From Candidatus Zixiibacteriota bacterium (GTDB lineage Bacteria > Zixibacteria > MSB-5A5 > GN15 > FEB-12), in contig CP070756.1 of the NCBI GenBank assembly GCA_020348905.1, positions 2,420,274 to 2,479,592 on the forward strand: DNA of 59,319 bases. The letters are read 5' to 3'. A model generated the notes under the pieces. The model searched no databases, had not been told where the DNA came from, and saw only the letters and a program-made list of their open reading frames with translations. Below, piece by piece: positions 1 through 59,319 of this stretch (the stretch's first letter is position 1; each line of letters begins with the position of its first letter). Made by a program: the position numbers and the translations under genes.

Positions 1-269
1 TATTCAACCGGATCATAGCCTCCCTCGTGCCACGGATGGCACCGCAGCAGACGCTTGACCGCATAAACGCTTCCCCTGACCGCACCATATTTACGCAGCG
101 CATCCTCGGCATAATGCGAACAGGTGGGATGAAAACGACAGCTGTTTCCGAAGATGGGGGAGAGGGTATAGCGATAAAAGTATATGGCAAAGATCAGGGG
201 GTAGGCCAGGATGACCGATAATTTATGCCCGATCGTTAATGAGCTTGAATATTCGAATGATTTCTGCAT
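1..269 (-). CDS. yidD: Membrane protein insertion efficiency factor YidD (partial)
   Basis: Small membrane-associated protein that assists YidC-dependent insertion of inner-membrane proteins. The reverse strand encodes a typical YidD core: a hydrophobic stretch, then TLSPIFGNSCRFHPTCSHYA with the conserved cysteines, then RLLRCHPWHEGGYDPVE. The reading frame runs off the left edge before a stop, so the C-terminus is missing. The only in-frame ATG I find is at 267-269, inside the 3' end of rnpA, giving a 47-base overlap; rnpA/yidD overlaps are common and suggest translational coupling. The family assignment is firm; the exact start is less so. Confidence 0.88.
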   Translation of the reverse strand, partial: MQKSFEYSSSLTIGHKLSVILAYPLIFAIYFYRYTLSPIFGNSCRFHPTCSHYAEDALRKYGAVRGSVYAVKRLLRCHPWHEGGYDPVE

Positions 270-570
270 TGACAAAATCAAAATCAGGTTCGCCGACATT
301 CAGCCTGGGGAGAACCGCCAGGCTGACTGTATCCTTCAGACAATGCCGGTTAAGTCTGACCGCTTCCCTGATGTGTCTCTTGAGCCGGTTGCGCTTGGTG
401 GCGCTGCCGTATTTCTTCGAGACAAGAACTCCATAGCTAAAATCATCGCTCTTTTGCCACACCAGGGAAAAATAATCCCCAGAGATTCTATTGCCGGCCT
501 TCAAAAGGCGGTCAATATCGGCCTGGCGTTTCAGGCTGCTTCTCCGGGGCAGTTTATTTCTTTCGAGCAA
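223..570 (-). CDS. rnpA: Ribonuclease P protein component
   Basis: Protein subunit of RNase P, which with the RNA subunit removes 5' leaders from tRNA precursors. The 115-residue product has the family's usual length and the basic RNR-type signature [14 protein letters not shown] in its middle, preceded by a [10 protein letters not shown] strand. The start is a TTG at 568-570 that lies inside the last codons of rpmH (17-base overlap); no better start is visible, and the N-terminal residues [11 protein letters not shown] match the family's beginning. Gene order rpmH-rnpA-yidD is the standard one. Confidence 0.93.
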
Positions 571-706
571 CTTTAACAGTCAGTCTTTTTCTACCCTTAG
601 CACGACGTCGGGCCAGTATCCGGCGACCGGCTTTAGTGGCCATCCGCGCCCGAAAGCCGTGATCGTTGAGCATTTTTCTATTCGATGGTTGATACGGTCG
701 TTTCAT
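554..706 (-). CDS. rpmH: 50S ribosomal protein L34
   Basis: Ribosomal large-subunit protein L34. The 50-residue product starts [11 protein letters not shown], continues with [14 protein letters not shown], and ends in a very basic [16 protein letters not shown] tail; this is the complete L34 pattern. It is first in the rpmH-rnpA-yidD cluster and its stop codon overlaps the rnpA start region. This cluster usually lies beside dnaA, but here dnaA is about 43 kb away on the same strand. Confidence 0.96.
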
Positions 707-907
707 TGTATGATAACCTCAAAAATCCAAGTTCGGCAATATAACAAAAATACACCCTCCGTCAAGAATATTAATACCCGCCTCTACCCTCGCTAAAACC
801 ACCCGAAATTAACGACAGTTTCCCCTCGGAGAGTTTGCGCCCGGCGAAGAAATCATGCTTATTGTGCGTAATGATACCTGGGGTCTATAACAAGGAGTCA
901 TATCAAA

Positions 908-1426
908 ATGGTCCAAAGAACTTCATGGATTCAGCGAAAGTTCAATTTCGATTTCCCGGTAGGCCTCCTGCCATGCATCCTCGAGCGCCTGCGCGGTACA
1001 CCTGTCAGATTGGAAGCTATAATCAACCAGCTTCCCCCCGATATCCTGATCAAGAAACCCGAAAGCGGTTGGTCGATACAGGAAAACGTGGGGCATTTGA
1101 CTCAAGTGGAGGGTCTATTCGATGGTCGGCTGGATGATTTCGATGCCGGGGTAGAGGTACTCCGCCCGGCCGAAATGAAAAATATAAGGACATCTGAGGC
1201 GAATTACAACGCGATGGAGATCAAGGACGTGCTTGCCGAGTTTCGCTCGGTTCGCGAGAGCTTTGTAAGTAGGTTTGAGAAGATGGATGAGGCCGCGGCT
1301 GGCCGGTCGGCCCAACATCCCCGTCTGGAGATCCCGATGCGGGTGGTCGATAACGCCTTTTTCGCCGCCGAACACGATGATTACCACCTTGCGGTCATAA
1401 CCGAACTGGTCCGGAAACTGGCATAA
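908..1426 (+). CDS. DinB-like metal-binding protein, copy 1
   Basis: 172-residue four-helix-bundle protein of the DinB/YfiT superfamily. Members are metal-dependent and include thiol transferases and hydrolases, but most are uncharacterised. The expected three-histidine metal site is present: His63 in QENVGHL, and His156 and His160 in AEHDDYH. An AAGGAG ribosome-binding site precedes the ATG at 908. The gene downstream is a close paralogue with a similar leader, and no other gene shares the transcript. The substrate cannot be inferred from the sequence. Confidence 0.85.
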   Translation: MVQRTSWIQRKFNFDFPVGLLPCILERLRGTPVRLEAIINQLPPDILIKKPESGWSIQENVGHLTQVEGLFDGRLDDFDAGVEVLRPAEMKNIRTSEANYNAMEIKDVLAEFRSVRESFVSRFEKMDEAAAGRSAQHPRLEIPMRVVDNAFFAAEHDDYHLAVITELVRKLA

Positions 1427-1629
1427 ACAGCACGGACTTGTTCCCGTGCCATCGGGATTTCCCGTTGGGGCTTCCGAATGTTCCGTCAAGAATGGCAATA
1501 TCGCCGCCTGCCCTCGCTGAAACGCCCCCTGACGCGCACGGGTTTCCCATCGGAGAGATTGCGCCCGGCGAAGCAATTGCTTATTGTGCGTAGACATTGT
1601 TGAAGCCTTGTACAAGGAGTTATATCAGG

Positions 1630-2148
1630 ATGGTCGAAAGAGCCAAATGGATGGAGCGAAAGTTCAATTTCGATTTTCCGGTGGGCCTGATGCCCTGTAT
1701 TCTGGAACGCCTGCGCGGCACCCCGGTTAGACTGGAAGCCATAATCAACCGGCTTCCCGGCGAAATCCTCACCAGGAAACCCGACAACGGATGGTCAATA
1801 CAGGAAAATGTGGGTCACTTGATACAGGCCGACGGGCTTTTCGAGGGGCGACTGGATGACTACGATGCCGGAGCAGAGGTTCTTCGGCCGCCCGACATGA
1901 AAAACACAAGGACGTCCGATGCCGATTACAATGCGATGGACATAAAGGACGTCCTGACTGAGTTTAGGACTGTTCGCCAGAGCCTTATCAGCCGTTTTGA
2001 GAAGATGGATGAGGCCGCCGCTCTCCGGTCGGCCCGCCACCACCGCCTGGACGTTACCTTTCGGGCAGTCGATAATGCTTATTTCGCTGCCGAACACGAT
2101 GACTACCATCTTGCGATCATAACCGAACTGGCCCGTAAACTGGGATAA
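1630..2148 (+). CDS. DinB-like metal-binding protein, copy 2
   Basis: 172-residue paralogue of the preceding gene, identical at about three quarters of positions by eye. It keeps the three histidines (63 in ENVGHL, 156 and 160 in AEHDDYH). The start is the ATG at 1630, placed by AAGGAG nine bases upstream; the frame is open further upstream but without a ribosome-binding site. Differences cluster in residues 134-150 (HHRLDVTFRAVDNAYF versus HPRLEIPMRVVDNAFF) next to the metal site, which could alter substrate choice. It is followed by a REP-like hairpin. Confidence 0.85.
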   Translation: MVERAKWMERKFNFDFPVGLMPCILERLRGTPVRLEAIINRLPGEILTRKPDNGWSIQENVGHLIQADGLFEGRLDDYDAGAEVLRPPDMKNTRTSDADYNAMDIKDVLTEFRTVRQSLISRFEKMDEAAALRSARHHRLDVTFRAVDNAYFAAEHDDYHLAIITELARKLG

Positions 2149-2524
2149 CGGGGGCGGGTTCGTCTCCCGTCCCGAGCTTCGCGGGGTTCGAACCCGCCGT
2201 GGTCAATTTTCAGACAAATTATGGGGCAATTCCCACACTTATCATCCGCATTTACCGTGCAGATCCGGCATCCTGCCTGTTATTTCACTGCAGCACAATA
2301 GATTACATTCTGAGAACTGGCCGGCATCGAAATTGCCATTAGCTGCAAGTCACATCGAACGGTGTGGCCCGTAGAAGTTTGACTGAGCAAGTAAGCTAAT
2401 ATTCGGTCTGTTCTGGAGACCCGAAAACCGAACATGAACTGGGAACACGACGATGATCCGTTTTCCTTTACAACTCCCAAGACCAAGCTTCATGAGTGTA
2501 GTACCTCAAGAAAAGGAGTGCTTT
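2149..2524 (+). other. Intergenic region with one GC-rich hairpin
   Basis: 376 bases without a convincing gene. The left end holds a palindromic repeat (2153-2198). The rest is of mixed composition, and I see no tRNA, known riboswitch or clear promoter in it. A ribosome-binding site, AAAAGGAG, at about 2511-2519 serves the next gene. Confidence 0.6.
2153..2198 (+). repeat. REP-like palindrome
   Basis: Arms GGCGGGTTCG (2153-2162) and CGAACCCGCC (2189-2198) are perfectly complementary, with an internal CCCG/CGGG-type sub-stem between them. The arms match the hairpin after lepB. There is no T-run after it, so it is not an obvious terminator for the + strand. Confidence 0.65.
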
Positions 2525-3697
2525 ATGAGCACGATGCGACTCCAATCCGAAGGTGGAGGGGCCCTGGTTATTGCTATGGCGTTGATGATAATGATAGCTC
2601 TCATCAGTATCATGGCCCTTGACAGAGCCAACACCGACATGGCTCTCTCGCACAACGTATCGAGCCAGGATGCTGCCTTCTATATCGCCCAGGCAGGCGC
2701 CAAGCGCGCATTCGTCGATATAAACAAGGATAATGATTGGCGTGATGGTTACACCGACGAGCCATTCATCAATGGAATCTACTCCGTCGTACTGATCGAC
2801 ACCGCTACCGATGCCACGCTTGATGACACAGTAATCATCAGGGCCGAGGGCGCCAATATCGATGCCATCTCCCGCGTGGAACTCTGGACCGCTCCGGAGT
2901 ACTATTACCCCTTTACCTATGGCATGTTCGCCGGCAACGGCCTGAGTTTCGACCAGTCCACCTGTACCGACTCCTATAACTCGGACTCCGGCACCTACTT
3001 CGAAACATGGCTTGAGGATGAAGGCAGTATCGGCACCAACGGCACCATCACTACCTCGAAACTGGTGACGATTGGCGGCGACGCCACAACCGCCATTGGC
3101 GGAAGCATTGACATTGGCGTTGGCAGCAGTGTACTTGGCGATACCTCGACCACAATGGATTCGGTCAAGCTCGATATCATACCACAGGAAGAGTACGACT
3201 GGGCCCGGGACAATAGCGACGCCATTTCGGGCATGTCCGGCTTCGACTACACCTATGACGGCGTAACCAAAACCTTGACTACCGAAGCCGGGGGATCTGT
3301 GGTACTTCAGAGCGGGGTCTACTTCTTCTCGACGATAGACCTGGCTAAGGAGTCGAACATCGTGCTGGCGCCGAGCGCCAAAGTCACCATTTATGTAATT
3401 GGGGACATTGTCTTTGGCCAGGGGTCAACTGTAAACGACGAGGGTATGCCGGGAAACCTGCAGGTTTATTCCCAATTCGGGTCACTTCAATTCGACCAGG
3501 ACAACGCCTTTTACGGCGCCTTCTATGGGCCCAACGCCGTGATTCAGTATGATCAGACCACCGAGGTATACGGCTCGCTCGTCGCCGACTACATTCAGCT
3601 CGATGCCGGCGCCTGTTTCCACTACGACCGCAATCTTGCCACGCTCACACATAACAAGACCGGCCGTATGCTGGAGATCGCCTGGAGAGAATTGTAA
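2525..3697 (+). CDS. PilX-type pilus assembly protein with DUF7305-like C-terminus
   Basis: 390-residue envelope protein. The N-terminus has the layout of PilX-type pilus proteins: a short polar leader with GGG, one hydrophobic helix (about residues 11-33), then a segment ending DAAFYIAQAGAKRAF, like the family's AFYAAEAG motif. The C-terminal part (about 230-375) is a beta-rich, asparagine- and glycine-rich repeat region with IYVIGDIVFGQGS and FYGAFYGPNAVI, resembling the DUF7305 domain found on such proteins. The ATG at 2525 has AAAAGGAG upstream; an earlier in-frame start at 2453 lacks one. It stands alone, with no pilus genes nearby. The glutamate typical of prepilin position 5 is not evident. 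Confidence 0.72.
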   Translation: MSTMRLQSEGGGALVIAMALMIMIALISIMALDRANTDMALSHNVSSQDAAFYIAQAGAKRAFVDINKDNDWRDGYTDEPFINGIYSVVLIDTATDATLDDTVIIRAEGANIDAISRVELWTAPEYYYPFTYGMFAGNGLSFDQSTCTDSYNSDSGTYFETWLEDEGSIGTNGTITTSKLVTIGGDATTAIGGSIDIGVGSSVLGDTSTTMDSVKLDIIPQEEYDWARDNSDAISGMSGFDYTYDGVTKTLTTEAGGSVVLQSGVYFFSTIDLAKESNIVLAPSAKVTIYVIGDIVFGQGSTVNDEGMPGNLQVYSQFGSLQFDQDNAFYGAFYGPNAVIQYDQTTEVYGSLVADYIQLDAGACFHYDRNLATLTHNKTGRMLEIAWREL

Positions 3698-3742
3698 GCC
3701 CACGCGAGGTTCCGATCTCGACAGTTCATACATGATTCATTA

Positions 3743-3769
3743 CCCCGCCTTTCGGCGGGGTTTCTTTTT
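3743..3769 (+). terminator. Rho-independent terminator
   Basis: Stem CCCCGCC (3743-3749) with GGCGGGG (3754-3760), a four-base loop, and a T-rich tail. It lies 45 bases after the PilX-type gene. Confidence 0.9.
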
Positions 3770-3897
3770 GGCCTGGGTAGGCTTTCCGCCTGATTTGGAT
3801 TCCTGAAAACAGCCCTTGTCAGAATCCTGACCATATCCCTTTTGAAACCGTCAATCTCGCCGACAGATAGTAATAGAATCTGGACAGGCGAAATTGA

Positions 3898-4767
3898 ATG
3901 ACGGCTCAAACGGTACTACCAAAACGCCAGCCGGTCATCGCGGCTCTGCTGGCTCTGGCCGCGCCCGGTCTGGGGCATTTGTATTGCGGCAAACTGATGC
4001 CCGCGATTGGCTCGGTTTTGGCGGCAATTGTTTACGCCAACATCTTCTTTCTGCTCCTGGTATACCAGGATGCGCAACCGAGCCACCTGCTGGCTTACCT
4101 CATCGCAGGACTGCTGGTCTATCTGCTGCATGCCGGTCATGCCTGGCGGATCGCCCGGCGACAGTCAGACGACCTTACCCTTCGGCCTTACAACCAGTCG
4201 TATTACTACGCCGTCTGGTGGCTGTCGGTGGCCACCATCGGCTTCATGACCGGCTCAACCTTCAGCGATTACCGCACCTACCATACGCCGTCGACATCGA
4301 TGGAAAGAACCCTGCTTTACAACGATCGGTTCGTGGTAGACCTGTCAGCTTACCGGTCAGCCGATCCGGCCCGAGGCGACGTTGCCATTTTCCTTTGCCC
4401 TCGCGATGGAACCACCCTGTACCTGAAAAGATGTATTGCCGTTCCCGGTGACACCGTGGAAATAGTAGGCAAGCGATTGTTCCTCAACGGCGCCGCGGCT
4501 CCGGAGCCGCTGACAATTCAGTTTACCGATACGACCTCAACCGGCGAACCCATGATCCACCCCAAATTGCCCGGTGGTATCGACAGCCGTGACAATTACG
4601 GCCCGCACTTGGTACCGGAAGGTCAGTTTTTCATGATGGGTGACAACCGCGACAATTCTCTCGATTCGCGCTACTGGGGGTTTGTTCCGAAGGACCTGAT
4701 TCTGGGTAGAGTCATTCGCATCACTTACAGCTCCAAGCTCAGCCGAATCGGTTCGCTTGTCGAGTGA
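3898..4767 (+). CDS. lepB: Signal peptidase I with extra N-terminal membrane segments
   Basis: Serine-lysine protease that removes signal peptides from secreted proteins at the inner membrane. The S26 signatures are clear: nucleophile Ser134 in TPSTSMERTL, general-base Lys177 in LYLKRCIAVPGDTVE, and the C-terminal box MMGDNRDNSLDSRYWG. The 289-residue protein is unusual before the catalytic domain: about 100 residues hold three hydrophobic helices (about 12-30, 34-56, 62-82) with PGLGHLYCGKLMPAIG, a TM2-like motif, followed by a fourth helix (104-120). Ordinary LepB has one or two spans. Start ATG at 3898. A hairpin with a T-run follows. Catalytic competence is likely; the role of the extension is unknown. 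Confidence 0.92.
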   Translation: MTAQTVLPKRQPVIAALLALAAPGLGHLYCGKLMPAIGSVLAAIVYANIFFLLLVYQDAQPSHLLAYLIAGLLVYLLHAGHAWRIARRQSDDLTLRPYNQSYYYAVWWLSVATIGFMTGSTFSDYRTYHTPSTSMERTLLYNDRFVVDLSAYRSADPARGDVAIFLCPRDGTTLYLKRCIAVPGDTVEIVGKRLFLNGAAAPEPLTIQFTDTTSTGEPMIHPKLPGGIDSRDNYGPHLVPEGQFFMMGDNRDNSLDSRYWGFVPKDLILGRVIRITYSSKLSRIGSLVE

Positions 4768-4794
4768 ATCCGTTTGGACAGTTCAAGCTCAGAT

Positions 4795-4829
4795 GTAGGG
4801 CGGGTCCGTCTTCGAACCCGCCGTTTTTT
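4795..4829 (+). terminator. GTAGGGC repeat acting as terminator of lepB
   Basis: GTAG followed by arms GGCGGGTCCG (4799-4808) and CGAACCCGCC (4813-4822), one mismatch, loop TCTT, then a run of six T. A dispersed repeat here doubles as an intrinsic terminator. Confidence 0.75.
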
Positions 4830-4840
4830 CGGCAGTTCTT

Positions 4841-4867
4841 GTAGGGCAGGATCCCTGTGATCCTGCC
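4841..4867 (+). repeat. GTAGGGC-type palindrome
   Basis: GTAG then perfect arms GGCAGGATC (4845-4853) and GATCCTGCC (4859-4867) with a five-base loop. It is a second family member, 19 bases after the first hairpin's right arm, between convergent genes. Confidence 0.7.
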
Positions 4868-4941
4868 AACCTGAAGGTAGTCTCGATCTTCTTTGGGTTT
4901 TTCCGCTAATTGCAGGAGCCTCACCTGCCCCTGGTTCACCT

Positions 4942-5634
4942 TCAGATCTCCAGCCCGGCAATATATATCAGCGTGTAATACACCCCCACGAGGATGAAGA
5001 TAGCCCCCGTAATACGCCGGGCCCAGAGCTCGAAACGGGTAAGACGGTCGAAAAATTCCCCTACATACCTCGCCCCCATAGCTATCAAAACCGCCACCAC
5101 GACCACCGGCAAGCCGGTTCCCAGGCCGTAAACAAGCGGAAAGAGAAACTTCGAATTGTGCGTGACGGACAACGGTATCAAACTTCCAAAGAACAATGCC
5201 GCCGATACCGGGCAGAACGACAGAGCGAACAAGATCCCAAAAAGCCCCGCCCCCCAGACACCATAACTCTCGATTCGCTTCTGAGTCGTGCTGCTTATCC
5301 CGAAAGCAGGCAGGTTGATCGGAATCACACCCAAAAGCAGTATCCCGACAACAACCAGCAACGGCCCAAGGATGGTGTTTATGTGTTTCTGAAGGACGTG
5401 CGACAGGTCGGGTATCGACAGCAGGCTCGCGACAAGAATTACTCCCAGGACAAGATAAGCCAGCATCCGGCCCATTACGTATACCAGTCCGGACCAGAAA
5501 GCCACTCGTGGTTGTGCCACCCGGTTGGAAAGGTAAGAAACCGCCGCTATGTTAGTGGCCAGCGGACAGGGGCTGATAGAGGTCAATATTCCCAGCCAGA
5601 CAGCCGACAGCGCCCCCATCACGAATGAATCCAT
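4942..5634 (-). CDS. arsG: ArsG-family / CcdA-like efflux permease
   Basis: Inner-membrane protein of the DsbD/CcdA fold with six or seven hydrophobic helices over 230 residues. It keeps the paired cysteine-proline motifs typical of the fold: SISPCPLATN near the N-terminus and LSFCPVSAALFF in the middle. With the ArsF- and ArsE-like genes upstream it matches the ArsEFG arrangement described for efflux of trivalent aromatic arsenicals. The ATG at 5632-5634 shares one base with the stop of arsF (TGATG), so translation is probably coupled. The alternative is a generic electron-transferring CcdA homologue; the neighbours favour ArsG. Confidence 0.78.
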   Translation of the reverse strand: MDSFVMGALSAVWLGILTSISPCPLATNIAAVSYLSNRVAQPRVAFWSGLVYVMGRMLAYLVLGVILVASLLSIPDLSHVLQKHINTILGPLLVVVGILLLGVIPINLPAFGISSTTQKRIESYGVWGAGLFGILFALSFCPVSAALFFGSLIPLSVTHNSKFLFPLVYGLGTGLPVVVVAVLIAMGARYVGEFFDRLTRFELWARRITGAIFILVGVYYTLIYIAGLEI

Positions 5635-6140
5635 CAACTCTCCCCGAGAAAAGCGGTCACCTCGTCCTGTATGTACTTCATATAAGCTTCTTTATCGCCG
5701 CGCACGAACTGCCAGATCTTATCCAGATTCTTCCACTTAACTTCCTCGTCGCCTTTTCTCTGGGACAAAATGACCGATTTGGTATAGAGCTGGTAATCTT
5801 TGCGGAAATGTTCTTCGTCCGGTTCGTCGGTATTGACCGGCCGCCAGACAAGCACTCCGGACTTCAGTTGCTCGGCAAACCCGGCCTCAATCGCCTCCTG
5901 GGTATATGACTCCAGCTTTCTGCACGTTACGCACCGTCGTGTGCCGTGAAAATAGTAGGCAATAAATTCCGGCTCACGGATCTCAGGCTCACCCGCACTG
6001 GTTGAATCTTTACTGGCTGCCTTCGTCGCCGTTAAAGTAGTGTCAGCAGCTTCTTTGTTGATCTCCTCAGCCGTGACTATCACAACTGCAAACAGAAGGA
6101 GTAGAACCGTCAGGACACTAGTGATCACTCTGGTTTTCAT
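5634..6140 (-). CDS. arsF: ArsF-family periplasmic redox protein
   Basis: 168-residue exported protein. It has a hydrophobic signal or anchor at residues 5-24, then a charged linker, then a thioredoxin-like segment with YYFHGTRRCVTCRKLE, giving a CVTC redox pair. Homologues next to ArsG are named as a subunit of nitrophenyl (nitroaromatic arsenical) reductase. The gene sits between arsE and arsG with 13 bases before it and a one-base stop/start overlap after it. Membership of the family is well supported by motif and context; the nitroreductase activity rests only on the family name. Confidence 0.78.
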   Translation of the reverse strand: MKTRVITSVLTVLLLLFAVVIVTAEEINKEAADTTLTATKAASKDSTSAGEPEIREPEFIAYYFHGTRRCVTCRKLESYTQEAIEAGFAEQLKSGVLVWRPVNTDEPDEEHFRKDYQLYTKSVILSQRKGDEEVKWKNLDKIWQFVRGDKEAYMKYIQDEVTAFLGES

Positions 6141-6153
6141 TTTCTATATCCTC

Positions 6154-6390
6154 TCACTCCGATAATATGCTTTTCAATTCCGCTAACGGCGGCACTCTGC
6201 CGAAAACTTTTACGACGCCATCCACAACAAGGGCCGGTGTCATCATTACTCCAAGTTTCATGATATCACGCATGTCGGTCACTTTTTCAAAAGTGTATTT
6301 TATGTTAAGCTCCATCGCTGCTTTTACCACGTCTTCGGCCAGTTGGTTGCACCGGGGGCATCCGGGACCAAGCACCTGAATCTTCTTCAT
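6154..6390 (-). CDS. arsE: Small thioredoxin-like protein (ArsE / redox-active disulfide protein type)
   Basis: 78-residue cytoplasmic protein of the glutaredoxin-like MTH895/TM0996 group. MKKIQVLGPGCPRCNQLAED carries the CPRC active site after the first strand, and MMTPALVVDGVVKVFGR holds the cis-proline. Such proteins occur beside DUF318-type permeases and in arsEFG operons, where they probably pass electrons to the partner proteins. It lies 16 bases downstream of the permease and 13 upstream of arsF in one operon. Confidence 0.82.
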   Translation of the reverse strand: MKKIQVLGPGCPRCNQLAEDVVKAAMELNIKYTFEKVTDMRDIMKLGVMMTPALVVDGVVKVFGRVPPLAELKSILSE

Positions 6391-6406
6391 ATTGCTAACC
6401 TCATTA

Positions 6407-7702
6407 TCAGAAAAACGCTCCGTAGGTCACACCGCTAATGGTTGCCATCACAACCACCAGAGCCACGAAGACCACTGTCTTTTTGGTCCCCATGACACTT
6501 CTTATAACTAACATATTCGGCAGCGAGAGCGCAGGTCCGGCAAGTAGCAGCGCAAGAGCGGGACCCTTTCCCATGCCATTACCCAGGAGTCCTTCGAGTA
6601 TGGGAACTTCAGTCAATGTTGCAAAGTACATAAACGCCCCCGCTACCGATGCAAACAAATTTGCTCCTAACGAATTCCCTCCCACCGAGTTAGCCACCCA
6701 GCTTGAAGGTATCAAACCTTCCTCGCCCGGTCTTCCTAACAGCATACCGGCAATCAAAACGCCAAAAAACAGCAGCGGCATGATCTGTTTGGCAAAAGTC
6801 CAGGTTTCGCTCAGCCATTCCCGCGGCTCACCCGGAGTTGTCGCCGTTATGACCGAAAGACCTATAACCGCCAGCACAAACGGCACCTCCGGCTGCTCCA
6901 GCCAGATACCGGCCGCTGCGGTTACCACTGCAACCACCACAATCTTCCATAGCTCCAGCCTAAACCACAGCACCAGAACCAGCGCAAACAAGGCCGATAC
7001 GACACTGGTAATGATCCACTTGGACGAATAAATCGCGGCCCACAGGCCGCCGGTGTCGGATGGTTTCCCCCAGGTGGCGAAAACCAGGATGGCCACCATC
7101 GAAGCGAAATAGACGACATTCTGCCACAACGGTCGGCTGACCTCCGGCTGGGGCATGGCCGCCTGGGCTTCGATCTTCTGCTGCTCTTCGCGGCGAAAAA
7201 TGATGTGCATGATAATCCCGATAACGATACTGAATACCACCGCGCCTATCGCCCGGGCGATACCGAGCTCAAGACCGAGGACTCTCGCCGTCAGGATGAT
7301 GGCCAGTACATTCACGGCCGGTCCGGCATAAAGAAAAGCCGTGGCCGGTCCCAGACCAGCCCCCATACTGTAGATCCCGGCGAAAAGCGGAAGTACCGTG
7401 CACGAGCAAACCGCCAGTATGCCTCCGGACACCGAAGCCACCCCGTATGATACCACCTTATTGGCCCCGGCTCCGAGATACTTCATAACCGAGGCCTTGC
7501 TTACAAAGACAGCGATAGCACCGGCGATAAAGAAAGCCGGTATCAGGCAAAGCAGGACATGTTCGCGGGCGTACCACTGGGTCAGGCGGAGCGCCTCGAG
7601 AAAGGCATTGTCAATCCGCGAGGATCCAAACGGCAGGTAATAGAAAATAACGAATACCGCAACGATTATAAGCAGCGGCCTGATTTCCTGTTTCAACGTC
7701 AA
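6407..7702 (-). CDS. ArsP/DUF318-type permease
   Basis: 431-residue polytopic membrane protein with about ten hydrophobic helices, related to the DUF318 / SO_0444 / ArsP permeases implicated in export of organoarsenicals or other thiol-reactive compounds. A conserved-looking cysteine motif lies in SGGILAVCSCTVLPLFAGIY, and later helices carry GPALSLPNMLVIRSV. It is the first structural gene after arsR (21-base gap) and is followed by the small thioredoxin. Compound specificity cannot be read from the sequence; an arsenical is the best guess from the operon. Confidence 0.82.
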   Translation of the reverse strand: MTLKQEIRPLLIIVAVFVIFYYLPFGSSRIDNAFLEALRLTQWYAREHVLLCLIPAFFIAGAIAVFVSKASVMKYLGAGANKVVSYGVASVSGGILAVCSCTVLPLFAGIYSMGAGLGPATAFLYAGPAVNVLAIILTARVLGLELGIARAIGAVVFSIVIGIIMHIIFRREEQQKIEAQAAMPQPEVSRPLWQNVVYFASMVAILVFATWGKPSDTGGLWAAIYSSKWIITSVVSALFALVLVLWFRLELWKIVVVAVVTAAAGIWLEQPEVPFVLAVIGLSVITATTPGEPREWLSETWTFAKQIMPLLFFGVLIAGMLLGRPGEEGLIPSSWVANSVGGNSLGANLFASVAGAFMYFATLTEVPILEGLLGNGMGKGPALALLLAGPALSLPNMLVIRSVMGTKKTVVFVALVVVMATISGVTYGAFF

Positions 7703-7723
7703 GGTGTCATCCCCTGAGCCATT

Positions 7724-8050
7724 TCACTTTGACTCTATCAGCGAAATGTTCTCTTCCGCCGTCGATTTCAGCACCGACTCAACACACCCGAAAAAGTTCA
7801 GGATGCACGGCGTCTTCAGATAATAAAAAACCTGCGTTCCGCGCTTTTCGTCCTTTATCAACCCGGCATTCTTAAGAATTGACAGATGTTTCGATACGGT
7901 CGAGGTGTCGGCGCCGATCATCTCGGTCAGTTCGGCCACGCATCGCTCGCTACGCGACAGTTCATCCACGATATACAGCCGGGTCGGGTGAGCCATGGCT
8001 TTTATGATCCTGGCTCTGGCCTCGAACAGAGCCTTCTGTTTCTTATCCAT
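7724..8050 (-). CDS. arsR: ArsR-family metalloregulatory repressor
   Basis: 108-residue winged-helix dimeric repressor. The helix-turn-helix segment is GADTSTVSKHLSILKNAGLI, and the wing follows at KRGTQVFYYL. Candidate metalloid ligands are Cys37 (SERCVAEL) and the C-terminal pair Cys82 and Cys89 in PCILNFFGC. This is not the CxC of classical E. coli ArsR but resembles C-terminal sensor types. It heads the operon that ends with arsG. A perfect inverted repeat overlapping a likely -10 box lies just upstream, consistent with autoregulation released by As(III) or an organoarsenical. Confidence 0.88.
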   Translation of the reverse strand: MDKKQKALFEARARIIKAMAHPTRLYIVDELSRSERCVAELTEMIGADTSTVSKHLSILKNAGLIKDEKRGTQVFYYLKTPCILNFFGCVESVLKSTAEENISLIESK

Positions 8051-8078
8051 TTCACCTTCCTTACGCAGTCATCAGATA

Positions 8079-8096
8079 TTTGGCAATATAGCCAAA
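8079..8096 (-). promoter_or_regulatory. ArsR operator overlapping the operon promoter
   Basis: Perfect inverted repeat TTTGGC-AATATA-GCCAAA, 29 bases upstream of the arsR ATG. On the minus strand TATATT inside it can serve as a -10, with TTGCCA sixteen bases further upstream as a -35. A repressor bound here would block RNA polymerase. Confidence 0.7.
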
Positions 8097-8223
8097 CAGC
8101 CAAGAATGGCAACAAGAACTTTCGGTCAACCTCAATCCTTAAGTTGTTGTCATGGTTCACCTTAAAAACAAGGCGGCCTACGGGGTGGCCGCCCGTCCGA
8201 AAAGTCAGAGTTTCGCGCTGTGG

Positions 8224-8994
8224 TTACTGGTCATACCAGATGCTGACGTTATCCACCCCGATATCCCAGAGCTGGAACATGAAAAACATCTCCGGGTCTC
8301 CGAAGAAAAAGGTAATCTGGGAAACATCGTTTATAACGGTATTCCAGTCAGCGTCATCATCTCCGGTACTGTAACCGGACATAATCTTCCAACCTTTGGG
8401 AAGGGTCGTGCTGTGCGAAGGAATATCGATTTCGAATTCCTTGAACAGGCCGTTGGGCTGCGGAATCGGTTTGGTTCCGGTCCAGAAAGCCAGCACGTCA
8501 TCGCTGAAGTCATACGGTGTACCGTTCTCGTTGCGCAAAAGCAGGCTGAGCGGCCGTCCACCCGTGGCTGCCGCCCCGAAAATAGCGATATCGACCCCGA
8601 CTCTCGTCACGTTTCGGTCACGATAGTTGCCGGTGAAGATTGACGGTTCACCGATTGGCGTACGCAGTTGCGGAGCGTATGTGTCCAAGCAACCATGCTT
8701 ATCGCAGGTAGCGTGCAGAAAAGCTCCCGGATTGCCGTCTTTGGGCTCGATGACTTCAATGCGGTTATGGGGGTTACCGAAGAAGCTCCAGCCACCCACG
8801 TTCGAGTGCAGGTCGAAGGTTTCGACAAAGGTAGGTTCGCCGACTGCGCTCCCAACGACTGCCTGTGAAATGTCACCGGCTGCTGTGATCTCTGCAGGGC
8901 CCATTGAATTCTCGTCGGAGCAGCCCAAGCCCATCATCAGAATGGCCGATACGAGCAGCACCGCAAACGCTGTTGCGAAAAAAATTCTTCTCAA
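8224..8994 (-). CDS. Secreted lipoprotein, laminin-B-like fold (copy A)
   Basis: 256-residue lipoprotein. The signal peptide ends LMMGLGCSDEN, with lipobox cysteine 25. The mature part is beta-rich with FDLHSNVGGWSFFGN, SIFTGNYRDRNVTRVGVDI and a C-terminal FQLWDIGVDNVSIWYD, a layout like laminin-B / carbohydrate-binding jelly-roll modules of secreted proteins. I take TTG (8992-8994) as start because AAGGAGATTATA precedes it; the frame continues upstream to an ATG at 9102 but those residues do not resemble a signal sequence. The next gene upstream is a paralogue. Function unknown. Confidence 0.72.
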   Translation of the reverse strand: MRRIFFATAFAVLLVSAILMMGLGCSDENSMGPAEITAAGDISQAVVGSAVGEPTFVETFDLHSNVGGWSFFGNPHNRIEVIEPKDGNPGAFLHATCDKHGCLDTYAPQLRTPIGEPSIFTGNYRDRNVTRVGVDIAIFGAAATGGRPLSLLLRNENGTPYDFSDDVLAFWTGTKPIPQPNGLFKEFEIDIPSHSTTLPKGWKIMSGYSTGDDDADWNTVINDVSQITFFFGDPEMFFMFQLWDIGVDNVSIWYDQ

Positions 8995-9160
8995 TATAAT
9001 CTCCTTGTTGTTAGATGTTGTGAATGTGTACAAATGTTCTGCATTTGCTATTGTTCGTACCAACTGACGCTGCCACCCCGGACAATGTTCACCCGGGCGC
9101 ATATGCTGCCGGAGTGGTCGAATGTTAATAGGATAGCGCGGCTCAGACGTCCTACTTAAT

Positions 9161-9961
9161 CTACTCCCAGCTTATCCGCGGGTTGTCCAGACCCAGTTCC
9201 CAGGTATGAAAGATATACCAGAGATCCGGACGGCCATAAGAGAACTCAAGGTATGAGACATTCTCCATCAGCGCCCGCCAGGATTCGCCTGGCCGCTGAC
9301 CGTCGCCATCATCGTACCATTGAAAGAAAGTCCAGCCTTCGGGAAATTGGCGCCACTGCTTCGGGTCTTCCTGCGACGGGATGTCGAAATCAAAAGACTT
9401 CCAGCCGGGTTCGTTCAGAGTCACCGCACCGGCAACCGCTTTCATCGGTACATACTTCGACGGAATCGTGGCCTCTCCTTCAAAAAAGGCCCCCCAGTCG
9501 TCATCAAGATACCCGGCGGTACCGTTGTCATTCATCAGGACAACGCACAGACGGCGGGAGGTTGGGTCTCCATCATAATAGATGCTCCTCAGATCAATGC
9601 CCACCGAGGTGACGTTTCTCAACCGGTAATTTCCGGTGAACATCGATTCCATTCCAAGCCTTGTTCCGGGGTGAGGCAAAGCCGAAACAACGAGGGGATC
9701 GTGCAAATATCCGCCCGGATTTCCACCTTCGCGTTCAATAACGTACGGATGGTTCGTGTAGAAAGACCAGCCACCCTCATTGCGACGGGTATCGTAAGGC
9801 TCAACAAATGTGTTGACTTCATCGACGGCCTCGAGCGCTGCCTGACTCGATGTCGGCCCCGCCGGATCCATCGAGCCCTCGTGCGAACAACCCGGGCCAA
9901 TCAACAATACGGCCGCCATCACTAACAGGGCGATGGCTGCGATGCGCGATGTTTGATTCAT
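9161..9961 (-). CDS. Secreted lipoprotein, laminin-B-like fold (copy B)
   Basis: 266-residue lipoprotein paralogous to the gene at 8224-8994. The signal peptide ends VLLIGPGCSHEGSMDPA with the lipobox cysteine at 25. Shared blocks with copy A are NEGGWSFYTN, GNPGGYLHDP, SMFTGNYRLRNVTSVGIDL, GWKSFDFDIPS and the terminal TWELGLDNPRISW. Copy B has an insert around residues 165-215. The two genes are separated by about 166 bases. The fold suggests ligand or surface binding outside the cell, but no catalytic residues are apparent. Confidence 0.72.
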   Translation of the reverse strand: MNQTSRIAAIALLVMAAVLLIGPGCSHEGSMDPAGPTSSQAALEAVDEVNTFVEPYDTRRNEGGWSFYTNHPYVIEREGGNPGGYLHDPLVVSALPHPGTRLGMESMFTGNYRLRNVTSVGIDLRSIYYDGDPTSRRLCVVLMNDNGTAGYLDDDWGAFFEGEATIPSKYVPMKAVAGAVTLNEPGWKSFDFDIPSQEDPKQWRQFPEGWTFFQWYDDGDGQRPGESWRALMENVSYLEFSYGRPDLWYIFHTWELGLDNPRISWE

Positions 9962-10195
9962 TAATAGCTCCTGACTTATCTTATGTCATTTAGTTGGCGC
10001 TGTACGGCTAACGCGATACCGCTTAGCCGCTAACAAAAACCTGCTACACTATTTTGTTTCGAGCCTTTTTACGTCGAGGCATGTACAAGAAACACTAAGC
10101 AGTAACTCGGAAACTTGCTGCTAATCAATCATATATACTGAATTGTCCACGATTTGTCAACGACGAACCGCAAGCTGGAAGGGGCCTCGAGTTCT

Positions 10196-10762
10196 CTATA
10201 TGTCCAGCAACGATTTGGCCCGGTCATGAAGCGCCGCCCGATAGTGAAGGCCGCCGATTGGCTGGTCGCGCATAATCTCTGAAAACTCGGCGAACTCCGA
10301 CAAGTCCGCCAGGCGAACTTCCTTTATCTCTTTGGTGTCCGTGAAATCAAAGTCACCGCCCGTATACCTGGCCTGAAACACATACGAACTCCAGCTTATC
10401 GCCCGGCCGTCGCGCGGCACCAGCTCAAAAGCCACCTTGCTTATCAGCAGAAACTTTTCCAGCTCGATCTCACAGCCGGTTTCTTCACGCGCTTCCCGCT
10501 TGGCTCCCTCGATAAACTCTTCCCCGCGGGCTATTCCACCCGATGGCGCCCGGTACATACCCGGGGGGTACAAATGCTTGGCGATAACGACGATCTTGCC
10601 ATCCTTGACAATATAAAGAGTGACATCGTGAGCGCGGTCGCCTTTTTGTGAGGATTTTATCCGGTCGTACTCTTTTTCATCGACCGGAATCTTAAACTCG
10701 GCCCGCTCCGGCTGCCCGAACCGCTCTATAAGCTCGTCGATTGTTTCCCGAGTTATATACAT
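10196..10762 (-). CDS. Nudix hydrolase
   Basis: 188-residue pyrophosphohydrolase. The Nudix box is complete at residues 75-97: GIARGEEFIEGAKREAREETG, with the REAREE metal-binding helix. The upstream segment AKHLYPPGMYRAPSG and downstream SSYVFQARYTGG fit the fold. The substrate (nucleotide sugar, ADP-ribose or modified dNTP) cannot be told. It starts three bases after the stop of the M24 peptidase gene, so the two are co-transcribed. Confidence 0.9.
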   Translation of the reverse strand: MYITRETIDELIERFGQPERAEFKIPVDEKEYDRIKSSQKGDRAHDVTLYIVKDGKIVVIAKHLYPPGMYRAPSGGIARGEEFIEGAKREAREETGCEIELEKFLLISKVAFELVPRDGRAISWSSYVFQARYTGGDFDFTDTKEIKEVRLADLSEFAEFSEIMRDQPIGGLHYRAALHDRAKSLLDI

Positions 10763-10765
10763 CGC

Positions 10766-11938
10766 TTACAACAGAGCTATTATCTCCGTTTGCATCGGCA
10801 CCGTCGTTACCTCGACTCCGTCATGACCGATCAGCACGTTAATCTCCGAGCGAAAACCAACCTCGTCCATGTAGATACCCGGTTCAATTGAGAACAGGTG
10901 TCCCTTTTGAAGTCTACGCGTATCCTCGGTTTCGAGATTGTCGATATTAGGACCGGATCCGTGAATATCGCTGCCTATCGAGTGTCCCGTCCGGGAAAGA
11001 AAATTCTCGCCGTAACCGGCGTCGACAATCACCTTGCGGCAGGCATCGTCCACCTCGGCGCCGTAGACGGGGCGGTTGTCGATATGTTCGCGAAGGTACG
11101 CCACCGCCGTGTCTCTGGCCTCGATAACGATTGAGAAAAGACTGCGATACTGGACCGGTATCTCATCGGCCGACCCGGCGTACGCCACCCAGGTGATATC
11201 CGCATATACACCGTCAGGGTGCTTCAATTTGCCCCACAAATCGATCAATATGAGGTCGCCTTTCTTAATGGTCGCCGACTTCCCTTCCGCTGGTTCATAA
11301 TGCGGGTCGCCGGCGTGGCCGTTGATGCCGACGATCGGTGTCTCGATTGTGTCCATATCGTATTCTTCAAACTGACCGAGGATAAACTGCGCCACCTCGT
11401 ACTCGGTCACTTTCTTCTTCCCCTGCAGTTTTTCTTCAATGAACTTGAAGGCGTTGTCTTTTATCTCAAGCACGTTATTGGCGGCGATGCGATGAGTCGC
11501 CATCTGTTCCGGCGTCAACCGCGCCAGGAAATTGGCCACCAGGTCGGCCGAACTGACTATCTCAACCTCGCAATCCTTCACCAGTTCAATGGTCCCGTAG
11601 TCGACCAGACCGATATAGGGAAGGCGCCCTTTCGAGGAGTATTCCATGGCGATGCGACTGTAACCCTCGAGCAGAGATTCCAGCTCCTGTTCCAGCTTGC
11701 GGTATCCCAGGCAGGGGATGATTTTGCCCGGCAGGCCCTCGAACTTGCTTTTTTCCAATGCGTTGACCAACCCGGTCGGTTCACCCATGGCCGGAATAAA
11801 GTAAAACGACCGCCGGGTAATCATCCCGGAGAGTTTGAGCATTTCCACCGCCACGTTGTTACGGGCGTGAAAATCAGCCATCAGCCAGCCATCGAGCTTA
11901 TGCTCGACTAAGTACTCTTGTATCTTTGCTATATCCAT
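10766..11938 (-). CDS. M24-family metallopeptidase (Xaa-Pro aminopeptidase type)
   Basis: 390-residue pita-bread-fold peptidase, probably removing N-terminal residues before proline. The C-terminal domain shows the metal ligands in order: Asp in LILIDLWG, Asp in GVYADITWVAY, His in SRTGHSIGSDIHG, Glu in FSIEPGIY and Glu in GFRSEINVLI. The N-terminal 150 residues form the creatinase-like domain. I prefer the ATG at 11936-11938, preceded by GAAAGGCC, over in-frame starts up to 11965. The Nudix gene follows at once. Confidence 0.87.
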   Translation of the reverse strand: MDIAKIQEYLVEHKLDGWLMADFHARNNVAVEMLKLSGMITRRSFYFIPAMGEPTGLVNALEKSKFEGLPGKIIPCLGYRKLEQELESLLEGYSRIAMEYSSKGRLPYIGLVDYGTIELVKDCEVEIVSSADLVANFLARLTPEQMATHRIAANNVLEIKDNAFKFIEEKLQGKKKVTEYEVAQFILGQFEEYDMDTIETPIVGINGHAGDPHYEPAEGKSATIKKGDLILIDLWGKLKHPDGVYADITWVAYAGSADEIPVQYRSLFSIVIEARDTAVAYLREHIDNRPVYGAEVDDACRKVIVDAGYGENFLSRTGHSIGSDIHGSGPNIDNLETEDTRRLQKGHLFSIEPGIYMDEVGFRSEINVLIGHDGVEVTTVPMQTEIIALL

Positions 11939-12081
11939 ATTGGCCTTTCGGTTTCGCATATTCAACTGCTACCACCAAGATAATTAATCCCAGCCGCAGT
12001 GTCACACGCTAATTATTTTGGAAGAAACTTTCCACAATTCTGTATAGTAATGTACATTCAACTCAGGACGGGAGGATTTGA

Positions 12082-13680
12082 GTGAGAAAGTACCTGCCAC
12101 TTTTAGCCTGTGTGCTCGGATTGATTCTCTTGTTTGCCCATGCGGCCATGGCCAGCGAAATCTTTCCAACGCTGATTATCCGTTCGGAGTTTCCAGAAAA
12201 GCCCGCCCGAGGTGGGCAAGTAACGATGCTGCTTTATGTTTCCCCAGAACATGAAACAGAACAAGAGCCTGGACCAAAACAGCTTAACGTTTCCGCGAAG
12301 TGCGGCTTGAAAGTCATGGGATACGAGGCTCTGGGAGAAAGCGAAACCGACAATGACGAACTTTCGTTTGCCGTAAAAATGTGGATACCGGACAGGGATA
12401 CTTCAATGGTTGTGGTGTCAATCCACGACCGGCGAGGGCTCGGCATGATCTGCCGCACGTTCATAACCATCGGCGACACCCTTGAGATATATGAGATCGG
12501 GCAGCCGGCAATGCGCAAGATAGAATCCGAACGCAGGCAGGAACTTTTCGATAGCACTGTGAAAGAGGCCACAGACACCTTCTCCGACAGCCGATCCGGA
12601 GGGAAGGTCGTGGCCAATGTTAACTATGTTTCCAAAGATGCTAACACCGCCCGGCTCGAACAATGCACCCAACTCAGGGCACCGGGCATATCAAACGAAG
12701 TCCACATCACTTTGGCACCGTTCAACGGAGCTCGGGTACAAGGCGACACTAGCTGGACTCAGTACTACCCTCCAGGGACATACCAGGAACTTGCCTTCAG
12801 GCACGCCGAACACACCCGCTGGTACGATGTTGCTTTTCCTTCCAACGACACCAGCGGCCTCGTTATGACCTTTGTGTACGGCCCCTTCGAGCAAAAGACA
12901 AGAATAACTTTCGCTACAACCGGCGACACAACCGAACTATGGCTCGGCAGGCCTGAGGTACAAATGCCGATGTACCGGTCACCACGTACCGACGCCTCAC
13001 TGGTTGAGAAATACCCTTACTTCTTCGGCGACCAGTTCCGGACCCGGGGATACAAGATAAAACTCGACTCCGCAACTATTCACCAACACCGACTGGAAAC
13101 TCAGAAGAGAAAGATGTTTGAACTAATCTCTGAACTGGAGCAGCACGCCTGCACTACCGGGTGCGAAATCGTGGTGACCGGTAATCAAATCTGGATTCGC
13201 GATCAAGGTCAGTCTATTTTCCATTCTGTGAAAGAATCCGAGCAGTCTGAATGTAAAGCTACTGTAGTCTTGGACCTCCCCAAGCCATCAGACTACGATT
13301 TCGCCAGCAAGCTCGTGCCTCACCTTGTACGGGCGGAACAAACTGGGAGTTACCGGGCAACCGTACCGGCTGACATCATCTGGAAACTCATCGATCATGG
13401 AATAATTGTGTTCGGTCGCACAGAGTCGTCGCCGCCCACCGAACCCGGCGCGGTCGAAGGCCCCAGGCGAGAGCGTATAGTTGTCCGGATGGATCCAGGG
13501 CCAGTGCATGAATACCTTGAGCGCATGCGATCAATAATGCGACCGATGGAACGCGAAGGCTTCTACCACCTCCGGGTGCCTGCCGGCATGCTCCCAAAGC
13601 TGGACAAGCTCGGCATCCCGTACGCCATCTACCCGGAATATCCCGACAGCACCGAACCCAAATCAGAGGGAGATAATTAG
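12082..13680 (+). CDS. Secreted repeat protein of unknown function, paralogue 1
   Basis: 532-residue exported protein I do not recognise. A signal peptide (1-24, ending AAMASE) is followed by two related modules, about 30-145 and 175-300, each closing with a TxGDTxE(L/I) block then a proline-rich PxxxMx turn (GDTLEIYEIGQPAM; GDTTELWLGRPEVQMPMY). A charged helical linker (330-355) leads to two further related C-terminal units, about 394-447 and 464-520, each with VVLD/VVRMD, an acidic-aromatic helix, then a LPxLDKLGI-type end. The start is GTG at 12082 behind GGGAGGA. The next gene begins one base after its TAG. Confidence 0.7.
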   Translation: MRKYLPLLACVLGLILLFAHAAMASEIFPTLIIRSEFPEKPARGGQVTMLLYVSPEHETEQEPGPKQLNVSAKCGLKVMGYEALGESETDNDELSFAVKMWIPDRDTSMVVVSIHDRRGLGMICRTFITIGDTLEIYEIGQPAMRKIESERRQELFDSTVKEATDTFSDSRSGGKVVANVNYVSKDANTARLEQCTQLRAPGISNEVHITLAPFNGARVQGDTSWTQYYPPGTYQELAFRHAEHTRWYDVAFPSNDTSGLVMTFVYGPFEQKTRITFATTGDTTELWLGRPEVQMPMYRSPRTDASLVEKYPYFFGDQFRTRGYKIKLDSATIHQHRLETQKRKMFELISELEQHACTTGCEIVVTGNQIWIRDQGQSIFHSVKESEQSECKATVVLDLPKPSDYDFASKLVPHLVRAEQTGSYRATVPADIIWKLIDHGIIVFGRTESSPPTEPGAVEGPRRERIVVRMDPGPVHEYLERMRSIMRPMEREGFYHLRVPAGMLPKLDKLGIPYAIYPEYPDSTEPKSEGDN

Positions 13681-15303
13681 ATGAAAAGTTACCCAAGTAC
13701 CTTTGGTATTCGTCTGTGTTTAGCAACACTGTGCATTTGTGCCTTCTGGATTACTCCAATTATGGCAACAACGAAGTCCCGATTTGTATCCGATAAAAAA
13801 GTCGCTGTTGATTATAAATTTTCAGACCGGGATACCGCCACCGGCAATGTCCGGATTGACATCAACATTCGCTCCGAGCAACCCCTGGGAAACACGCGTA
13901 TTCACATTACACCCTGGTATGGGGTGATGGTCAGTGGCGATACGTTGTGGCAGGAAAACCTGACCGCAAACAACGAATTTACCCTTACTCGAAATCTTTT
14001 CGTCCCGCCCAACGACACCTCGGGCGTGGGCATTACGATTGAAAACAACAGGGTCTGGGGCAGTTTTGCGCTGCTGAATTTCTTTGTCACGACCGCTGAT
14101 ACGCTCGAGATCTTTGATGACCCCCCCTGGCAGATAATGTATCAATATCACCCCGGCGAATTGAAGCGATCAAAGTATGGTCCTTTTGAACTTCTTGTGG
14201 CCCGCAAGCCCCCAACGGAACAAGTAAGTCGTATCACCCTGCAGTTTGCGGTTTGGACGAATCCCGACCGCCTCCTCGACGTCTGGTCCGAGCACGGCCC
14301 CTGGGGTAAGGTTCACACGACTTTCGTGCCGGGCAACGGTATGATTGCCCTCGGCAATACGGCCTGGATTGAACGGCACCCGAACAGCGGGCTCACGCTC
14401 AAAGAGATAGAACTTGACCTTGAGCGTGGTGACACCTGTCAGGCTACATTCATTACCCGTTTTCGAGACTCAACCGCCTCGATTGATCTGTTCTTTGTTA
14501 ACACCTGCGATAGTATCTCCGCCTGGGCCGGACACCCGGCAGCCGATGGCCAGCCGATCATGTATAACCCGCCTGAATGGAAATACCGAACTACAAACCC
14601 GGCGGATTGGAGAGACTGGCTGGAAGACACCGTGTTCATTAGGCGAAAGCAGGAAAGACTCGAGGCCCGCTGGCAGTTTAACATGGAACAGATGGCAAAG
14701 GATGGCGAAACTCTCTTTTCAGGAAATCTGCAGCACCGCGAGGTCGAGGGCCGGTTCTGGCAGCGAAAAGGCGGCGAATACGAATTCACTTCCGTGCCAT
14801 GGCAGCCTACTGGGGCCGTCGACTCGGCTGCGCAAAATGATCCGATGCTGTACCCGCTTGTACTGGATATAAGAGACCGGGGGGAACACGAATTTATTGA
14901 AAGCTTTGTTCCTTTTCTTACTTCGGCAGGGTGGCACGAAGTGTATTACGCCTCCATGCCAATGGATGCCGTGGCCCTCTGTTTGGAGCGACGCATAAGA
15001 GTAATGGCTGCCCCGCAACACTACCCTGAGCTTAGGACGGTCGTCGACCTATACCGGCCTCTGCGCAATCGGCTGATGCCCCTGACTGTAACCGATGAAG
15101 AAAAACGGGTGCGCTCTATCCACCTGACCTTTGACCTGAGCAATGCCGATGCTTATGATTTTGTAAGCTGCATTTGCGATGATTTGGAGAGCCTCGATCG
15201 GGAAGGCTATTATCACGGCCTGGTCCCCTGGTTGAACTTAATCGACCTGCGCCAGCGCCAGATAAACATCGCTCTTTACCCGAATTATCCTTCTGGTCGG
15301 TAG
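13681..15303 (+). CDS. Secreted repeat protein of unknown function, paralogue 2
   Basis: 540-residue exported protein with the same plan as its upstream neighbour: signal peptide (1-29), two N-terminal modules (about 40-150 and 180-298) ending TTADTLEIFDDPPWQIMY and NTCDSISAWAG...QPIMY, a helical linker (315-345), and two C-terminal units (393-447 ending VMAAPQHYP; 478-536 ending IALYPNYP). The ATG follows the neighbour's TAG directly, so the pair is translationally coupled and probably acts together. Its own stop TAG lies inside a GTAGGGC hairpin. No enzyme motif was seen. Confidence 0.7.
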   Translation: MKSYPSTFGIRLCLATLCICAFWITPIMATTKSRFVSDKKVAVDYKFSDRDTATGNVRIDINIRSEQPLGNTRIHITPWYGVMVSGDTLWQENLTANNEFTLTRNLFVPPNDTSGVGITIENNRVWGSFALLNFFVTTADTLEIFDDPPWQIMYQYHPGELKRSKYGPFELLVARKPPTEQVSRITLQFAVWTNPDRLLDVWSEHGPWGKVHTTFVPGNGMIALGNTAWIERHPNSGLTLKEIELDLERGDTCQATFITRFRDSTASIDLFFVNTCDSISAWAGHPAADGQPIMYNPPEWKYRTTNPADWRDWLEDTVFIRRKQERLEARWQFNMEQMAKDGETLFSGNLQHREVEGRFWQRKGGEYEFTSVPWQPTGAVDSAAQNDPMLYPLVLDIRDRGEHEFIESFVPFLTSAGWHEVYYASMPMDAVALCLERRIRVMAAPQHYPELRTVVDLYRPLRNRLMPLTVTDEEKRVRSIHLTFDLSNADAYDFVSCICDDLESLDREGYYHGLVPWLNLIDLRQRQINIALYPNYPSGR

Positions 15304-15327
15304 GGCAGGGCCGTCTTCGAACCTGCC
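15300..15327 (+). repeat. GTAGGGC-type palindrome over a stop codon
   Basis: GTAG then GGCAGGGCCG and CGAACCTGCC, matching the copy after lepB (shared CCGTCTTCGAAC core). The TAG at 15301-15303 is also the stop codon of the preceding gene. Confidence 0.7.
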
Positions 15328-15596
15328 TGACAACGCTTTGTGCCCGTTGATTATTCCGGTTCAACGGGCAACCCCAATTTCCCTACAAACCCGCCCCTGC
15401 TTGTCATGGCCACCCCATTTTTGATACAGGAAAGTCGTTTTCACCAAAAAAGTTATGACGCCAAAACAAAAAAATAAGCAAACGAACCCAGATCGAGGTA
15501 AACTCCATGACATACATAAAGTTACATCAACAAAACACCCGGCGGGTGCAATCCGGCTTGATTAGGCCTAACCGATATGCTAACTTAACCTTTCGT
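15304..15596 (+). other. Intergenic region with a perfect inverted repeat
   Basis: 293 bases with no supported gene. Besides the repeat at its left edge it holds TGCCCGTTGA (15341-15350) and its exact complement TCAACGGGCA (15361-15370) around a ten-base loop, possibly a transcription stop although no T-run follows. The right half is A-rich and may carry the promoter of the AAA ATPase. Confidence 0.55.
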
Positions 15597-16136
15597 ATGC
15601 CTCGCAGAATCGTCATAACCGGCGCCCCGGCCTCCGGCAAGTCGGAATTCATCGAAAGACTCAAAAACGAGCCCCAATTCAAAGATTTTGTCTTTCTCGA
15701 TGAGATAGCCCGGCAGCTTCTGGAACAAGACCCCACCTACCGCGAGCGATGGGCCGAGTTTCACCATGAGGTCTACCAGAAACAGCTGGAAAGAGAAAAC
15801 TCCCTTGAGGGGCGGTCGTTCATCACCGACCGGGGAACGGCCGATGCCTTCGCTTTTCACCCGGAAACAGCCGCCCACTGGGGAACTACCATCGAAAACG
15901 AATATCGTCGCTATGACGAAATAATACTGCTGGAAAGCACGGCCCGTCTGGGCGAACCTTATTACATTCAGGACGATGTGCGGACGGAGTCAGCCCAGGA
16001 GGTCATGAAACTTGAAGAGGCCACCATCAATGTATGGAAGGACCACCCCAACTTCCATATCGTGAGGGCCGAAGTTGATGCCGAAGCAAAATACGAGAAA
16101 TTTCTCAAAACTTTGCTGCGGTTTTTACGTGAATGA
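15597..16136 (+). CDS. AAA_28-type P-loop NTPase
   Basis: 179-residue cytoplasmic P-loop protein. MPRRIVITGAPASGKSEF is a Walker A near the N-terminus, FVFLDEIARQLL follows, and SFITDRGTADAFAF and RYDEIILLES complete the kinase-like AAA_28 core. Members resemble small-molecule or nucleotide kinases, but most have no assigned substrate. The ATG at 15597 begins the P-loop strand directly; a longer frame from 15507 adds residues outside the fold. Confidence 0.82.
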   Translation: MPRRIVITGAPASGKSEFIERLKNEPQFKDFVFLDEIARQLLEQDPTYRERWAEFHHEVYQKQLERENSLEGRSFITDRGTADAFAFHPETAAHWGTTIENEYRRYDEIILLESTARLGEPYYIQDDVRTESAQEVMKLEEATINVWKDHPNFHIVRAEVDAEAKYEKFLKTLLRFLRE

Positions 16137-16202
16137 TAAGTAATTCACAAATAAAGCGATAATTCGTCTATAAAAGTAAAAAATCTCGGCAGGGAGGTTT
16201 CC

Positions 16203-18416
16203 GTGAGGACCTTTAGAATCTTTCTAACTGTGATCTTATGCCTGACTTTCGCCAGTGTTGCCGCTGATTCGGAATTTATGGAGAAATTCAAATCCGACTA
16301 CGGCACACTGGATTTGGACCTTCTAAACAACCTCGGCGAAATCGCGACGGTAGAAAATTTCGTCTACCAGAAAGATATCGCCACCTTTACCTTCGAGGAG
16401 GGGAAAATCCACCTGCTTCGCTATGTCGATGACCGCCCGACCACGGCTATCTTCACCGGCAAAGGCCGGGCTGAAATCAGTGTCCCGTCGCACCTTGAAC
16501 GCATGTCGCTGCTGGCCGTCACAAAAGACAGTGTCGTCAGTCAAGAGTTCGAGGTTTGCCTGATGCGAATAGCCGATGATTTCGACCTGAAGCTAAAGGA
16601 ACAGTTCCCGGTCGAAGAGAAAGAACTCAAGTGGAGTGACTTCACCAAGATGAAGCAGGCCCAGGGAGAGGTCTATTTCAGGCCGGTCATTCAGCACCGT
16701 TACGACAACTACTTCCAGCTTCTGCGCTCCCTTTACGAACGCGGACCCGACGGCTTCTTCTGGATAGACTTCAACCGGTACAACTTCTGTTTCGATCCCA
16801 ACCGACCCGAACAGGTGGTCGTATCGTACGAGTTTGAACCGGCCGACAAACTGGCCACCGACGCTGTCTGTTTGCCGCGCGCCGAACTTCGCCCGGCTGC
16901 CGACATCGAGCTTTCAGATCTAAGCTACCCGACCACCGCTGTCGATAAGCAGGCCCGGATTGAAATGGGAGGGATAGACGGTACCAAGATCGAAGGCGCC
17001 GAAGCCCGGATGAGAGTTGTCGTCAATTCCGACAGTCTTAAGTACGTCTCGACCTTTCTGCATTTCAATCTGAAGGAGGATTCAATATATTTCGACGGTC
17101 AACCGGTGGACTACCATCGTCGCAAGGATTTCAACTTCATCGGGATCATTCTTCCGAGGTATTATTACCGGGGGGACACCCTTACTTTCACATACTGGTC
17201 TAAAGGGAAAGAATACGGCTACGCCCTGCCATACGTTGAAGATCCCACCCCCTCGCCGCACTCCTTTACCTTTATTACACCGAAGGGCTTCAACTACCTG
17301 ATGCCCGGGATGGGTGAGGTAACCGAACTGAACGGCAAACAACAGTTCCAGGTGATACCCCAGCAGTCGTACGATAAGTTTTACTTCCAGGCTTACGCCT
17401 CCGGGCACGATACCCTGAATTACGTTTCCGATATCGGGATTACCGTCAACTTCCTCAAGGCGAAGCATATCACCAAGCGGATGGACTGTTTCGTCCCCGA
17501 CGCGATCTATGAAAACACCATCATGGATGCCTTCAACTACATGAGCGCCCGGGTCGGCCCGCCGGCCGGGACTTTCGAGATTTATGTTTACCCCGAAAAC
17601 TACTACACCATGCCCGGCCTGATCGAGGTACCGAAGATACTGTGTTACGACGATGGCGGCCTTCCGGCTTTCGGCGGTTTCAACCTGTTTGCCGGTTACT
17701 CGACCGCCAAGCAATGGTTCGGCAATCAGCTCAAGCCAAAGTCCGAACGTGAATTCTGGCTGCGCGACGCCGCCTCGGAGTATCTCAACCTGCTGTTCAT
17801 TCAAAACAGCGTCCCCGGCGGCGCCTATTACACCAACCTGCTCAACCGGCGCGACTCGCTCTACACTTTCTTTAACCACAGCCGCGATCGCCCCCTCGCC
17901 ACCGGTTTGCGCACCGGAAGCGTCGTACGCTGCAACAAAGGCGTATGGCTGTTCCATATGCTGCGGTATCTGATGTTCGACATTGAACGGCAGAGCGAAG
18001 ACAAATTCTTCCGCTTCTTCTACGAGCTGTGTATGACCTGCAATAACACCAGGTATACCAACCAGGCCTTGATCGACCTCGCCGAGAAACATTACGGCGG
18101 CCCGCTCGATTGGTTCTTCAAACAGTGGCTCTGCGGTATCGGCTACCCGGAATACGACGTCGAATACACGATTGAGCAAAAGGACGACGGCTACTTCATA
18201 AGCGGCACGGTCAAATCGAAAAACGTTACCGATCAATTCCAGATGCCGGTCATGATGAGAGTCCAGGACAAAAGCGGTGAGTCCCAGTTTCTCCGCGAAA
18301 ACATCGAGGGCACCCTGGACACCTTCGAGCTGGGGCCTTTCGCCTCTGAACCGGAAGAACTGGTTTTCAACGAGCTTTACTCGGTGCTGTCGAAGGACAA
18401 GGTAAGCAAAAAATAA
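16203..18416 (+). CDS. Secreted M1-peptidase-like protein lacking the zinc site
   Basis: 737-residue exported protein with signal peptide 1-21. Residues from about 400 resemble M1 aminopeptidases: YSTAKQWFGNQL (499-510) aligns with the family's HELAHQWFGN, and FWLRDAASEYLNLLF (518-532) with LWLNEGFAxY. The zinc-binding HExxH is therefore Y-S-T-A-K, and the third ligand, glutamate 18 residues on, is Asp522. All three ligands and the catalytic glutamate are changed, so peptidase activity is not expected. The N-terminal 400 residues are beta-rich. Start is GTG at 16203 behind AGGGAGG. A terminator follows. It may be a structural or binding protein. Confidence 0.75.
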   Translation: MRTFRIFLTVILCLTFASVAADSEFMEKFKSDYGTLDLDLLNNLGEIATVENFVYQKDIATFTFEEGKIHLLRYVDDRPTTAIFTGKGRAEISVPSHLERMSLLAVTKDSVVSQEFEVCLMRIADDFDLKLKEQFPVEEKELKWSDFTKMKQAQGEVYFRPVIQHRYDNYFQLLRSLYERGPDGFFWIDFNRYNFCFDPNRPEQVVVSYEFEPADKLATDAVCLPRAELRPAADIELSDLSYPTTAVDKQARIEMGGIDGTKIEGAEARMRVVVNSDSLKYVSTFLHFNLKEDSIYFDGQPVDYHRRKDFNFIGIILPRYYYRGDTLTFTYWSKGKEYGYALPYVEDPTPSPHSFTFITPKGFNYLMPGMGEVTELNGKQQFQVIPQQSYDKFYFQAYASGHDTLNYVSDIGITVNFLKAKHITKRMDCFVPDAIYENTIMDAFNYMSARVGPPAGTFEIYVYPENYYTMPGLIEVPKILCYDDGGLPAFGGFNLFAGYSTAKQWFGNQLKPKSEREFWLRDAASEYLNLLFIQNSVPGGAYYTNLLNRRDSLYTFFNHSRDRPLATGLRTGSVVRCNKGVWLFHMLRYLMFDIERQSEDKFFRFFYELCMTCNNTRYTNQALIDLAEKHYGGPLDWFFKQWLCGIGYPEYDVEYTIEQKDDGYFISGTVKSKNVTDQFQMPVMMRVQDKSGESQFLRENIEGTLDTFELGPFASEPEELVFNELYSVLSKDKVSKK

Positions 18417-18462
18417 TAAGGGAGGCGCTCCTCCCCCTGACCATTCAAACGCTATCACACAG

Positions 18463-18494
18463 GATGACCCGGCCACCGGTCGGGTCATCTGTTT
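18463..18494 (+). terminator. Rho-independent terminator
   Basis: Perfect arms GATGACCCG (18463-18471) and CGGGTCATC (18481-18489), then a T/G-rich tail. It lies 47 bases after the M1-like gene. Confidence 0.75.
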
Positions 18495-18613
18495 GGTTGG
18501 TGCTGCCAGGTTGCCGGGCAGGTGAAAAGCTCTGGACATGTAAACACGTTTAGATTACACTGCCTTTATCATAGATTCAATTCTCAAGAAGTTTTAGATA
18601 GTTACCGCTTAGT

Positions 18614-20647
18614 ATGAGCAAGAACACCGACCGGCTGCCATGGCACCTAACGTTGATAGTCCTGGCACTGCTGTTTGCCGTGGCAGTAATCGGTCCGGTA
18701 GACCAGTTGTGGGGTCTGAACTTCCTCAAGTTCTACAGCAGCACCCCATTGTTCTTCATTCTGCCGCTTCTGGTCATCCTGTCGTTGCCTCCGGTATCTT
18801 CCTGGATATCCAGGACCCTGGCGAGCCTTTCATATCACGATGAAGGTCGCACCGGACGGCTGATTATCGCCGGCCTCGTCATATCGCTGCTGGTAACGGC
18901 AGCCGGGCTGCTGTTTCCGTCAGCCACCTACTTGCTGGGCGACGCCCATCTGCGCCTCAACCAGATCGCCGACGGAAAGCTCTTCCTCCCAACCGAACTC
19001 ATCGACTTTCTGCTGCACGCCGTCGCCTACAACGAGATTTTCCAGCCGCTTGGATACAATTCTTACGACGCCTACCACGTTATCAGCGCTCTCTGCGGCT
19101 TTCTGTTCACCCTGGGTGTGTTTCGCCTGGCCCGGTATATGGCTCCGAAGCAATTGTGGATCACGTTTCTGCTCACGTTGTCCTCGGGAGTGCTGGTTCT
19201 CTTTTTTGGATATGTCGAGAGCTACTCCCTGCTGGCCGCTATGCTGCCTCACATATATTTGCTCGGCCTCAAAGTGATTGACGGCCAGTCTAAGATTAGA
19301 TGCTACATCGTACTTTGCACACTGGCCGTGTTGGTCCACGTGGTAGCCGCGGTCATCCTGGTGCCGAGCGTCCTGCTGCTGTTTCTGGTCAGGCGCCATG
19401 ACCCGGCAAGGCGAGGCAAGAAAATGACTATCACCTTGATGAGCGCCATCGCGGTCGTGATTGTCGTAGCATACATACTTCGATACTTCGAGTTCGGCAG
19501 TGTCAGCTTGTATCTGATGCCCTGGTTCGCACGTGCGGATTTCCAGCACGGTATTTTCACCGCTAACCATTTCTTGAATATTTTCAACTGGCTTTATCTG
19601 GCGGCTCTTCCAGCTTTGTTCCTGGCCCCTTACGTGCTGATCAGAGAGAGGATGGCAAGTTTCTACGCCAACCGAAAAACCCTGTACGCCCTGTGGGTTG
19701 TCATCCCATCACTTGCTTTTGTCTTTTTCTTCACTCCGCAACTCGGTGGACCGCGAGACTGGGATCTGTTCTCGCTGGTGATGTTTCTGTGGACGCCTTC
19801 GATGCTGACCCTTTATCTTTCACAGGCCGGCAGACGACTACCGGTCCAGACTGTCCCTCTGGCGGTTTTGTCGCTGACGGTGACGTTGAGTTTCGCAGCT
19901 GTCAACAGCAACGTGACGACCTCGGCGGAACGTTTCTCGGAAATTCTCGAAGTCTCCAAGTTCAAAAACCTTACCAAAGAGTACCGGCTTTTAGCCATAA
20001 CGGCTCGAGTGCAGCCGGAGATTCAATTTCGCGAGGTTGAGTTTCTCCAGAGGGCATGGCAGCAACCGCCATATACCTTCAGTGATTCGGTTGGCGTGCT
20101 CACCGACCTGGGTCTGGCCTATCTGGGAAAGGGGGACAGGCAGCGTTCTTACCAGTACATCATGCAAGGCCTCCAACTCGACACCCTCAGCCTGGGCAAT
20201 CATCAGAACCTGGTTCTATATCTGAGGAAGTACGGTACCCGTCGGGACGTGCTGGAAACGGCCAGGTTGATTGAGCGCCGATTTAGAGGGTTTGCCCCCG
20301 GAATGATGACGGCGGGAATGACCTACTGGGAGGCGGGAGATGCCGAAAGCGGTGGAAGGTGCCTGCAACGGGCCTACGAACTGGATTCAGAGGATTACTA
20401 CATAATACTTGGCTACGGCAGGTACCTGCTTGATGTCGGCGAGAGCAGGAGTTGTATCGAGGTTGTCAGTCGCGCTATCGAAAAGAACCCTCAGAGCTTT
20501 CAGGCTCACTACATTACAGCGTCCGCTTATCATCAACTTGGAGAGACGGAGCGGTCTTTAGAATTTCTCACCAGAGCCAGGAACCTTCAGCGTTCTCAGT
20601 CTGAATCACGACTGGTTCAGGCACTCGAAGAAAGGCTCCGCAAATAA
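18614..20647 (+). CDS. Polytopic membrane protein with C-terminal TPR repeats
   Basis: 677-residue protein. Residues 1-430 contain about eleven hydrophobic helices, with an acidic loop after the third (LLGDAHLRLNQIADG) and LGGPRDWDLFS in a late loop, a layout similar to GT-C glycosyltransferase-like membrane proteins. The rest (about 470-677) is soluble and built of TPR helices, e.g. GVLTDLGLAYLGKGDRQRSY and AHYITASAYHQLGETERSLE. It may transfer or handle a lipid-linked sugar, but no catalytic motif proves it. It stands alone, convergent with a response regulator. Confidence 0.68.
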   Translation: MSKNTDRLPWHLTLIVLALLFAVAVIGPVDQLWGLNFLKFYSSTPLFFILPLLVILSLPPVSSWISRTLASLSYHDEGRTGRLIIAGLVISLLVTAAGLLFPSATYLLGDAHLRLNQIADGKLFLPTELIDFLLHAVAYNEIFQPLGYNSYDAYHVISALCGFLFTLGVFRLARYMAPKQLWITFLLTLSSGVLVLFFGYVESYSLLAAMLPHIYLLGLKVIDGQSKIRCYIVLCTLAVLVHVVAAVILVPSVLLLFLVRRHDPARRGKKMTITLMSAIAVVIVVAYILRYFEFGSVSLYLMPWFARADFQHGIFTANHFLNIFNWLYLAALPALFLAPYVLIRERMASFYANRKTLYALWVVIPSLAFVFFFTPQLGGPRDWDLFSLVMFLWTPSMLTLYLSQAGRRLPVQTVPLAVLSLTVTLSFAAVNSNVTTSAERFSEILEVSKFKNLTKEYRLLAITARVQPEIQFREVEFLQRAWQQPPYTFSDSVGVLTDLGLAYLGKGDRQRSYQYIMQGLQLDTLSLGNHQNLVLYLRKYGTRRDVLETARLIERRFRGFAPGMMTAGMTYWEAGDAESGGRCLQRAYELDSEDYYIILGYGRYLLDVGESRSCIEVVSRAIEKNPQSFQAHYITASAYHQLGETERSLEFLTRARNLQRSQSESRLVQALEERLRK

Positions 20648-20676
20648 AAGCGGGCGGAAACGGGAAGTTTCCGCCC
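20642..20676 (-). terminator. Terminator of the response-regulator gene
   Basis: GGGCGGAAAC (20652-20661) and GTTTCCGCCC (20667-20676) pair perfectly with loop GGGAA. On the minus strand the stem is followed by GCTTTTATTT. It also lies at the end of the convergent + strand gene. Confidence 0.8.
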
Positions 20677-20743
20677 GGCGCAATAGAGTCTGAAGAAGCT
20701 ACGCTTCTTGCAGGAGGGTCAAATAATGGCTGTATGTTTAGGG

Positions 20744-21100
20744 TTAAAGCAGCGAATTTAGCAGCTGTTCAATGTCCGACATCAAAAAGGGCTTGGCCAG
20801 AAATCCGTCCGGCTTTACACTGCCGCTCTCGACCGTCTCACCGTCGACCGTATAGCCCGAGATGAGCACCACCGGAAGTTTGGGGTATTTTTCTTTCACT
20901 TTCTCCAGCAGTTCCAGGCCGGTCATGTTGGGCATACGCATGTCCGTGATGATCATCAAGAAATTACCCCGGTCGAGCTCTTCGAGGGCCTCATTTCCAT
21001 CTGATGCACGGACTGACTCGTAGTCAAATACTTCCAGCATTTCAGCCAGCAGCGTAGACATATTCGGATTGTCATCGACTATCAAGATTGCTTTGGCCAT
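20744..21100 (-). CDS. Single-domain response regulator (CheY-like)
   Basis: 118-residue receiver domain without an output domain. The acidic pocket (Asp9, Asp10), phosphorylation site Asp53 in IITDMRMP, Thr/Ser in LISGYT and Lys103 in FLAKPF are all present. No histidine kinase is near, so the partner is elsewhere. I use the ATG at 21098-21100, where the receiver fold begins (MAKAILIVDDN), with AAGGTG upstream; an alternative ATG at 21115 adds five residues. Confidence 0.9.
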   Translation of the reverse strand: MAKAILIVDDNPNMSTLLAEMLEVFDYESVRASDGNEALEELDRGNFLMIITDMRMPNMTGLELLEKVKEKYPKLPVVLISGYTVDGETVESGSVKPDGFLAKPFLMSDIEQLLNSLL

Positions 21101-21148
21101 AGTTGTCACCTTCATCTCTACTTATCGGCAGAAAAAAACGGAAAATTA

Positions 21149-22261
21149 TTAAAAAACGCTGTGGCGCTTGAGATGCTGGCTCGAGCCAGCCAGAATCTCA
21201 GCCTGGACGGCGGCTATCCCTTTGCGGTACATGGCGGAAACGGCAAACGCGCGTTGATCGTTGTCGGAGACCGGACAAAAATCCGGACAGATGTCTATCT
21301 TGTTATATATCAATAGATAAGGAATTCTATCAGCTCCAATTTCGGCTAGAACCTCTCGCGTTTGCTCAATCTTCTCATCGTGTTTGGGGTCGGAGCAGTC
21401 GACTACCAGGAGCAGCAAATCGGCGAGGCTTACCTCTTCGAGGGTGGACTTGAACGACTCGACCAATTCATGGGGAAGCTTGTGGATGAAGCCGACCGTA
21501 TCGGAAAAAACGACCCGGCAGGGATATCCGGAGGACATGACCCGGGTGGTGGAGTCCAGGGTCGTAAAAAGCATGTCTTCGGTTCGTACCTTGGCCTTAG
21601 TCAACAGGTTGAACAGGGTGGATTTACCGGCATTGGTATAACCTACCAGGGCCACCTTGAACAAGTTCTGGCGCCTCTTGCGCTGAACAGAACGCTGTAC
21701 GCCCAGTTTCTCCAGACGCCGTTTGAGGTGAGCAATCTTGGTGCGTACCTGCCGCCGGTCTATTTCCAGCTGGGTTTCACCCGGCCCTTTGGCGCCAATC
21801 CCGCCGTACTGGCGCGAGAAGTGCACCCAGGCCCCTGTTAGTCGCGGCAAGGTGTATTCCAGTTGGGCCAGTTCGACCTGAAGCCGTGCTGCGGCTGTTC
21901 GTGCCCTGGTGGCGAATATATCCAGTATCAGGATCGGCCGGTCGATCACCTTGGCACCCAGTTCACGTTCGAGATTTCGCTGCTGGGCTGGATTGAGCGG
22001 GTCGTCGAAAATCACGCAGTTACCGCCCTGGTTTTCCAGCTGCTCTCTGAGTTCACGCACCAAACCTTCGCCGACATAGAAGGCCGGGTTCGGACGAGCC
22101 CTGGTTTGCACCCGCCTGCCAATCACCTCCGCATTGGCCGAATGGGTGAGCTGGGTCAACTCATCGAGCGAGGCTTCGATATCGTGACGGTAACGAGAGT
22201 CTCTGGCCAGCCCGACAAGGATAGCCTTTTCCGTTTCTCTCGGCCCGTATTCGATTACCAT
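21149..22261 (-). CDS. hflX: GTPase HflX
   Basis: 370-residue ribosome-associated GTPase that helps split or rescue stalled ribosomes. The N-terminal HflX domain contains VIFDDPLNPAQQRNLE and RPILILDIFATRARTAAARLQ, then GGIGAKGPGETQLEIDRR. The G domain has Walker A GYTNAGKST, DTVGF and NKID. The length is normal. It stands opposite and next to the iscU-like gene, divergently transcribed from a 126-base spacer. Confidence 0.95.
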   Translation of the reverse strand: MVIEYGPRETEKAILVGLARDSRYRHDIEASLDELTQLTHSANAEVIGRRVQTRARPNPAFYVGEGLVRELREQLENQGGNCVIFDDPLNPAQQRNLERELGAKVIDRPILILDIFATRARTAAARLQVELAQLEYTLPRLTGAWVHFSRQYGGIGAKGPGETQLEIDRRQVRTKIAHLKRRLEKLGVQRSVQRKRRQNLFKVALVGYTNAGKSTLFNLLTKAKVRTEDMLFTTLDSTTRVMSSGYPCRVVFSDTVGFIHKLPHELVESFKSTLEEVSLADLLLLVVDCSDPKHDEKIEQTREVLAEIGADRIPYLLIYNKIDICPDFCPVSDNDQRAFAVSAMYRKGIAAVQAEILAGSSQHLKRHSVF

Positions 22262-22387
22262 ACCTGCAATATACGGGAAAAATCAGGCATTTCCAGAAAA
22301 ACGTATGGTGGTCCAAGTCAGTCTCTTTTTTTAGCGGCCGGGCAAAAAACCGATTGCAAATAGAACAGTTTTTGTTACCTTACGCCC

Positions 22388-22774
22388 ATGTATAACGAAA
22401 CGGTGATGGATCACTTCCAGAATCCTCGCAACACCGGCGAGATTACCGATGCTGATGGCGTCGGCAAGGTGGGCAGTGCCGAGTGCGGCGATATCATGAT
22501 CATGTATATCAAGGTCAAGGACAACAGGCTGGTCGACGTTAAGTACAAGACCTTTGGATGCGCTGCTGCCATCGCGACCGGTTCTATCGCATCGGAAATG
22601 CTCATGGGAAGAACGTTGGAGGAAGCCGAGAAGCTGACCAGCGAAGAAATCGCCGACGCTCTCTTCGGCCTGCCGGAGAAGAAACTCCACTGTTCCCTTT
22701 TGGCGCCTGATGCTATCAAGGCTGCCATCGCCGATTATCGTTCTCGTTCTACCAGTGAGTCTTTCTCGGTATAA
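22388..22774 (+). CDS. iscU: NifU/IscU-type Fe-S cluster scaffold
   Basis: 128-residue scaffold on which Fe-S clusters are assembled before transfer to apoproteins. Three ligand cysteines are in place: Cys33 in AECGD (with the conserved Asp35), Cys58 in FGCAAA and Cys102 in KLHCSLLA. MYNETVMDHFQNPRN is the usual N-terminus. No cysteine desulfurase or ferredoxin gene is adjacent, so it depends on partners elsewhere. HCSLLA matches NifU/IscU types rather than SufU. Confidence 0.92.
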   Translation: MYNETVMDHFQNPRNTGEITDADGVGKVGSAECGDIMIMYIKVKDNRLVDVKYKTFGCAAAIATGSIASEMLMGRTLEEAEKLTSEEIADALFGLPEKKLHCSLLAPDAIKAAIADYRSRSTSESFSV

Positions 22775-22872
22775 TCACGGCCGCCCCGTTTACTTATTCC
22801 CTTGAATAATCATCGCAAACGGCGGTATTATATCTGGTGAAATCTCGCAACAAGTTGCCTGGAGATAACAAA

Positions 22873-23082
22873 ATGCATCAGCTTAGCTATCGTTGCCCGA
22901 AATGCGGCAATACTGCCTATGAAACCGGGGAGATGCGTGCGGCCGGCGGGTTCTGGAGCAAGATTTTTGATGTACAGGGCTCGAAGTTTAGCCGTGTCAC
23001 CTGTGCCCAGTGCAAATACACCGAGTTCTACATGGCGGATACCAGTATGCTGGGCAATATATTCGATTTCTTTACAAATTAG
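22873..23082 (+). CDS. Small zinc-ribbon protein
   Basis: 69-residue protein with two CxxC pairs, Cys8/Cys11 (YRCPKCG) and Cys44/Cys47 (VTCAQCKYTEFY), forming a zinc ribbon. The C-terminal SMLGNIFDFFTN is typical of a widespread family annotated as zinc-ribbon nucleic-acid-binding proteins, whose role is unknown. The ATG at 22873 lies behind GGAGATAAC; a longer frame from 22837 lacks such a site. It follows the scaffold gene by 98 bases on the same strand. Confidence 0.82.
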   Translation: MHQLSYRCPKCGNTAYETGEMRAAGGFWSKIFDVQGSKFSRVTCAQCKYTEFYMADTSMLGNIFDFFTN

Positions 23083-23140
23083 GCTTCCCGGACTTACTCT
23101 TCTCACTCAGGGGAACGAACAGGATGCAGGGCTCTCGAAC

Positions 23141-23782
23141 CTAAGGTGTGAAAGCGACCATGAAAGTCAGTACCCGGTTGACGAGGCTGTCTCCCGAAGG
23201 ACGATCATAAATCTCTTTCAGGCCACGCGTGAAACGAAATTCGAAGGACAAGGTTCTCTTCTTGATAGCAAAGTCTATCGCGACGCCCACAGCCACGCCA
23301 TAGTCGCTGGTAGCAATATCGAACTCCTCTATTGGTTCGGCTACGTGATCCTCGTAAGAAACGGAGTGGCTCACATTCCAGGCAACGTACAGACCTGCCA
23401 GGAGGGCGGGATTCACCCGGGCGGTAAGCCGTGGGGAGAACTTCACCATCATGGGTAATTCCAAATAGTCCAGCGATAGTTTTCCCTCAACCGTGGTCAA
23501 CTCAGACTTGTCGACCAAGGAGAAGACATCGGTGACAGCCCCTTTCCTGACGAAATCCAGCTCGAACTGATAATCGAAGTATCGAGTTACTTCGCGGCTG
23601 GCGCGAAGACCGAAGAATAGATTGGACAGGTAATCATAGCGCTGTGAGCCTCTTTCAAACTTCGCCCTGGTACCCCCGAGGTGGAGTCCCGGCTTGTACC
23701 TGCCGGCCGCCGAGACTGCCGATGCGGAAACGACTGTCGCAGCTAATGTGCCGATAACAAATTTAAATAGGAATTTTTTCAT
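23141..23782 (-). CDS. PorT-like outer-membrane beta-barrel protein, copy 1
   Basis: 213-residue exported barrel. A signal peptide (1-25, VSASAVSAAG) is followed by amphipathic strands with the PorT/OMP_b-brl_2 features: FGLRASREVTRYFDYQFELDF, LSLDYLELPMMVKFSP and GLYVAWNVSHSVSYED, ending in a hydrophobic strand and phenylalanine near the terminus. GGAGATGG precedes the ATG. A paralogue lies immediately upstream on the same strand. Function unknown; the family is common in Bacteroidetes-like bacteria. Confidence 0.78.
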   Translation of the reverse strand: MKKFLFKFVIGTLAATVVSASAVSAAGRYKPGLHLGGTRAKFERGSQRYDYLSNLFFGLRASREVTRYFDYQFELDFVRKGAVTDVFSLVDKSELTTVEGKLSLDYLELPMMVKFSPRLTARVNPALLAGLYVAWNVSHSVSYEDHVAEPIEEFDIATSDYGVAVGVAIDFAIKKRTLSFEFRFTRGLKEIYDRPSGDSLVNRVLTFMVAFTP

Positions 23783-23893
23783 TCATTCCATCTCCTCTGG
23801 CAGCCCTATGGTCCACAGGTCCCGCCAACGCAACCGACCTTTCGGAGCACAGGCTATTGTCTCCTTCGCACCCTTAGAAGTATATGGCGGTAC

Positions 23894-24544
23894 CTACCGA
23901 AATACGTAACCAACCATTAGAGTTGCAGCACCGTTGCGCACGTCGGCATCCCAGTCCATTGCGACGATCCGCTTGACGCCCAGAGTATACCTGGCATCAA
24001 AGGCAAGCATGCCCTTACCCACCTCCATGTCGAATCCACCACCAAAGGCTACGGCGAAATCTATCGTCTTGGCCGGCACGCTCACTGGATCAGGCCAGAC
24101 ACCGACCTTAAGATCGTCGGTTAAGCTGTAGGCAATCGCGGGACCCGCGTAGAAGCCGGGACGGAGTCCCTTGTCGGTGGCATAATAGCTCGGCTTATCG
24201 GGTTTTTTCGGTTTAATCGGGAAAACAACCCTCAACAGTAACGGGACTTCGAGATAGCTCAAGCTGACGCTGCCCGAGTCAAGGAAGCTGGACTCCTGTA
24301 TGCCACCTTTCATCACGAAGAGGGCTTCCAGTTGTACCGCCAGATTCTCGTTAAGCAGATACGTGGCAAAACCACCTGCTGCGAAACCCGTTTTGTAGTC
24401 GCTGATTCCAACATCGTCGCCGCGAAGATTGCTAATGCTCATCCCGACCTTAACTCCTTTTTCAAAGCTCCCGGCCAATGAGGAGTTCACTGCCAATGAC
24501 ACGGCAATGAGACATCTTACCGTGGTTATAACGGCTTGCTTCAA
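23894..24544 (-). CDS. PorT-like outer-membrane beta-barrel protein, copy 2
   Basis: 216-residue paralogue of the gene at 23141-23782. Signal peptide 1-24 (SLAVNSSLAGS). Shared blocks are the central QLEALFVMKGG, LSYLEVPLLLRVVFP and FYAGPAIAYSLTDD, and the terminal strand GAATLMVGYVFR ending with an aromatic-plus-one residue that suits BAM-dependent assembly. It differs by a loop rich in lysine and proline (KPKKPDKPSYY, about residues 108-120). Confidence 0.78.
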   Translation of the reverse strand: MKQAVITTVRCLIAVSLAVNSSLAGSFEKGVKVGMSISNLRGDDVGISDYKTGFAAGGFATYLLNENLAVQLEALFVMKGGIQESSFLDSGSVSLSYLEVPLLLRVVFPIKPKKPDKPSYYATDKGLRPGFYAGPAIAYSLTDDLKVGVWPDPVSVPAKTIDFAVAFGGGFDMEVGKGMLAFDARYTLGVKRIVAMDWDADVRNGAATLMVGYVFR

Positions 24545-24603
24545 GATGAACCTCCCTTCAAGTCAGGTGCGATGACTTTCGACTCTATCGAGTTGCCAAG
24601 CGA

Positions 24604-25098
24604 CTACCTCTTATAGCCTATCCTGCGAAGAAAATCCTTTCGCTCGGCTTTGTCTTCTTCGGTTTCAATTCCCAGCGGTGCCTCACCGTCAACCACGCCC
24701 AGCACCCCGCGGCCCTGATGTGTTTCACCTACAATCACTTCCAACGGATTGGCGGTGGCGCAAAAGATCCGGCACACTTCATCGACTTCCTTCACACGCC
24801 GGAGAACGTTGATCGGGAAACCATCCTTCATATAGATGAAGAAACTGTGGCCACAGGCCACATCGAACGCCGCCGTGGAAGCCAGCTTGACCAGATCCTC
24901 GTCGTTACCGTCGGTTCGTATCAAACGTTTCTGCGAGGCTTCGCAGAAGGCGATACCGAACTTGAGTGAGGGTGACGCGGTCACCAGAACCTCGTAAAGA
25001 TCTTCGACCGTCTTGATGAAATGGGAATGCCCGAATATAACGTTACAGTCAGCCGGGATGTCGACCTTTACTATCTTACGCCTGAAATTAATCTCCAT
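24604..25098 (-). CDS. Adenosine-specific kinase (PF04008 type)
   Basis: 164-residue protein of a compact family shared by archaea and bacteria. Motifs are [70 protein letters not shown] and [17 protein letters not shown], which cover nearly the whole protein. The family was named for a structurally characterised adenosine-binding protein; its cellular role is not settled. The ATG at 25096-25098 overlaps the end of the upstream gene by 11 bases, indicating one operon with the secreted protein and the HEAT-cyclophilin protein. Confidence 0.85.
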
Positions 25099-25906
25099 TT
25101 TCCACCTCGAACAATTCGTCGTTAATACCGCCGTTAATGATCGGGTTGCGGTAGTATTCCGTTCCGGCGAACTTAACGCCGAAGAAAAACATTGCTTTAC
25201 CCTTCCCTTCAATATTGAACTCGCGCGGCAGCCAGAAACCTTCTTCGGTGGCACCGTAAATAATCGTCATGGCCATCTGCTTGAGCCTGAACATCGCCTT
25301 TTTAACCAGCTTGGCCGGACTGAAGTCAACCCTCACAAGGTTAAACGAGTCGGCCTCAAAGTAGTAATCGCCGTTGATTCGCGTGTCAACTTCCTCAATG
25401 GATTCGACTCTGAAATGGTGACAGATGTACCCCTCTATCTCGTCCGCGGTCACCCCCTGGTAAGTGATCTCGTAATGCTGGCGCTGCTCGGGATAGAAGG
25501 GCTCCAGCATGGAATACGAGATGTCTTTTGTGCCCCGTTTGCGTTTCTTTTCTTTGCGGCTTTTGGCTTCCTTGTCCCGATCTTTCTCGCTCTTGAGTTG
25601 CCCGTCCTTGTAATATTCCAGGTAGTCCTCGAAAAACAGGGAGGTATCAAGGAAGTATTTGACATATACTTTCTTGATGAAACGGATCTTCTCGCGAAAT
25701 TCCCCATCTTTCTCCTCGCCCTCGATATACTCGGCGTCGAAGACGACATCATCGATTTGCTGACCCTGCCTCTGTTCAACTGTAAGGATTCGTTCAATCA
25801 ACGCTTCTGGATCGATGCCGTTATCTGTCTGGGTAGAGGCGACGTAAGGCAAGCCAACGAGAATGAACAGGCATATTACGATTATCCCTGATCTGGTCAC
25901 ACTCAT
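25088..25906 (-). CDS. Secreted protein, lipoprotein-sorting-like fold
   Basis: 272-residue exported protein with signal peptide 1-24 ([10 protein letters not shown]). The middle is highly basic (residues about 105-128: [17 protein letters not shown]), and the second half is beta-rich with [35 protein letters not shown] and [12 protein letters not shown], reminiscent of LolA-like or outer-membrane lipoprotein-sorting domains. It overlaps the genes on both sides (4 and 11 bases). The function is unknown; the resemblance is by eye only. Confidence 0.6.
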
Positions 25907-27894
25907 CTTTTCTCCCCCTCATGGATCTGAACTTCCTGTATAGTGTCCCCTTTCACTATCTGGTCTACCACCTCCATGCCGACCAACACCTGTCCGAATA
26001 CAGTGTAACGACCGTCGAGGTGCGGCAGCGGGGTATGAGTTATAAAAAACTGCGATCCGCCGGTGTCTTTGCCGCTGGTAGCCATACCAACCGTTCCCCG
26101 GCGGTAAGGCTCGTCAGAGTATTCGCAGCGGATAGTATATCCCGGTCCGCCCCAGCCGTTGCCGTCGGGGTCGCCGGCCTGAGCAACGAAATTAGGGATT
26201 ACCCGGTGGAAGATTATGCCGTCATAATAACCGTCTTTGGCCAGTTCAATGAAGTTCAGAACAGTTAGAGGCGCGGCGTCGAAATACAACTCCATTTCTA
26301 TCTCACCATACTCGGTGACAATGGTAGCGTAGGGATTGAAGGCGTACTTCTCGATGGCCCCGACAATCTTGCTCAAGCTCAGCCGGGTGTTGGCCGGGGG
26401 AACCCTGGAGGAATAATCCTGCCCTAGTTGCTCGCTATATATTTGGGCCGCTATCTTGCGCACATTGAAGTCTTTATCGAGGATACCGTAATTCAGAATT
26501 TCCCGGGCTAAAGTGTCGGTGTTGTTCTGTTCCAGAAACGGCGTTGTGCAGTCGACAATCGCCGCCCGAATTTCTTCATGAGGCTGATCTTTGCCGGTCA
26601 TCCAGTTGTTCAGGCGGGGTAGGTAACGAGAAAGCTCCCGGCTCTTGATTTCACCGATGGCTACCACCGGCAGCACCCAGCAGGTATCGTCAAGAGCGTT
26701 ATTGAGGTAGAAATCGACGTTTCCGCTATCCAGCTCCACCAGTCCGCCAAAAGCTGTAAGCCGCACCAGTTCGCCCGGATCGTTAAATAACACGGCCAGA
26801 CGCGGGATAATGCTCTCCGTTCCAATGAGGGTGTAAGCCTCGGCGCACGCCGCCAGTATCAATGGATCGTCAAGAGTTTGCAGCGAGTCAATCAGGATGA
26901 TTGAGCGGTCTTTCTGCACTGTAGCCAGGTACTTGATGGCAGCGGCTGTGACATTGACAGTGGGGCCGGCCGACAGGATTGCGTTTACAGCATCGATACC
27001 CTCCGCGTTCTGCTGCCGAGCGAGAGCGTCGATCATAGCCACCTTCAACTTCTCGTCGCGCTCGAGACTTAACTTTCTAACCAATTTAGACTTGGCATCG
27101 GGGGTGGTCTTTCCGGCCAGAGCCGAAACGGCCTGTGTGACAACCCGGGGATCGCTGTCATTGAGAGCAATTGTCAAATAATGGATGGCCTCGTTCGAGT
27201 CAGAACTCCCGAGACCGCGCACAGCCAGGGTCCGTACGTACGGATCGGCGTCGGCGATGTGCCTGACATATACCTCGGTAGCTTCCGGCACTCCGAGTCG
27301 TGCCAGGGCGTACAAGGCCGCCACCTGCACCTCAATGTCGGGTTCACTGTCGGCCAGAGCTATCAACTGGGGAGCCCTGCTCGTAGCTCCGGCCCGAAAC
27401 AGGGCCATGCAGGCAGCCTCTCTGACCTCAGGCGACGGGTGCCCCAGGAAATCCGCCAGCATCTCAATCTCGTTGGTCATGCTGGTGTCGCAGAGCCGAC
27501 CGGCGGCTTCTACCAGCCGGACAGTGACTTTCGAGGGCTGGTCGAGAGCCAGATCGAGAAGGTCGTCGGCGAAACGTGTCTCGCCGGTGAGGCCGATCGC
27601 AAAAGCGGCTTTTCCGGCGACATCCATGCTGCTATCGGACGTAATCAGATCGTAAAGCAGCTGGCCGCTGCCTGAACCACCTATGCGACCCACAGCCAGG
27701 GCGGCCCGAGCCCGAATGTCCGGATCCGGGTTCTCAAGAAATTCCTTCAGTGCGGGAGTAATTTCTCGGCGATCTTCAAAACGAATGATCTGGCCAACTT
27801 TCTCAGCAAAGGTCCTCTCACGGAGGGTATCATAAAGGTAATAGGCGGCCACTGCGAACAGCAGGACGACCAGAAGAATAGCTAAATTTCTCAT
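25903..27894 (-). CDS. Membrane-anchored HEAT-repeat / cyclophilin fusion
   Basis: 663-residue protein. Residues 5-22 form a membrane anchor. Residues 45-500 are HEAT/PBS-type repeats, e.g. NPDPDIRARAALAVGRIGGS and HPSPEVREAACMALFRAG. The last 140 residues are a cyclophilin peptidyl-prolyl isomerase: FHRVIPNFVAQAGDP, GTVGMATSGKDTGGSQFFIT and HLDGRYTVFGQV, with catalytic Arg and the QFFIT motif intact. I prefer the ATG at 27892-27894 (AGGAATTCC upstream) over that at 27906. It probably folds clients outside the cytoplasm, with the repeats binding partners. Confidence 0.87.
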   Translation of the reverse strand: MRNLAILLVVLLFAVAAYYLYDTLRERTFAEKVGQIIRFEDRREITPALKEFLENPDPDIRARAALAVGRIGGSGSGQLLYDLITSDSSMDVAGKAAFAIGLTGETRFADDLLDLALDQPSKVTVRLVEAAGRLCDTSMTNEIEMLADFLGHPSPEVREAACMALFRAGATSRAPQLIALADSEPDIEVQVAALYALARLGVPEATEVYVRHIADADPYVRTLAVRGLGSSDSNEAIHYLTIALNDSDPRVVTQAVSALAGKTTPDAKSKLVRKLSLERDEKLKVAMIDALARQQNAEGIDAVNAILSAGPTVNVTAAAIKYLATVQKDRSIILIDSLQTLDDPLILAACAEAYTLIGTESIIPRLAVLFNDPGELVRLTAFGGLVELDSGNVDFYLNNALDDTCWVLPVVAIGEIKSRELSRYLPRLNNWMTGKDQPHEEIRAAIVDCTTPFLEQNNTDTLAREILNYGILDKDFNVRKIAAQIYSEQLGQDYSSRVPPANTRLSLSKIVGAIEKYAFNPYATIVTEYGEIEMELYFDAAPLTVLNFIELAKDGYYDGIIFHRVIPNFVAQAGDPDGNGWGGPGYTIRCEYSDEPYRRGTVGMATSGKDTGGSQFFITHTPLPHLDGRYTVFGQVLVGMEVVDQIVKGDTIQEVQIHEGEKR

Positions 27895-28061
27895 GGAATT
27901 CCTCATTTTGGACGAAATCTAAATTCCAGCCGCAAACTCGTCAATGTTAAAACGGGCAGCTCCAAAACCGCTAAGAGGTCAGACGAATCCCACCGCTTGT
28001 GTCCTGATATGACCGCATTCGCAGCCGACATTGCCGGAAATGCTCTTCACTACATCAATAC

Positions 28062-28095
28062 AAAAAGCCCCCCGCTGCCAAAGCAGGGAGGGCTC
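28062..28095 (-). terminator. Terminator of the HmuY gene
   Basis: On the minus strand AGCCCTCCCTGC pairs with GCAGCGGGGGGCT around TTTG and is followed by TTTTTG. It lies 30-60 bases after the stop of the HmuY-like gene. Confidence 0.75.
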
Positions 28096-28124
28096 TTGGT
28101 GAGAGAACATCATCTGGAGTGCTT

Positions 28125-29195
28125 TTACAGTTCTGTCCAGATAAATGTATAATAAGCACTTGCCGGAACACCGCCAATATTGGCATAGTAGCTCTCTATG
28201 CGGAGTTTATACACCACCTGCCCGGTCTTAATGAGATATACATGAGATTTGGAGGTGAGCTGGTGGGTCTGGCCGTCGTAGTCATACCACTCGGTAAGAG
28301 CCGAGCCGGGAATGTCGGGAAACAGCGGCGCACCGGGAGGCTGCATAACGAAAGCGTCTATGTCGGTCGGGTCGGCCAACTCAGACCAGGCCAGAAACGC
28401 GGCGCAGTCGCCGGCCCCGTTCGGACCACTGTTTTGCATAAGATCATAGGAATAGAAGGCAATGTCCCAATCCACAGAGTTTGCCGGGTCAGCCGGTGTA
28501 ACGGCCTGCCCGGACGAGAAGTCAAAGTAGCCCGTATTGGCGCCAACATTTATCGATGCCTCGACGCAGGGGCCCGGAAGACTTCCTGAACCGGCGGTGC
28601 CCTGATAATAGTACTTCAGATAGACCGTACCCATGTCGGGTGGCTGGGCCGCCCCGACCATCGAATCAATCTGAAATTTGACGTAATGATCGCCGGAGGC
28701 GTCCAGCATCGAGTAAACATACTGGTTGGCGGTAAGCTGGTGCGTTACCGGATTGTAATCGTACCACTCGTCCATGAAGTAATCGATAAAGTCGCTGACC
28801 CAGGTTACGCCAGTAGTATCATCGATTGTCACATCGTCGTAGCTGACAGCGCCGAGGTCAACGCCTACAACATCGCCGTTGTTAACGGTCGAGGTCCCGC
28901 CGTTGAGCTTAACGACCTCTCGCCTTAAGCCAATATCCCAGCTGTCGGCGGCTATCTTGGCGACAGCGCTTGTGACAGTGTCCTTGGTGGAAAACGAAAA
29001 GTACATAAAGGCGTCGTGATCCGAGGCATTGACGCTGGTGCTCCAGTAGCCGCCGGCTTCGTTCCACGTCGAAGTAGCGGTGTTGGCCGGTGTGTTGTTG
29101 GCGGGCGGTGCGACCGGATTGTTGTCATCATCGCCGCAGCCTGCAACACCGAGCACCAGCACCAACAGGGAAAACACGATCAAAAAGTGTTTCAT
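28125..29195 (-). CDS. HmuY-family lipoprotein with two HmuY domains
   Basis: 356-residue lipoprotein. The signal peptide ends LGVAGCGDDDN (lipobox Cys20), followed by a proline- and threonine-rich linker. Two HmuY-like units follow: one has SWDIGLRREVVKLNGG and EWYDYNPVTHQLT (about 40-190), the other DWDIAFYSYDLM and EWYDYDGQTHQLT (about 205-356). HmuY proteins bind haem at the cell surface and pass it to a TonB receptor. That receptor's gene is directly upstream (22-base gap), so haem or a similar ligand is plausible. AAGGAG precedes the ATG. Confidence 0.83.
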   Translation of the reverse strand: MKHFLIVFSLLVLVLGVAGCGDDDNNPVAPPANNTPANTATSTWNEAGGYWSTSVNASDHDAFMYFSFSTKDTVTSAVAKIAADSWDIGLRREVVKLNGGTSTVNNGDVVGVDLGAVSYDDVTIDDTTGVTWVSDFIDYFMDEWYDYNPVTHQLTANQYVYSMLDASGDHYVKFQIDSMVGAAQPPDMGTVYLKYYYQGTAGSGSLPGPCVEASINVGANTGYFDFSSGQAVTPADPANSVDWDIAFYSYDLMQNSGPNGAGDCAAFLAWSELADPTDIDAFVMQPPGAPLFPDIPGSALTEWYDYDGQTHQLTSKSHVYLIKTGQVVYKLRIESYYANIGGVPASAYYTFIWTEL

Positions 29196-29217
29196 CTTTC
29201 TTTCTCCTTTAGTATCA

Positions 29218-31449
29218 CTATTTATTGCTAAAACTGAATTTCAAACCTGCGAACAACTGGAATCCCGGCCAGTAGCCGTATTCAACATCGGTTTCGTCCA
29301 GGAGATTTTCCATCCTGAGGAAGGTCTCCAGGCCGTTTTCGAATCGCTTGAAGATACTCAAGTTCAGCCTGGTTCGGTGAGGGGCAAACTGCGCGCCGCC
29401 TTCGTTGCCTCCGGTATTGGACCGCGGTACCCACAACTTGCGCGACTGGTAGTCGCCCCAGAAGCTGGCGCCGACATTCCATCTATCAATCAGCCCGGTA
29501 AAATAGAACTTGATGGTATGGTCGGGGCGATTGATTAGCTTTTCCTGCGTTTCCAGGTTGCGGGTGTACAGGTAGTTGTATGAAAACGACAGGTCAAGCG
29601 AACTCGACAGACGGATCCGCGATTCCCACTCAATACCCTGCGTTATGGCCGATTCGATATTCTGGTAAACATAAACGCCGCGCCAGTACGGATCAGGAAA
29701 TCCGACCAGCGTGAAATCAATAAGATCCTCGAGGTGGTTGTAGAAATAGGTGAGCCGGTGAAGGCCGATGGTACCGTAGGAAATCTCGGCTGATATGGAA
29801 CTGTTGATCGAGTTTTCCTGCTTTAGCTCATCGAAGGTCAGTCCGCCCAAATCGATGGTTGCGGCGTCGACCGCCGAGCCTCCGATAACGATGTAGCCGG
29901 CGGCGGTGTGGTCAAAAATGAAGTATTGCTGCTTTATCGACGGCGCCCTGAAACCCCGTCCGACAAATCCGCGGAACTTGATCGACTGATTCGGCTGAAA
30001 CATCACGTTCAGTGAAGGATTGACATGGCCGCCAAAGGCACTGTGATTCTCATACCGTACCCCGGAGACAAAATTCCAGGCCCGGTGCGGGGAATACTCG
30101 TACTGGAGGTAGCCGGCTGCCGAGTTATCGGCCTTGGCCTCATCAACTACCTCATCTGATTTAAGATCCTGATAATTGTAATCCAATCCGTACGTGGCTA
30201 CATGATTCTGGCCAATGACATAGTTGGAACTGTAGGCTGCTTCCAGAAACACATCCTCAGTGTTGGAGGTGTCGATCCAGAACTCGTCACTGTACTTATT
30301 CCAGTCGTGGTCATAGTAGGTACCGAACAGGCGAAGCTTCATCGAGTATCTGTCGCCTGACAGGTAATCCACTGTTGCCGAAGCCTCGTATCGCTTGTTG
30401 ACTTCCTCGTCGTCGTACGAGTAAGTGGTGTCCTCAAGGGCGTTCTTGGCTACAACCTCGGACTCGATCCACTCGCGATTCTCACGCATCAGACGGCTGG
30501 AACCGGTCAGGCTCCACCTGGGGGAAAACCGGTGACGCACTTTGCCGGAAAGGTTCCAGCGGTCGATCTGTTCCTGTCCGTTGGTATGGGGGGTGCTCGG
30601 GTCAAGATCGAATCCGTCGGTCGAAAAGAGCTTGCCGCCAAGGGTTATACCGGTCCTGTCGTTACCGTACTCTAAATCTGCGGAAGGATTGAAACTGGTA
30701 TGGCTGCCGTAATCGAAATAGAGCTGACCCTTGCGAACATCGGTAGAGGGTTTCCTGGTGATGATGTTGATTACGCCGCCCATGGCGTCGGAGCCGTACA
30801 GCGTTGAGCCGGTCCCTTTCACAATTTCAATCTTCTCGACATTGTTAAGAGCGTACTGGCTTAGATCGATAGATCCCCTCACGCGGCCGACAGCCCGCTC
30901 GCCATCAACCAGAATAAGAACCCGGTCGCCTTCAATCCCACGGATAGTTGCTCCCTGACCGGAGAGATCCTCATTTATGGTGATTCCTATTGAAGAGGCC
31001 AGAGCCTCATCAACCGTAGTCGCACCCGTCCGCTCGAAATCACGCTGGGTGACGACCTCGGTCTGCACCGGGACATCCTTTAGAAGATGCGGGGTACGGG
31101 TACCGGTCACGACGACATCGTTTAGTACCCACGGAGACGGTTTGAGTCTGATATCAACATTACCCTGGCCCGCCACTTCAACAAGGATCGTGTCACTGAT
31201 ATCGTAATTGATGTGGGTGGCAACAACATGGTACCAGCCATCGGCCAGCTTCTTGAAACTGAAAACCCCATGGTTGTCGCTGGCTGCAACCTGACTGGTT
31301 TCGACAATCCGGACATTGACATCCCGGATGACGTTTCTGGTTTCAGAATCTATGACCCGACCCTTGAGCTCTCCGGCCAGCGCGGCACCACCGGCGGCAA
31401 AAAGCAGAAGCGCCATAGCAACCGCGACTAATTTCGACATTTTATACAT
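29218..31449 (-). CDS. TonB-dependent outer-membrane receptor (HmuR type)
   Basis: 743-residue outer-membrane importer. After a signal peptide (1-25) comes a carboxypeptidase-regulatory-like domain (about 26-105, GRVIDSETRNVIRDVNVRI), a plug domain (about 110-225) with VVTGTRTPHLLKDVPVQTEVV, GATIRGIEGDRVLILVDGER and LYGSDAMGGVINIITRK, then the barrel, ending FAGLKFSFSNK. The TonB box is not certain. It is co-transcribed with the HmuY-like lipoprotein, so haem or a related metal complex is the likely cargo. ATG at 31447-31449, with GAGAG upstream. Confidence 0.92.
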   Translation of the reverse strand: MYKMSKLVAVAMALLLFAAGGAALAGELKGRVIDSETRNVIRDVNVRIVETSQVAASDNHGVFSFKKLADGWYHVVATHINYDISDTILVEVAGQGNVDIRLKPSPWVLNDVVVTGTRTPHLLKDVPVQTEVVTQRDFERTGATTVDEALASSIGITINEDLSGQGATIRGIEGDRVLILVDGERAVGRVRGSIDLSQYALNNVEKIEIVKGTGSTLYGSDAMGGVINIITRKPSTDVRKGQLYFDYGSHTSFNPSADLEYGNDRTGITLGGKLFSTDGFDLDPSTPHTNGQEQIDRWNLSGKVRHRFSPRWSLTGSSRLMRENREWIESEVVAKNALEDTTYSYDDEEVNKRYEASATVDYLSGDRYSMKLRLFGTYYDHDWNKYSDEFWIDTSNTEDVFLEAAYSSNYVIGQNHVATYGLDYNYQDLKSDEVVDEAKADNSAAGYLQYEYSPHRAWNFVSGVRYENHSAFGGHVNPSLNVMFQPNQSIKFRGFVGRGFRAPSIKQQYFIFDHTAAGYIVIGGSAVDAATIDLGGLTFDELKQENSINSSISAEISYGTIGLHRLTYFYNHLEDLIDFTLVGFPDPYWRGVYVYQNIESAITQGIEWESRIRLSSSLDLSFSYNYLYTRNLETQEKLINRPDHTIKFYFTGLIDRWNVGASFWGDYQSRKLWVPRSNTGGNEGGAQFAPHRTRLNLSIFKRFENGLETFLRMENLLDETDVEYGYWPGFQLFAGLKFSFSNK

Positions 31450-31628
31450 TTTTCAACTCTCACCAAATGTTCAATCAGCCCAAAGTTAGAGCTACGGCGA
31501 GAGGTGTTTGTCATGAGACTGTCATAAACAATACAAATTTTGTTCTTTTTTTCACAAAATTTGAATCGGCGGATCTGTAAAATGGACCCTGAAAGGCCAA
31601 AATAGGGTGCCATCCCCTTTTGGGACAA

Positions 31629-32576
31629 TCACTTAGAATATTTCTTGGCCGCTTTTTCGAATGGCCGAGAGGTGCGCTCTTTTACGAGCTTGCGAAGAGC
31701 CTGTATATCTTGCGGGGTCAGCCGGTTCAGTTTTCGAGCGAATTTACCCGCCCTGATCTCCTCGTAGAGCAGTCCCATGCGCTTTTTGACCGACCGGTCG
31801 ATGATTTTCTTGCCTGCCAGCGCCGAGCCATACCGGGCGGTTACCGAGATACGCTCAAACATGCCCTCGATTCCATACTGTTTGATGAGGCTGATGATAA
31901 GGTCCAGCTGGTAGGCCACTTCCAGGTAAGCGTTTTCGGCGGGCAAGCCGCGCTCCACCAGAACTTCGAACCCGCTAAGAATCAGTTCCGACAAGCCGCC
32001 GCATAGTACGGCCTGTTCACCGAACAAATCGCCCACGGCTTCATCGGCGAAGCTTGTCTTCACCAATCGGTTTCGTTTGAAGCCCATGGCCGCTGCGAGA
32101 GCATGAGTCGTTCGGGACGACCGACCGGTGTAATCCTGATGGACGGCCCAGAATGCCGAAAGCGAGCGATCCGACAGGTACTTTTCGCGGACCGCAAGGC
32201 CCGGGGCGAGCGGGGCAATCATGATGACATCACAGTTTTTCGGGGGGGCTACAAAGCCGAAATGGACCGAAAATCCGTGAAGAAAGATCAGAGTGCTGCC
32301 CGGATTGAGGTTCTTCTCGATATCCTGCTTGTATATCCTTCCGTGCAGATGGTCGGGCAGAGCGATGCAGACATAGCTGGCAAGCCTTGTAGCCTCTCGA
32401 GCCGTATAGATGCGGCGGAAACCGTCGCGTTTGGCTCTGACCCTGGAGCGGGACCTGCTTTTCAGTCCGATAACAACCTCATAGCCCGAGTCGCGAAGGT
32501 TGGCAGCGATTGCCTTTCCCTGAGAGCCATAACCGAGGACGGCTACCACGCCATTTTTTGTTTTCGCCGGAGGCAT
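31629..32576 (-). CDS. IlvC-like protein with altered active site
   Basis: 315-residue relative of class I ketol-acid reductoisomerase. The Rossmann motif VLGYGSQGKAIAANLRDSG, HGFSVHFG (His100), and the helical-domain metal ligands Asp183 and Glu187 in GDLFGEQAVLCGG are kept. The catalytic lysine of the PKGPG loop is Leu123 (APLAPG), and a conserved glutamate is Gln223 (Glu219 remains). It is not beside other ilv genes. It may reduce another substrate or have lost activity; a branched-chain biosynthetic role should not be assumed. The ATG at 32574-32576 is nearest to the fold start. Confidence 0.72.
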   Translation of the reverse strand: MPPAKTKNGVVAVLGYGSQGKAIAANLRDSGYEVVIGLKSRSRSRVRAKRDGFRRIYTAREATRLASYVCIALPDHLHGRIYKQDIEKNLNPGSTLIFLHGFSVHFGFVAPPKNCDVIMIAPLAPGLAVREKYLSDRSLSAFWAVHQDYTGRSSRTTHALAAAMGFKRNRLVKTSFADEAVGDLFGEQAVLCGGLSELILSGFEVLVERGLPAENAYLEVAYQLDLIISLIKQYGIEGMFERISVTARYGSALAGKKIIDRSVKKRMGLLYEEIRAGKFARKLNRLTPQDIQALRKLVKERTSRPFEKAAKKYSK

Positions 32577-32632
32577 AAATCGAATATAATAGCATGACAG
32601 GGCCATGCCAACAGCAACCTTCGGAAGGAAAG

Positions 32633-33517
32633 ATGAAGAAAGAACACTACGCGGCAGTCTGCCAACTGGTTAGATCGGCTCTCGACGAGGATATCCGCTC
32701 CGGAGATTTGACATCACTGGCCTGTCTTGAGCCGGGAACAATCAAAGCCAAAATCACGGCCAAGTCCAGCGGCATCCTTTCCGGAACTGAGCCGGCCCTG
32801 ATCGCTTTTGATATCGTTGATTCAGCCAATGTGGTAAAGCCGATGAAGAAGGACTCGGAGGCTTTCGAGTCCGGCGATGTTATCATGGAAATTGACGGCT
32901 TCAACCAGACCGTGCTTACCACGGAGCGCACAGCACTTAACTTTCTGGCCCGTCTGAGCGGCATCGCAAGCCTAACCAATCAGTTCGTTCGGAAGATTGC
33001 CGGTTCGTCCTGTCGCATTCTCGACACGCGAAAGACCACTCCCGGGTGGCGATATCTGGAGAAGGAGGCGGTGGTGCATGGCGGCGGTTATAATCATCGC
33101 TTCGGGCTTTACGACATGGTGCTGATAAAAGACAACCATATCGCGTCCGCCGGTTCAATCGCCGCGGCGGTCGGGAAAACCCGGGCCTTTCTGGATACGC
33201 CCGAATTTCGCCTGCAATTCAAAGCCAGGGCTGATGACATTGACATCGAGGTAGAGGTTGAGAGTGAGGAGCAGGTTGCTGAGGCAATCAGGTCGGGTGT
33301 GAAGCGATTGCTTTTGGACAACCAGTCACTGCCTGACCTGGCGGCGTTGGTCATAGCGGCAAGAAAGCTCGATCCGTCGGTAAAGCTTGAGGCGTCGGGC
33401 AACGTTTCGCTCGACACGGTAGCAGCGATAGCCGAAACCGGCGTTGACTATATATCCATCGGGGCTATTACCCATTCCGCCCCTGCGAGCGATTTCTCCC
33501 TGACAGTGATAGATTAG
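32633..33517 (+). CDS. nadC: Nicotinate-nucleotide pyrophosphorylase (quinolinate PRTase)
   Basis: 294-residue enzyme that converts quinolinate and PRPP to nicotinate mononucleotide in NAD synthesis. Typical motifs are ERTALNFLARLSGIAS, ILDTRKTTPGWRYLEKEAVVHGGGYNHRFGLYDMVLIKDNH (seen as consecutive blocks) and DIEVEVES, with LEASGNVSLDTV and YISIGAITHS at the phosphate-binding end. ATG at 32633 is preceded by GGAAGGA. It is followed six bases later by birA, suggesting an operon of cofactor genes. Confidence 0.94.
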   Translation: MKKEHYAAVCQLVRSALDEDIRSGDLTSLACLEPGTIKAKITAKSSGILSGTEPALIAFDIVDSANVVKPMKKDSEAFESGDVIMEIDGFNQTVLTTERTALNFLARLSGIASLTNQFVRKIAGSSCRILDTRKTTPGWRYLEKEAVVHGGGYNHRFGLYDMVLIKDNHIASAGSIAAAVGKTRAFLDTPEFRLQFKARADDIDIEVEVESEEQVAEAIRSGVKRLLLDNQSLPDLAALVIAARKLDPSVKLEASGNVSLDTVAAIAETGVDYISIGAITHSAPASDFSLTVID

Positions 33518-33523
33518 TGCCCC

Positions 33524-34519
33524 ATGTCACCTGAGATCGAAAAACTGGCCGACAAGCTGCTTTTGAAAATCAGGCGGCGTCCGGGCAAAACTGTCTCATT
33601 GACCAACCTGGGACAAACTCTCAAGGCTGAACCTGATGAGCTTCGTTCCGCGCTAATATTACTGAAGGAACTTGGCTACAAAATCAGAAAGCAGAAAAAT
33701 ACGATCAAGTTCGTGGCGCCAGCCGATTCGCTCACGGATATCGAAATCGGTTATCAATTGAAGACCAGAGTCATCGGACGGAAGATTTATGCTTACCGCT
33801 CGGTGAAGTCTACCAATGATATCGCAGCCGGAATGGCGCAGTCGGGTCAGCCGGAAGGTACCATCGTAACCGCAGAAGAACAGACGCGGGGGCGCGGGCG
33901 GTTGGGTCGTTCCTGGCACTCGCCGCCCGGATGCGGCATATACGTATCGATCATCCTGAGGCCAAGATTCAAGCCAGAAATGGCACCCGGCCTGGCTGTG
34001 ATGACGGCCCTGGCTCTGGCAGACACTATCAGCGAAGTTAGCAAGGGCGAAATCAAAATAAAATGGCCAAACGACATTCTTATCGGTGGCCGCAAGGTGG
34101 CCGGCATCCTTACAGAGCTATCGGCTGAAAAGAAGCGGGTCGAATACGTTGTGATCGGAGTAGGCGTTAACGTGAACCACAAAACCGATGATTTCCCGTC
34201 CGAATTGAGCTCCATCGCGACTTCTCTCAGGATCGCCAATCGTCGTAAGGTCGGCCGGGTCCACCTGCTGAAACGATTCCTGGAAAACTTCGAAAAGGAG
34301 TACCGCCGCTACCGCAAGGGTCAGTTGGCAGCATCTCGGAGGAAAATCCGCCGTTACTCGTCGCTGCTGGGTTCATACGTTCGTCTGCGCTTTGGAAATA
34401 AGACAGTAGAGGGCATTGCGGTCGATATCGACCATACCGGGGCACTGATTATCGAAAAGGACAGCCACAGGCGCACGATAACGAGCGGCGAGGTTACGGT
34501 GGTAAAAGACAGGGGCTAA
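33524..34519 (+). CDS. birA: Biotin-protein ligase with N-terminal HTH
   Basis: 331-residue BirA. A winged helix-turn-helix (about 1-65) suggests a dual role as biotin-operon repressor. The catalytic domain has the biotinyl-AMP loop GRGRLGRSW (residues about 124-132), KSTNDIAAGMA, KWPNDILIGGRKVAGILTE and a C-terminal SH3-like segment (about 285-331). It follows nadC closely. No biotin biosynthesis genes are in the window. The start ATG lies six bases after the nadC stop; translation is probably coupled. Confidence 0.93.
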   Translation: MSPEIEKLADKLLLKIRRRPGKTVSLTNLGQTLKAEPDELRSALILLKELGYKIRKQKNTIKFVAPADSLTDIEIGYQLKTRVIGRKIYAYRSVKSTNDIAAGMAQSGQPEGTIVTAEEQTRGRGRLGRSWHSPPGCGIYVSIILRPRFKPEMAPGLAVMTALALADTISEVSKGEIKIKWPNDILIGGRKVAGILTELSAEKKRVEYVVIGVGVNVNHKTDDFPSELSSIATSLRIANRRKVGRVHLLKRFLENFEKEYRRYRKGQLAASRRKIRRYSSLLGSYVRLRFGNKTVEGIAVDIDHTGALIIEKDSHRRTITSGEVTVVKDRG

Positions 34520-34532
34520 CCAGGCCAAACGC

Positions 34533-35069
34533 TTACGGCATTGTTGAGGAGCTCCGCGTTCGGTTCATGGCCGCCACAATCACCGGAATAATTACGATCT
34601 GAATAATAATGCCCGGCAGGCCGGCAACGATGGCACCGCTTGAGGAAAAGAAGACTGCTGCCGTGTAGGGTAATTCGATAAACATACCCAGCACGAACAG
34701 CCCCAGCCCAAACATCAGTCTGCCGAACACAAGCGCCAATAGCAACGCCAGGTATATGTTCAACCGCAGTTTCCGGTATACGACGCCGGCCACAAATCCG
34801 TAGATAGCCAGTTCCAGAGTCATGAGCGGTACGGCGTAGGTGGGGGGCATGCTGGTCAGAAGGAATGAAATACCCGGCGCCAGGACCCCCACGGCCAGCC
34901 CGCTGACCGGGCCGGCCAGAAAGCCCGCCAGCAAGACCGGGATATGCATGGGCAAAAAGACGCGTCCCAGCAGACCGAAGGCATGGAAGCCGACCGGCAA
35001 CAGAACAGCCAACGCCAGAAACAAGGCGATGTAAGTTATGAATCTGGTTTTGGATGATAAGCTGGTCAC
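34533..35069 (-). CDS. ECF transporter S component
   Basis: 178-residue membrane protein with five or six helices. MHIPVLLAGFLAGPVSG, PGISFLLTSMPP and LMTLELAIYGFVAG fit the ECF substrate-binding (S) family, which pairs with shared ATPases and EcfT to import vitamins. The vitamin cannot be named; the convergent birA is not enough to call it BioY, whose motifs are different. The start is a GTG at 35067-35069 without a clear ribosome-binding site. The energy-coupling genes are not here. Confidence 0.72.
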   Translation of the reverse strand: MTSLSSKTRFITYIALFLALAVLLPVGFHAFGLLGRVFLPMHIPVLLAGFLAGPVSGLAVGVLAPGISFLLTSMPPTYAVPLMTLELAIYGFVAGVVYRKLRLNIYLALLLALVFGRLMFGLGLFVLGMFIELPYTAAVFFSSSGAIVAGLPGIIIQIVIIPVIVAAMNRTRSSSTMP

Positions 35070-35078
35070 GGAGGCAAA

Positions 35079-35681
35079 TTACTTCGAATTCACCGCGATA
35101 GCAAGGTAAAGACCGGCGTGATCCTCTATCGAAATGTCGTCAAACTTGCTCGAATTAAGCATGCTGCGAAGGTGTTTTTCCGGCGGGATGGTATCATGGC
35201 CAACCGCTCCCCCGATGCGATGGTGAATCTCGTTCAGTTCTTTTGACGATATTAGGTGGATTATGAAGAATCTGCCTTTGTTTTTCAGCACCCTATGGGT
35301 TTCGTTAATCGCTGTTTGCTGATCCGAAAAATGCGGGAAGGCGGAAAAAGCGACGACCATATCAAAAGACGAGTCGGCGAACGGCAGGCGAGTAGCGTCG
35401 GCATCCACCACATTTACATTGGGGAACGGGAAGTTGCGGTGAGCCTGCTGGGCCATCTGATAAGAAAAGTCAACGCCTGTCACTGAACCGGTTTCGGTGA
35501 CCTTTCGCCGCAGCATATCAAACAGAATTCCGGTGCCGCATCCAAGATCCAGAACGTCCATGCCCTTTTTAACGCCCAGATTGTCAACGATGTGCGACAA
35601 GCGCTCTAAGTCTTCGGCGGTGAACATCAAATCCCATTCGGCCGCAAGTGCGTCGAAGAATTCCTGATGTTGGTCGTGCAT
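35079..35681 (-). CDS. Class I SAM-dependent methyltransferase
   Basis: 200-residue methyltransferase of the Methyltransf_11 type. Motif I is DVLDLGCGTGILFDML, motif II is VNVVDADATRLPFADSSFDMVV, and the post-II segment is FPHFSDQQTAINETHRVLKNKGRFFI. The C-terminus is short. The substrate is unknown. It lies nine bases upstream of the ECF S gene start on the same strand, so the two may be co-transcribed. Confidence 0.85.
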   Translation of the reverse strand: MHDQHQEFFDALAAEWDLMFTAEDLERLSHIVDNLGVKKGMDVLDLGCGTGILFDMLRRKVTETGSVTGVDFSYQMAQQAHRNFPFPNVNVVDADATRLPFADSSFDMVVAFSAFPHFSDQQTAINETHRVLKNKGRFFIIHLISSKELNEIHHRIGGAVGHDTIPPEKHLRSMLNSSKFDDISIEDHAGLYLAIAVNSK

Positions 35682-35869
35682 AATGCCCCCAAAATAGTCT
35701 GGCCTCCCCTGCTGTCAAGACATTTCAACTTATACCCGAAACCGGGCGGCGTTCCCGGCAGTTCCAGATTGCATAGCCAAAAAGTGACTTAGGAAACTGC
35801 TTTTACTATTTCATTTGCTCTCGGTTTTTGTATATTACAAGGCTAATCCGGCGTGAGTTTGAAATGGCA

Positions 35870-36856
35870 AAAAACAACGATAAGTACAAAGCCAACAAAG
35901 AGTTCCTGCAGGTCAAAGGAGCGCGGGAGCACAATCTTAAAAATATCGATGTAAAAATCCCGCGAAATACGCTCACCGTTATTACCGGTCTTTCCGGTTC
36001 GGGCAAGAGTTCACTGGCATTCGATACCATTTACGCCGAAGGCCAGCGTCGCTACGTTGAGTCGCTTTCGGCTTACGCGCGACAGTTTCTGGGCCTTATG
36101 GAGAAGCCCGATGTAGACTTCATCGAGGGGCTGTCACCGGCGATCTCGATTGAACAGCGCGGCACACCGAAAAACCCCCGCTCCACGGTTGGCACGGTGA
36201 CCGAGGTTTACGACTACCTGCGGTTACTCTTTGCTCGCATCGGGGTGCCTCACTGCATCAAATGCGGCCAGCCTATCACCCAGCAAACAGTGGAACAGAT
36301 TGTGGATTCGGTTCTTACGTTTGAGGAAGGCACGCGAATGATGGTCCTGGCGCCGCTGGTGCGCGGCAAAAAGGGAGAGCACAAAGACATTATCGAGGAG
36401 GCCCGCAGGGAAGGGTTCGTGCGACTTCGGATAGACGACAAGGTAATTGAGGCCGATAGCGATATTGAATTGGACAAAAAGAAGAAGCACACTATCGAGG
36501 CGGTCGTTGATCGGCTGGTAGTCAAGAGCAAGTCCAAGCGACGGCTGGCCGACTCGGTAGAGACAGCGCTGAAGATGGGTCAGGGGACGGTTTTGATAAA
36601 TATCAAGAACAAAGACCTGTTGTTCTCCGAGCAGTTCGCCTGTCTTAATTGTCACATAAGCTACGAAGAACCAAGTCCACGTATGTTCTCTTTCAATTCG
36701 CCCTTCGGCGCTTGCCAGGTATGCGATGGCCTGGGGCAGCGCATGGAAATAGACCCCGACCTGGTGGTACCGGATACGGCCCTTTCGATTAACGATGGCG
36801 CCATACGACCCTGGGGCGGGGCCGAAATGTCCAACTGGTACCGGTACATGCTCTAG
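35870..36856 (+). CDS. uvrA: UvrA, N-terminal fragment ended by in-frame TAG
   Basis: First 328 residues of the excinuclease ABC damage-recognition subunit. It holds Walker A (GLSGSGKSS), the UvrB-binding and insertion domains, and the first zinc module ([30 protein letters not shown]). The frame stops at TAG 36854-36856 within [13 protein letters not shown], where other UvrA proteins read through (often a lysine). The continuation is in the same frame, so no insertion or deletion is involved. Alone it lacks the rest of the first ATPase and all of the second. ATG at 35870 is chosen; an upstream in-frame start exists at 35828. Confidence 0.82.
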
Positions 36857-36859
36857 GGT

Positions 36860-38722
36860 GTGGCCCGACATTACCGTTTCAAGTTCTCCACGCCTTTTGA
36901 AAAACTGAGCGAAAAGGTTCAGAAGGTAGTTCTGTACGGTTCCGGTCGAGAGCATATCGAGTTTGAGTTTGAGCATACTTCCGGCAAAGGACGGGGTTCC
37001 GGTGTGTATGAATCCACTTTCGAAGGTGTCATACCTCACCTGGAGCGAAGGTATAAGCAGACGGAGTCCAACGGTGTGCGCCAGTGGATAGAGAATTACA
37101 TGTCTATCAGTGATTGCCCCGCCTGCCACGGAGCCCGACTTCGCCCGGAGGCATTGGCGGTCATCATTGACCGCGAAACGATCGATTCTATCACCGACAT
37201 GTCTATCAAACAATGTCTTAACTTCTTTAAGAACATCTCGCTGACCAAAAGACAGCAGATGATTGCCAGGCAGATTCTCAAAGAAATCAAGGAGCGGCTG
37301 GGCTTTCTTTGCGATGTCGGACTGGACTATCTGACCTTAAGCCGCGCGGCCTCGACTTTATCCGGTGGCGAAGCTCAGCGAATCAGGCTGGCGACCCAGA
37401 TTGGGTCGCGGCTTGTTGGTGTTCTTTATATCCTCGACGAGCCTTCGATCGGATTGCACCAGAGAGACAACCGGAAGTTGCTTAACACCCTGTCGGAATT
37501 GCGTGACATCGGCAACACCGTCCTGGTGGTGGAGCACGACCGCGAGACGATTGAAAGCGCCGACCATATAATCGATCTCGGTCCGGGTGCCGGGGTGCAT
37601 GGTGGCCAGGTGGTAGCCGAAGGAAGGCCCGGCGACATAAAGAAATGCAAAAAATCGATCACCGGTCAGTATCTCACCGGGTCTCGCCAGATAGAAACGC
37701 CGGGCAAGAGGCGCAGGTACAACGGCAATCTTATCCGGCTTGTCGGCGCAACCGGCAACAACCTGAAAGAAGTCGAGGTGGAGATACCGCTGGGTTGTTT
37801 CGTCGTGATCACCGGTGTCTCCGGGTCGGGCAAATCAACCCTGATTAACGAAACTCTTTACCGCATACTGGCCCGAGAGTTTTACAGCAGCCGGACGACG
37901 CCGCTGCCTTACCGGAAAATCTTCGGCCTGGAAAACGTTGATAAAGTCATTGATATCGACCAATCCCCGATAGGGCGCACTCCACGCTCCAACCCTGCCA
38001 CTTATACCGGTGTCTTCACTCACATCCGTGAGCTGTTCTCCGGTCTCCCGGAGGCCCGGGCGCGAGGTTACCTGCCCGGCAGGTTCTCTTTCAACGTTAA
38101 GGGCGGTCGGTGCGAGGCCTGCGAAGGCGACGGCATCATAAAGATAGAAATGCATTTTCTGCCGGATGTTTATGTCCCCTGCGAGGTATGCAAGGGAAAG
38201 CGGTATAACCGCGAAACGCTGGAAGTCACCTTTAAGGGCAAAAACATCGCCGACGTGCTCGACATGACGGTCGAGGAGGCCCTGAAGTTCTTCGAAAACA
38301 TACCGCGAATAAAGAAGAAGTTGATGACCCTTTTCAGCGTAGGGTTAGGATATATCCGCCTGGGCCAGCAGGCCACCACCCTGTCGGGAGGTGAGGCCCA
38401 GCGGGTCAAGCTGGCGGCCGAACTCTCCAAGGTGGCCACCGGCCGCACCCTTTACATTCTCGACGAACCAACTACGGGGCTCCATTTCGAGGATATTCGT
38501 ATGCTGCTGAAGGTCCTCAACGAGCTGGTGGACCGCGGCAACACCGTGTTGGTAATCGAACACAATCTGGACGTTGTCAAAACAGCTGACTGGATTATCG
38601 ATATAGGCCCCGAAGGCGGTGACGATGGGGGAGAAATAATTGCTACCGGTACGCCGGAGGAAGTCGCGCAGGTAAGAACCTCTTATACCGGACAGTATTT
38701 GAAGACAACATTGAAAGTCTGA
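36860..38722 (+). CDS. uvrA: UvrA, C-terminal part after in-frame TAG
   Basis: Residues corresponding to UvrA from about 331 to 950. It contains the signature [16 protein letters not shown] and [12 protein letters not shown] of the first ATPase, then the second ATPase: Walker [10 protein letters not shown], zinc finger [11 protein letters not shown]...[24 protein letters not shown] and [12 protein letters not shown]. The joined gene 35870-38722 would give a normal-length UvrA of about 950 residues. GTG at 36860 is formally possible as a restart but has no ribosome-binding site. mutM follows 14 bases downstream, keeping repair genes together. Confidence 0.82.
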
Positions 38723-38736
38723 TCCGAAAGGTCACC

Positions 38737-39597
38737 GTGCCAGAACTGCCGGAAGTTGAGACAGTTGTAAAGGGTCTGAGAAGGACCGTTCTTGGAAAAA
38801 CTGTTCGCAAGGTAAGAGTCCAGGCCCCACCGACGTCTATTGTCGTCAGCCCGTCATTTGGAAACCGCCGGTTTGGCCGGATAATCGAAGGGAAGACAGT
38901 CCTGTCAGTTGACCGGCGCGGCAAGAACATTCTTATCTCTCTGTCCGACGAAATTGTTCTATGGGTACACCTGAAGATGACCGGACATTTCTTCCTGCCA
39001 AGTCGAACTCAACCTCTGGACAAGCATGACCTTGTGATCTTCGACTTCGTTCCACAAGCTACCTCCGGCGACCGTCACCATCTTAGATTCAACGATTATC
39101 GGCGATTCGGAAGGCTTCGCCTGTTTTATGAAAGTGAGCTATGGCAACAGGAAGGGCTCGCAGAGCTTGGCCCGGAACCGCTTGAAACCACGCCGGAGCA
39201 GTTTATTGCGCTGTGCAAATCCACGCGGCGCATGATTAAACCGGCCCTCCTTGACCAGGCTTTCCTGGCCGGACTGGGCAACATATACGCCGACGAGTCC
39301 TTGCACGCATCGCGCATACATCCGAAACGCCTGACATCATCGATCTCCACCAGAAAACTGGCCGAACTCCACGGTAATATTCAGCGCTTGTTGAAGCTGG
39401 CGATCCGAAAAATGGGCACGTCAGTGGATTCCTTTTCTGGAATCAATGGCCAGCCGGGACGGTTTCAGAAATACCTGAAGGTCTACGGCAACGAAGGCGA
39501 CCCCTGCGAGTTTTGCGGAACCAAGATTATCAGAGAAAAGATCGGCTCCCGGTCATCGCATTTCTGTCCGCGCTGCCAGAGAGCCCCGGGATATTAG
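38737..39597 (+). CDS. mutM: Formamidopyrimidine-DNA glycosylase
   Basis: 286-residue bifunctional DNA glycosylase/AP lyase for oxidised purines. The start GTG gives MPELPEVETV, in which the processed Pro is the catalytic nucleophile and Glu the acid. Further matches are DRRGKNILI (lysine contacting DNA), QAFLAGLGNIYADE, and a complete C-terminal zinc finger CEFCGTKII...HFCPRCQ. The length is slightly above average. It sits directly after uvrA, probably in one transcript. Confidence 0.95.
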   Translation: MPELPEVETVVKGLRRTVLGKTVRKVRVQAPPTSIVVSPSFGNRRFGRIIEGKTVLSVDRRGKNILISLSDEIVLWVHLKMTGHFFLPSRTQPLDKHDLVIFDFVPQATSGDRHHLRFNDYRRFGRLRLFYESELWQQEGLAELGPEPLETTPEQFIALCKSTRRMIKPALLDQAFLAGLGNIYADESLHASRIHPKRLTSSISTRKLAELHGNIQRLLKLAIRKMGTSVDSFSGINGQPGRFQKYLKVYGNEGDPCEFCGTKIIREKIGSRSSHFCPRCQRAPGY

Positions 39598-39631
39598 ACT
39601 TAAGGATTAGTTGTCCACCGGCCGGCTCCCC

Positions 39632-40678
39632 CTAACCGATTCGGATACCGCTCTCGTAATTGAAAAATAGAAGCGCCTTGCTTTCAAAGCTGAAGCTGAC
39701 GGTCTGTTCCGGGGCGTAGGGTTGTTTACTCCCCGAGGCCACCAGTTCAGTTTCGCCAAAGAGCAGTTTTACGACATACTGTTCGCCGAGATACTCGCAC
39801 GACTGGACGATGGCGCTGTAATCCCCACCCGGCGCAATCTCAATAGCCTCAGGCCGCAGTCCCACCAGTAAGACGGCCTGCTCACTCTCAAGGTAGAAAT
39901 CGGTTACGGGCAGCCCAAACGGCAGCAGCAAACCATCGTTAACGCGGCTCGGGACAATATTTATCCCGGGGCTGCCGATAAACCGGGCTACGAAGACACT
40001 GTTGGGATTATTATAAAGCTCCTCGGGGCTTCCGGTCTGGACCAGGCGGCCATCGTGAAGCAGCGCGATTCGGTCAGCCATGGTGAGAGCTTCTGCCTGA
40101 TCGTGGGTAACATGAATAGTGGTAATACCCAGTTCTTTTTGCAGCTTCACGATTTCCTGTCTCATCCGCGTGCGCAGGTCGGCATCGAGATTGGATAGCG
40201 GTTCATCGAGCAGAAACAGGGCCGGCTTTCGGACGATCGCGCGCCCGAGGGCGACCCGCTGACGTTGCCCCCCGGATAGTTGCCCCGGTTTATCCTTCAG
40301 CTTATCGAGCAACCCGAGCAGTTCTGCTACCTGGGTGACACTCTTGGAAGTTTCCTCCTTACCTGTTCCGGCCACCTTAAGCGGGAACGCAAGGTTCTTC
40401 TCCACCGACATGTGTGGATACAGGGCGTAGTTCTGAAATACCATGGCAACCTGACGCTTCTTTGGCTCGAGATGATCAATACGACGGTCGCCGAGAAATA
40501 TCTCGCCGGCATCAAGTGCCTCCAGGCCGGCAACCAGCCTCAGCAAGGTAGATTTGCCGCAGCCCGACGGTCCCAGCAGCACCAACAGCTCGCCGTCGCC
40601 TATCTCCAGCGAGATATCATCCAGAACCTTGAGCGACTGGAACGATTTGGATATTCTCTTAAGAGTAAGACCGGCCAT
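39632..40678 (-). CDS. ABC transporter ATP-binding protein (MalK/UgpC type)
   Basis: 348-residue ATPase of the carbohydrate-importer class. It shows Walker A GPSGCGKST, Q-loop QNYALYPHM, signature LSGGQRQR, Walker B LFLLDEPLSNLDA, switch His in HVTHDQAEAL, and a C-terminal TOBE-like region (about 235-348). MalK-type ATPases usually act with sugar permeases and a binding protein, but none are adjacent; they may be elsewhere, with one ATPase serving several systems. Its ATG (40676-40678) comes one base after the recF stop. Confidence 0.87.
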   Translation of the reverse strand: MAGLTLKRISKSFQSLKVLDDISLEIGDGELLVLLGPSGCGKSTLLRLVAGLEALDAGEIFLGDRRIDHLEPKKRQVAMVFQNYALYPHMSVEKNLAFPLKVAGTGKEETSKSVTQVAELLGLLDKLKDKPGQLSGGQRQRVALGRAIVRKPALFLLDEPLSNLDADLRTRMRQEIVKLQKELGITTIHVTHDQAEALTMADRIALLHDGRLVQTGSPEELYNNPNSVFVARFIGSPGINIVPSRVNDGLLLPFGLPVTDFYLESEQAVLLVGLRPEAIEIAPGGDYSAIVQSCEYLGEQYVVKLLFGETELVASGSKQPYAPEQTVSFSFESKALLFFNYESGIRIG

Positions 40679-40679
40679 A

Positions 40680-41768
40680 TCAGTGGATCTCCGCAATCTC
40701 GCCGTCCACGATGCGATAATTGCGACTGTTCTCTTTTAGAAAATCAGGCGGCTCGACCGCTGTTGTCAAGAACAACTGCTTGTATTCGGTGAAAGCACCG
40801 ATCAGTGCCCGGGCGCGCTTGTGATCTAACTCCGCAAATATCTCATCGAGGAGCAGGATCGGATAAATACCCCGTCTTTCTCTTATGAGATGGTACAGGG
40901 CAAGTTTCAGGGCGATAGCCGCTGTCCGCCATTCCCCCTGCGAACCGTGAGTGCGCGCCGGGAGGGCATTTATACTGAATGAGATGTCATCCCGATGCGG
41001 CCCTATCAGACTGCTTTCCATTATCTGCTCCCGCTCGGAGAAATCTGAAAGGGTTTGCCTGAACGTCGCGGCGATCGTATCAGCATCGCAGACACCGTCG
41101 TTTATTTTCACAGAAGGTTGGTACTGAAGATCAAAACTTCCCCCGCCCGAGATTTGCCGGTAGTAGTCGACCGCCCGCTCCTGAAGTCGGTCGAGGTAGC
41201 CACGGCGATCCATGATGATGGCCGCGCCATGCTGTATCATCAGGTCATTAAACGGAGCGGGGTCAATCTGCCTTTTTAGAGCAGCGTTTTTCTGACCGAG
41301 CGCTTTCTGGTAGCTGATCAGCGAGCTGAGATACTTTTCGGAGTACTGCGAGAGGTAGATGTCTATGAAATTCCGCCTCATTGACGGCGGCCCGGATAGA
41401 ATTTCGCTGTCTTCCGGCCCAACTGCTACCACCGCGAATTTATTATATAACTCGGCCAGTCGTACCGCCACTTTGTCAATGGTGGCTTTCTTGCGGCCAA
41501 CCCGCTGACAGGCAACGGCGACTGAATGGGTGGTCTCATCGCTGTGAACCGTGCCCTCAATTCGATAGAAATCACTTTCCCGGTGTATCATAACTGCTTC
41601 CAGGGCGGCCCGGTGCGAGCGGCCCAGGAACAGCACGAATATTGCCTCGAGCAGATTCGTCTTACCCGAACCATTATCGCCGTAGAAGACGTTAACGCCA
41701 TGTGAGAATTCAAGCGTCAGCGATACCAGATTACGGAAGTTAGTAGCAGTTATTGATTCGAGATACAT
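40680..41768 (-). CDS. recF: DNA replication and repair protein RecF
   Basis: 362-residue SMC-like ATPase that helps load RecA at gapped DNA. The N-terminal ITATNFRNL and Walker A GDNGSGKTN, the signature LIGPHRDDI with SQGEWRTAAIALKLA, and Walker B YPILLLDEIFAELD are present. It lies downstream of dnaN in the usual dnaA-dnaN-recF order with a 70-base gap. Confidence 0.95.
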   Translation of the reverse strand: MYLESITATNFRNLVSLTLEFSHGVNVFYGDNGSGKTNLLEAIFVLFLGRSHRAALEAVMIHRESDFYRIEGTVHSDETTHSVAVACQRVGRKKATIDKVAVRLAELYNKFAVVAVGPEDSEILSGPPSMRRNFIDIYLSQYSEKYLSSLISYQKALGQKNAALKRQIDPAPFNDLMIQHGAAIIMDRRGYLDRLQERAVDYYRQISGGGSFDLQYQPSVKINDGVCDADTIAATFRQTLSDFSEREQIMESSLIGPHRDDISFSINALPARTHGSQGEWRTAAIALKLALYHLIRERRGIYPILLLDEIFAELDHKRARALIGAFTEYKQLFLTTAVEPPDFLKENSRNYRIVDGEIAEIH

Positions 41769-41838
41769 TGGACGACAAAAAAATGGCAGACAATAATGAT
41801 ATTACCTGCCATTCGCATTATTCCAAATCCAAACAGTG

Positions 41839-42951
41839 TTAATCCGCAAGCCTCAGCGGCATCACGAGGCAGAGATAGTCATCTTTAGGTATGTCCGGAC
41901 TGTAAACCACCCCGGCCGCGACCGATGTCGACAGTTCAAACACCGCCTCTTCACTGTCAAGCTTGCCAAGAATATCATTTATGTAGTTGGCATTATAACC
42001 CAGTTCAATCTCGTCACCGGAATAGTCACACTCAAGTACTTCTTTGCCTTCCCCGCCGACATCAGCATTGGTCGTAGAGAGGGTCAGGGCATTGCCCTTC
42101 AGAGCAAATTTGACCTGATGAGTAAGAGCATTCGATAGAATTGATACCCGCCGTACTGCCCGGGCCAGGTCCTCTTTGGAAACAACTAACTTCTTATCAT
42201 TATCGGTGGGGATAACTTGCTCAAAATTTGGATAAGGCCCTTCAATTAAGCGCGAGGTTAGAATAATATCGGAAAGATTGAATATAATATTGTTCTCCCC
42301 GAAAATTATTCCAATACTCTGACCTTCCTGACCGATGAACTTCGGGATCAAATTCAGCACCTTCGGGGGAACAATCACATCATCGTACAGGCCCTTCAGC
42401 TTAGTGTTCTCAGCTGTCATCTTGGCCAGCCGGTGACCATCGGTAGCCACCATCTGCATCCGGTCGCCCTTTGTCTGCCACAGCACACCGTTAAGTGCCG
42501 GCCGTGTTTCATCGTCGGAACTGGCGAAGGTAGTCCTTCGTATCATAGTAACCAGGTGCTCAGCGTTGATCTGGATTTCCTTCTTGGTATTAACGGCAGG
42601 CAGCTTTGGAAATTCATCAGATGGGACCGAAGCAATCTTATAGGATCCATTTGGGATCTTGATCTCCACTCGCTGCGCTGTGGCTTCGAAATTTATCTCC
42701 GATTCCGGTAGCTCCTTAATAATATCAAAGAGTATCTTGGCCGGTATACAGGCCGAGCCCTTTTTGCTGACTTTGCAGTCAATCGAGGCTGTAATTGAGA
42801 TATCGAGATCCGTTGCTGATATTTTGATCTTGTTCTCCAGCGCCTCAATTAAAACATTCGTTAAAATGGGCAGAGTAGATTTACTGGGTACAACCTGGAG
42901 AATGTACTGCAGATAGTTCGCCAGTTTTGACTTTGCTAAACTGAATTTCAT
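41839..42951 (-). CDS. dnaN: DNA polymerase III sliding clamp (beta subunit)
   Basis: 370-residue ring-forming processivity clamp with three repeats of the clamp fold. Identifying blocks are LPILTNVLIEA, FASSDDETRPALNGVLWQ, VATDGHRLAKM, and the C-terminal YLCLVMPLRL. GGGAG lies before the ATG. A 282-base spacer with several DnaA-box-like sequences separates it from dnaA. Confidence 0.96.
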   Translation of the reverse strand: MKFSLAKSKLANYLQYILQVVPSKSTLPILTNVLIEALENKIKISATDLDISITASIDCKVSKKGSACIPAKILFDIIKELPESEINFEATAQRVEIKIPNGSYKIASVPSDEFPKLPAVNTKKEIQINAEHLVTMIRRTTFASSDDETRPALNGVLWQTKGDRMQMVATDGHRLAKMTAENTKLKGLYDDVIVPPKVLNLIPKFIGQEGQSIGIIFGENNIIFNLSDIILTSRLIEGPYPNFEQVIPTDNDKKLVVSKEDLARAVRRVSILSNALTHQVKFALKGNALTLSTTNADVGGEGKEVLECDYSGDEIELGYNANYINDILGKLDSEEAVFELSTSVAAGVVYSPDIPKDDYLCLVMPLRLAD

Positions 42952-43233
42952 CTATCAAATCTCCCGATTAGTTTTCTCCACAACTGGTGTAATATAATAC
43001 TCTATATATGTCTAAATAATAAGTATTAATTACTCTGTTGATTTGTTGATAATATCTCAATGTGCTATGGTGGCTACCTAATACTCCTTATCACACAACA
43101 ACTTAGATAATATAGATACTCTTAAACAGTTCAATTCTTTGTCTACCAGTTACTAACATCAGGATAGGCTTTTCCACATCGGAAGTCAAAGGTATTCTAT
43201 TCAGGTCTTTTCCACAGAGAAACTCACAGCTTT
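42952..43233 (-). other. dnaA-dnaN spacer with DnaA-box-like sites (candidate origin part)
   Basis: 282 AT-rich bases. Sites close to TTWTNCACA: TTCTCCACA (42974-42982), TTATCAACA on the minus strand (43044-43052), and TTTTCCACA twice (43170-43178, 43208-43216). A very AT-rich stretch (about 42990-43070) could be an unwinding element. It also must hold the dnaN promoter. Confidence 0.55.
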
Positions 43234-44601
43234 TCAATACAGCAAATCAGCGGAAATCTTGTCGATTTTCTGTCTGAGCGAAGAATCCATTGACATCTTC
43301 TTCGAAATGAGATCGCAAGCGTGGATAACAGTTGAGTGATCGCGTCCCCCGAATGAATCGCCGATTACCTTTAAAGAATTATCCGTCAGCGACCGCGATA
43401 AATACATAGCTACCTGTCTTGCAAGAGCTATCCTCGAGGTCTTCTTCTTTGCTCGCATCATTTCCGGTTCGATCCCGAAGCATTCCGAGCTCTTCTTCTG
43501 AATAGCTTCAATAGTTACTTCAGTCTTGCGTTTTGAGAAAGCGTCTGATAACAACTTTTCGGCCAGGTTCAGGTCTACCGCCTCGTTTTTCAACGAAGCA
43601 TAGGCCAGTAACCTGATCAGGGCTCCCTCGAGTTCACGAATGTTGGTCGAGACGCTGTCGGCTATGAGCCTGATTACATTTTCGGGCACGCTGATTCCTT
43701 CTGTCTCCAGCTTTTTGTAGAGAATGGCTGTTCGGTTCTCCAGGTCCGGCGCCTGGAGGTCGGTGACCAGTCCCCAGGAAAAGCGAGACAGCAGCCTTTC
43801 CTCCAGTCCCTTGATCTCCTTGGGGGACCGGTCCGAAGTGAGCACAATCTGCTTGCCAAGGTGATAAAGGGTGTTGAAGGTGTGAAAGAACTGCTCCTGG
43901 GTAGACTCCTTGCCAGTGAAGAATTGAATGTCATCGATAATGAGGACATCCACATCACGATAAACCCTGGTGAAATTCGCCGTCGAACTGTTTGAAATCG
44001 ACGCAATGAAGTCCGAGGTGAACTTCTCCGAGGTTGCATACATTACCCGCTTGGTTGGAAACAGTTCCAGGATACGGTGACCTATGGCCTGGACGATGTG
44101 GGTTTTGCCGAGCCCGGTTCCGCCGTAAATGTACAACGGGTTGTACTTGGTCATACCCGGTGCTTCCGCCACAGCTGTTGCGGCCGCACAGGCAAACTGA
44201 TTGAAATCACCTACGACCAGAGACTCGAAATTGTACTTGCCGTTCAAGTTGTGCTGGTGGTTGCCGATCGTTCCGGTAACCGGACTTATGTCCGGTCGTC
44301 CCGTGGCACTCAGTTGCAACGACGTCTGCCCGTCCTCGTCGGGCGGCTTGTGAATAACATAGGCAACCGAGTATCGCTGACCGGAAACCTCGTTAAGAGC
44401 TTCTTCAATCAAGTCGTTGAAGTGCGCCTTGATCCAGTCGGCAACAAACTGATTCGGAACCGCGACATTAAAACTTCCGCTACTGCCGGGCTCCCCTCTG
44501 GTGGGTTTCAACCATGTCTTGAACGATTGCTCTTTGACGCGACGTGAGAGGTAGTTGAGGCAATCATTCCACTGGCTCGAGTTAGTTACTCTTTCCTGCA
44601 A
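43234..44601 (-). CDS. dnaA: Chromosomal replication initiator DnaA
   Basis: AAA+ initiator that binds DnaA boxes and opens the origin. Domain I begins NSSQWNDCLNYLSRRVKEQSFKTWL; the AAA+ domain has Walker A YGGTGLGKTH and Walker B DVLIIDDIQF; the DNA-binding domain has the signature GGRDHSTVIHA. I place the start at TTG 44599-44601 because GAGGGGG stands nine bases upstream, giving 455 residues; an ATG at 44637 extends the frame by 12 residues without such a site and would read through a DnaA-box-like sequence. dnaN and recF follow in order. Confidence 0.95.
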   Translation of the reverse strand: MQERVTNSSQWNDCLNYLSRRVKEQSFKTWLKPTRGEPGSSGSFNVAVPNQFVADWIKAHFNDLIEEALNEVSGQRYSVAYVIHKPPDEDGQTSLQLSATGRPDISPVTGTIGNHQHNLNGKYNFESLVVGDFNQFACAAATAVAEAPGMTKYNPLYIYGGTGLGKTHIVQAIGHRILELFPTKRVMYATSEKFTSDFIASISNSSTANFTRVYRDVDVLIIDDIQFFTGKESTQEQFFHTFNTLYHLGKQIVLTSDRSPKEIKGLEERLLSRFSWGLVTDLQAPDLENRTAILYKKLETEGISVPENVIRLIADSVSTNIRELEGALIRLLAYASLKNEAVDLNLAEKLLSDAFSKRKTEVTIEAIQKKSSECFGIEPEMMRAKKKTSRIALARQVAMYLSRSLTDNSLKVIGDSFGGRDHSTVIHACDLISKKMSMDSSLRQKIDKISADLLY

Positions 44602-45322
44602 AGCTAATTTCCCCCTCGTGGTTGTCCACATATACATTCATAATCTTTTAGCTTATGTCTAAATTGGTTACAAAAAAAGCGCTATCAGCCCCGATAAAGT
44701 TACTAACACAGTTATCAACAGGTGTCAGCCAATAACACTTTTGAAAGGCAAAGTGTGGTATGACGTTGCAAAAACGCCGAAGTGCTTATCCACACCTTAT
44801 TAACATGTTGCGGCCTGCTTAATTTCATGCTAATTAATAGACTCGACCTGTATGGTCGTCAAGCAAGCGAGTGCAAATTTATAAGGCTATTTTTGAAGCA
44901 GTTGCTCGATAGAGCCTTATACGAATGACAAAGATGGGCCAAAATAGCGTCGAGGTTAGAAGTGTTACGCATTAATTTCTTCAGCGAAAAAACTTGGTTG
45001 TTAACAAACACTTATCAAAGCCATATTCTGATCACGTACATCGGGTAGTGTTATAGATAGATTTGTTAGCGACAGCGGGTGCGCACCCGGGAGGTCAGTA
45101 AGGGGATGAGTAAATGAAGCGTTGTTCAGCACTAATAGTGTTGTCTTTCACGTGGTGGTTCTCATCGCAAGGTTTATGCGTAATACCCGCAATAAGTTTA
45201 TTCTCGGTCATTACCGGAGCCAGGGCAACAGTCCTGCGCTACGGCCGGTTGCGCTGCAGTCGTGAGCGGTGAGCACGTTAGCGATCGTCCAGCCGGCTTT
45301 CAGGCAGGGTCCTCATTTAGCA
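44602..45322 (+). other. Region upstream of dnaA, candidate oriC
   Basis: About 720 bases without a supported gene. It holds a perfect DnaA box TTATCCACA (44786-44794), a one-mismatch box TTATCAACA (44712-44720) and TTGTCCACA (44622-44630), with AT-rich DNA around 44795-44850 and 44930-45070. A perfect 14-base palindrome, CGGGTGCGCACCCG, lies at 45077-45090. The dnaA promoter must lie in its left part. The right end is GC-richer and unexplained. Confidence 0.6.
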
Positions 45323-46633
45323 CTATGCAAGCTGCCACAGGTGGTGTTTTCTTATGCCGCCAATTCGTATAACCAGTACAAGTAGCTGGGTAAAAACCAT
45401 GGCGGCCGCTACTACGAAAGGACTGATGATCGGTATCAGCGCGCTGATGAGAACCAGGTGGGTGACGGAGCCGATGGCAACCGAATAATTGGCGTAGCTC
45501 TCGTGTCCCAGCGCCGCCAGAAACGGATAGCCCAGAAGAATTGAAGCCATCATGAACGGCACGCCCAGTGAGAACAACCTGAGAATCTTACTGGAAAGCT
45601 CGAAACCGGCGCCGAATATTAACCCGATGACGACGTCACTCAGCAGTAGCATCAAAACGCTCAGAACAACCGCGGCCGCGACCGACACGTAAAACACCTT
45701 CCTGAATAACGGTACATTGGATCTGTTTGCCATGTACGGATACAGGGCTTGTACGAGCGGCATGAACGCGTTGCGCATGGCTACAAACAGTTTCTCTGCT
45801 GCGGCAAAGTATCCAACCATTTCATTGCTGGTGAAAAGTCCAAGTATAACTGTGTTAAATGAAGAGTCCGCCGAGGCCGCAACACGCGACAGGAAAAATT
45901 GAGAACTTCTTCTGAAGTTGTCCCACATGTCGGCGATTGCGGGGAACTGAAGTTTCACTTTGAACTTGACTATCGCAATCACCATACTCAGAATGCCCGC
46001 TGCCACCATGCCAATCGAATTCAGCAGCGGGACAATGATATAGTCGTTTTCCTGGTGAACGAAGATTAACAACAGGATGATATAGATAACGCGCCCCAGA
46101 ATGGAGAGGACGGTAATATACTTCATTCTTTCGATGCCCTGGAAAAACCAGATCGGGTACAGGTAGTTGCCAAGGACTGTTCCGTACGTCAGCAGATAAA
46201 CGGTGGCATCGGCACTAAACTTATCAAAGAGGTAGACCAGGATAAGCAAAATGCCGAACCCGGCCACAAGCAGGACCGACTTTATCACCATGACTGAACT
46301 GAATATCACGGAAACCTTATCCATATCGGCCCGGGCAGCGGCGATGTCCCTGGTGGCTGACAGGTGGAAGCCATAGTCAGTGAGGATGTTGAAGTATGAA
46401 ATGACGGCCTGAGCGAACACTATCAGTCCGAGTTTTTCAACGCCGATCACCCTCACCAGGTACGGCAGGATAATCAATGGCAGCAGATAGTTAGCCGCTT
46501 GAAGTATCGAAAGCGAGAAGAAGTTATGCAGCAGTACCCTGATACCCATACCGCGATACTTGTCGAGGCTGTTAAGGGCCTTATCTCGCCATTGACTGAA
46601 GAAACCTTGATCGTTGTAGTTATCCAAATCCAT
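45323..46633 (-). CDS. Polysaccharide flippase (Wzx/MATE-like)
   Basis: 436-residue membrane protein with about twelve hydrophobic helices, the pattern of lipid-linked oligosaccharide flippases. N-terminal LSILQAANYLLPLIILPYLVRVIGVEKLGLIVFAQ is diagnostic of the family (seen in consecutive blocks), as is the later YFAAAEKLFVAMRNAF. It would move a lipid-linked O-antigen or capsule unit across the inner membrane. No glycosyltransferase genes are adjacent. It follows lspA after 175 bases and may have its own promoter. Confidence 0.88.
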   Translation of the reverse strand: MDLDNYNDQGFFSQWRDKALNSLDKYRGMGIRVLLHNFFSLSILQAANYLLPLIILPYLVRVIGVEKLGLIVFAQAVISYFNILTDYGFHLSATRDIAAARADMDKVSVIFSSVMVIKSVLLVAGFGILLILVYLFDKFSADATVYLLTYGTVLGNYLYPIWFFQGIERMKYITVLSILGRVIYIILLLIFVHQENDYIIVPLLNSIGMVAAGILSMVIAIVKFKVKLQFPAIADMWDNFRRSSQFFLSRVAASADSSFNTVILGLFTSNEMVGYFAAAEKLFVAMRNAFMPLVQALYPYMANRSNVPLFRKVFYVSVAAAVVLSVLMLLLSDVVIGLIFGAGFELSSKILRLFSLGVPFMMASILLGYPFLAALGHESYANYSVAIGSVTHLVLISALIPIISPFVVAAAMVFTQLLVLVIRIGGIRKHHLWQLA

Positions 46634-46808
46634 GCTGGACTGACGCCTGGTTCACGCTTACGGAATTTGCCGGTACGGAACCGTTTAACAGTAACATCTC
46701 ACCGAAACGGAGTTTTTCAATTATACATCAACGGGTTGCGTATTGCAACTGCGGGATTAGCTGTAGCCGTCTTTTCGTCAAAATATCTGATGGCCGACAG
46801 GGCCGGGA

Positions 46809-47312
46809 TTATTGTTTTTGGGCAACTTCTGTCTTACGGTGGAAGAACAGAATTTTGATGAGCAGGTATGTGATTGAGCAACTAATCATGGCGTCGGCTA
46901 TGTTGAACGTCCACCAGCGGTCCAGCTGGTAGCCGAAGAGGTTGATATCAAAAAAGTCGATATCAATAAAATCCACTACCCTTCCCAGCTGGATGCGGTC
47001 GATGATGTTTCCGACCGCTCCACCGGCTATCAGGGCTAATGGTACGGTGAGCGAGGGGTTGTCGCGGTGAGCGTAGATGTAATAGAGCAGGAAGAGGAGG
47101 ATAAGAATCGATGACACCAGGTAGTAGGCCGGTGACCCGAAGTTCGATCCCATGGCCCCGCCCTCGTTGTAGACCAGGGTAAGCATAAAGAAGCTGCCCA
47201 GCACTTCCGCGGTGGGTTTCTCGGAAAGATAATTGATGGCCCAGGATTTTGTGGCCTGGTCGGCCACGACCACGGCAATGAGGGCAATGAAGGGTGCGAG
47301 TAGCTTTCTCAA
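46809..47312 (-). CDS. lspA: Lipoprotein signal peptidase
   Basis: Inner-membrane aspartyl protease that cleaves lipoprotein signal peptides. The catalytic aspartates are in GNIIDRIQLGRVVDFID and FNIADAMI; VADQATKSW begins the first conserved box. I start at TTG 47310-47312, giving 167 residues, because GGAAG lies just upstream and the longer frame merely reads through the end of the dksA-like gene. One base separates it from that gene's stop. The many lipoproteins here are its likely substrates. Confidence 0.94.
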   Translation of the reverse strand: MRKLLAPFIALIAVVVADQATKSWAINYLSEKPTAEVLGSFFMLTLVYNEGGAMGSNFGSPAYYLVSSILILLFLLYYIYAHRDNPSLTVPLALIAGGAVGNIIDRIQLGRVVDFIDIDFFDINLFGYQLDRWWTFNIADAMISCSITYLLIKILFFHRKTEVAQKQ

Positions 47313-47313
47313 C

Positions 47314-47700
47314 TTACTTCCGACCGGTTCTCTTCTTGTCCTCTTCGGCAGACTTGCAGTCAATGCACAGCCGGGCGTGAGGAACCGCTTTGAGTCTGTC
47401 GATTCCGATCTGTTTACCACAGGTCACGCATTTGCCATAATCGCCCCGATCGATTCTTCGCAGGGCCTCGTCGATATGGTACAGAAACCGGCCCGACTTG
47501 GAGCTGAGCATAAAAGTCAGCTCGCGCTCCATGGCATCGGTTCCCTGATCGGCCATGTGGTAGGAATATGAAGAAAGGTCTCCGGTGGATTCTTTGATGG
47601 TTTTACCCAGCTTGGTGTTCATCGCGGACAATTCTTCAAAGAGGGCCTTTCGCTTTTCCAGAAGAAGCTGTCTGCACCTTTCTAAATCGGCTTTCCTCAT
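47314..47700 (-). CDS. DksA/TraR-type C4 zinc-finger protein
   Basis: 128-residue protein of the DksA/TraR superfamily. The N-terminal coiled-coil (about 1-70) is followed by the zinc finger CVTCGKQIGIDRLKAVPHAR and CIDC (C-x2-C-x17-C-x2-C). DksA-type proteins bind RNA polymerase through the secondary channel; this one may do so, though the coiled-coil tip acidic DxxDxA motif is not clear. It overlaps ileS by four bases and precedes lspA, an arrangement common in several phyla. Confidence 0.88.
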   Translation of the reverse strand: MRKADLERCRQLLLEKRKALFEELSAMNTKLGKTIKESTGDLSSYSYHMADQGTDAMERELTFMLSSKSGRFLYHIDEALRRIDRGDYGKCVTCGKQIGIDRLKAVPHARLCIDCKSAEEDKKRTGRK

Positions 47701-50700
47701 TTCTTCTCCGATTTAAGATCTCTTTTCTGCACCGCGATTGCGGCATTTACACCGTTTATGTTCCACAGCTTGCTACCTTCAAAAGACTGGCTATCAACAT
47801 ACGTAATCTGCGTGGCCAGGGTTTCCCGCCTGATAAACTCGTCGTGTTTCCTGGCCGCCGCAACCAGCCGGTCGGAGGAGTTCAGGTGAATCTCAATCTG
47901 GTCGGTCACCTCAAACCCCGAAGTCTTCCGCATGTTTTGGACCTTGTTGACAATCTCACGGGCGAAGCCTTCGTCAATCAGGTCATCAGTGAGCCCGATG
48001 TCGAGAGCGACCATCACGTGGCTTTCAGCCTCTACCGCAAACCCCTCGACTTCCGTCTTGACTACGTCAACCTCGTTGTCGGTCAGTTCAATTTTCTTGG
48101 AGTCAACCGCGAATGTCAAGGATTTTGTCTGGAGAAACTGCTTGACGGCATCGGAATCCAAAGCGGCCACCCAGGCTGCGGCGTCTTTGGCACTGGCGCC
48201 CAGTTTGGGGCCGGCTGCCTTGAAGTTCAGTTTAGCGGAGTAGGAAACGTAGTCATCGAGGCTCTCTTCGGCAACAATCTGTTTGATGTTAAGCTCGCCT
48301 CTGATGATGTCCACATAACCCTCGAGTCGCTCGATCGAAAGCCATCCCGGAAGTTTGATCAGAAGTTTCGAGAGCGGTTGGCGCACTTTCAGGTTTCGTC
48401 TCGATCTGGCCGCACGTCCCAGCGACACAATTTTCTCCGCGAGATCCATGGTTTCTTCGAGTTGAGGATCGATTTTGCTTTCATTGGCCTCCGGGTAGCT
48501 GTCCATATGGACCGATAAAGGCAAACCATGCTTTTCGCGGTCGGCACCCATCAACTGCGTCCAGATGAGCTCCGACAAGAACGGTGTCACCGGAGCCGTA
48601 AGCCGGCAGACGCCGCCCAGTACCTGATATAGAGTCAAGTAGGCGCGCATCTTGGAAGGGTCATCGGCCTTGGCCCAGAACCGTCGGCGGGTGTTGCGGA
48701 CGTACCAGTTAGACAGTTCTTCAATAACGAACTGCTGTATAGCTCGAACCGGGCGCGTGATTTCGTAGTTATCCAGGGCCTCGGTGGCGTCTTTCACCAG
48801 GGTGTTATACTTGGAGATTATCCACCGATCAAATCGCTCCGGCTCGCCGGCCTTGCTCTCCAGGAAAGCCTCGATGCTCATGTTTTCGGCCGCGGCGCGC
48901 TCGGCGACATTATCAATATTGGCGTAGATGGCGAAGAACGAGTAAGTATTGCGCAAAGTGTCAAAGTATTTCCGGATTACTTCGCTCAGTCCTTCCAGAC
49001 CAAACCTGGTGGGCAGCCAGAGGTTGGATGTCGAAACCAGATACCAGCGGACGGGGTCGGCCCCGTACTGGTCGACTGTCGTGGAGGGATCTATAACATT
49101 GCCCTTGTGCTTGGACATTTTTTTGCCTTCGTGATCGAGTATGAACTCGTGCACGACCACGTTCTTGAAAGGCGCCTTGTCGAAAAGCAGGGTGGATATG
49201 GCCAGAAGCGAGTAGAACCATCCCCGGGTCTGGTCGACTCCCTCGGAAATGAAGTCGGCCGGGTACTTCTGCTCGAATTCCTCCTTGTTTTCAAACGGGT
49301 AGTGCCACTGAGCGTAGGGCATGGCTCCCGAATCGAACCAGACGTCGACAACCTCCGGGATACGGCTCATGGTGCCGCCGCATTCGCAACGCAGCTTCAC
49401 CTCGTCCATCATCGGCTTGTGAAGGTCCACGTCATCGGGAAGCTCCACTGCTTCTTTGCGCAATTGCTCTATCGAGCCAACCGCCCGCTCCTTTTTGCAT
49501 TCGGGTTTTTCGCAGATCCAGATGGGAATGGGAGTTCCCCAGAAACGCTCGCGGGATAATGACCAATCGACGTTGTTTTCCAGCCAGTTGAGCATCCGGC
49601 CGCTCCGGATCTCGTCGGGATACCACTTGATGTCGTTGTTGTTGTCGATCAGCTGCTGTTTGAACTGAGTCGTTTTCAGATACCAGGATGGCTGGGCGAT
49701 ATAGATCAGCGGCGAGTCGCACCGCCAGCAGAACGGGTAATTGTGTTCGTAGAGTTCCTTCTTGAACAGCTTGCCCGATTTCTTCAGATCTTCCAGGATC
49801 ACCGGATCGGCATCCTTGACGAACATCCCTTTATAGGGTCCGGCAAAGTCTTTGAAAATGCCATTGGCCTCGATTGCCTGGAATACCGGTAAGCCGTACT
49901 CCAGGCCAACCTCGTAGTCCTCGGCGCCGAACCCCGGTGCGATATGGACGATGCCGGTACCATCCTCAAGGGTAACGAAATCGGCGTTGATTACGAAAAA
50001 GGCCTTGTCGATATCGTCTTTGAAGGTATCGAACAGGGGAACGTATTTGCGCTTGAGGAAATCCTTGCCCTTGTATCTTTCGATGACGTTGACCTCGGCA
50101 TCGCCGCCGAACGTCTTCCAGACCAGGGCTTCGGCCAGGACCATCTTCTCGCCCTGATATTCTACCAGCACGTAGTCGGCATCCGCCTTCATACACAGAG
50201 CTGCGTTGGAAGGAAGAGTCCACGGGGTGGTTGTCCAGACAAGATAGGAAAAATCGTCGTCGGCCGCTTTTACCTTCACGTAAACCGAGGGGTCCTTAAC
50301 AAGGTCGTATCCCTGGGCTACCTCGTGGCTGGATAGTCCGGTCTCGCAACGGGGGCAGTAGGGGATGGTCTTAAAGCCTTTATAAATCAGGTCGCGATCG
50401 AAAAAGTTCTTGAGAATCCACCAGACCGTCTCAATATACTCGTTGCGCAGGGTGACATAGGCGTCGTCGAGGTCAATCCAGTACCCGATGCGGCGGGTGA
50501 GCTGGGTCCACTCGTCCAGGTATCTAAATACTGATACCCGGCACTGCTCGTTGAACTTCGTGATGCCATACTCGACCACCTGGGGTTTGCTGGTCAGCTT
50601 GAGCTGCTTCTCGACCTCGATTTCAACCGGAAGGCCGTGGGTGTCCCAGCCGCCTTTGCGATCGACCCGGTAGCCTCGCATGCTTCTGAAGCGACACACT

Positions 50701-50903
50701 AAGTCTTTAATAGTGCGCGAGATAACGTGATGAATCCCGGGCATTCCGTTGGCTGTCGGGGGACCCTCGTAGAACACGAAATGCGGCCGATCCTTGGCCT
50801 GTTTGTTGGCCTTTCGGAAGACGTCATTCTTCTCCCAGAACTGGAGAATTTGCTCCTCAGCTTTGGGGATAGTGAAGTTATCTTTTAGCGGATCGAATGG
50901 CAT
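47697..50903 (-). CDS. ileS: Isoleucyl-tRNA synthetase
   Basis: 1068-residue class I synthetase that charges tRNA-Ile and edits valine. The HIGH-type motif is GMPGIHHV, the KMSKS motif is KMSKHKG, and the editing domain has VWTTTPWTLPSNAAL and GTGIVHIAPGFGAEDYE. SEGVDQTRGWFYSLL precedes the KMSKS loop. The length and C-terminus fit the longer, eukaryote-like clade rather than the E. coli form, a clade often less sensitive to mupirocin. GAGGAAT stands before the ATG. It starts the ileS-dksA-lspA operon. Confidence 0.96.
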   Translation of the reverse strand: MPFDPLKDNFTIPKAEEQILQFWEKNDVFRKANKQAKDRPHFVFYEGPPTANGMPGIHHVISRTIKDLVCRFRSMRGYRVDRKGGWDTHGLPVEIEVEKQLKLTSKPQVVEYGITKFNEQCRVSVFRYLDEWTQLTRRIGYWIDLDDAYVTLRNEYIETVWWILKNFFDRDLIYKGFKTIPYCPRCETGLSSHEVAQGYDLVKDPSVYVKVKAADDDFSYLVWTTTPWTLPSNAALCMKADADYVLVEYQGEKMVLAEALVWKTFGGDAEVNVIERYKGKDFLKRKYVPLFDTFKDDIDKAFFVINADFVTLEDGTGIVHIAPGFGAEDYEVGLEYGLPVFQAIEANGIFKDFAGPYKGMFVKDADPVILEDLKKSGKLFKKELYEHNYPFCWRCDSPLIYIAQPSWYLKTTQFKQQLIDNNNDIKWYPDEIRSGRMLNWLENNVDWSLSRERFWGTPIPIWICEKPECKKERAVGSIEQLRKEAVELPDDVDLHKPMMDEVKLRCECGGTMSRIPEVVDVWFDSGAMPYAQWHYPFENKEEFEQKYPADFISEGVDQTRGWFYSLLAISTLLFDKAPFKNVVVHEFILDHEGKKMSKHKGNVIDPSTTVDQYGADPVRWYLVSTSNLWLPTRFGLEGLSEVIRKYFDTLRNTYSFFAIYANIDNVAERAAAENMSIEAFLESKAGEPERFDRWIISKYNTLVKDATEALDNYEITRPVRAIQQFVIEELSNWYVRNTRRRFWAKADDPSKMRAYLTLYQVLGGVCRLTAPVTPFLSELIWTQLMGADREKHGLPLSVHMDSYPEANESKIDPQLEETMDLAEKIVSLGRAARSRRNLKVRQPLSKLLIKLPGWLSIERLEGYVDIIRGELNIKQIVAEESLDDYVSYSAKLNFKAAGPKLGASAKDAAAWVAALDSDAVKQFLQTKSLTFAVDSKKIELTDNEVDVVKTEVEGFAVEAESHVMVALDIGLTDDLIDEGFAREIVNKVQNMRKTSGFEVTDQIEIHLNSSDRLVAAARKHDEFIRRETLATQITYVDSQSFEGSKLWNINGVNAAIAVQKRDLKSEKK

Positions 50904-51005
50904 CTTATATATTCCTCAAATAACCAACCAATTTAGACCATATATCGGATTTTGTAAAGGGAATTGTAGGCGGCTCACCGTGCCGAACAACCCCGTATAT
51001 CGGGC

Positions 51006-52823
51006 TCACCCCGCCAGTTTCTCAACTTCATCGACCTGCCGGGCAAACAACTTTAGGGTGGCCTCGAACGGAGCGGCGGTGGTCATGTCGACGCCACAGG
51101 CCTTCAACAGCTCGATCGGATAATCCTTCCCGCCCGACTTCAACAGCTCAAGATACCGATCGATAATGCCGTCTTCTCCGTCCGAAATCTTGTCAGTCAG
51201 GGCCTGTGAAGCCGCATAGGAAGTGGCGTACTGGTAAACATAGAAATCCAGGTAGAAATGCGGTATCCGGCTCCATTTGAAGGCCGACAACTCATCCATT
51301 GTCAGAGCCGGACCATAGTACTTGCGGGTCAACTCGTCCCACAGTTCGGTCAGCATCTCAGGTGATAGAGCCTGTCCCTGCTCGACCCGTTCGTGTATCA
51401 TCAGCTCAAAGCGAGCATACATCACCTGGTGGAAATACGTCGCAACGGTGTTGTCAATATGCCGGTTTAGCAAATACAGCCGGTCCTTATCGTCTTTGGC
51501 CTTTTTCAGCAAATGCTGAAGCAGCAGTCCTTCGTTCAGGGTCGAGGCAACCTCGGCCACGAAGATGGAGTACTGGGCCTTCGGGAAAGGCTGGCTGGAG
51601 TTGGACAGGAAGCTGTGTATAGCATGACCTATCTCGTGGGCCAGGGTAAACATATTATCAACGGTGTCATTGTAATTCATCAAGATAAACGGATGGACAG
51701 TGTAACTGCCCCAGTTGTAGGCGCCGCTCGTCTTGCCGGCTGTCTCGTAAACATCAACCCACCGCGAGGAAAAAGCTTCGCCCAGTTTTTCCTGATATTC
51801 GCTGCCCAGCGGGGCCAGGGCGTCGATTGTATTCTTGACCGCCTGATCGTAGGGAACCTCGAAATCTCTCTCCGGAAACAGAGGGCAGAGCATATCGTAA
51901 GGGGCAATCTGGTCGAGCCTCAAAATCTTCTTTCGAAGAGCCGTCCACTTATGCAAACCGGCCAGGTCTGCCTCGGTGGCATCTAACAGGGAGTGGTAGA
52001 CCGAAGTCGGGATGTTGTCGCCGTCGAGCGAACTGTGCAGGCAGGTTTCGTAGCGGCGGGCACGGGCATAAAACACGTTCTTGTTTACCTCGGTGGCCAG
52101 TGTGGCTCCGATGGCGTTGATATGCTCCTTGTAGGCCGAATGAAAAGCATTGCTGGCATCACGCCGTACCCTGGCATCGGAGGATTCCATGAATTTGGCG
52201 AAACGCTGCTTGGTAAGCTGAACCTCGTTACCCTTGTCGTCTTTGATGGCGGGGTACTTAAGGTCGGCATCGTTTAGCAGCGAGAAGATCATATCCGGAC
52301 CCTTGGCAACCGTCGAGGAGAGCGAGAGCAATTCTTCAACTTCCTCGGTGCGGATGTGTTGGCGGGACCGGATCAGTTCGCGGATATAGAAATCGTACAG
52401 ATCGGTTTTTTCGAACTGGGCGGCCATCTTCAGAAGCTGTTCATCGCCAAGCCTTAGCAGTTCCGGTTCAATAAATGAAAAAGCGGCGTTGGCCTGGGCG
52501 GCAAAAAGGGCCATGCGCTCGGTCATAGACTGGAATTTTGATACGCGCGTATCCAGATCGCTGTTGAGCTTAGCGTACTGGAATAATCCGGAAACGATTA
52601 TCGACAGGTTGGTTCGCAATTCCAGACAGTCGAAGAGGGTCTTGGGTGATTCGGCCAGCTTGCCAGCAAAGGCGCCGGCCTGCTTGACCATCTCTTCTGA
52701 TTTGCGGAAATCGGCTTCCCAGGCCTCGTCAGAATCATAAATGTCGGTCAGCTGCCATTTATACTTGTTTTCGATGTCCTGTCGTTCGGCAATCGAATGC
52801 GGAGATTTTTCTTTATTAGACAT
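51006..52823 (-). CDS. pepF: Oligoendopeptidase F
   Basis: 605-residue M3-family zinc peptidase that cuts oligopeptides in the cytoplasm. The active-site motif is FTLAHEIGHAIHSFLS (HExxH), with the third ligand in ASTLNEGLLL. The N-terminal helical domain (about 30-200) and C-terminal YYGPALTMDELSAFKWSRIPHFYLDFYVYQYATS (seen in blocks) are typical. The ATG at 52821-52823 is chosen for AAAGGTTATACC upstream; the open frame continues to 52919 without support. Confidence 0.94.
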   Translation of the reverse strand: MSNKEKSPHSIAERQDIENKYKWQLTDIYDSDEAWEADFRKSEEMVKQAGAFAGKLAESPKTLFDCLELRTNLSIIVSGLFQYAKLNSDLDTRVSKFQSMTERMALFAAQANAAFSFIEPELLRLGDEQLLKMAAQFEKTDLYDFYIRELIRSRQHIRTEEVEELLSLSSTVAKGPDMIFSLLNDADLKYPAIKDDKGNEVQLTKQRFAKFMESSDARVRRDASNAFHSAYKEHINAIGATLATEVNKNVFYARARRYETCLHSSLDGDNIPTSVYHSLLDATEADLAGLHKWTALRKKILRLDQIAPYDMLCPLFPERDFEVPYDQAVKNTIDALAPLGSEYQEKLGEAFSSRWVDVYETAGKTSGAYNWGSYTVHPFILMNYNDTVDNMFTLAHEIGHAIHSFLSNSSQPFPKAQYSIFVAEVASTLNEGLLLQHLLKKAKDDKDRLYLLNRHIDNTVATYFHQVMYARFELMIHERVEQGQALSPEMLTELWDELTRKYYGPALTMDELSAFKWSRIPHFYLDFYVYQYATSYAASQALTDKISDGEDGIIDRYLELLKSGGKDYPIELLKACGVDMTTAAPFEATLKLFARQVDEVEKLAG

Positions 52824-52900
52824 GGTATAACCTTTCAGATTAGTCCGGACAATTGGACTGAATAAAGGGATAAAAAGGCCGTTACGCAAGCACCGTAAGC

Positions 52901-54157
52901 CTAAAACGATGTCATGCAAATCGGCTTCTGCTCGGTGGCGAACAGTCGGTGGAGCGGCTCGAGAAAACTGATGTTCGATATTCTTGCCGCACCGTAATAG
53001 TACAGCGACTTGAGGCTGACCGCGCCGAGAATCAGCGAGGAAAAGTCGGCAATGTCCAGCTCCAGCGTAACATCCGACCGCGCATTCTTCGTCTTGATCT
53101 CCGGTTTGCCCTGGCTGAAATGAACCACCAGGGTCGAGTCATTCTCTTTTAGAAAACTATCCCTGATTCTTAGCTTGAGTCTGAGGCTCTGGCCGCCGAA
53201 ATCGTGATTCTCGAGGATTCTGAAAACCTGCCGGATATTGAGCACGCGATACATAATTCCCACCCCGGATACATGACTCTCGTGGTATACGGGCTCGAAC
53301 AGATTGCCGGTATCGTTTCGGGGATCCCTCATGTAGTGGTAGAAGTCAGGGTCGTCGCTATGGAAGATTACCCGATCTATCTGGTCGGACTGGGTATTCA
53401 GAAAGGCCATCAGTTCTGATAGTGCCCGGGGCGTCTCATAGACCATTTCGTGAATATTGATGAGGTTGTCCACGAAATTGTCGGGGTTTCCGCGCTTAAA
53501 GCTGAATATCATATATCCCTCGACGCGTCCGTCCTTCTTGTAACCGACATACTTGGTGTTCTTGGCCAGCTCGTAGCGTATCTTACGATTGATCAGGGTT
53601 TCCTCGATCATACCGGTGTGGCGGTTAACGTAGCGGTTGTAGCAATCGTTGACCGCCTTCATGTCGGCTTGGCTCAGGTACTGAATGTGTTTCTTGCTCT
53701 TGCCCCGGGGAAGATCGGCCGGTTTTACCCTGTAAACATGGTTGGTCGATCCCAGGCCGCAACCCATCTGCTTGTAGAAATCCGGTCTGAAGGGCCACAG
53801 CACGGCAAAGGGCGCCTCGCGCTTCCGGTAATGCCGGAAGAAGAATTTCATCAGGTCCCGGGCGACATGCTCTTTCTTATGTACCAGGCTGACACAGAGC
53901 GTGCCACCGCCTCCTGCCAGCACCTTGTTGCCGAAGAAATTCATGGTGTAGTCATAGAAAATCAGGCCGCCCATCAGTTTGCTGCCGTCGTACATCCCCC
54001 ACCACGACATCCGCGTATCCTTGCGACGTTTTTGAAGGCGCTCCAAAACCCGTTTCTTGTCCTCGGGGGTGATGACGGCCAGACCGGGGTAAGCATCGGC
54101 CAGGACATCGATGAACTTTTCCATGTCCTTAAACGGAATTGTCTTGATTTTATTCAT
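52901..54157 (-). CDS. Eis-type N-acetyltransferase with SCP2-like C-terminus
   Basis: 418-residue protein with a GNAT domain (about 1-150; GGGTLCVSLVHKKEHVARDL is the CoA-binding turn), a second degenerate GNAT (about 155-290), and a sterol-carrier-like C-terminal domain (about 300-418), the plan of the Eis aminoglycoside/peptide acetyltransferases. The substrate is unknown and resistance should not be assumed. The start ATG at 54155-54157 has only a weak ribosome-binding site. It is followed 77 bases later by pepF on the same strand. Confidence 0.8.
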   Translation of the reverse strand: MNKIKTIPFKDMEKFIDVLADAYPGLAVITPEDKKRVLERLQKRRKDTRMSWWGMYDGSKLMGGLIFYDYTMNFFGNKVLAGGGGTLCVSLVHKKEHVARDLMKFFFRHYRKREAPFAVLWPFRPDFYKQMGCGLGSTNHVYRVKPADLPRGKSKKHIQYLSQADMKAVNDCYNRYVNRHTGMIEETLINRKIRYELAKNTKYVGYKKDGRVEGYMIFSFKRGNPDNFVDNLINIHEMVYETPRALSELMAFLNTQSDQIDRVIFHSDDPDFYHYMRDPRNDTGNLFEPVYHESHVSGVGIMYRVLNIRQVFRILENHDFGGQSLRLKLRIRDSFLKENDSTLVVHFSQGKPEIKTKNARSDVTLELDIADFSSLILGAVSLKSLYYYGAARISNISFLEPLHRLFATEQKPICMTSF

Positions 54158-54268
54158 GATTAAATTCGGGAATCCTTGCCGCTATTTATCGTTATCCGGA
54201 TATATTCACTTGTATACGCCCGTGATTCTGGAAAGTTGTGTCGATCGACGGACGGCTCGATCATCATT

Positions 54269-55099
54269 CTACATTCGTTTCAGGCAGCCCGCGATCAGGG
54301 CGCGAAGTTTTGGCTCGGTTTTCGAAGCTGCCCCGATCACGTCATCAAGGGAGCAGGGATGCATGTTATCTGCCAGACCCATGTCGGTGATTATCGAGAA
54401 AGCCAGGATCTTGATACGCTGGTGGTGGGCGGCGATCACTTCCGGTACGGTGGACATGCCGACTGCATCGGCTCCGAAGCCGCGTAGCATGCGATATTCC
54501 GCCGCCGTTTCCAGGCATGGCCCGGTCAACCCGACATAAACGCCGACTTGCAGAGGAAGGTTTTGCTGAAGGGCGACCTCCCTGGCTATCTGCTGGTACC
54601 CACAGTAGTAGAGATCGTACATGTCCGGAAAACGGTCGCCTATTTTGTCGTCGTTGGGCCCTATAAGAGGGTTGCCGGGGAAGAAATTGATGTGATCTTT
54701 GATGAGCATGATATCACCCGGCTTGAAGTTGGGATTCATTCCTCCGGCAGCATTGGAGACGATAAGAGATTCGATGCCAAGCCGCTTCATCACCCGTATC
54801 GGAAAGGCAATCTGTTGGAACGAATAACCCTCGTAAAAGTGAAACCGTCCCTGCATGCACACTACGGGTTTACCTTCCAGGTTGCCGAACAGGAGTCGAC
54901 CGGCGTGTGATTCAACCGTTGAAACCGGGAAGTGAGGGATTTTGTCGTAATCGACCGTTCCCACCATATCGATACCATCGACCAGCGAGCCCAACCCGGT
55001 CCCCAGGATGATTCCTGTTTTCGGTTCAAAAGAAACCTGGTTTCGGATGAAGTTGACGGCCTGGTCAAGTTGTTGGTGGAGTTCTTCTATGGCTGACAT
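54269..55099 (-). CDS. Purine nucleoside phosphorylase
   Basis: 276-residue trimeric-type phosphorylase that splits purine nucleosides with phosphate. Motifs are GIILGTGLGSLVDGI, ESHAGRLLFG, GRFHFYEGYS, VSNAAGGMNPNFKPGDIMLI and CLETAAEYRMLRGFGADAVGMSTVPE. The base-contacting asparagine of 6-oxopurine-specific enzymes (ITN) is aspartate here (IITDMG), a change linked with acceptance of adenine nucleosides. The ATG at 55097-55099 has GGGAGAATTACA upstream; a longer frame reaches 55135. Probably purine salvage. Confidence 0.92.
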   Translation of the reverse strand: MSAIEELHQQLDQAVNFIRNQVSFEPKTGIILGTGLGSLVDGIDMVGTVDYDKIPHFPVSTVESHAGRLLFGNLEGKPVVCMQGRFHFYEGYSFQQIAFPIRVMKRLGIESLIVSNAAGGMNPNFKPGDIMLIKDHINFFPGNPLIGPNDDKIGDRFPDMYDLYYCGYQQIAREVALQQNLPLQVGVYVGLTGPCLETAAEYRMLRGFGADAVGMSTVPEVIAAHHQRIKILAFSIITDMGLADNMHPCSLDDVIGAASKTEPKLRALIAGCLKRM

Positions 55100-55208
55100 T
55101 GTAATTCTCCCGTTAACAAAGGTGGTTGTTCGCATTGACCGGTGCCCTTTGCACCGTAAGGTGTTTATTGCACAAATCGCGGCTGAATGTCAAAGGAAAA
55201 GGGTCAAA

Positions 55209-55252
55209 CAAAAAAGGACCGGCGCGGAGGGGATTCCGTAGCCGGTCCTTTA
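55209..55252 (-). terminator. Terminator of the DivIVA gene
   Basis: On the minus strand AAAGGACCGGC pairs with GCCGGTCCTTT around a 17-base loop and is followed by TTTTTTG. It lies about 20-60 bases after the stop. Confidence 0.75.
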
Positions 55253-55270
55253 TCATCGGTGGGAATTTGC

Positions 55271-56425
55271 TTAGCTTTTTTCGGCTTTGTCCATTTCTTC
55301 TTCGAACTTGGTTACAACACCGTCGAGTGCCTCAGCCAACTCGTCATGTGATACCCCGGCCTTGGCTTTGTCTTCTTCGGTAGGCTGGTCCATGTCGATG
55401 GCGTTGTGTTCGGTGGGTCGATCCTGGACGTCAGGAGCCAGACCTTTGGAGTCCTCTTCCTGAGTATCGCCGTTATCGCCACCTTCGTCGTCCCCCTTTG
55501 CCTCGGCCTTTGTCCGAGCGGCCTTTAATTCTGCTTCGGCAACCTTGGCAATGAAGCCCGAGGGAACATCCTCAGCCGTCTTGTCAGTTTCGATGATCGT
55601 TCCCTGAGGCGGCGCAGGACCAAAGTCCTCCGGGTTAAGATCTTCGACTTTTCGCTCGGCTTTCGTCTTGTATTGTTCCAGGGCAGCGGCCAGTTCGGGG
55701 TCGATTGGCTTCGGCGGCTCGGCCGGCTGCTCAATTTCCTCCTCAGCGGCCACTTCGGCCTCAGCAGCATTGGCTTCTTCGGATTCGATGGCTTTGTCTT
55801 CAGGCTGATCAGCGAGCGTTTCCACCTTTTGGCGGGTAACGTCCTCCGATTCGGTTACCTCAAGACTTTCCTCCTCAGGTTCATCTGCTGTTGAGGGTTC
55901 CGCCGCGGGTGCCGGCTCTTTAACTGGCGGGACATAGCTGTCAGCGTCGCTTTCGCCGTGGATATCCTTCTTGATGTCAGCAGTGGCGATCTCATCGATC
56001 ATGTCCAGATGAGAATTCATCATGCTTCGAAGTTCGGATATATATGAACGCTTGGTTTGTTCGAGTTGGGCCAGTTTTTGTTCAATGGCAGCGATCTCGC
56101 GTGCATGCGATTCCTTCTGTTCGTTAGCCTTGGTGCCGGCCTCTGCCAGTATCTGTTCGGCTTCCTTTTTGGCGTTGGCGACGGTAAGGTCGGCGTTGCG
56201 ACGGGCATCGATCGCCGCGTTCTTGATCGAATCCTCAAACTCCTTTAAAGCAGCCAGCTGGGTCTTCAAAGTGTCGGTTTCCATCGAAAGCTTCAGATTC
56301 TGCTGTCTTGCTTCTTCCAGCGCCACCGCGACCTGCTCAAGGAAATTATCCACTTCCTCCTTGTCGTAGCCGCGCATCTGGCTGGGGAATTCATAATTTC
56401 GAATATCATTTGGGGACAAATCCAT
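55271..56425 (-). CDS. DivIVA-domain protein with long acidic C-terminus
   Basis: 384-residue protein. The N-terminal 60 residues hold the DivIVA signature MDLSPNDIRNYEFPSQMRGYDKEEVDNFLEQV (two blocks), followed by a coiled-coil to about residue 145 (long runs of A/E/K/Q). Residues 160-384 are low-complexity, rich in Glu, Asp, Pro and Ala, and not part of the family. DivIVA proteins bind negatively curved membrane at poles and septa; in diderms their role varies. The tail is predicted to be disordered and may recruit partners. ATG at 56423-56425. Confidence 0.85.
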   Translation of the reverse strand: MDLSPNDIRNYEFPSQMRGYDKEEVDNFLEQVAVALEEARQQNLKLSMETDTLKTQLAALKEFEDSIKNAAIDARRNADLTVANAKKEAEQILAEAGTKANEQKESHAREIAAIEQKLAQLEQTKRSYISELRSMMNSHLDMIDEIATADIKKDIHGESDADSYVPPVKEPAPAAEPSTADEPEEESLEVTESEDVTRQKVETLADQPEDKAIESEEANAAEAEVAAEEEIEQPAEPPKPIDPELAAALEQYKTKAERKVEDLNPEDFGPAPPQGTIIETDKTAEDVPSGFIAKVAEAELKAARTKAEAKGDDEGGDNGDTQEEDSKGLAPDVQDRPTEHNAIDMDQPTEEDKAKAGVSHDELAEALDGVVTKFEEEMDKAEKS

Positions 56426-56630
56426 AAGCCACTCGCTTATCTAATTGGTTTTTCTTTCTAACTTCATTTATTACCGGTGCTTCGACAAACTGTTCGAAAA
56501 TCGAGCAGTTTGCCCGCACACCGCCTCTATTCTATTATCGTAATTCTGGGGGAAATATTGAGGCGAGGCTCAATTTTTTGTTTTCATAAGACGAAAACCA
56601 GCTTGCTGCTTTGAACTGAGAGGATTTGTC

Positions 56631-57332
56631 TTAGCCGTGGTGGGAGGATTGGCGCGGTCCGAAAAGAGCACTGCCGATACGAATCATGGTTGCCCCTTCG
56701 GCTATGGCCAGCGGGAAATCATCGGTCATGCCCATTGAAAGCGTGTCAAACTGTTCTCCTACAATGTCTTGCCCTCGCCGATAAAGATCTCTGCACTGGC
56801 CGAATGCAGTTCGGATTGTCTCATCATCGTCAATCAGTGGTCCGACTGTCATCAAACCGGCAAGGGTAATATTGCTAAAATCGTTCACCTTTTTCACCAG
56901 GTCGAGGCACTCGTCTGGTAGTACGCCGTATTTCTGACTCTCGCCGGAGCAATTGACTTCGATCAGACATTCGATCGTGCGGTCGAATTCCCCGGCGCGG
57001 CGGTTGATTTCCTCGGCGAGTTTTAGCGAGTCAACCGATTGGATGACATCAAAGAGTTGAACAGCCTTCTTTACCTTATTCGTTTGCAGATGTCCGACCA
57101 TGTGGAACCGGGCAATGGGGCCCACTTCCAGCAGTTTTGGTTCGGCTTCCTGGATGCGACTTTCGCCGATGTTGTGGATGCCGGCGGCCACGGCCATCTT
57201 GATGATTGCCGGCGGGTGTGTTTTGGTGACGGCGACAATGATGATATCGTCGGCGTCGCGGTCGTACTGCTCGCATGCTTCAGCAATGCGACCATGCAGT
57301 TCCATCAGATTTTTGGCGATATTGTCTTTCAC
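56631..57332 (-). CDS. YggS-family PLP-binding protein
   Basis: 233-residue PLP-homeostasis protein of the alanine-racemase N-terminal fold. The Schiff-base lysine is in IIVAVTKTHP; IGESRIQEAEPK, FHMVGHLQTNK, IEVNCSGESQKYG and LSMGMTDDFPLAI with GSALFG at the end are all family marks. It controls free PLP and affects amino-acid and vitamin B6 balance. It stands apart from DivIVA by about 205 bases; a yggS-divIVA neighbourhood is known in many bacteria. Confidence 0.93.
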   Translation of the reverse strand: MKDNIAKNLMELHGRIAEACEQYDRDADDIIIVAVTKTHPPAIIKMAVAAGIHNIGESRIQEAEPKLLEVGPIARFHMVGHLQTNKVKKAVQLFDVIQSVDSLKLAEEINRRAGEFDRTIECLIEVNCSGESQKYGVLPDECLDLVKKVNDFSNITLAGLMTVGPLIDDDETIRTAFGQCRDLYRRGQDIVGEQFDTLSMGMTDDFPLAIAEGATMIRIGSALFGPRQSSHHG

Positions 57333-57428
57333 GCTCGGTGGAAATAAAAGACGGCACCGCCTTTATTGGCAAGGAAAATATCACGGCCCGGCGGGTTTCG
57401 ATGTGATATGGCCCCGCTCTTTGGCGCG

Positions 57429-58604
57429 CTAAGCGGTTGCCACGGTAGAGGGAATCTGCTCGGTAACTGGTTCGTAGAACTCCGGCACGGCCGGTTTAGA
57501 TCCCGGTAGAAGCTCCGGGGATGATTCTCCGATGAAATGCGACTCCAGCCCGCTCACGGCTTCGTCAACTCGAGTGAAGAACGATTCGATCGTTGATATA
57601 GCCTGATCTCGTGAAAATGCCAGAGCTTCTTCAGAAAAACCCAGCTCCCGGGCGACCAGGGTAAAGAATTCGTCAGCCCGACTCAGCAGTTGCTGTTCGG
57701 CCTGGTCGAGGTAGGCGTCGACAGCATCAAAAAAAACGGCCATCATCTCGGTTGTGCCACACTCGGCGACGTCGCCGGCGCTTTCGGTGTACGGTTCAAG
57801 GTTTGCCTGATCGGTTTGTGCCATCCGCTCCGTCTGGACATTGAATCGGTTCAGCATGGCGAAGCTGAAACTGTCATCCATGCGGTAACGGAGGGCGAAT
57901 TTATTTACCGCTCGCTGATAAGACTCGCCGGTCTTGACATCCATGGAACGCTGGATTCTCAGCGTTTCGCGTGAAAACGACTCCAGCGCGAAATCGCGAG
58001 TATGGTAGGTGAAATTGGAGGCACTGCGCGCTTTGAGCAAATTGGTTTCTCTGAGATGACCGTCACCGAACCCCCTCTTGTGACCTCCGGCCTCGACTAT
58101 CTGCTTGCCGCTAATGTCCATTGCGGCCTTCAGTCCGAATCCGGCCGCCGCCAGTTCCTCCAACGATACGGGCTCACCCTCGGCAATCTCCTGGGCTATG
58201 GAAGCGATGGCTCTCAGCTGGAATTCTAACCTGACCTCGTAATCGAAATGGGTGTGATGTCGGAAGCGATATGGTTGCGGCGGGGCCGTCTCATCTGAAA
58301 CCGGGTCTTCCTGCTCAGGCCCGACTGTATCACCTTCCTCTGCGGCGGGCTCATCCGGGTCGACCGCCATCGTGCCAGCGGTGTTGGGCTGATCACAAGC
58401 CGCATTCTCGTCTGCGACGGCCGGGTCGTTGTAATAATTTGACGGTTCGTAGCTGTCTCCTCTGTCGCACGGTGATTCAACTTCGTGTTCGGGTTGGTCG
58501 AATGCCGCCAACCGCAATTGCCGAATGGATGAGTTGTGAGCAAGCTCCAGGTAATGATTTCTGAAGTTGTCAGCAAGAGTCGTGAAGAAATCGAATATTC
58601 CCAT
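57429..58604 (-). CDS. Uncharacterised protein, helical C-terminal domain
   Basis: 391-residue protein I do not recognise. Residues 1-30 start MGIFDFFTTLADNFRNHYLE, an amphipathic helix but not a clear signal peptide. Residues 40-115 are acidic and low-complexity (many Asp, Glu, Pro). From about 118 the protein is helical: YRFRHHTHFDYEVRLEFQLRA, then TGESYQRAVNKFALRYRMDDSFSFAMLNRFN, then a glutamine- and alanine-rich helix. No cysteines or catalytic motifs stand out. GAGGGCGAT precedes the ATG. It is divergent from the ferritin-like gene. A cytoplasmic structural or coupling role is possible. Confidence 0.6.
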   Translation of the reverse strand: MGIFDFFTTLADNFRNHYLELAHNSSIRQLRLAAFDQPEHEVESPCDRGDSYEPSNYYNDPAVADENAACDQPNTAGTMAVDPDEPAAEEGDTVGPEQEDPVSDETAPPQPYRFRHHTHFDYEVRLEFQLRAIASIAQEIAEGEPVSLEELAAAGFGLKAAMDISGKQIVEAGGHKRGFGDGHLRETNLLKARSASNFTYHTRDFALESFSRETLRIQRSMDVKTGESYQRAVNKFALRYRMDDSFSFAMLNRFNVQTERMAQTDQANLEPYTESAGDVAECGTTEMMAVFFDAVDAYLDQAEQQLLSRADEFFTLVARELGFSEEALAFSRDQAISTIESFFTRVDEAVSGLESHFIGESSPELLPGSKPAVPEFYEPVTEQIPSTVATA

Positions 58605-58787
58605 ATCGCCCTCAGTCTTTTTAGCCGTTGGATACCTGCATCTATTATCGGCAGTAATTCAAACGGCCTTGATGAAATGGCCGACAAAAGTCGCATTCCG
58701 TCGAGCGGTGTGAAGCTTGACAACCGGTTTTTGTTTTGTACCTTTACGACAGTTCAGAGATCAACATTCAAAATTGAGGAAATACCC

Positions 58788-59276
58788 ATGTCACCGGTTC
58801 ATCCCGACACCCTGGCAGCCCTGAGCGCCGGAATCCAGTCCGAGGTGGCCAGCTATGTATTCTACCTGGAAGCAGCCAAGAAAACCGAGGCCAGCAGCCA
58901 CCGGGAGGTTCTCGAGAAGCTGGCCCTGGAGGAGAAAGAGCACTTTCACGTTCTTGAGCGCCAGTACGACTCGCTTATACGTAGCGAGAAGTGGATCAGC
59001 ACGGCGGACATTCTCAAGCAGAAAGGGTTGCCCGACATAACCGAGGATATGAGTCACGAGCACCGGCAACTGGTAGATGAGGTCACCGGGGCCGATTCCA
59101 TGGAAAAAATCCTCGATATTGCCTATCGCCTCGAAGAGGATGCTTATAAGCTTTTTGCTTCGGCTGTGGAGAAGGTTGACTCGGAGGAGGGCCGGAAAAT
59201 GTTCGAGCAGCTATCGAAATTCGAGCAGGGTCACATGAAGATGATCTCCGAGATGCGAGCCGCCCTCATGTCGTGA
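58788..59276 (+). CDS. Ferritin-like (rubrerythrin-type) diiron protein
   Basis: 162-residue four-helix-bundle protein. Putative diiron ligands occur in pairs on the helices: QSEVASYVFYLEAAKK, LALEEKEHFHVLE, YRLEEDAYKLFAS and KFEQGHMKMI. There is no C-terminal rubredoxin domain, so it is the short ferritin-like form. Such proteins handle peroxide or iron. The ATG at 58788 has GAGGA upstream; the open frame to 58536 is not supported. A truncated GC-rich hairpin begins just after it at the window edge. Confidence 0.85.
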   Translation: MSPVHPDTLAALSAGIQSEVASYVFYLEAAKKTEASSHREVLEKLALEEKEHFHVLERQYDSLIRSEKWISTADILKQKGLPDITEDMSHEHRQLVDEVTGADSMEKILDIAYRLEEDAYKLFASAVEKVDSEEGRKMFEQLSKFEQGHMKMISEMRAALMS

Positions 59277-59300
59277 GGTTTCACTCGCAAAGGCTGACCG

Positions 59301-59319
59301 AAAAAGCCCCCGTCCGGGG
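59301..59319 (+). terminator. Possible terminator cut by window edge
   Basis: AAAAAGCCCCCGTCCGGGG; a GC stem begins but the right side is missing, so this is only tentative. Confidence 0.35.

Follow-up and report, generated by a model that had tools for sequence, protein, structure and literature searches.

The window analysed here, a stretch of 59,319 nucleotides from a Candidatus Zixiibacteriota genome, carries two adjacent genes, ORF1 and ORF2, whose predicted products share one modular plan (Table 1). Both reading frames are intact and abut directly at a TAG|ATG junction, as an earlier note on this DNA had described, and a GA-rich stretch resembling a ribosome-binding site precedes each of them at the expected spacing. 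Each protein begins with an apparent hydrophobic Sec-type signal peptide, clear to the eye, which agrees with the note's view of the products as secreted.

Table 1. Genes, start signals and modules of the ORF1-ORF2 pair (window coordinates)
Feature	Position	Strand	Support or remark
Shine-Dalgarno-like GGGAGG preceding ORF1	about 12070..12075	+	read directly from sequence
ORF1, predicted secreted protein, plan N1-N2-L-C1-C2	12082..13680	+	intact; GTG start; 532 aa
ORF1 N1, predicted Ig-like beta module	12154..12519	+	profile A2 E 4.9e-9; N profile
ORF1 N2	12592..12981	+	within A2 match E 1.8e-24; N profile
ORF1 linker L, degenerate	12982..13245	+	inside continuous A2 match; separate L profile gives no match
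ORF1 C1	13246..13437	+	profile matches, part of A2 N2-L-C1 match
ORF1 C2	13474..13659	+	A2 E 6.2e-5; C profile
Shine-Dalgarno-like GAGGGAGA, within the end of ORF1, preceding ORF2	about 13666..13673	+	read directly from sequence
ORF2, predicted secreted protein, plan N1-N2-L-C1-C2	13681..15303	+	intact; 540 aa
ORF2 N1, Ig-like sandwich in model	13771..14136	+	A2 E 7.2e-16; pLDDT 86.1; Foldseek and VIA-align
ORF2 N2, most diverged N module	14209..14580	+	within A2 match E 3.2e-16; N profile 5e-17
ORF2 linker motif L (EGRFWQRKGGEYEF)	14698..14820	+	L profile 7e-6
ORF2 C1	14839..15036	+	phmmer match to relative 1.7e-7; profile A3 (built including ORF2 C1)
ORF2 C2, beta-alpha-beta-alpha-beta in model	15103..15300	+	A2 E 7.1e-12; pLDDT 88.4; fold searches

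The equal plan of the two proteins, which had first been proposed from the letters of the window, is borne out by profile A2, an alignment of 11 relatives from other genomes with no window sequence included. In both proteins this profile recovers the order N1-N2-L-C1-C2 as a continuous N2-L-C1 match and separate matches to N1 and C2 (E 1.8e-24 to 6e-5), and pairwise module scores above chance agree with it. The plan is fainter at two points: ORF2 C1 lies within the A2 match but gives no separate match to the iterated C profile, and the L regions of the two proteins score weakly against each other (z 0.7, 500 shuffles). The terminal motifs that the note ascribed to both beta modules stood only in part. 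The TxDTLEI block is exact in both N1 modules (TIGDTLEI and TTADTLEI) but is absent as such from the N2 modules (TTGDTTEL and TCDSISA), and the proline-Met-Tyr turn is present after N2 but does not follow both modules.

Profile matching shows ORF1 and ORF2 to belong to a family of predicted secreted proteins with the order N module, L motif and C unit. Matches to A2 at E<=1e-6 occur in 39 of 132 genomes of the phylum, all of them from the taxonomic order of the window's genome or closer; the N and C profiles, both of which include window modules, match in 37 and 34 of the 132 genomes, respectively. The relatives are mostly encoded by single genes or constitute the N-terminal section of a metallopeptidase; those that stand alone have an N-L-C or N-C plan and a length of roughly 260-480 residues. 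At one locus (L129:3103-4809:+) an N module is joined to a part that looks beta-propeller-like by eye, and N is therefore not confined to peptidase fusions. This locus and L130, which has an assembly gap, carry N modules without a C unit or peptidase in the same ORF.

No known family had been recognized in the two proteins, and profile searches of the modules agree: Pfam, NCBIfam, PHROGs and PDB sequences name no family for N, L or C. Among 43 N modules, Pfam detected neither CARDB nor FnIII at E<=0.1, and one family member matched Cep192_D3 at 0.013. Likewise, none of 37 C units matched a protease pro-domain family (Inhibitor I9, subtilisin or carboxypeptidase type) in Pfam at E<=0.1, and the C units matched no pro-domain family in PDB sequence searches. 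Two candidates were discarded, namely Fn3_Dep-1_4th on whole ORF1 (E 0.11), which is below the cut-off, lies outside the N modules and comes from a single protein, and DUF4245 (E 0.08), also below the cut-off and from a single protein. Searches of viral contigs gave no match to the family, and a search of open papers returned nothing on it in Zixibacteria or Zixiibacteriota.

The chromosomal site of the pair (window 11966-15506, between M24 and AAA_28 genes) is variable and flanked by conserved blocks; it holds the family pair here and other genes in genomes G002 and G003. An N-module search found no match in G002 and only one in G003, located elsewhere (E 0.015). In G001 the genes that precede the pair (two secreted paralogues, Nudix and M24) are kept and are followed by a gene that by eye resembles VCBS repeats, and then by a family ORF that runs into an assembly gap. 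We considered whether the pair is functionally linked to the genes that follow it, AAA_28 and M1-like, and dropped the idea, since in G002 and G001 these two retain their order with no pair adjacent. The M1-like gene (window 16203-18416) encodes a secreted protein of 737 aa with a sub-threshold Peptidase_M1 match (E 0.13) and has a conserved position behind AAA_28 in the genus. On the other side, at window 8224-9961 on the minus strand, are two paralogous secreted ORFs that look lipoprotein-like by eye and have relatives beside Nudix and M24 in G001, G002 and G003.

A second copy of the pair, 97.8% identical, is found at G000 491270-495242. It lies within a 4,014-base piece bounded by two 100-N gaps (G000:C1:491229-495242, equivalent to window 11536-15549), whose M24 flank shows 96 differing positions between 11536 and 11876, after which the sequence is abruptly identical. 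Given these gaps and this abrupt change we set the copy aside as proof of two loci; it may be an assembly chimera or a strain variant. Between the copies there are seven differences in ORF1 and none in ORF2. Six of the seven are synonymous, where a fraction of 0.232 would be expected of random changes (P 0.0009), a pattern that hints at purifying selection.

Comparisons of individual modules, judged against 500 shuffles, bear on how the pair arose. Modules in the same position of ORF1 and ORF2 resemble each other strongly (N1/N1 z 17.2, N2/N2 z 7.9, C1/C1 z 8.8, C2/C2 z 13.0), and the module pairs within one protein score lower (z 4.1-4.7). Two cross pairs also exceed chance, ORF1 N2 with ORF2 N1 (z 16.4, about as high as N1/N1) and ORF1 C1 with ORF2 C2 (z 6.9); the other two, ORF1 N1 with ORF2 N2 (z -0.1) and ORF1 C2 with ORF2 C1 (z -0.2), are at chance level, and four N-versus-C control comparisons gave z values of -1.1 to -0.1. 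A tree built from 57 N modules unites the four window modules (85/88) and places N1 with N1 (96/87) and N2 weakly with N2 (82/0), with a warning from the tool that the window modules are long branches that may meet falsely. From the module scores and this tree, the modules were most likely doubled first and the gene afterwards, and the two genes are paralogues that most probably go back to tandem duplication of an ancestor that was already doubled. Module doubling recurs in the family: L111:9244-11025:+ encodes an N-L-N-L-C protein, and L148 has two C units behind one N module, with N and C in two frames.

The note had also concluded from the equal plan and tight coupling that the two proteins form a complex, and had proposed looking for the pair in other genomes. 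Tandem family genes are present in six other genomes (loci L044, L055, L096, L101, L117 and L150), and most relatives occur singly or joined to a metallopeptidase. Five of these loci were placed in the N-module tree, from which L150 was left out, and the tandem copies are sisters in four (L055, L096, L101 and L117; not in L044). These four pairs therefore arose separately and do not represent conserved partner classes, and the coupling of the genes is thus no evidence of an obligate complex. With the pair itself made up of paralogues, the argument for a complex is left unsupported. The abutting genes and equal plan are what an obligate heterodimer of two specialized partners would offer in its favour; with other tandem pairs mostly lineage-specific sisters and not two partner classes, and with many relatives encoded by single genes, we consider such a heterodimer quite unlikely.

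A different association emerges from the relatives. In ten of their ORFs, N, L or C parts are fused to a secreted peptidase domain that has an HExxH motif (PEP), always with the family parts N-terminal; seven have the architecture N-L-C-MAM-PEP, and one each is N-C-PEP, L-C-MAM-PEP and N-PEP. A Pfam scan of four fusion proteins revealed CARDB in all four (one below the cut-off) and Dockerin_1 in two (one below the cut-off). Pfam has no family for the HExxH...E peptidase domain itself, which among PDB sequences gave only a marginal match (E 0.012) to 7qp3, an extracellular metalloproteinase that we take to be of the fungalysin type. An alignment of the peptidase domain (A10; L046:3389-4291:- plus eight others) served as a profile and matched in 29 of the 132 phylum genomes at E<=1e-8. 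A strong peptidase match (E<=1e-28) occurs in 21 genomes, of which, counted by hand, 19 also contain the N-L-C family; such a match is absent from 20 of the 39 N-L-C genomes, including that of the window. The domain is absent from both ORF1 and ORF2, and the window's own genome, which is 80.65% complete, has no A10 match at E<=1.

Ten additional loci have N/C and peptidase parts in separate ORFs of one strand, with the peptidase part second. Interruptions downstream of the C unit are common, occurring in L094 and L096 and in L044, L051, L055, L097, L103, L115, L122 and L123, and could reflect decay, assembly errors or something else; at the last eight, reading of the junctions located stops or frame changes that separate the N/C from the peptidase part. 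Programmed recoding at these sites was considered and set aside; four stops that were read comprise three TAA and one TAG, and the frame changes are scattered. Breaks of this kind in many relatives would suit a view of the pair as a functionless residue of a protease gene whose catalytic part has been lost. We judge this very unlikely for two intact ORFs of more than 530 codons each, with signal peptides and start-site signals, in which nearly all ORF1 differences between copies are synonymous and the doubling of N and C amounts to elaboration rather than decay.

Stand-alone family genes also occur next to peptidase genes. In L044 (genome G070) and L055 (G063) such a gene directly precedes a family gene whose peptidase part is in another frame, and in L150 (G019) one directly precedes a peptidase gene whose front region looks the same by eye.

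Structures were predicted with AlphaFold for single modules from shallow alignments of five rows each, with confident results. The model of ORF2 N1 (pTM 0.76; rows from the four window modules and L093) is nearly all beta, and the N module is modelled as an Ig-like beta sandwich; VIA-align returned many Ig-like chains with Z up to 10.0, among which no one family stands out. The model of ORF2 C2 (pTM 0.74) has an arrangement that looks ferredoxin-like. With Foldseek, neither model had a match at E<=0.001, and the top match for C2, procarboxypeptidase A (1jqg), was not significant (E 0.27). In the VIA-align results for C2, 16 of 50 rows are protease pro-forms or pro-domains by their titles (Z 4.4-5.2; best Z overall 5.5), with UreE, EF-G and HflX-type rows scoring the same or slightly higher. 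Because these scores are low and tied with those of UreE and EF-G, a common fold is all they show; the predicted fold of the C unit is compatible with a protease pro-domain without demonstrating one.

The fusion to the front of peptidases, the modelled C-unit fold and the stand-alone copies before peptidase genes together suggest a pro-region that is able to stand free. Our tentative interpretation, held with less than even confidence, is that ORF1 and ORF2 are stand-alone, doubled, pro-region-like secreted proteins that may bind or inhibit a secreted protease. On this view the N-L-C region originated as a pro-region, that of the family metallopeptidase; its C unit would clamp in the manner of a pro-domain, and its N modules would be spacers or binding domains. 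Copies that became free of the peptidase, ORF1 and ORF2 among them, would act outside the cell in trans, where they would most likely bind a secreted protease and restrain or chaperone it, like free propeptide-like proteins, and the two would not need to work as a complex. This inhibitor or chaperone role is an inference: the window's genome gave no match to the family peptidase, and a strong one is missing from 20 of the 39 family genomes. The tandem neighbours could simply be partial duplications, which would count against this interpretation. Its fullest form, in which an uncatalogued pro-region from a new family of secreted metallopeptidases was released and its modules and then its genes were doubled, providing Zixiibacteriota with secreted proteins that regulate proteolysis outside the cell in trans, is doubtful and on balance improbable.

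The main rival reading takes the two products for extracellular matrix or adhesive proteins, whose tandem Ig-like modules bind a polymer or surface and whose C units oligomerize; proteases of the phylum would simply employ this front region for targeting or substrate binding. It draws on the generic Ig-like sandwich predicted for N, on the presence of RbmA, a biofilm matrix protein with two FnIII domains, among the VIA-align rows (Z 8.9-9.0, rmsd about 3, 103-104 aligned), on the N modules of L129 and L130, and on the missing family peptidase in the pair's genome. However, adaptin ears, complement and transglutaminase domains reach about the same Z, and the likeness to RbmA is therefore only one of fold; there is also no sign of anchoring or polymer binding. 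We regard the matrix or adhesive role as possible, if rather unlikely.

The pair offers a way into a secreted family without an entry in Pfam, NCBIfam, PHROGs or the PDB, linked in relatives to a peptidase domain that Pfam does not cover either. Should free copies hold such proteases in check, this would be an example from bacteria of pro-regions that have become independent regulators; if not, the family still provides usable annotation for proteins of an uncultured phylum that no library names.

Among known systems, the N-terminal region of the HExxH metallopeptidases of Zixiibacteriota (for example L046, L047 and L050) shares with the pair the N-L-C modules, their order and a predicted signal peptide in front, whereas each protein of the pair has two copies of N and of C and lacks the MAM-CARDB-peptidase-dockerin part, and the two genes abut. 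RbmA likewise places a tandem of two Ig-like domains behind a signal peptide, and its fold is similar to that predicted for the N modules; the likeness is one of fold, and RbmA is not known to have C units. The C unit as modelled may share the alpha/beta open-sandwich fold of the activation domain of procarboxypeptidase A/B and the subtilisin propeptide (I9), and the family region of relatives lies N-terminal to the peptidase, as protease pro-domains do. Unlike those ferredoxin-like pro-domains, the C units have no sequence match to them, score low in structural comparison, accompany another type of peptidase and, in the pair, are stand-alone and in tandem. POIA1 and YIB2, which resemble propeptides, provide what may be a functional analogy only, that of a free pro-domain-like protein acting in trans. 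Both are fungal protease inhibitors, and how potent they are against a subtilisin depends on their C-terminal residues (PMC10580911). Neither fold of the pair is unusual; the domain family has no catalogue entry, and its doubled, stand-alone version in tandem genes is a novel one.
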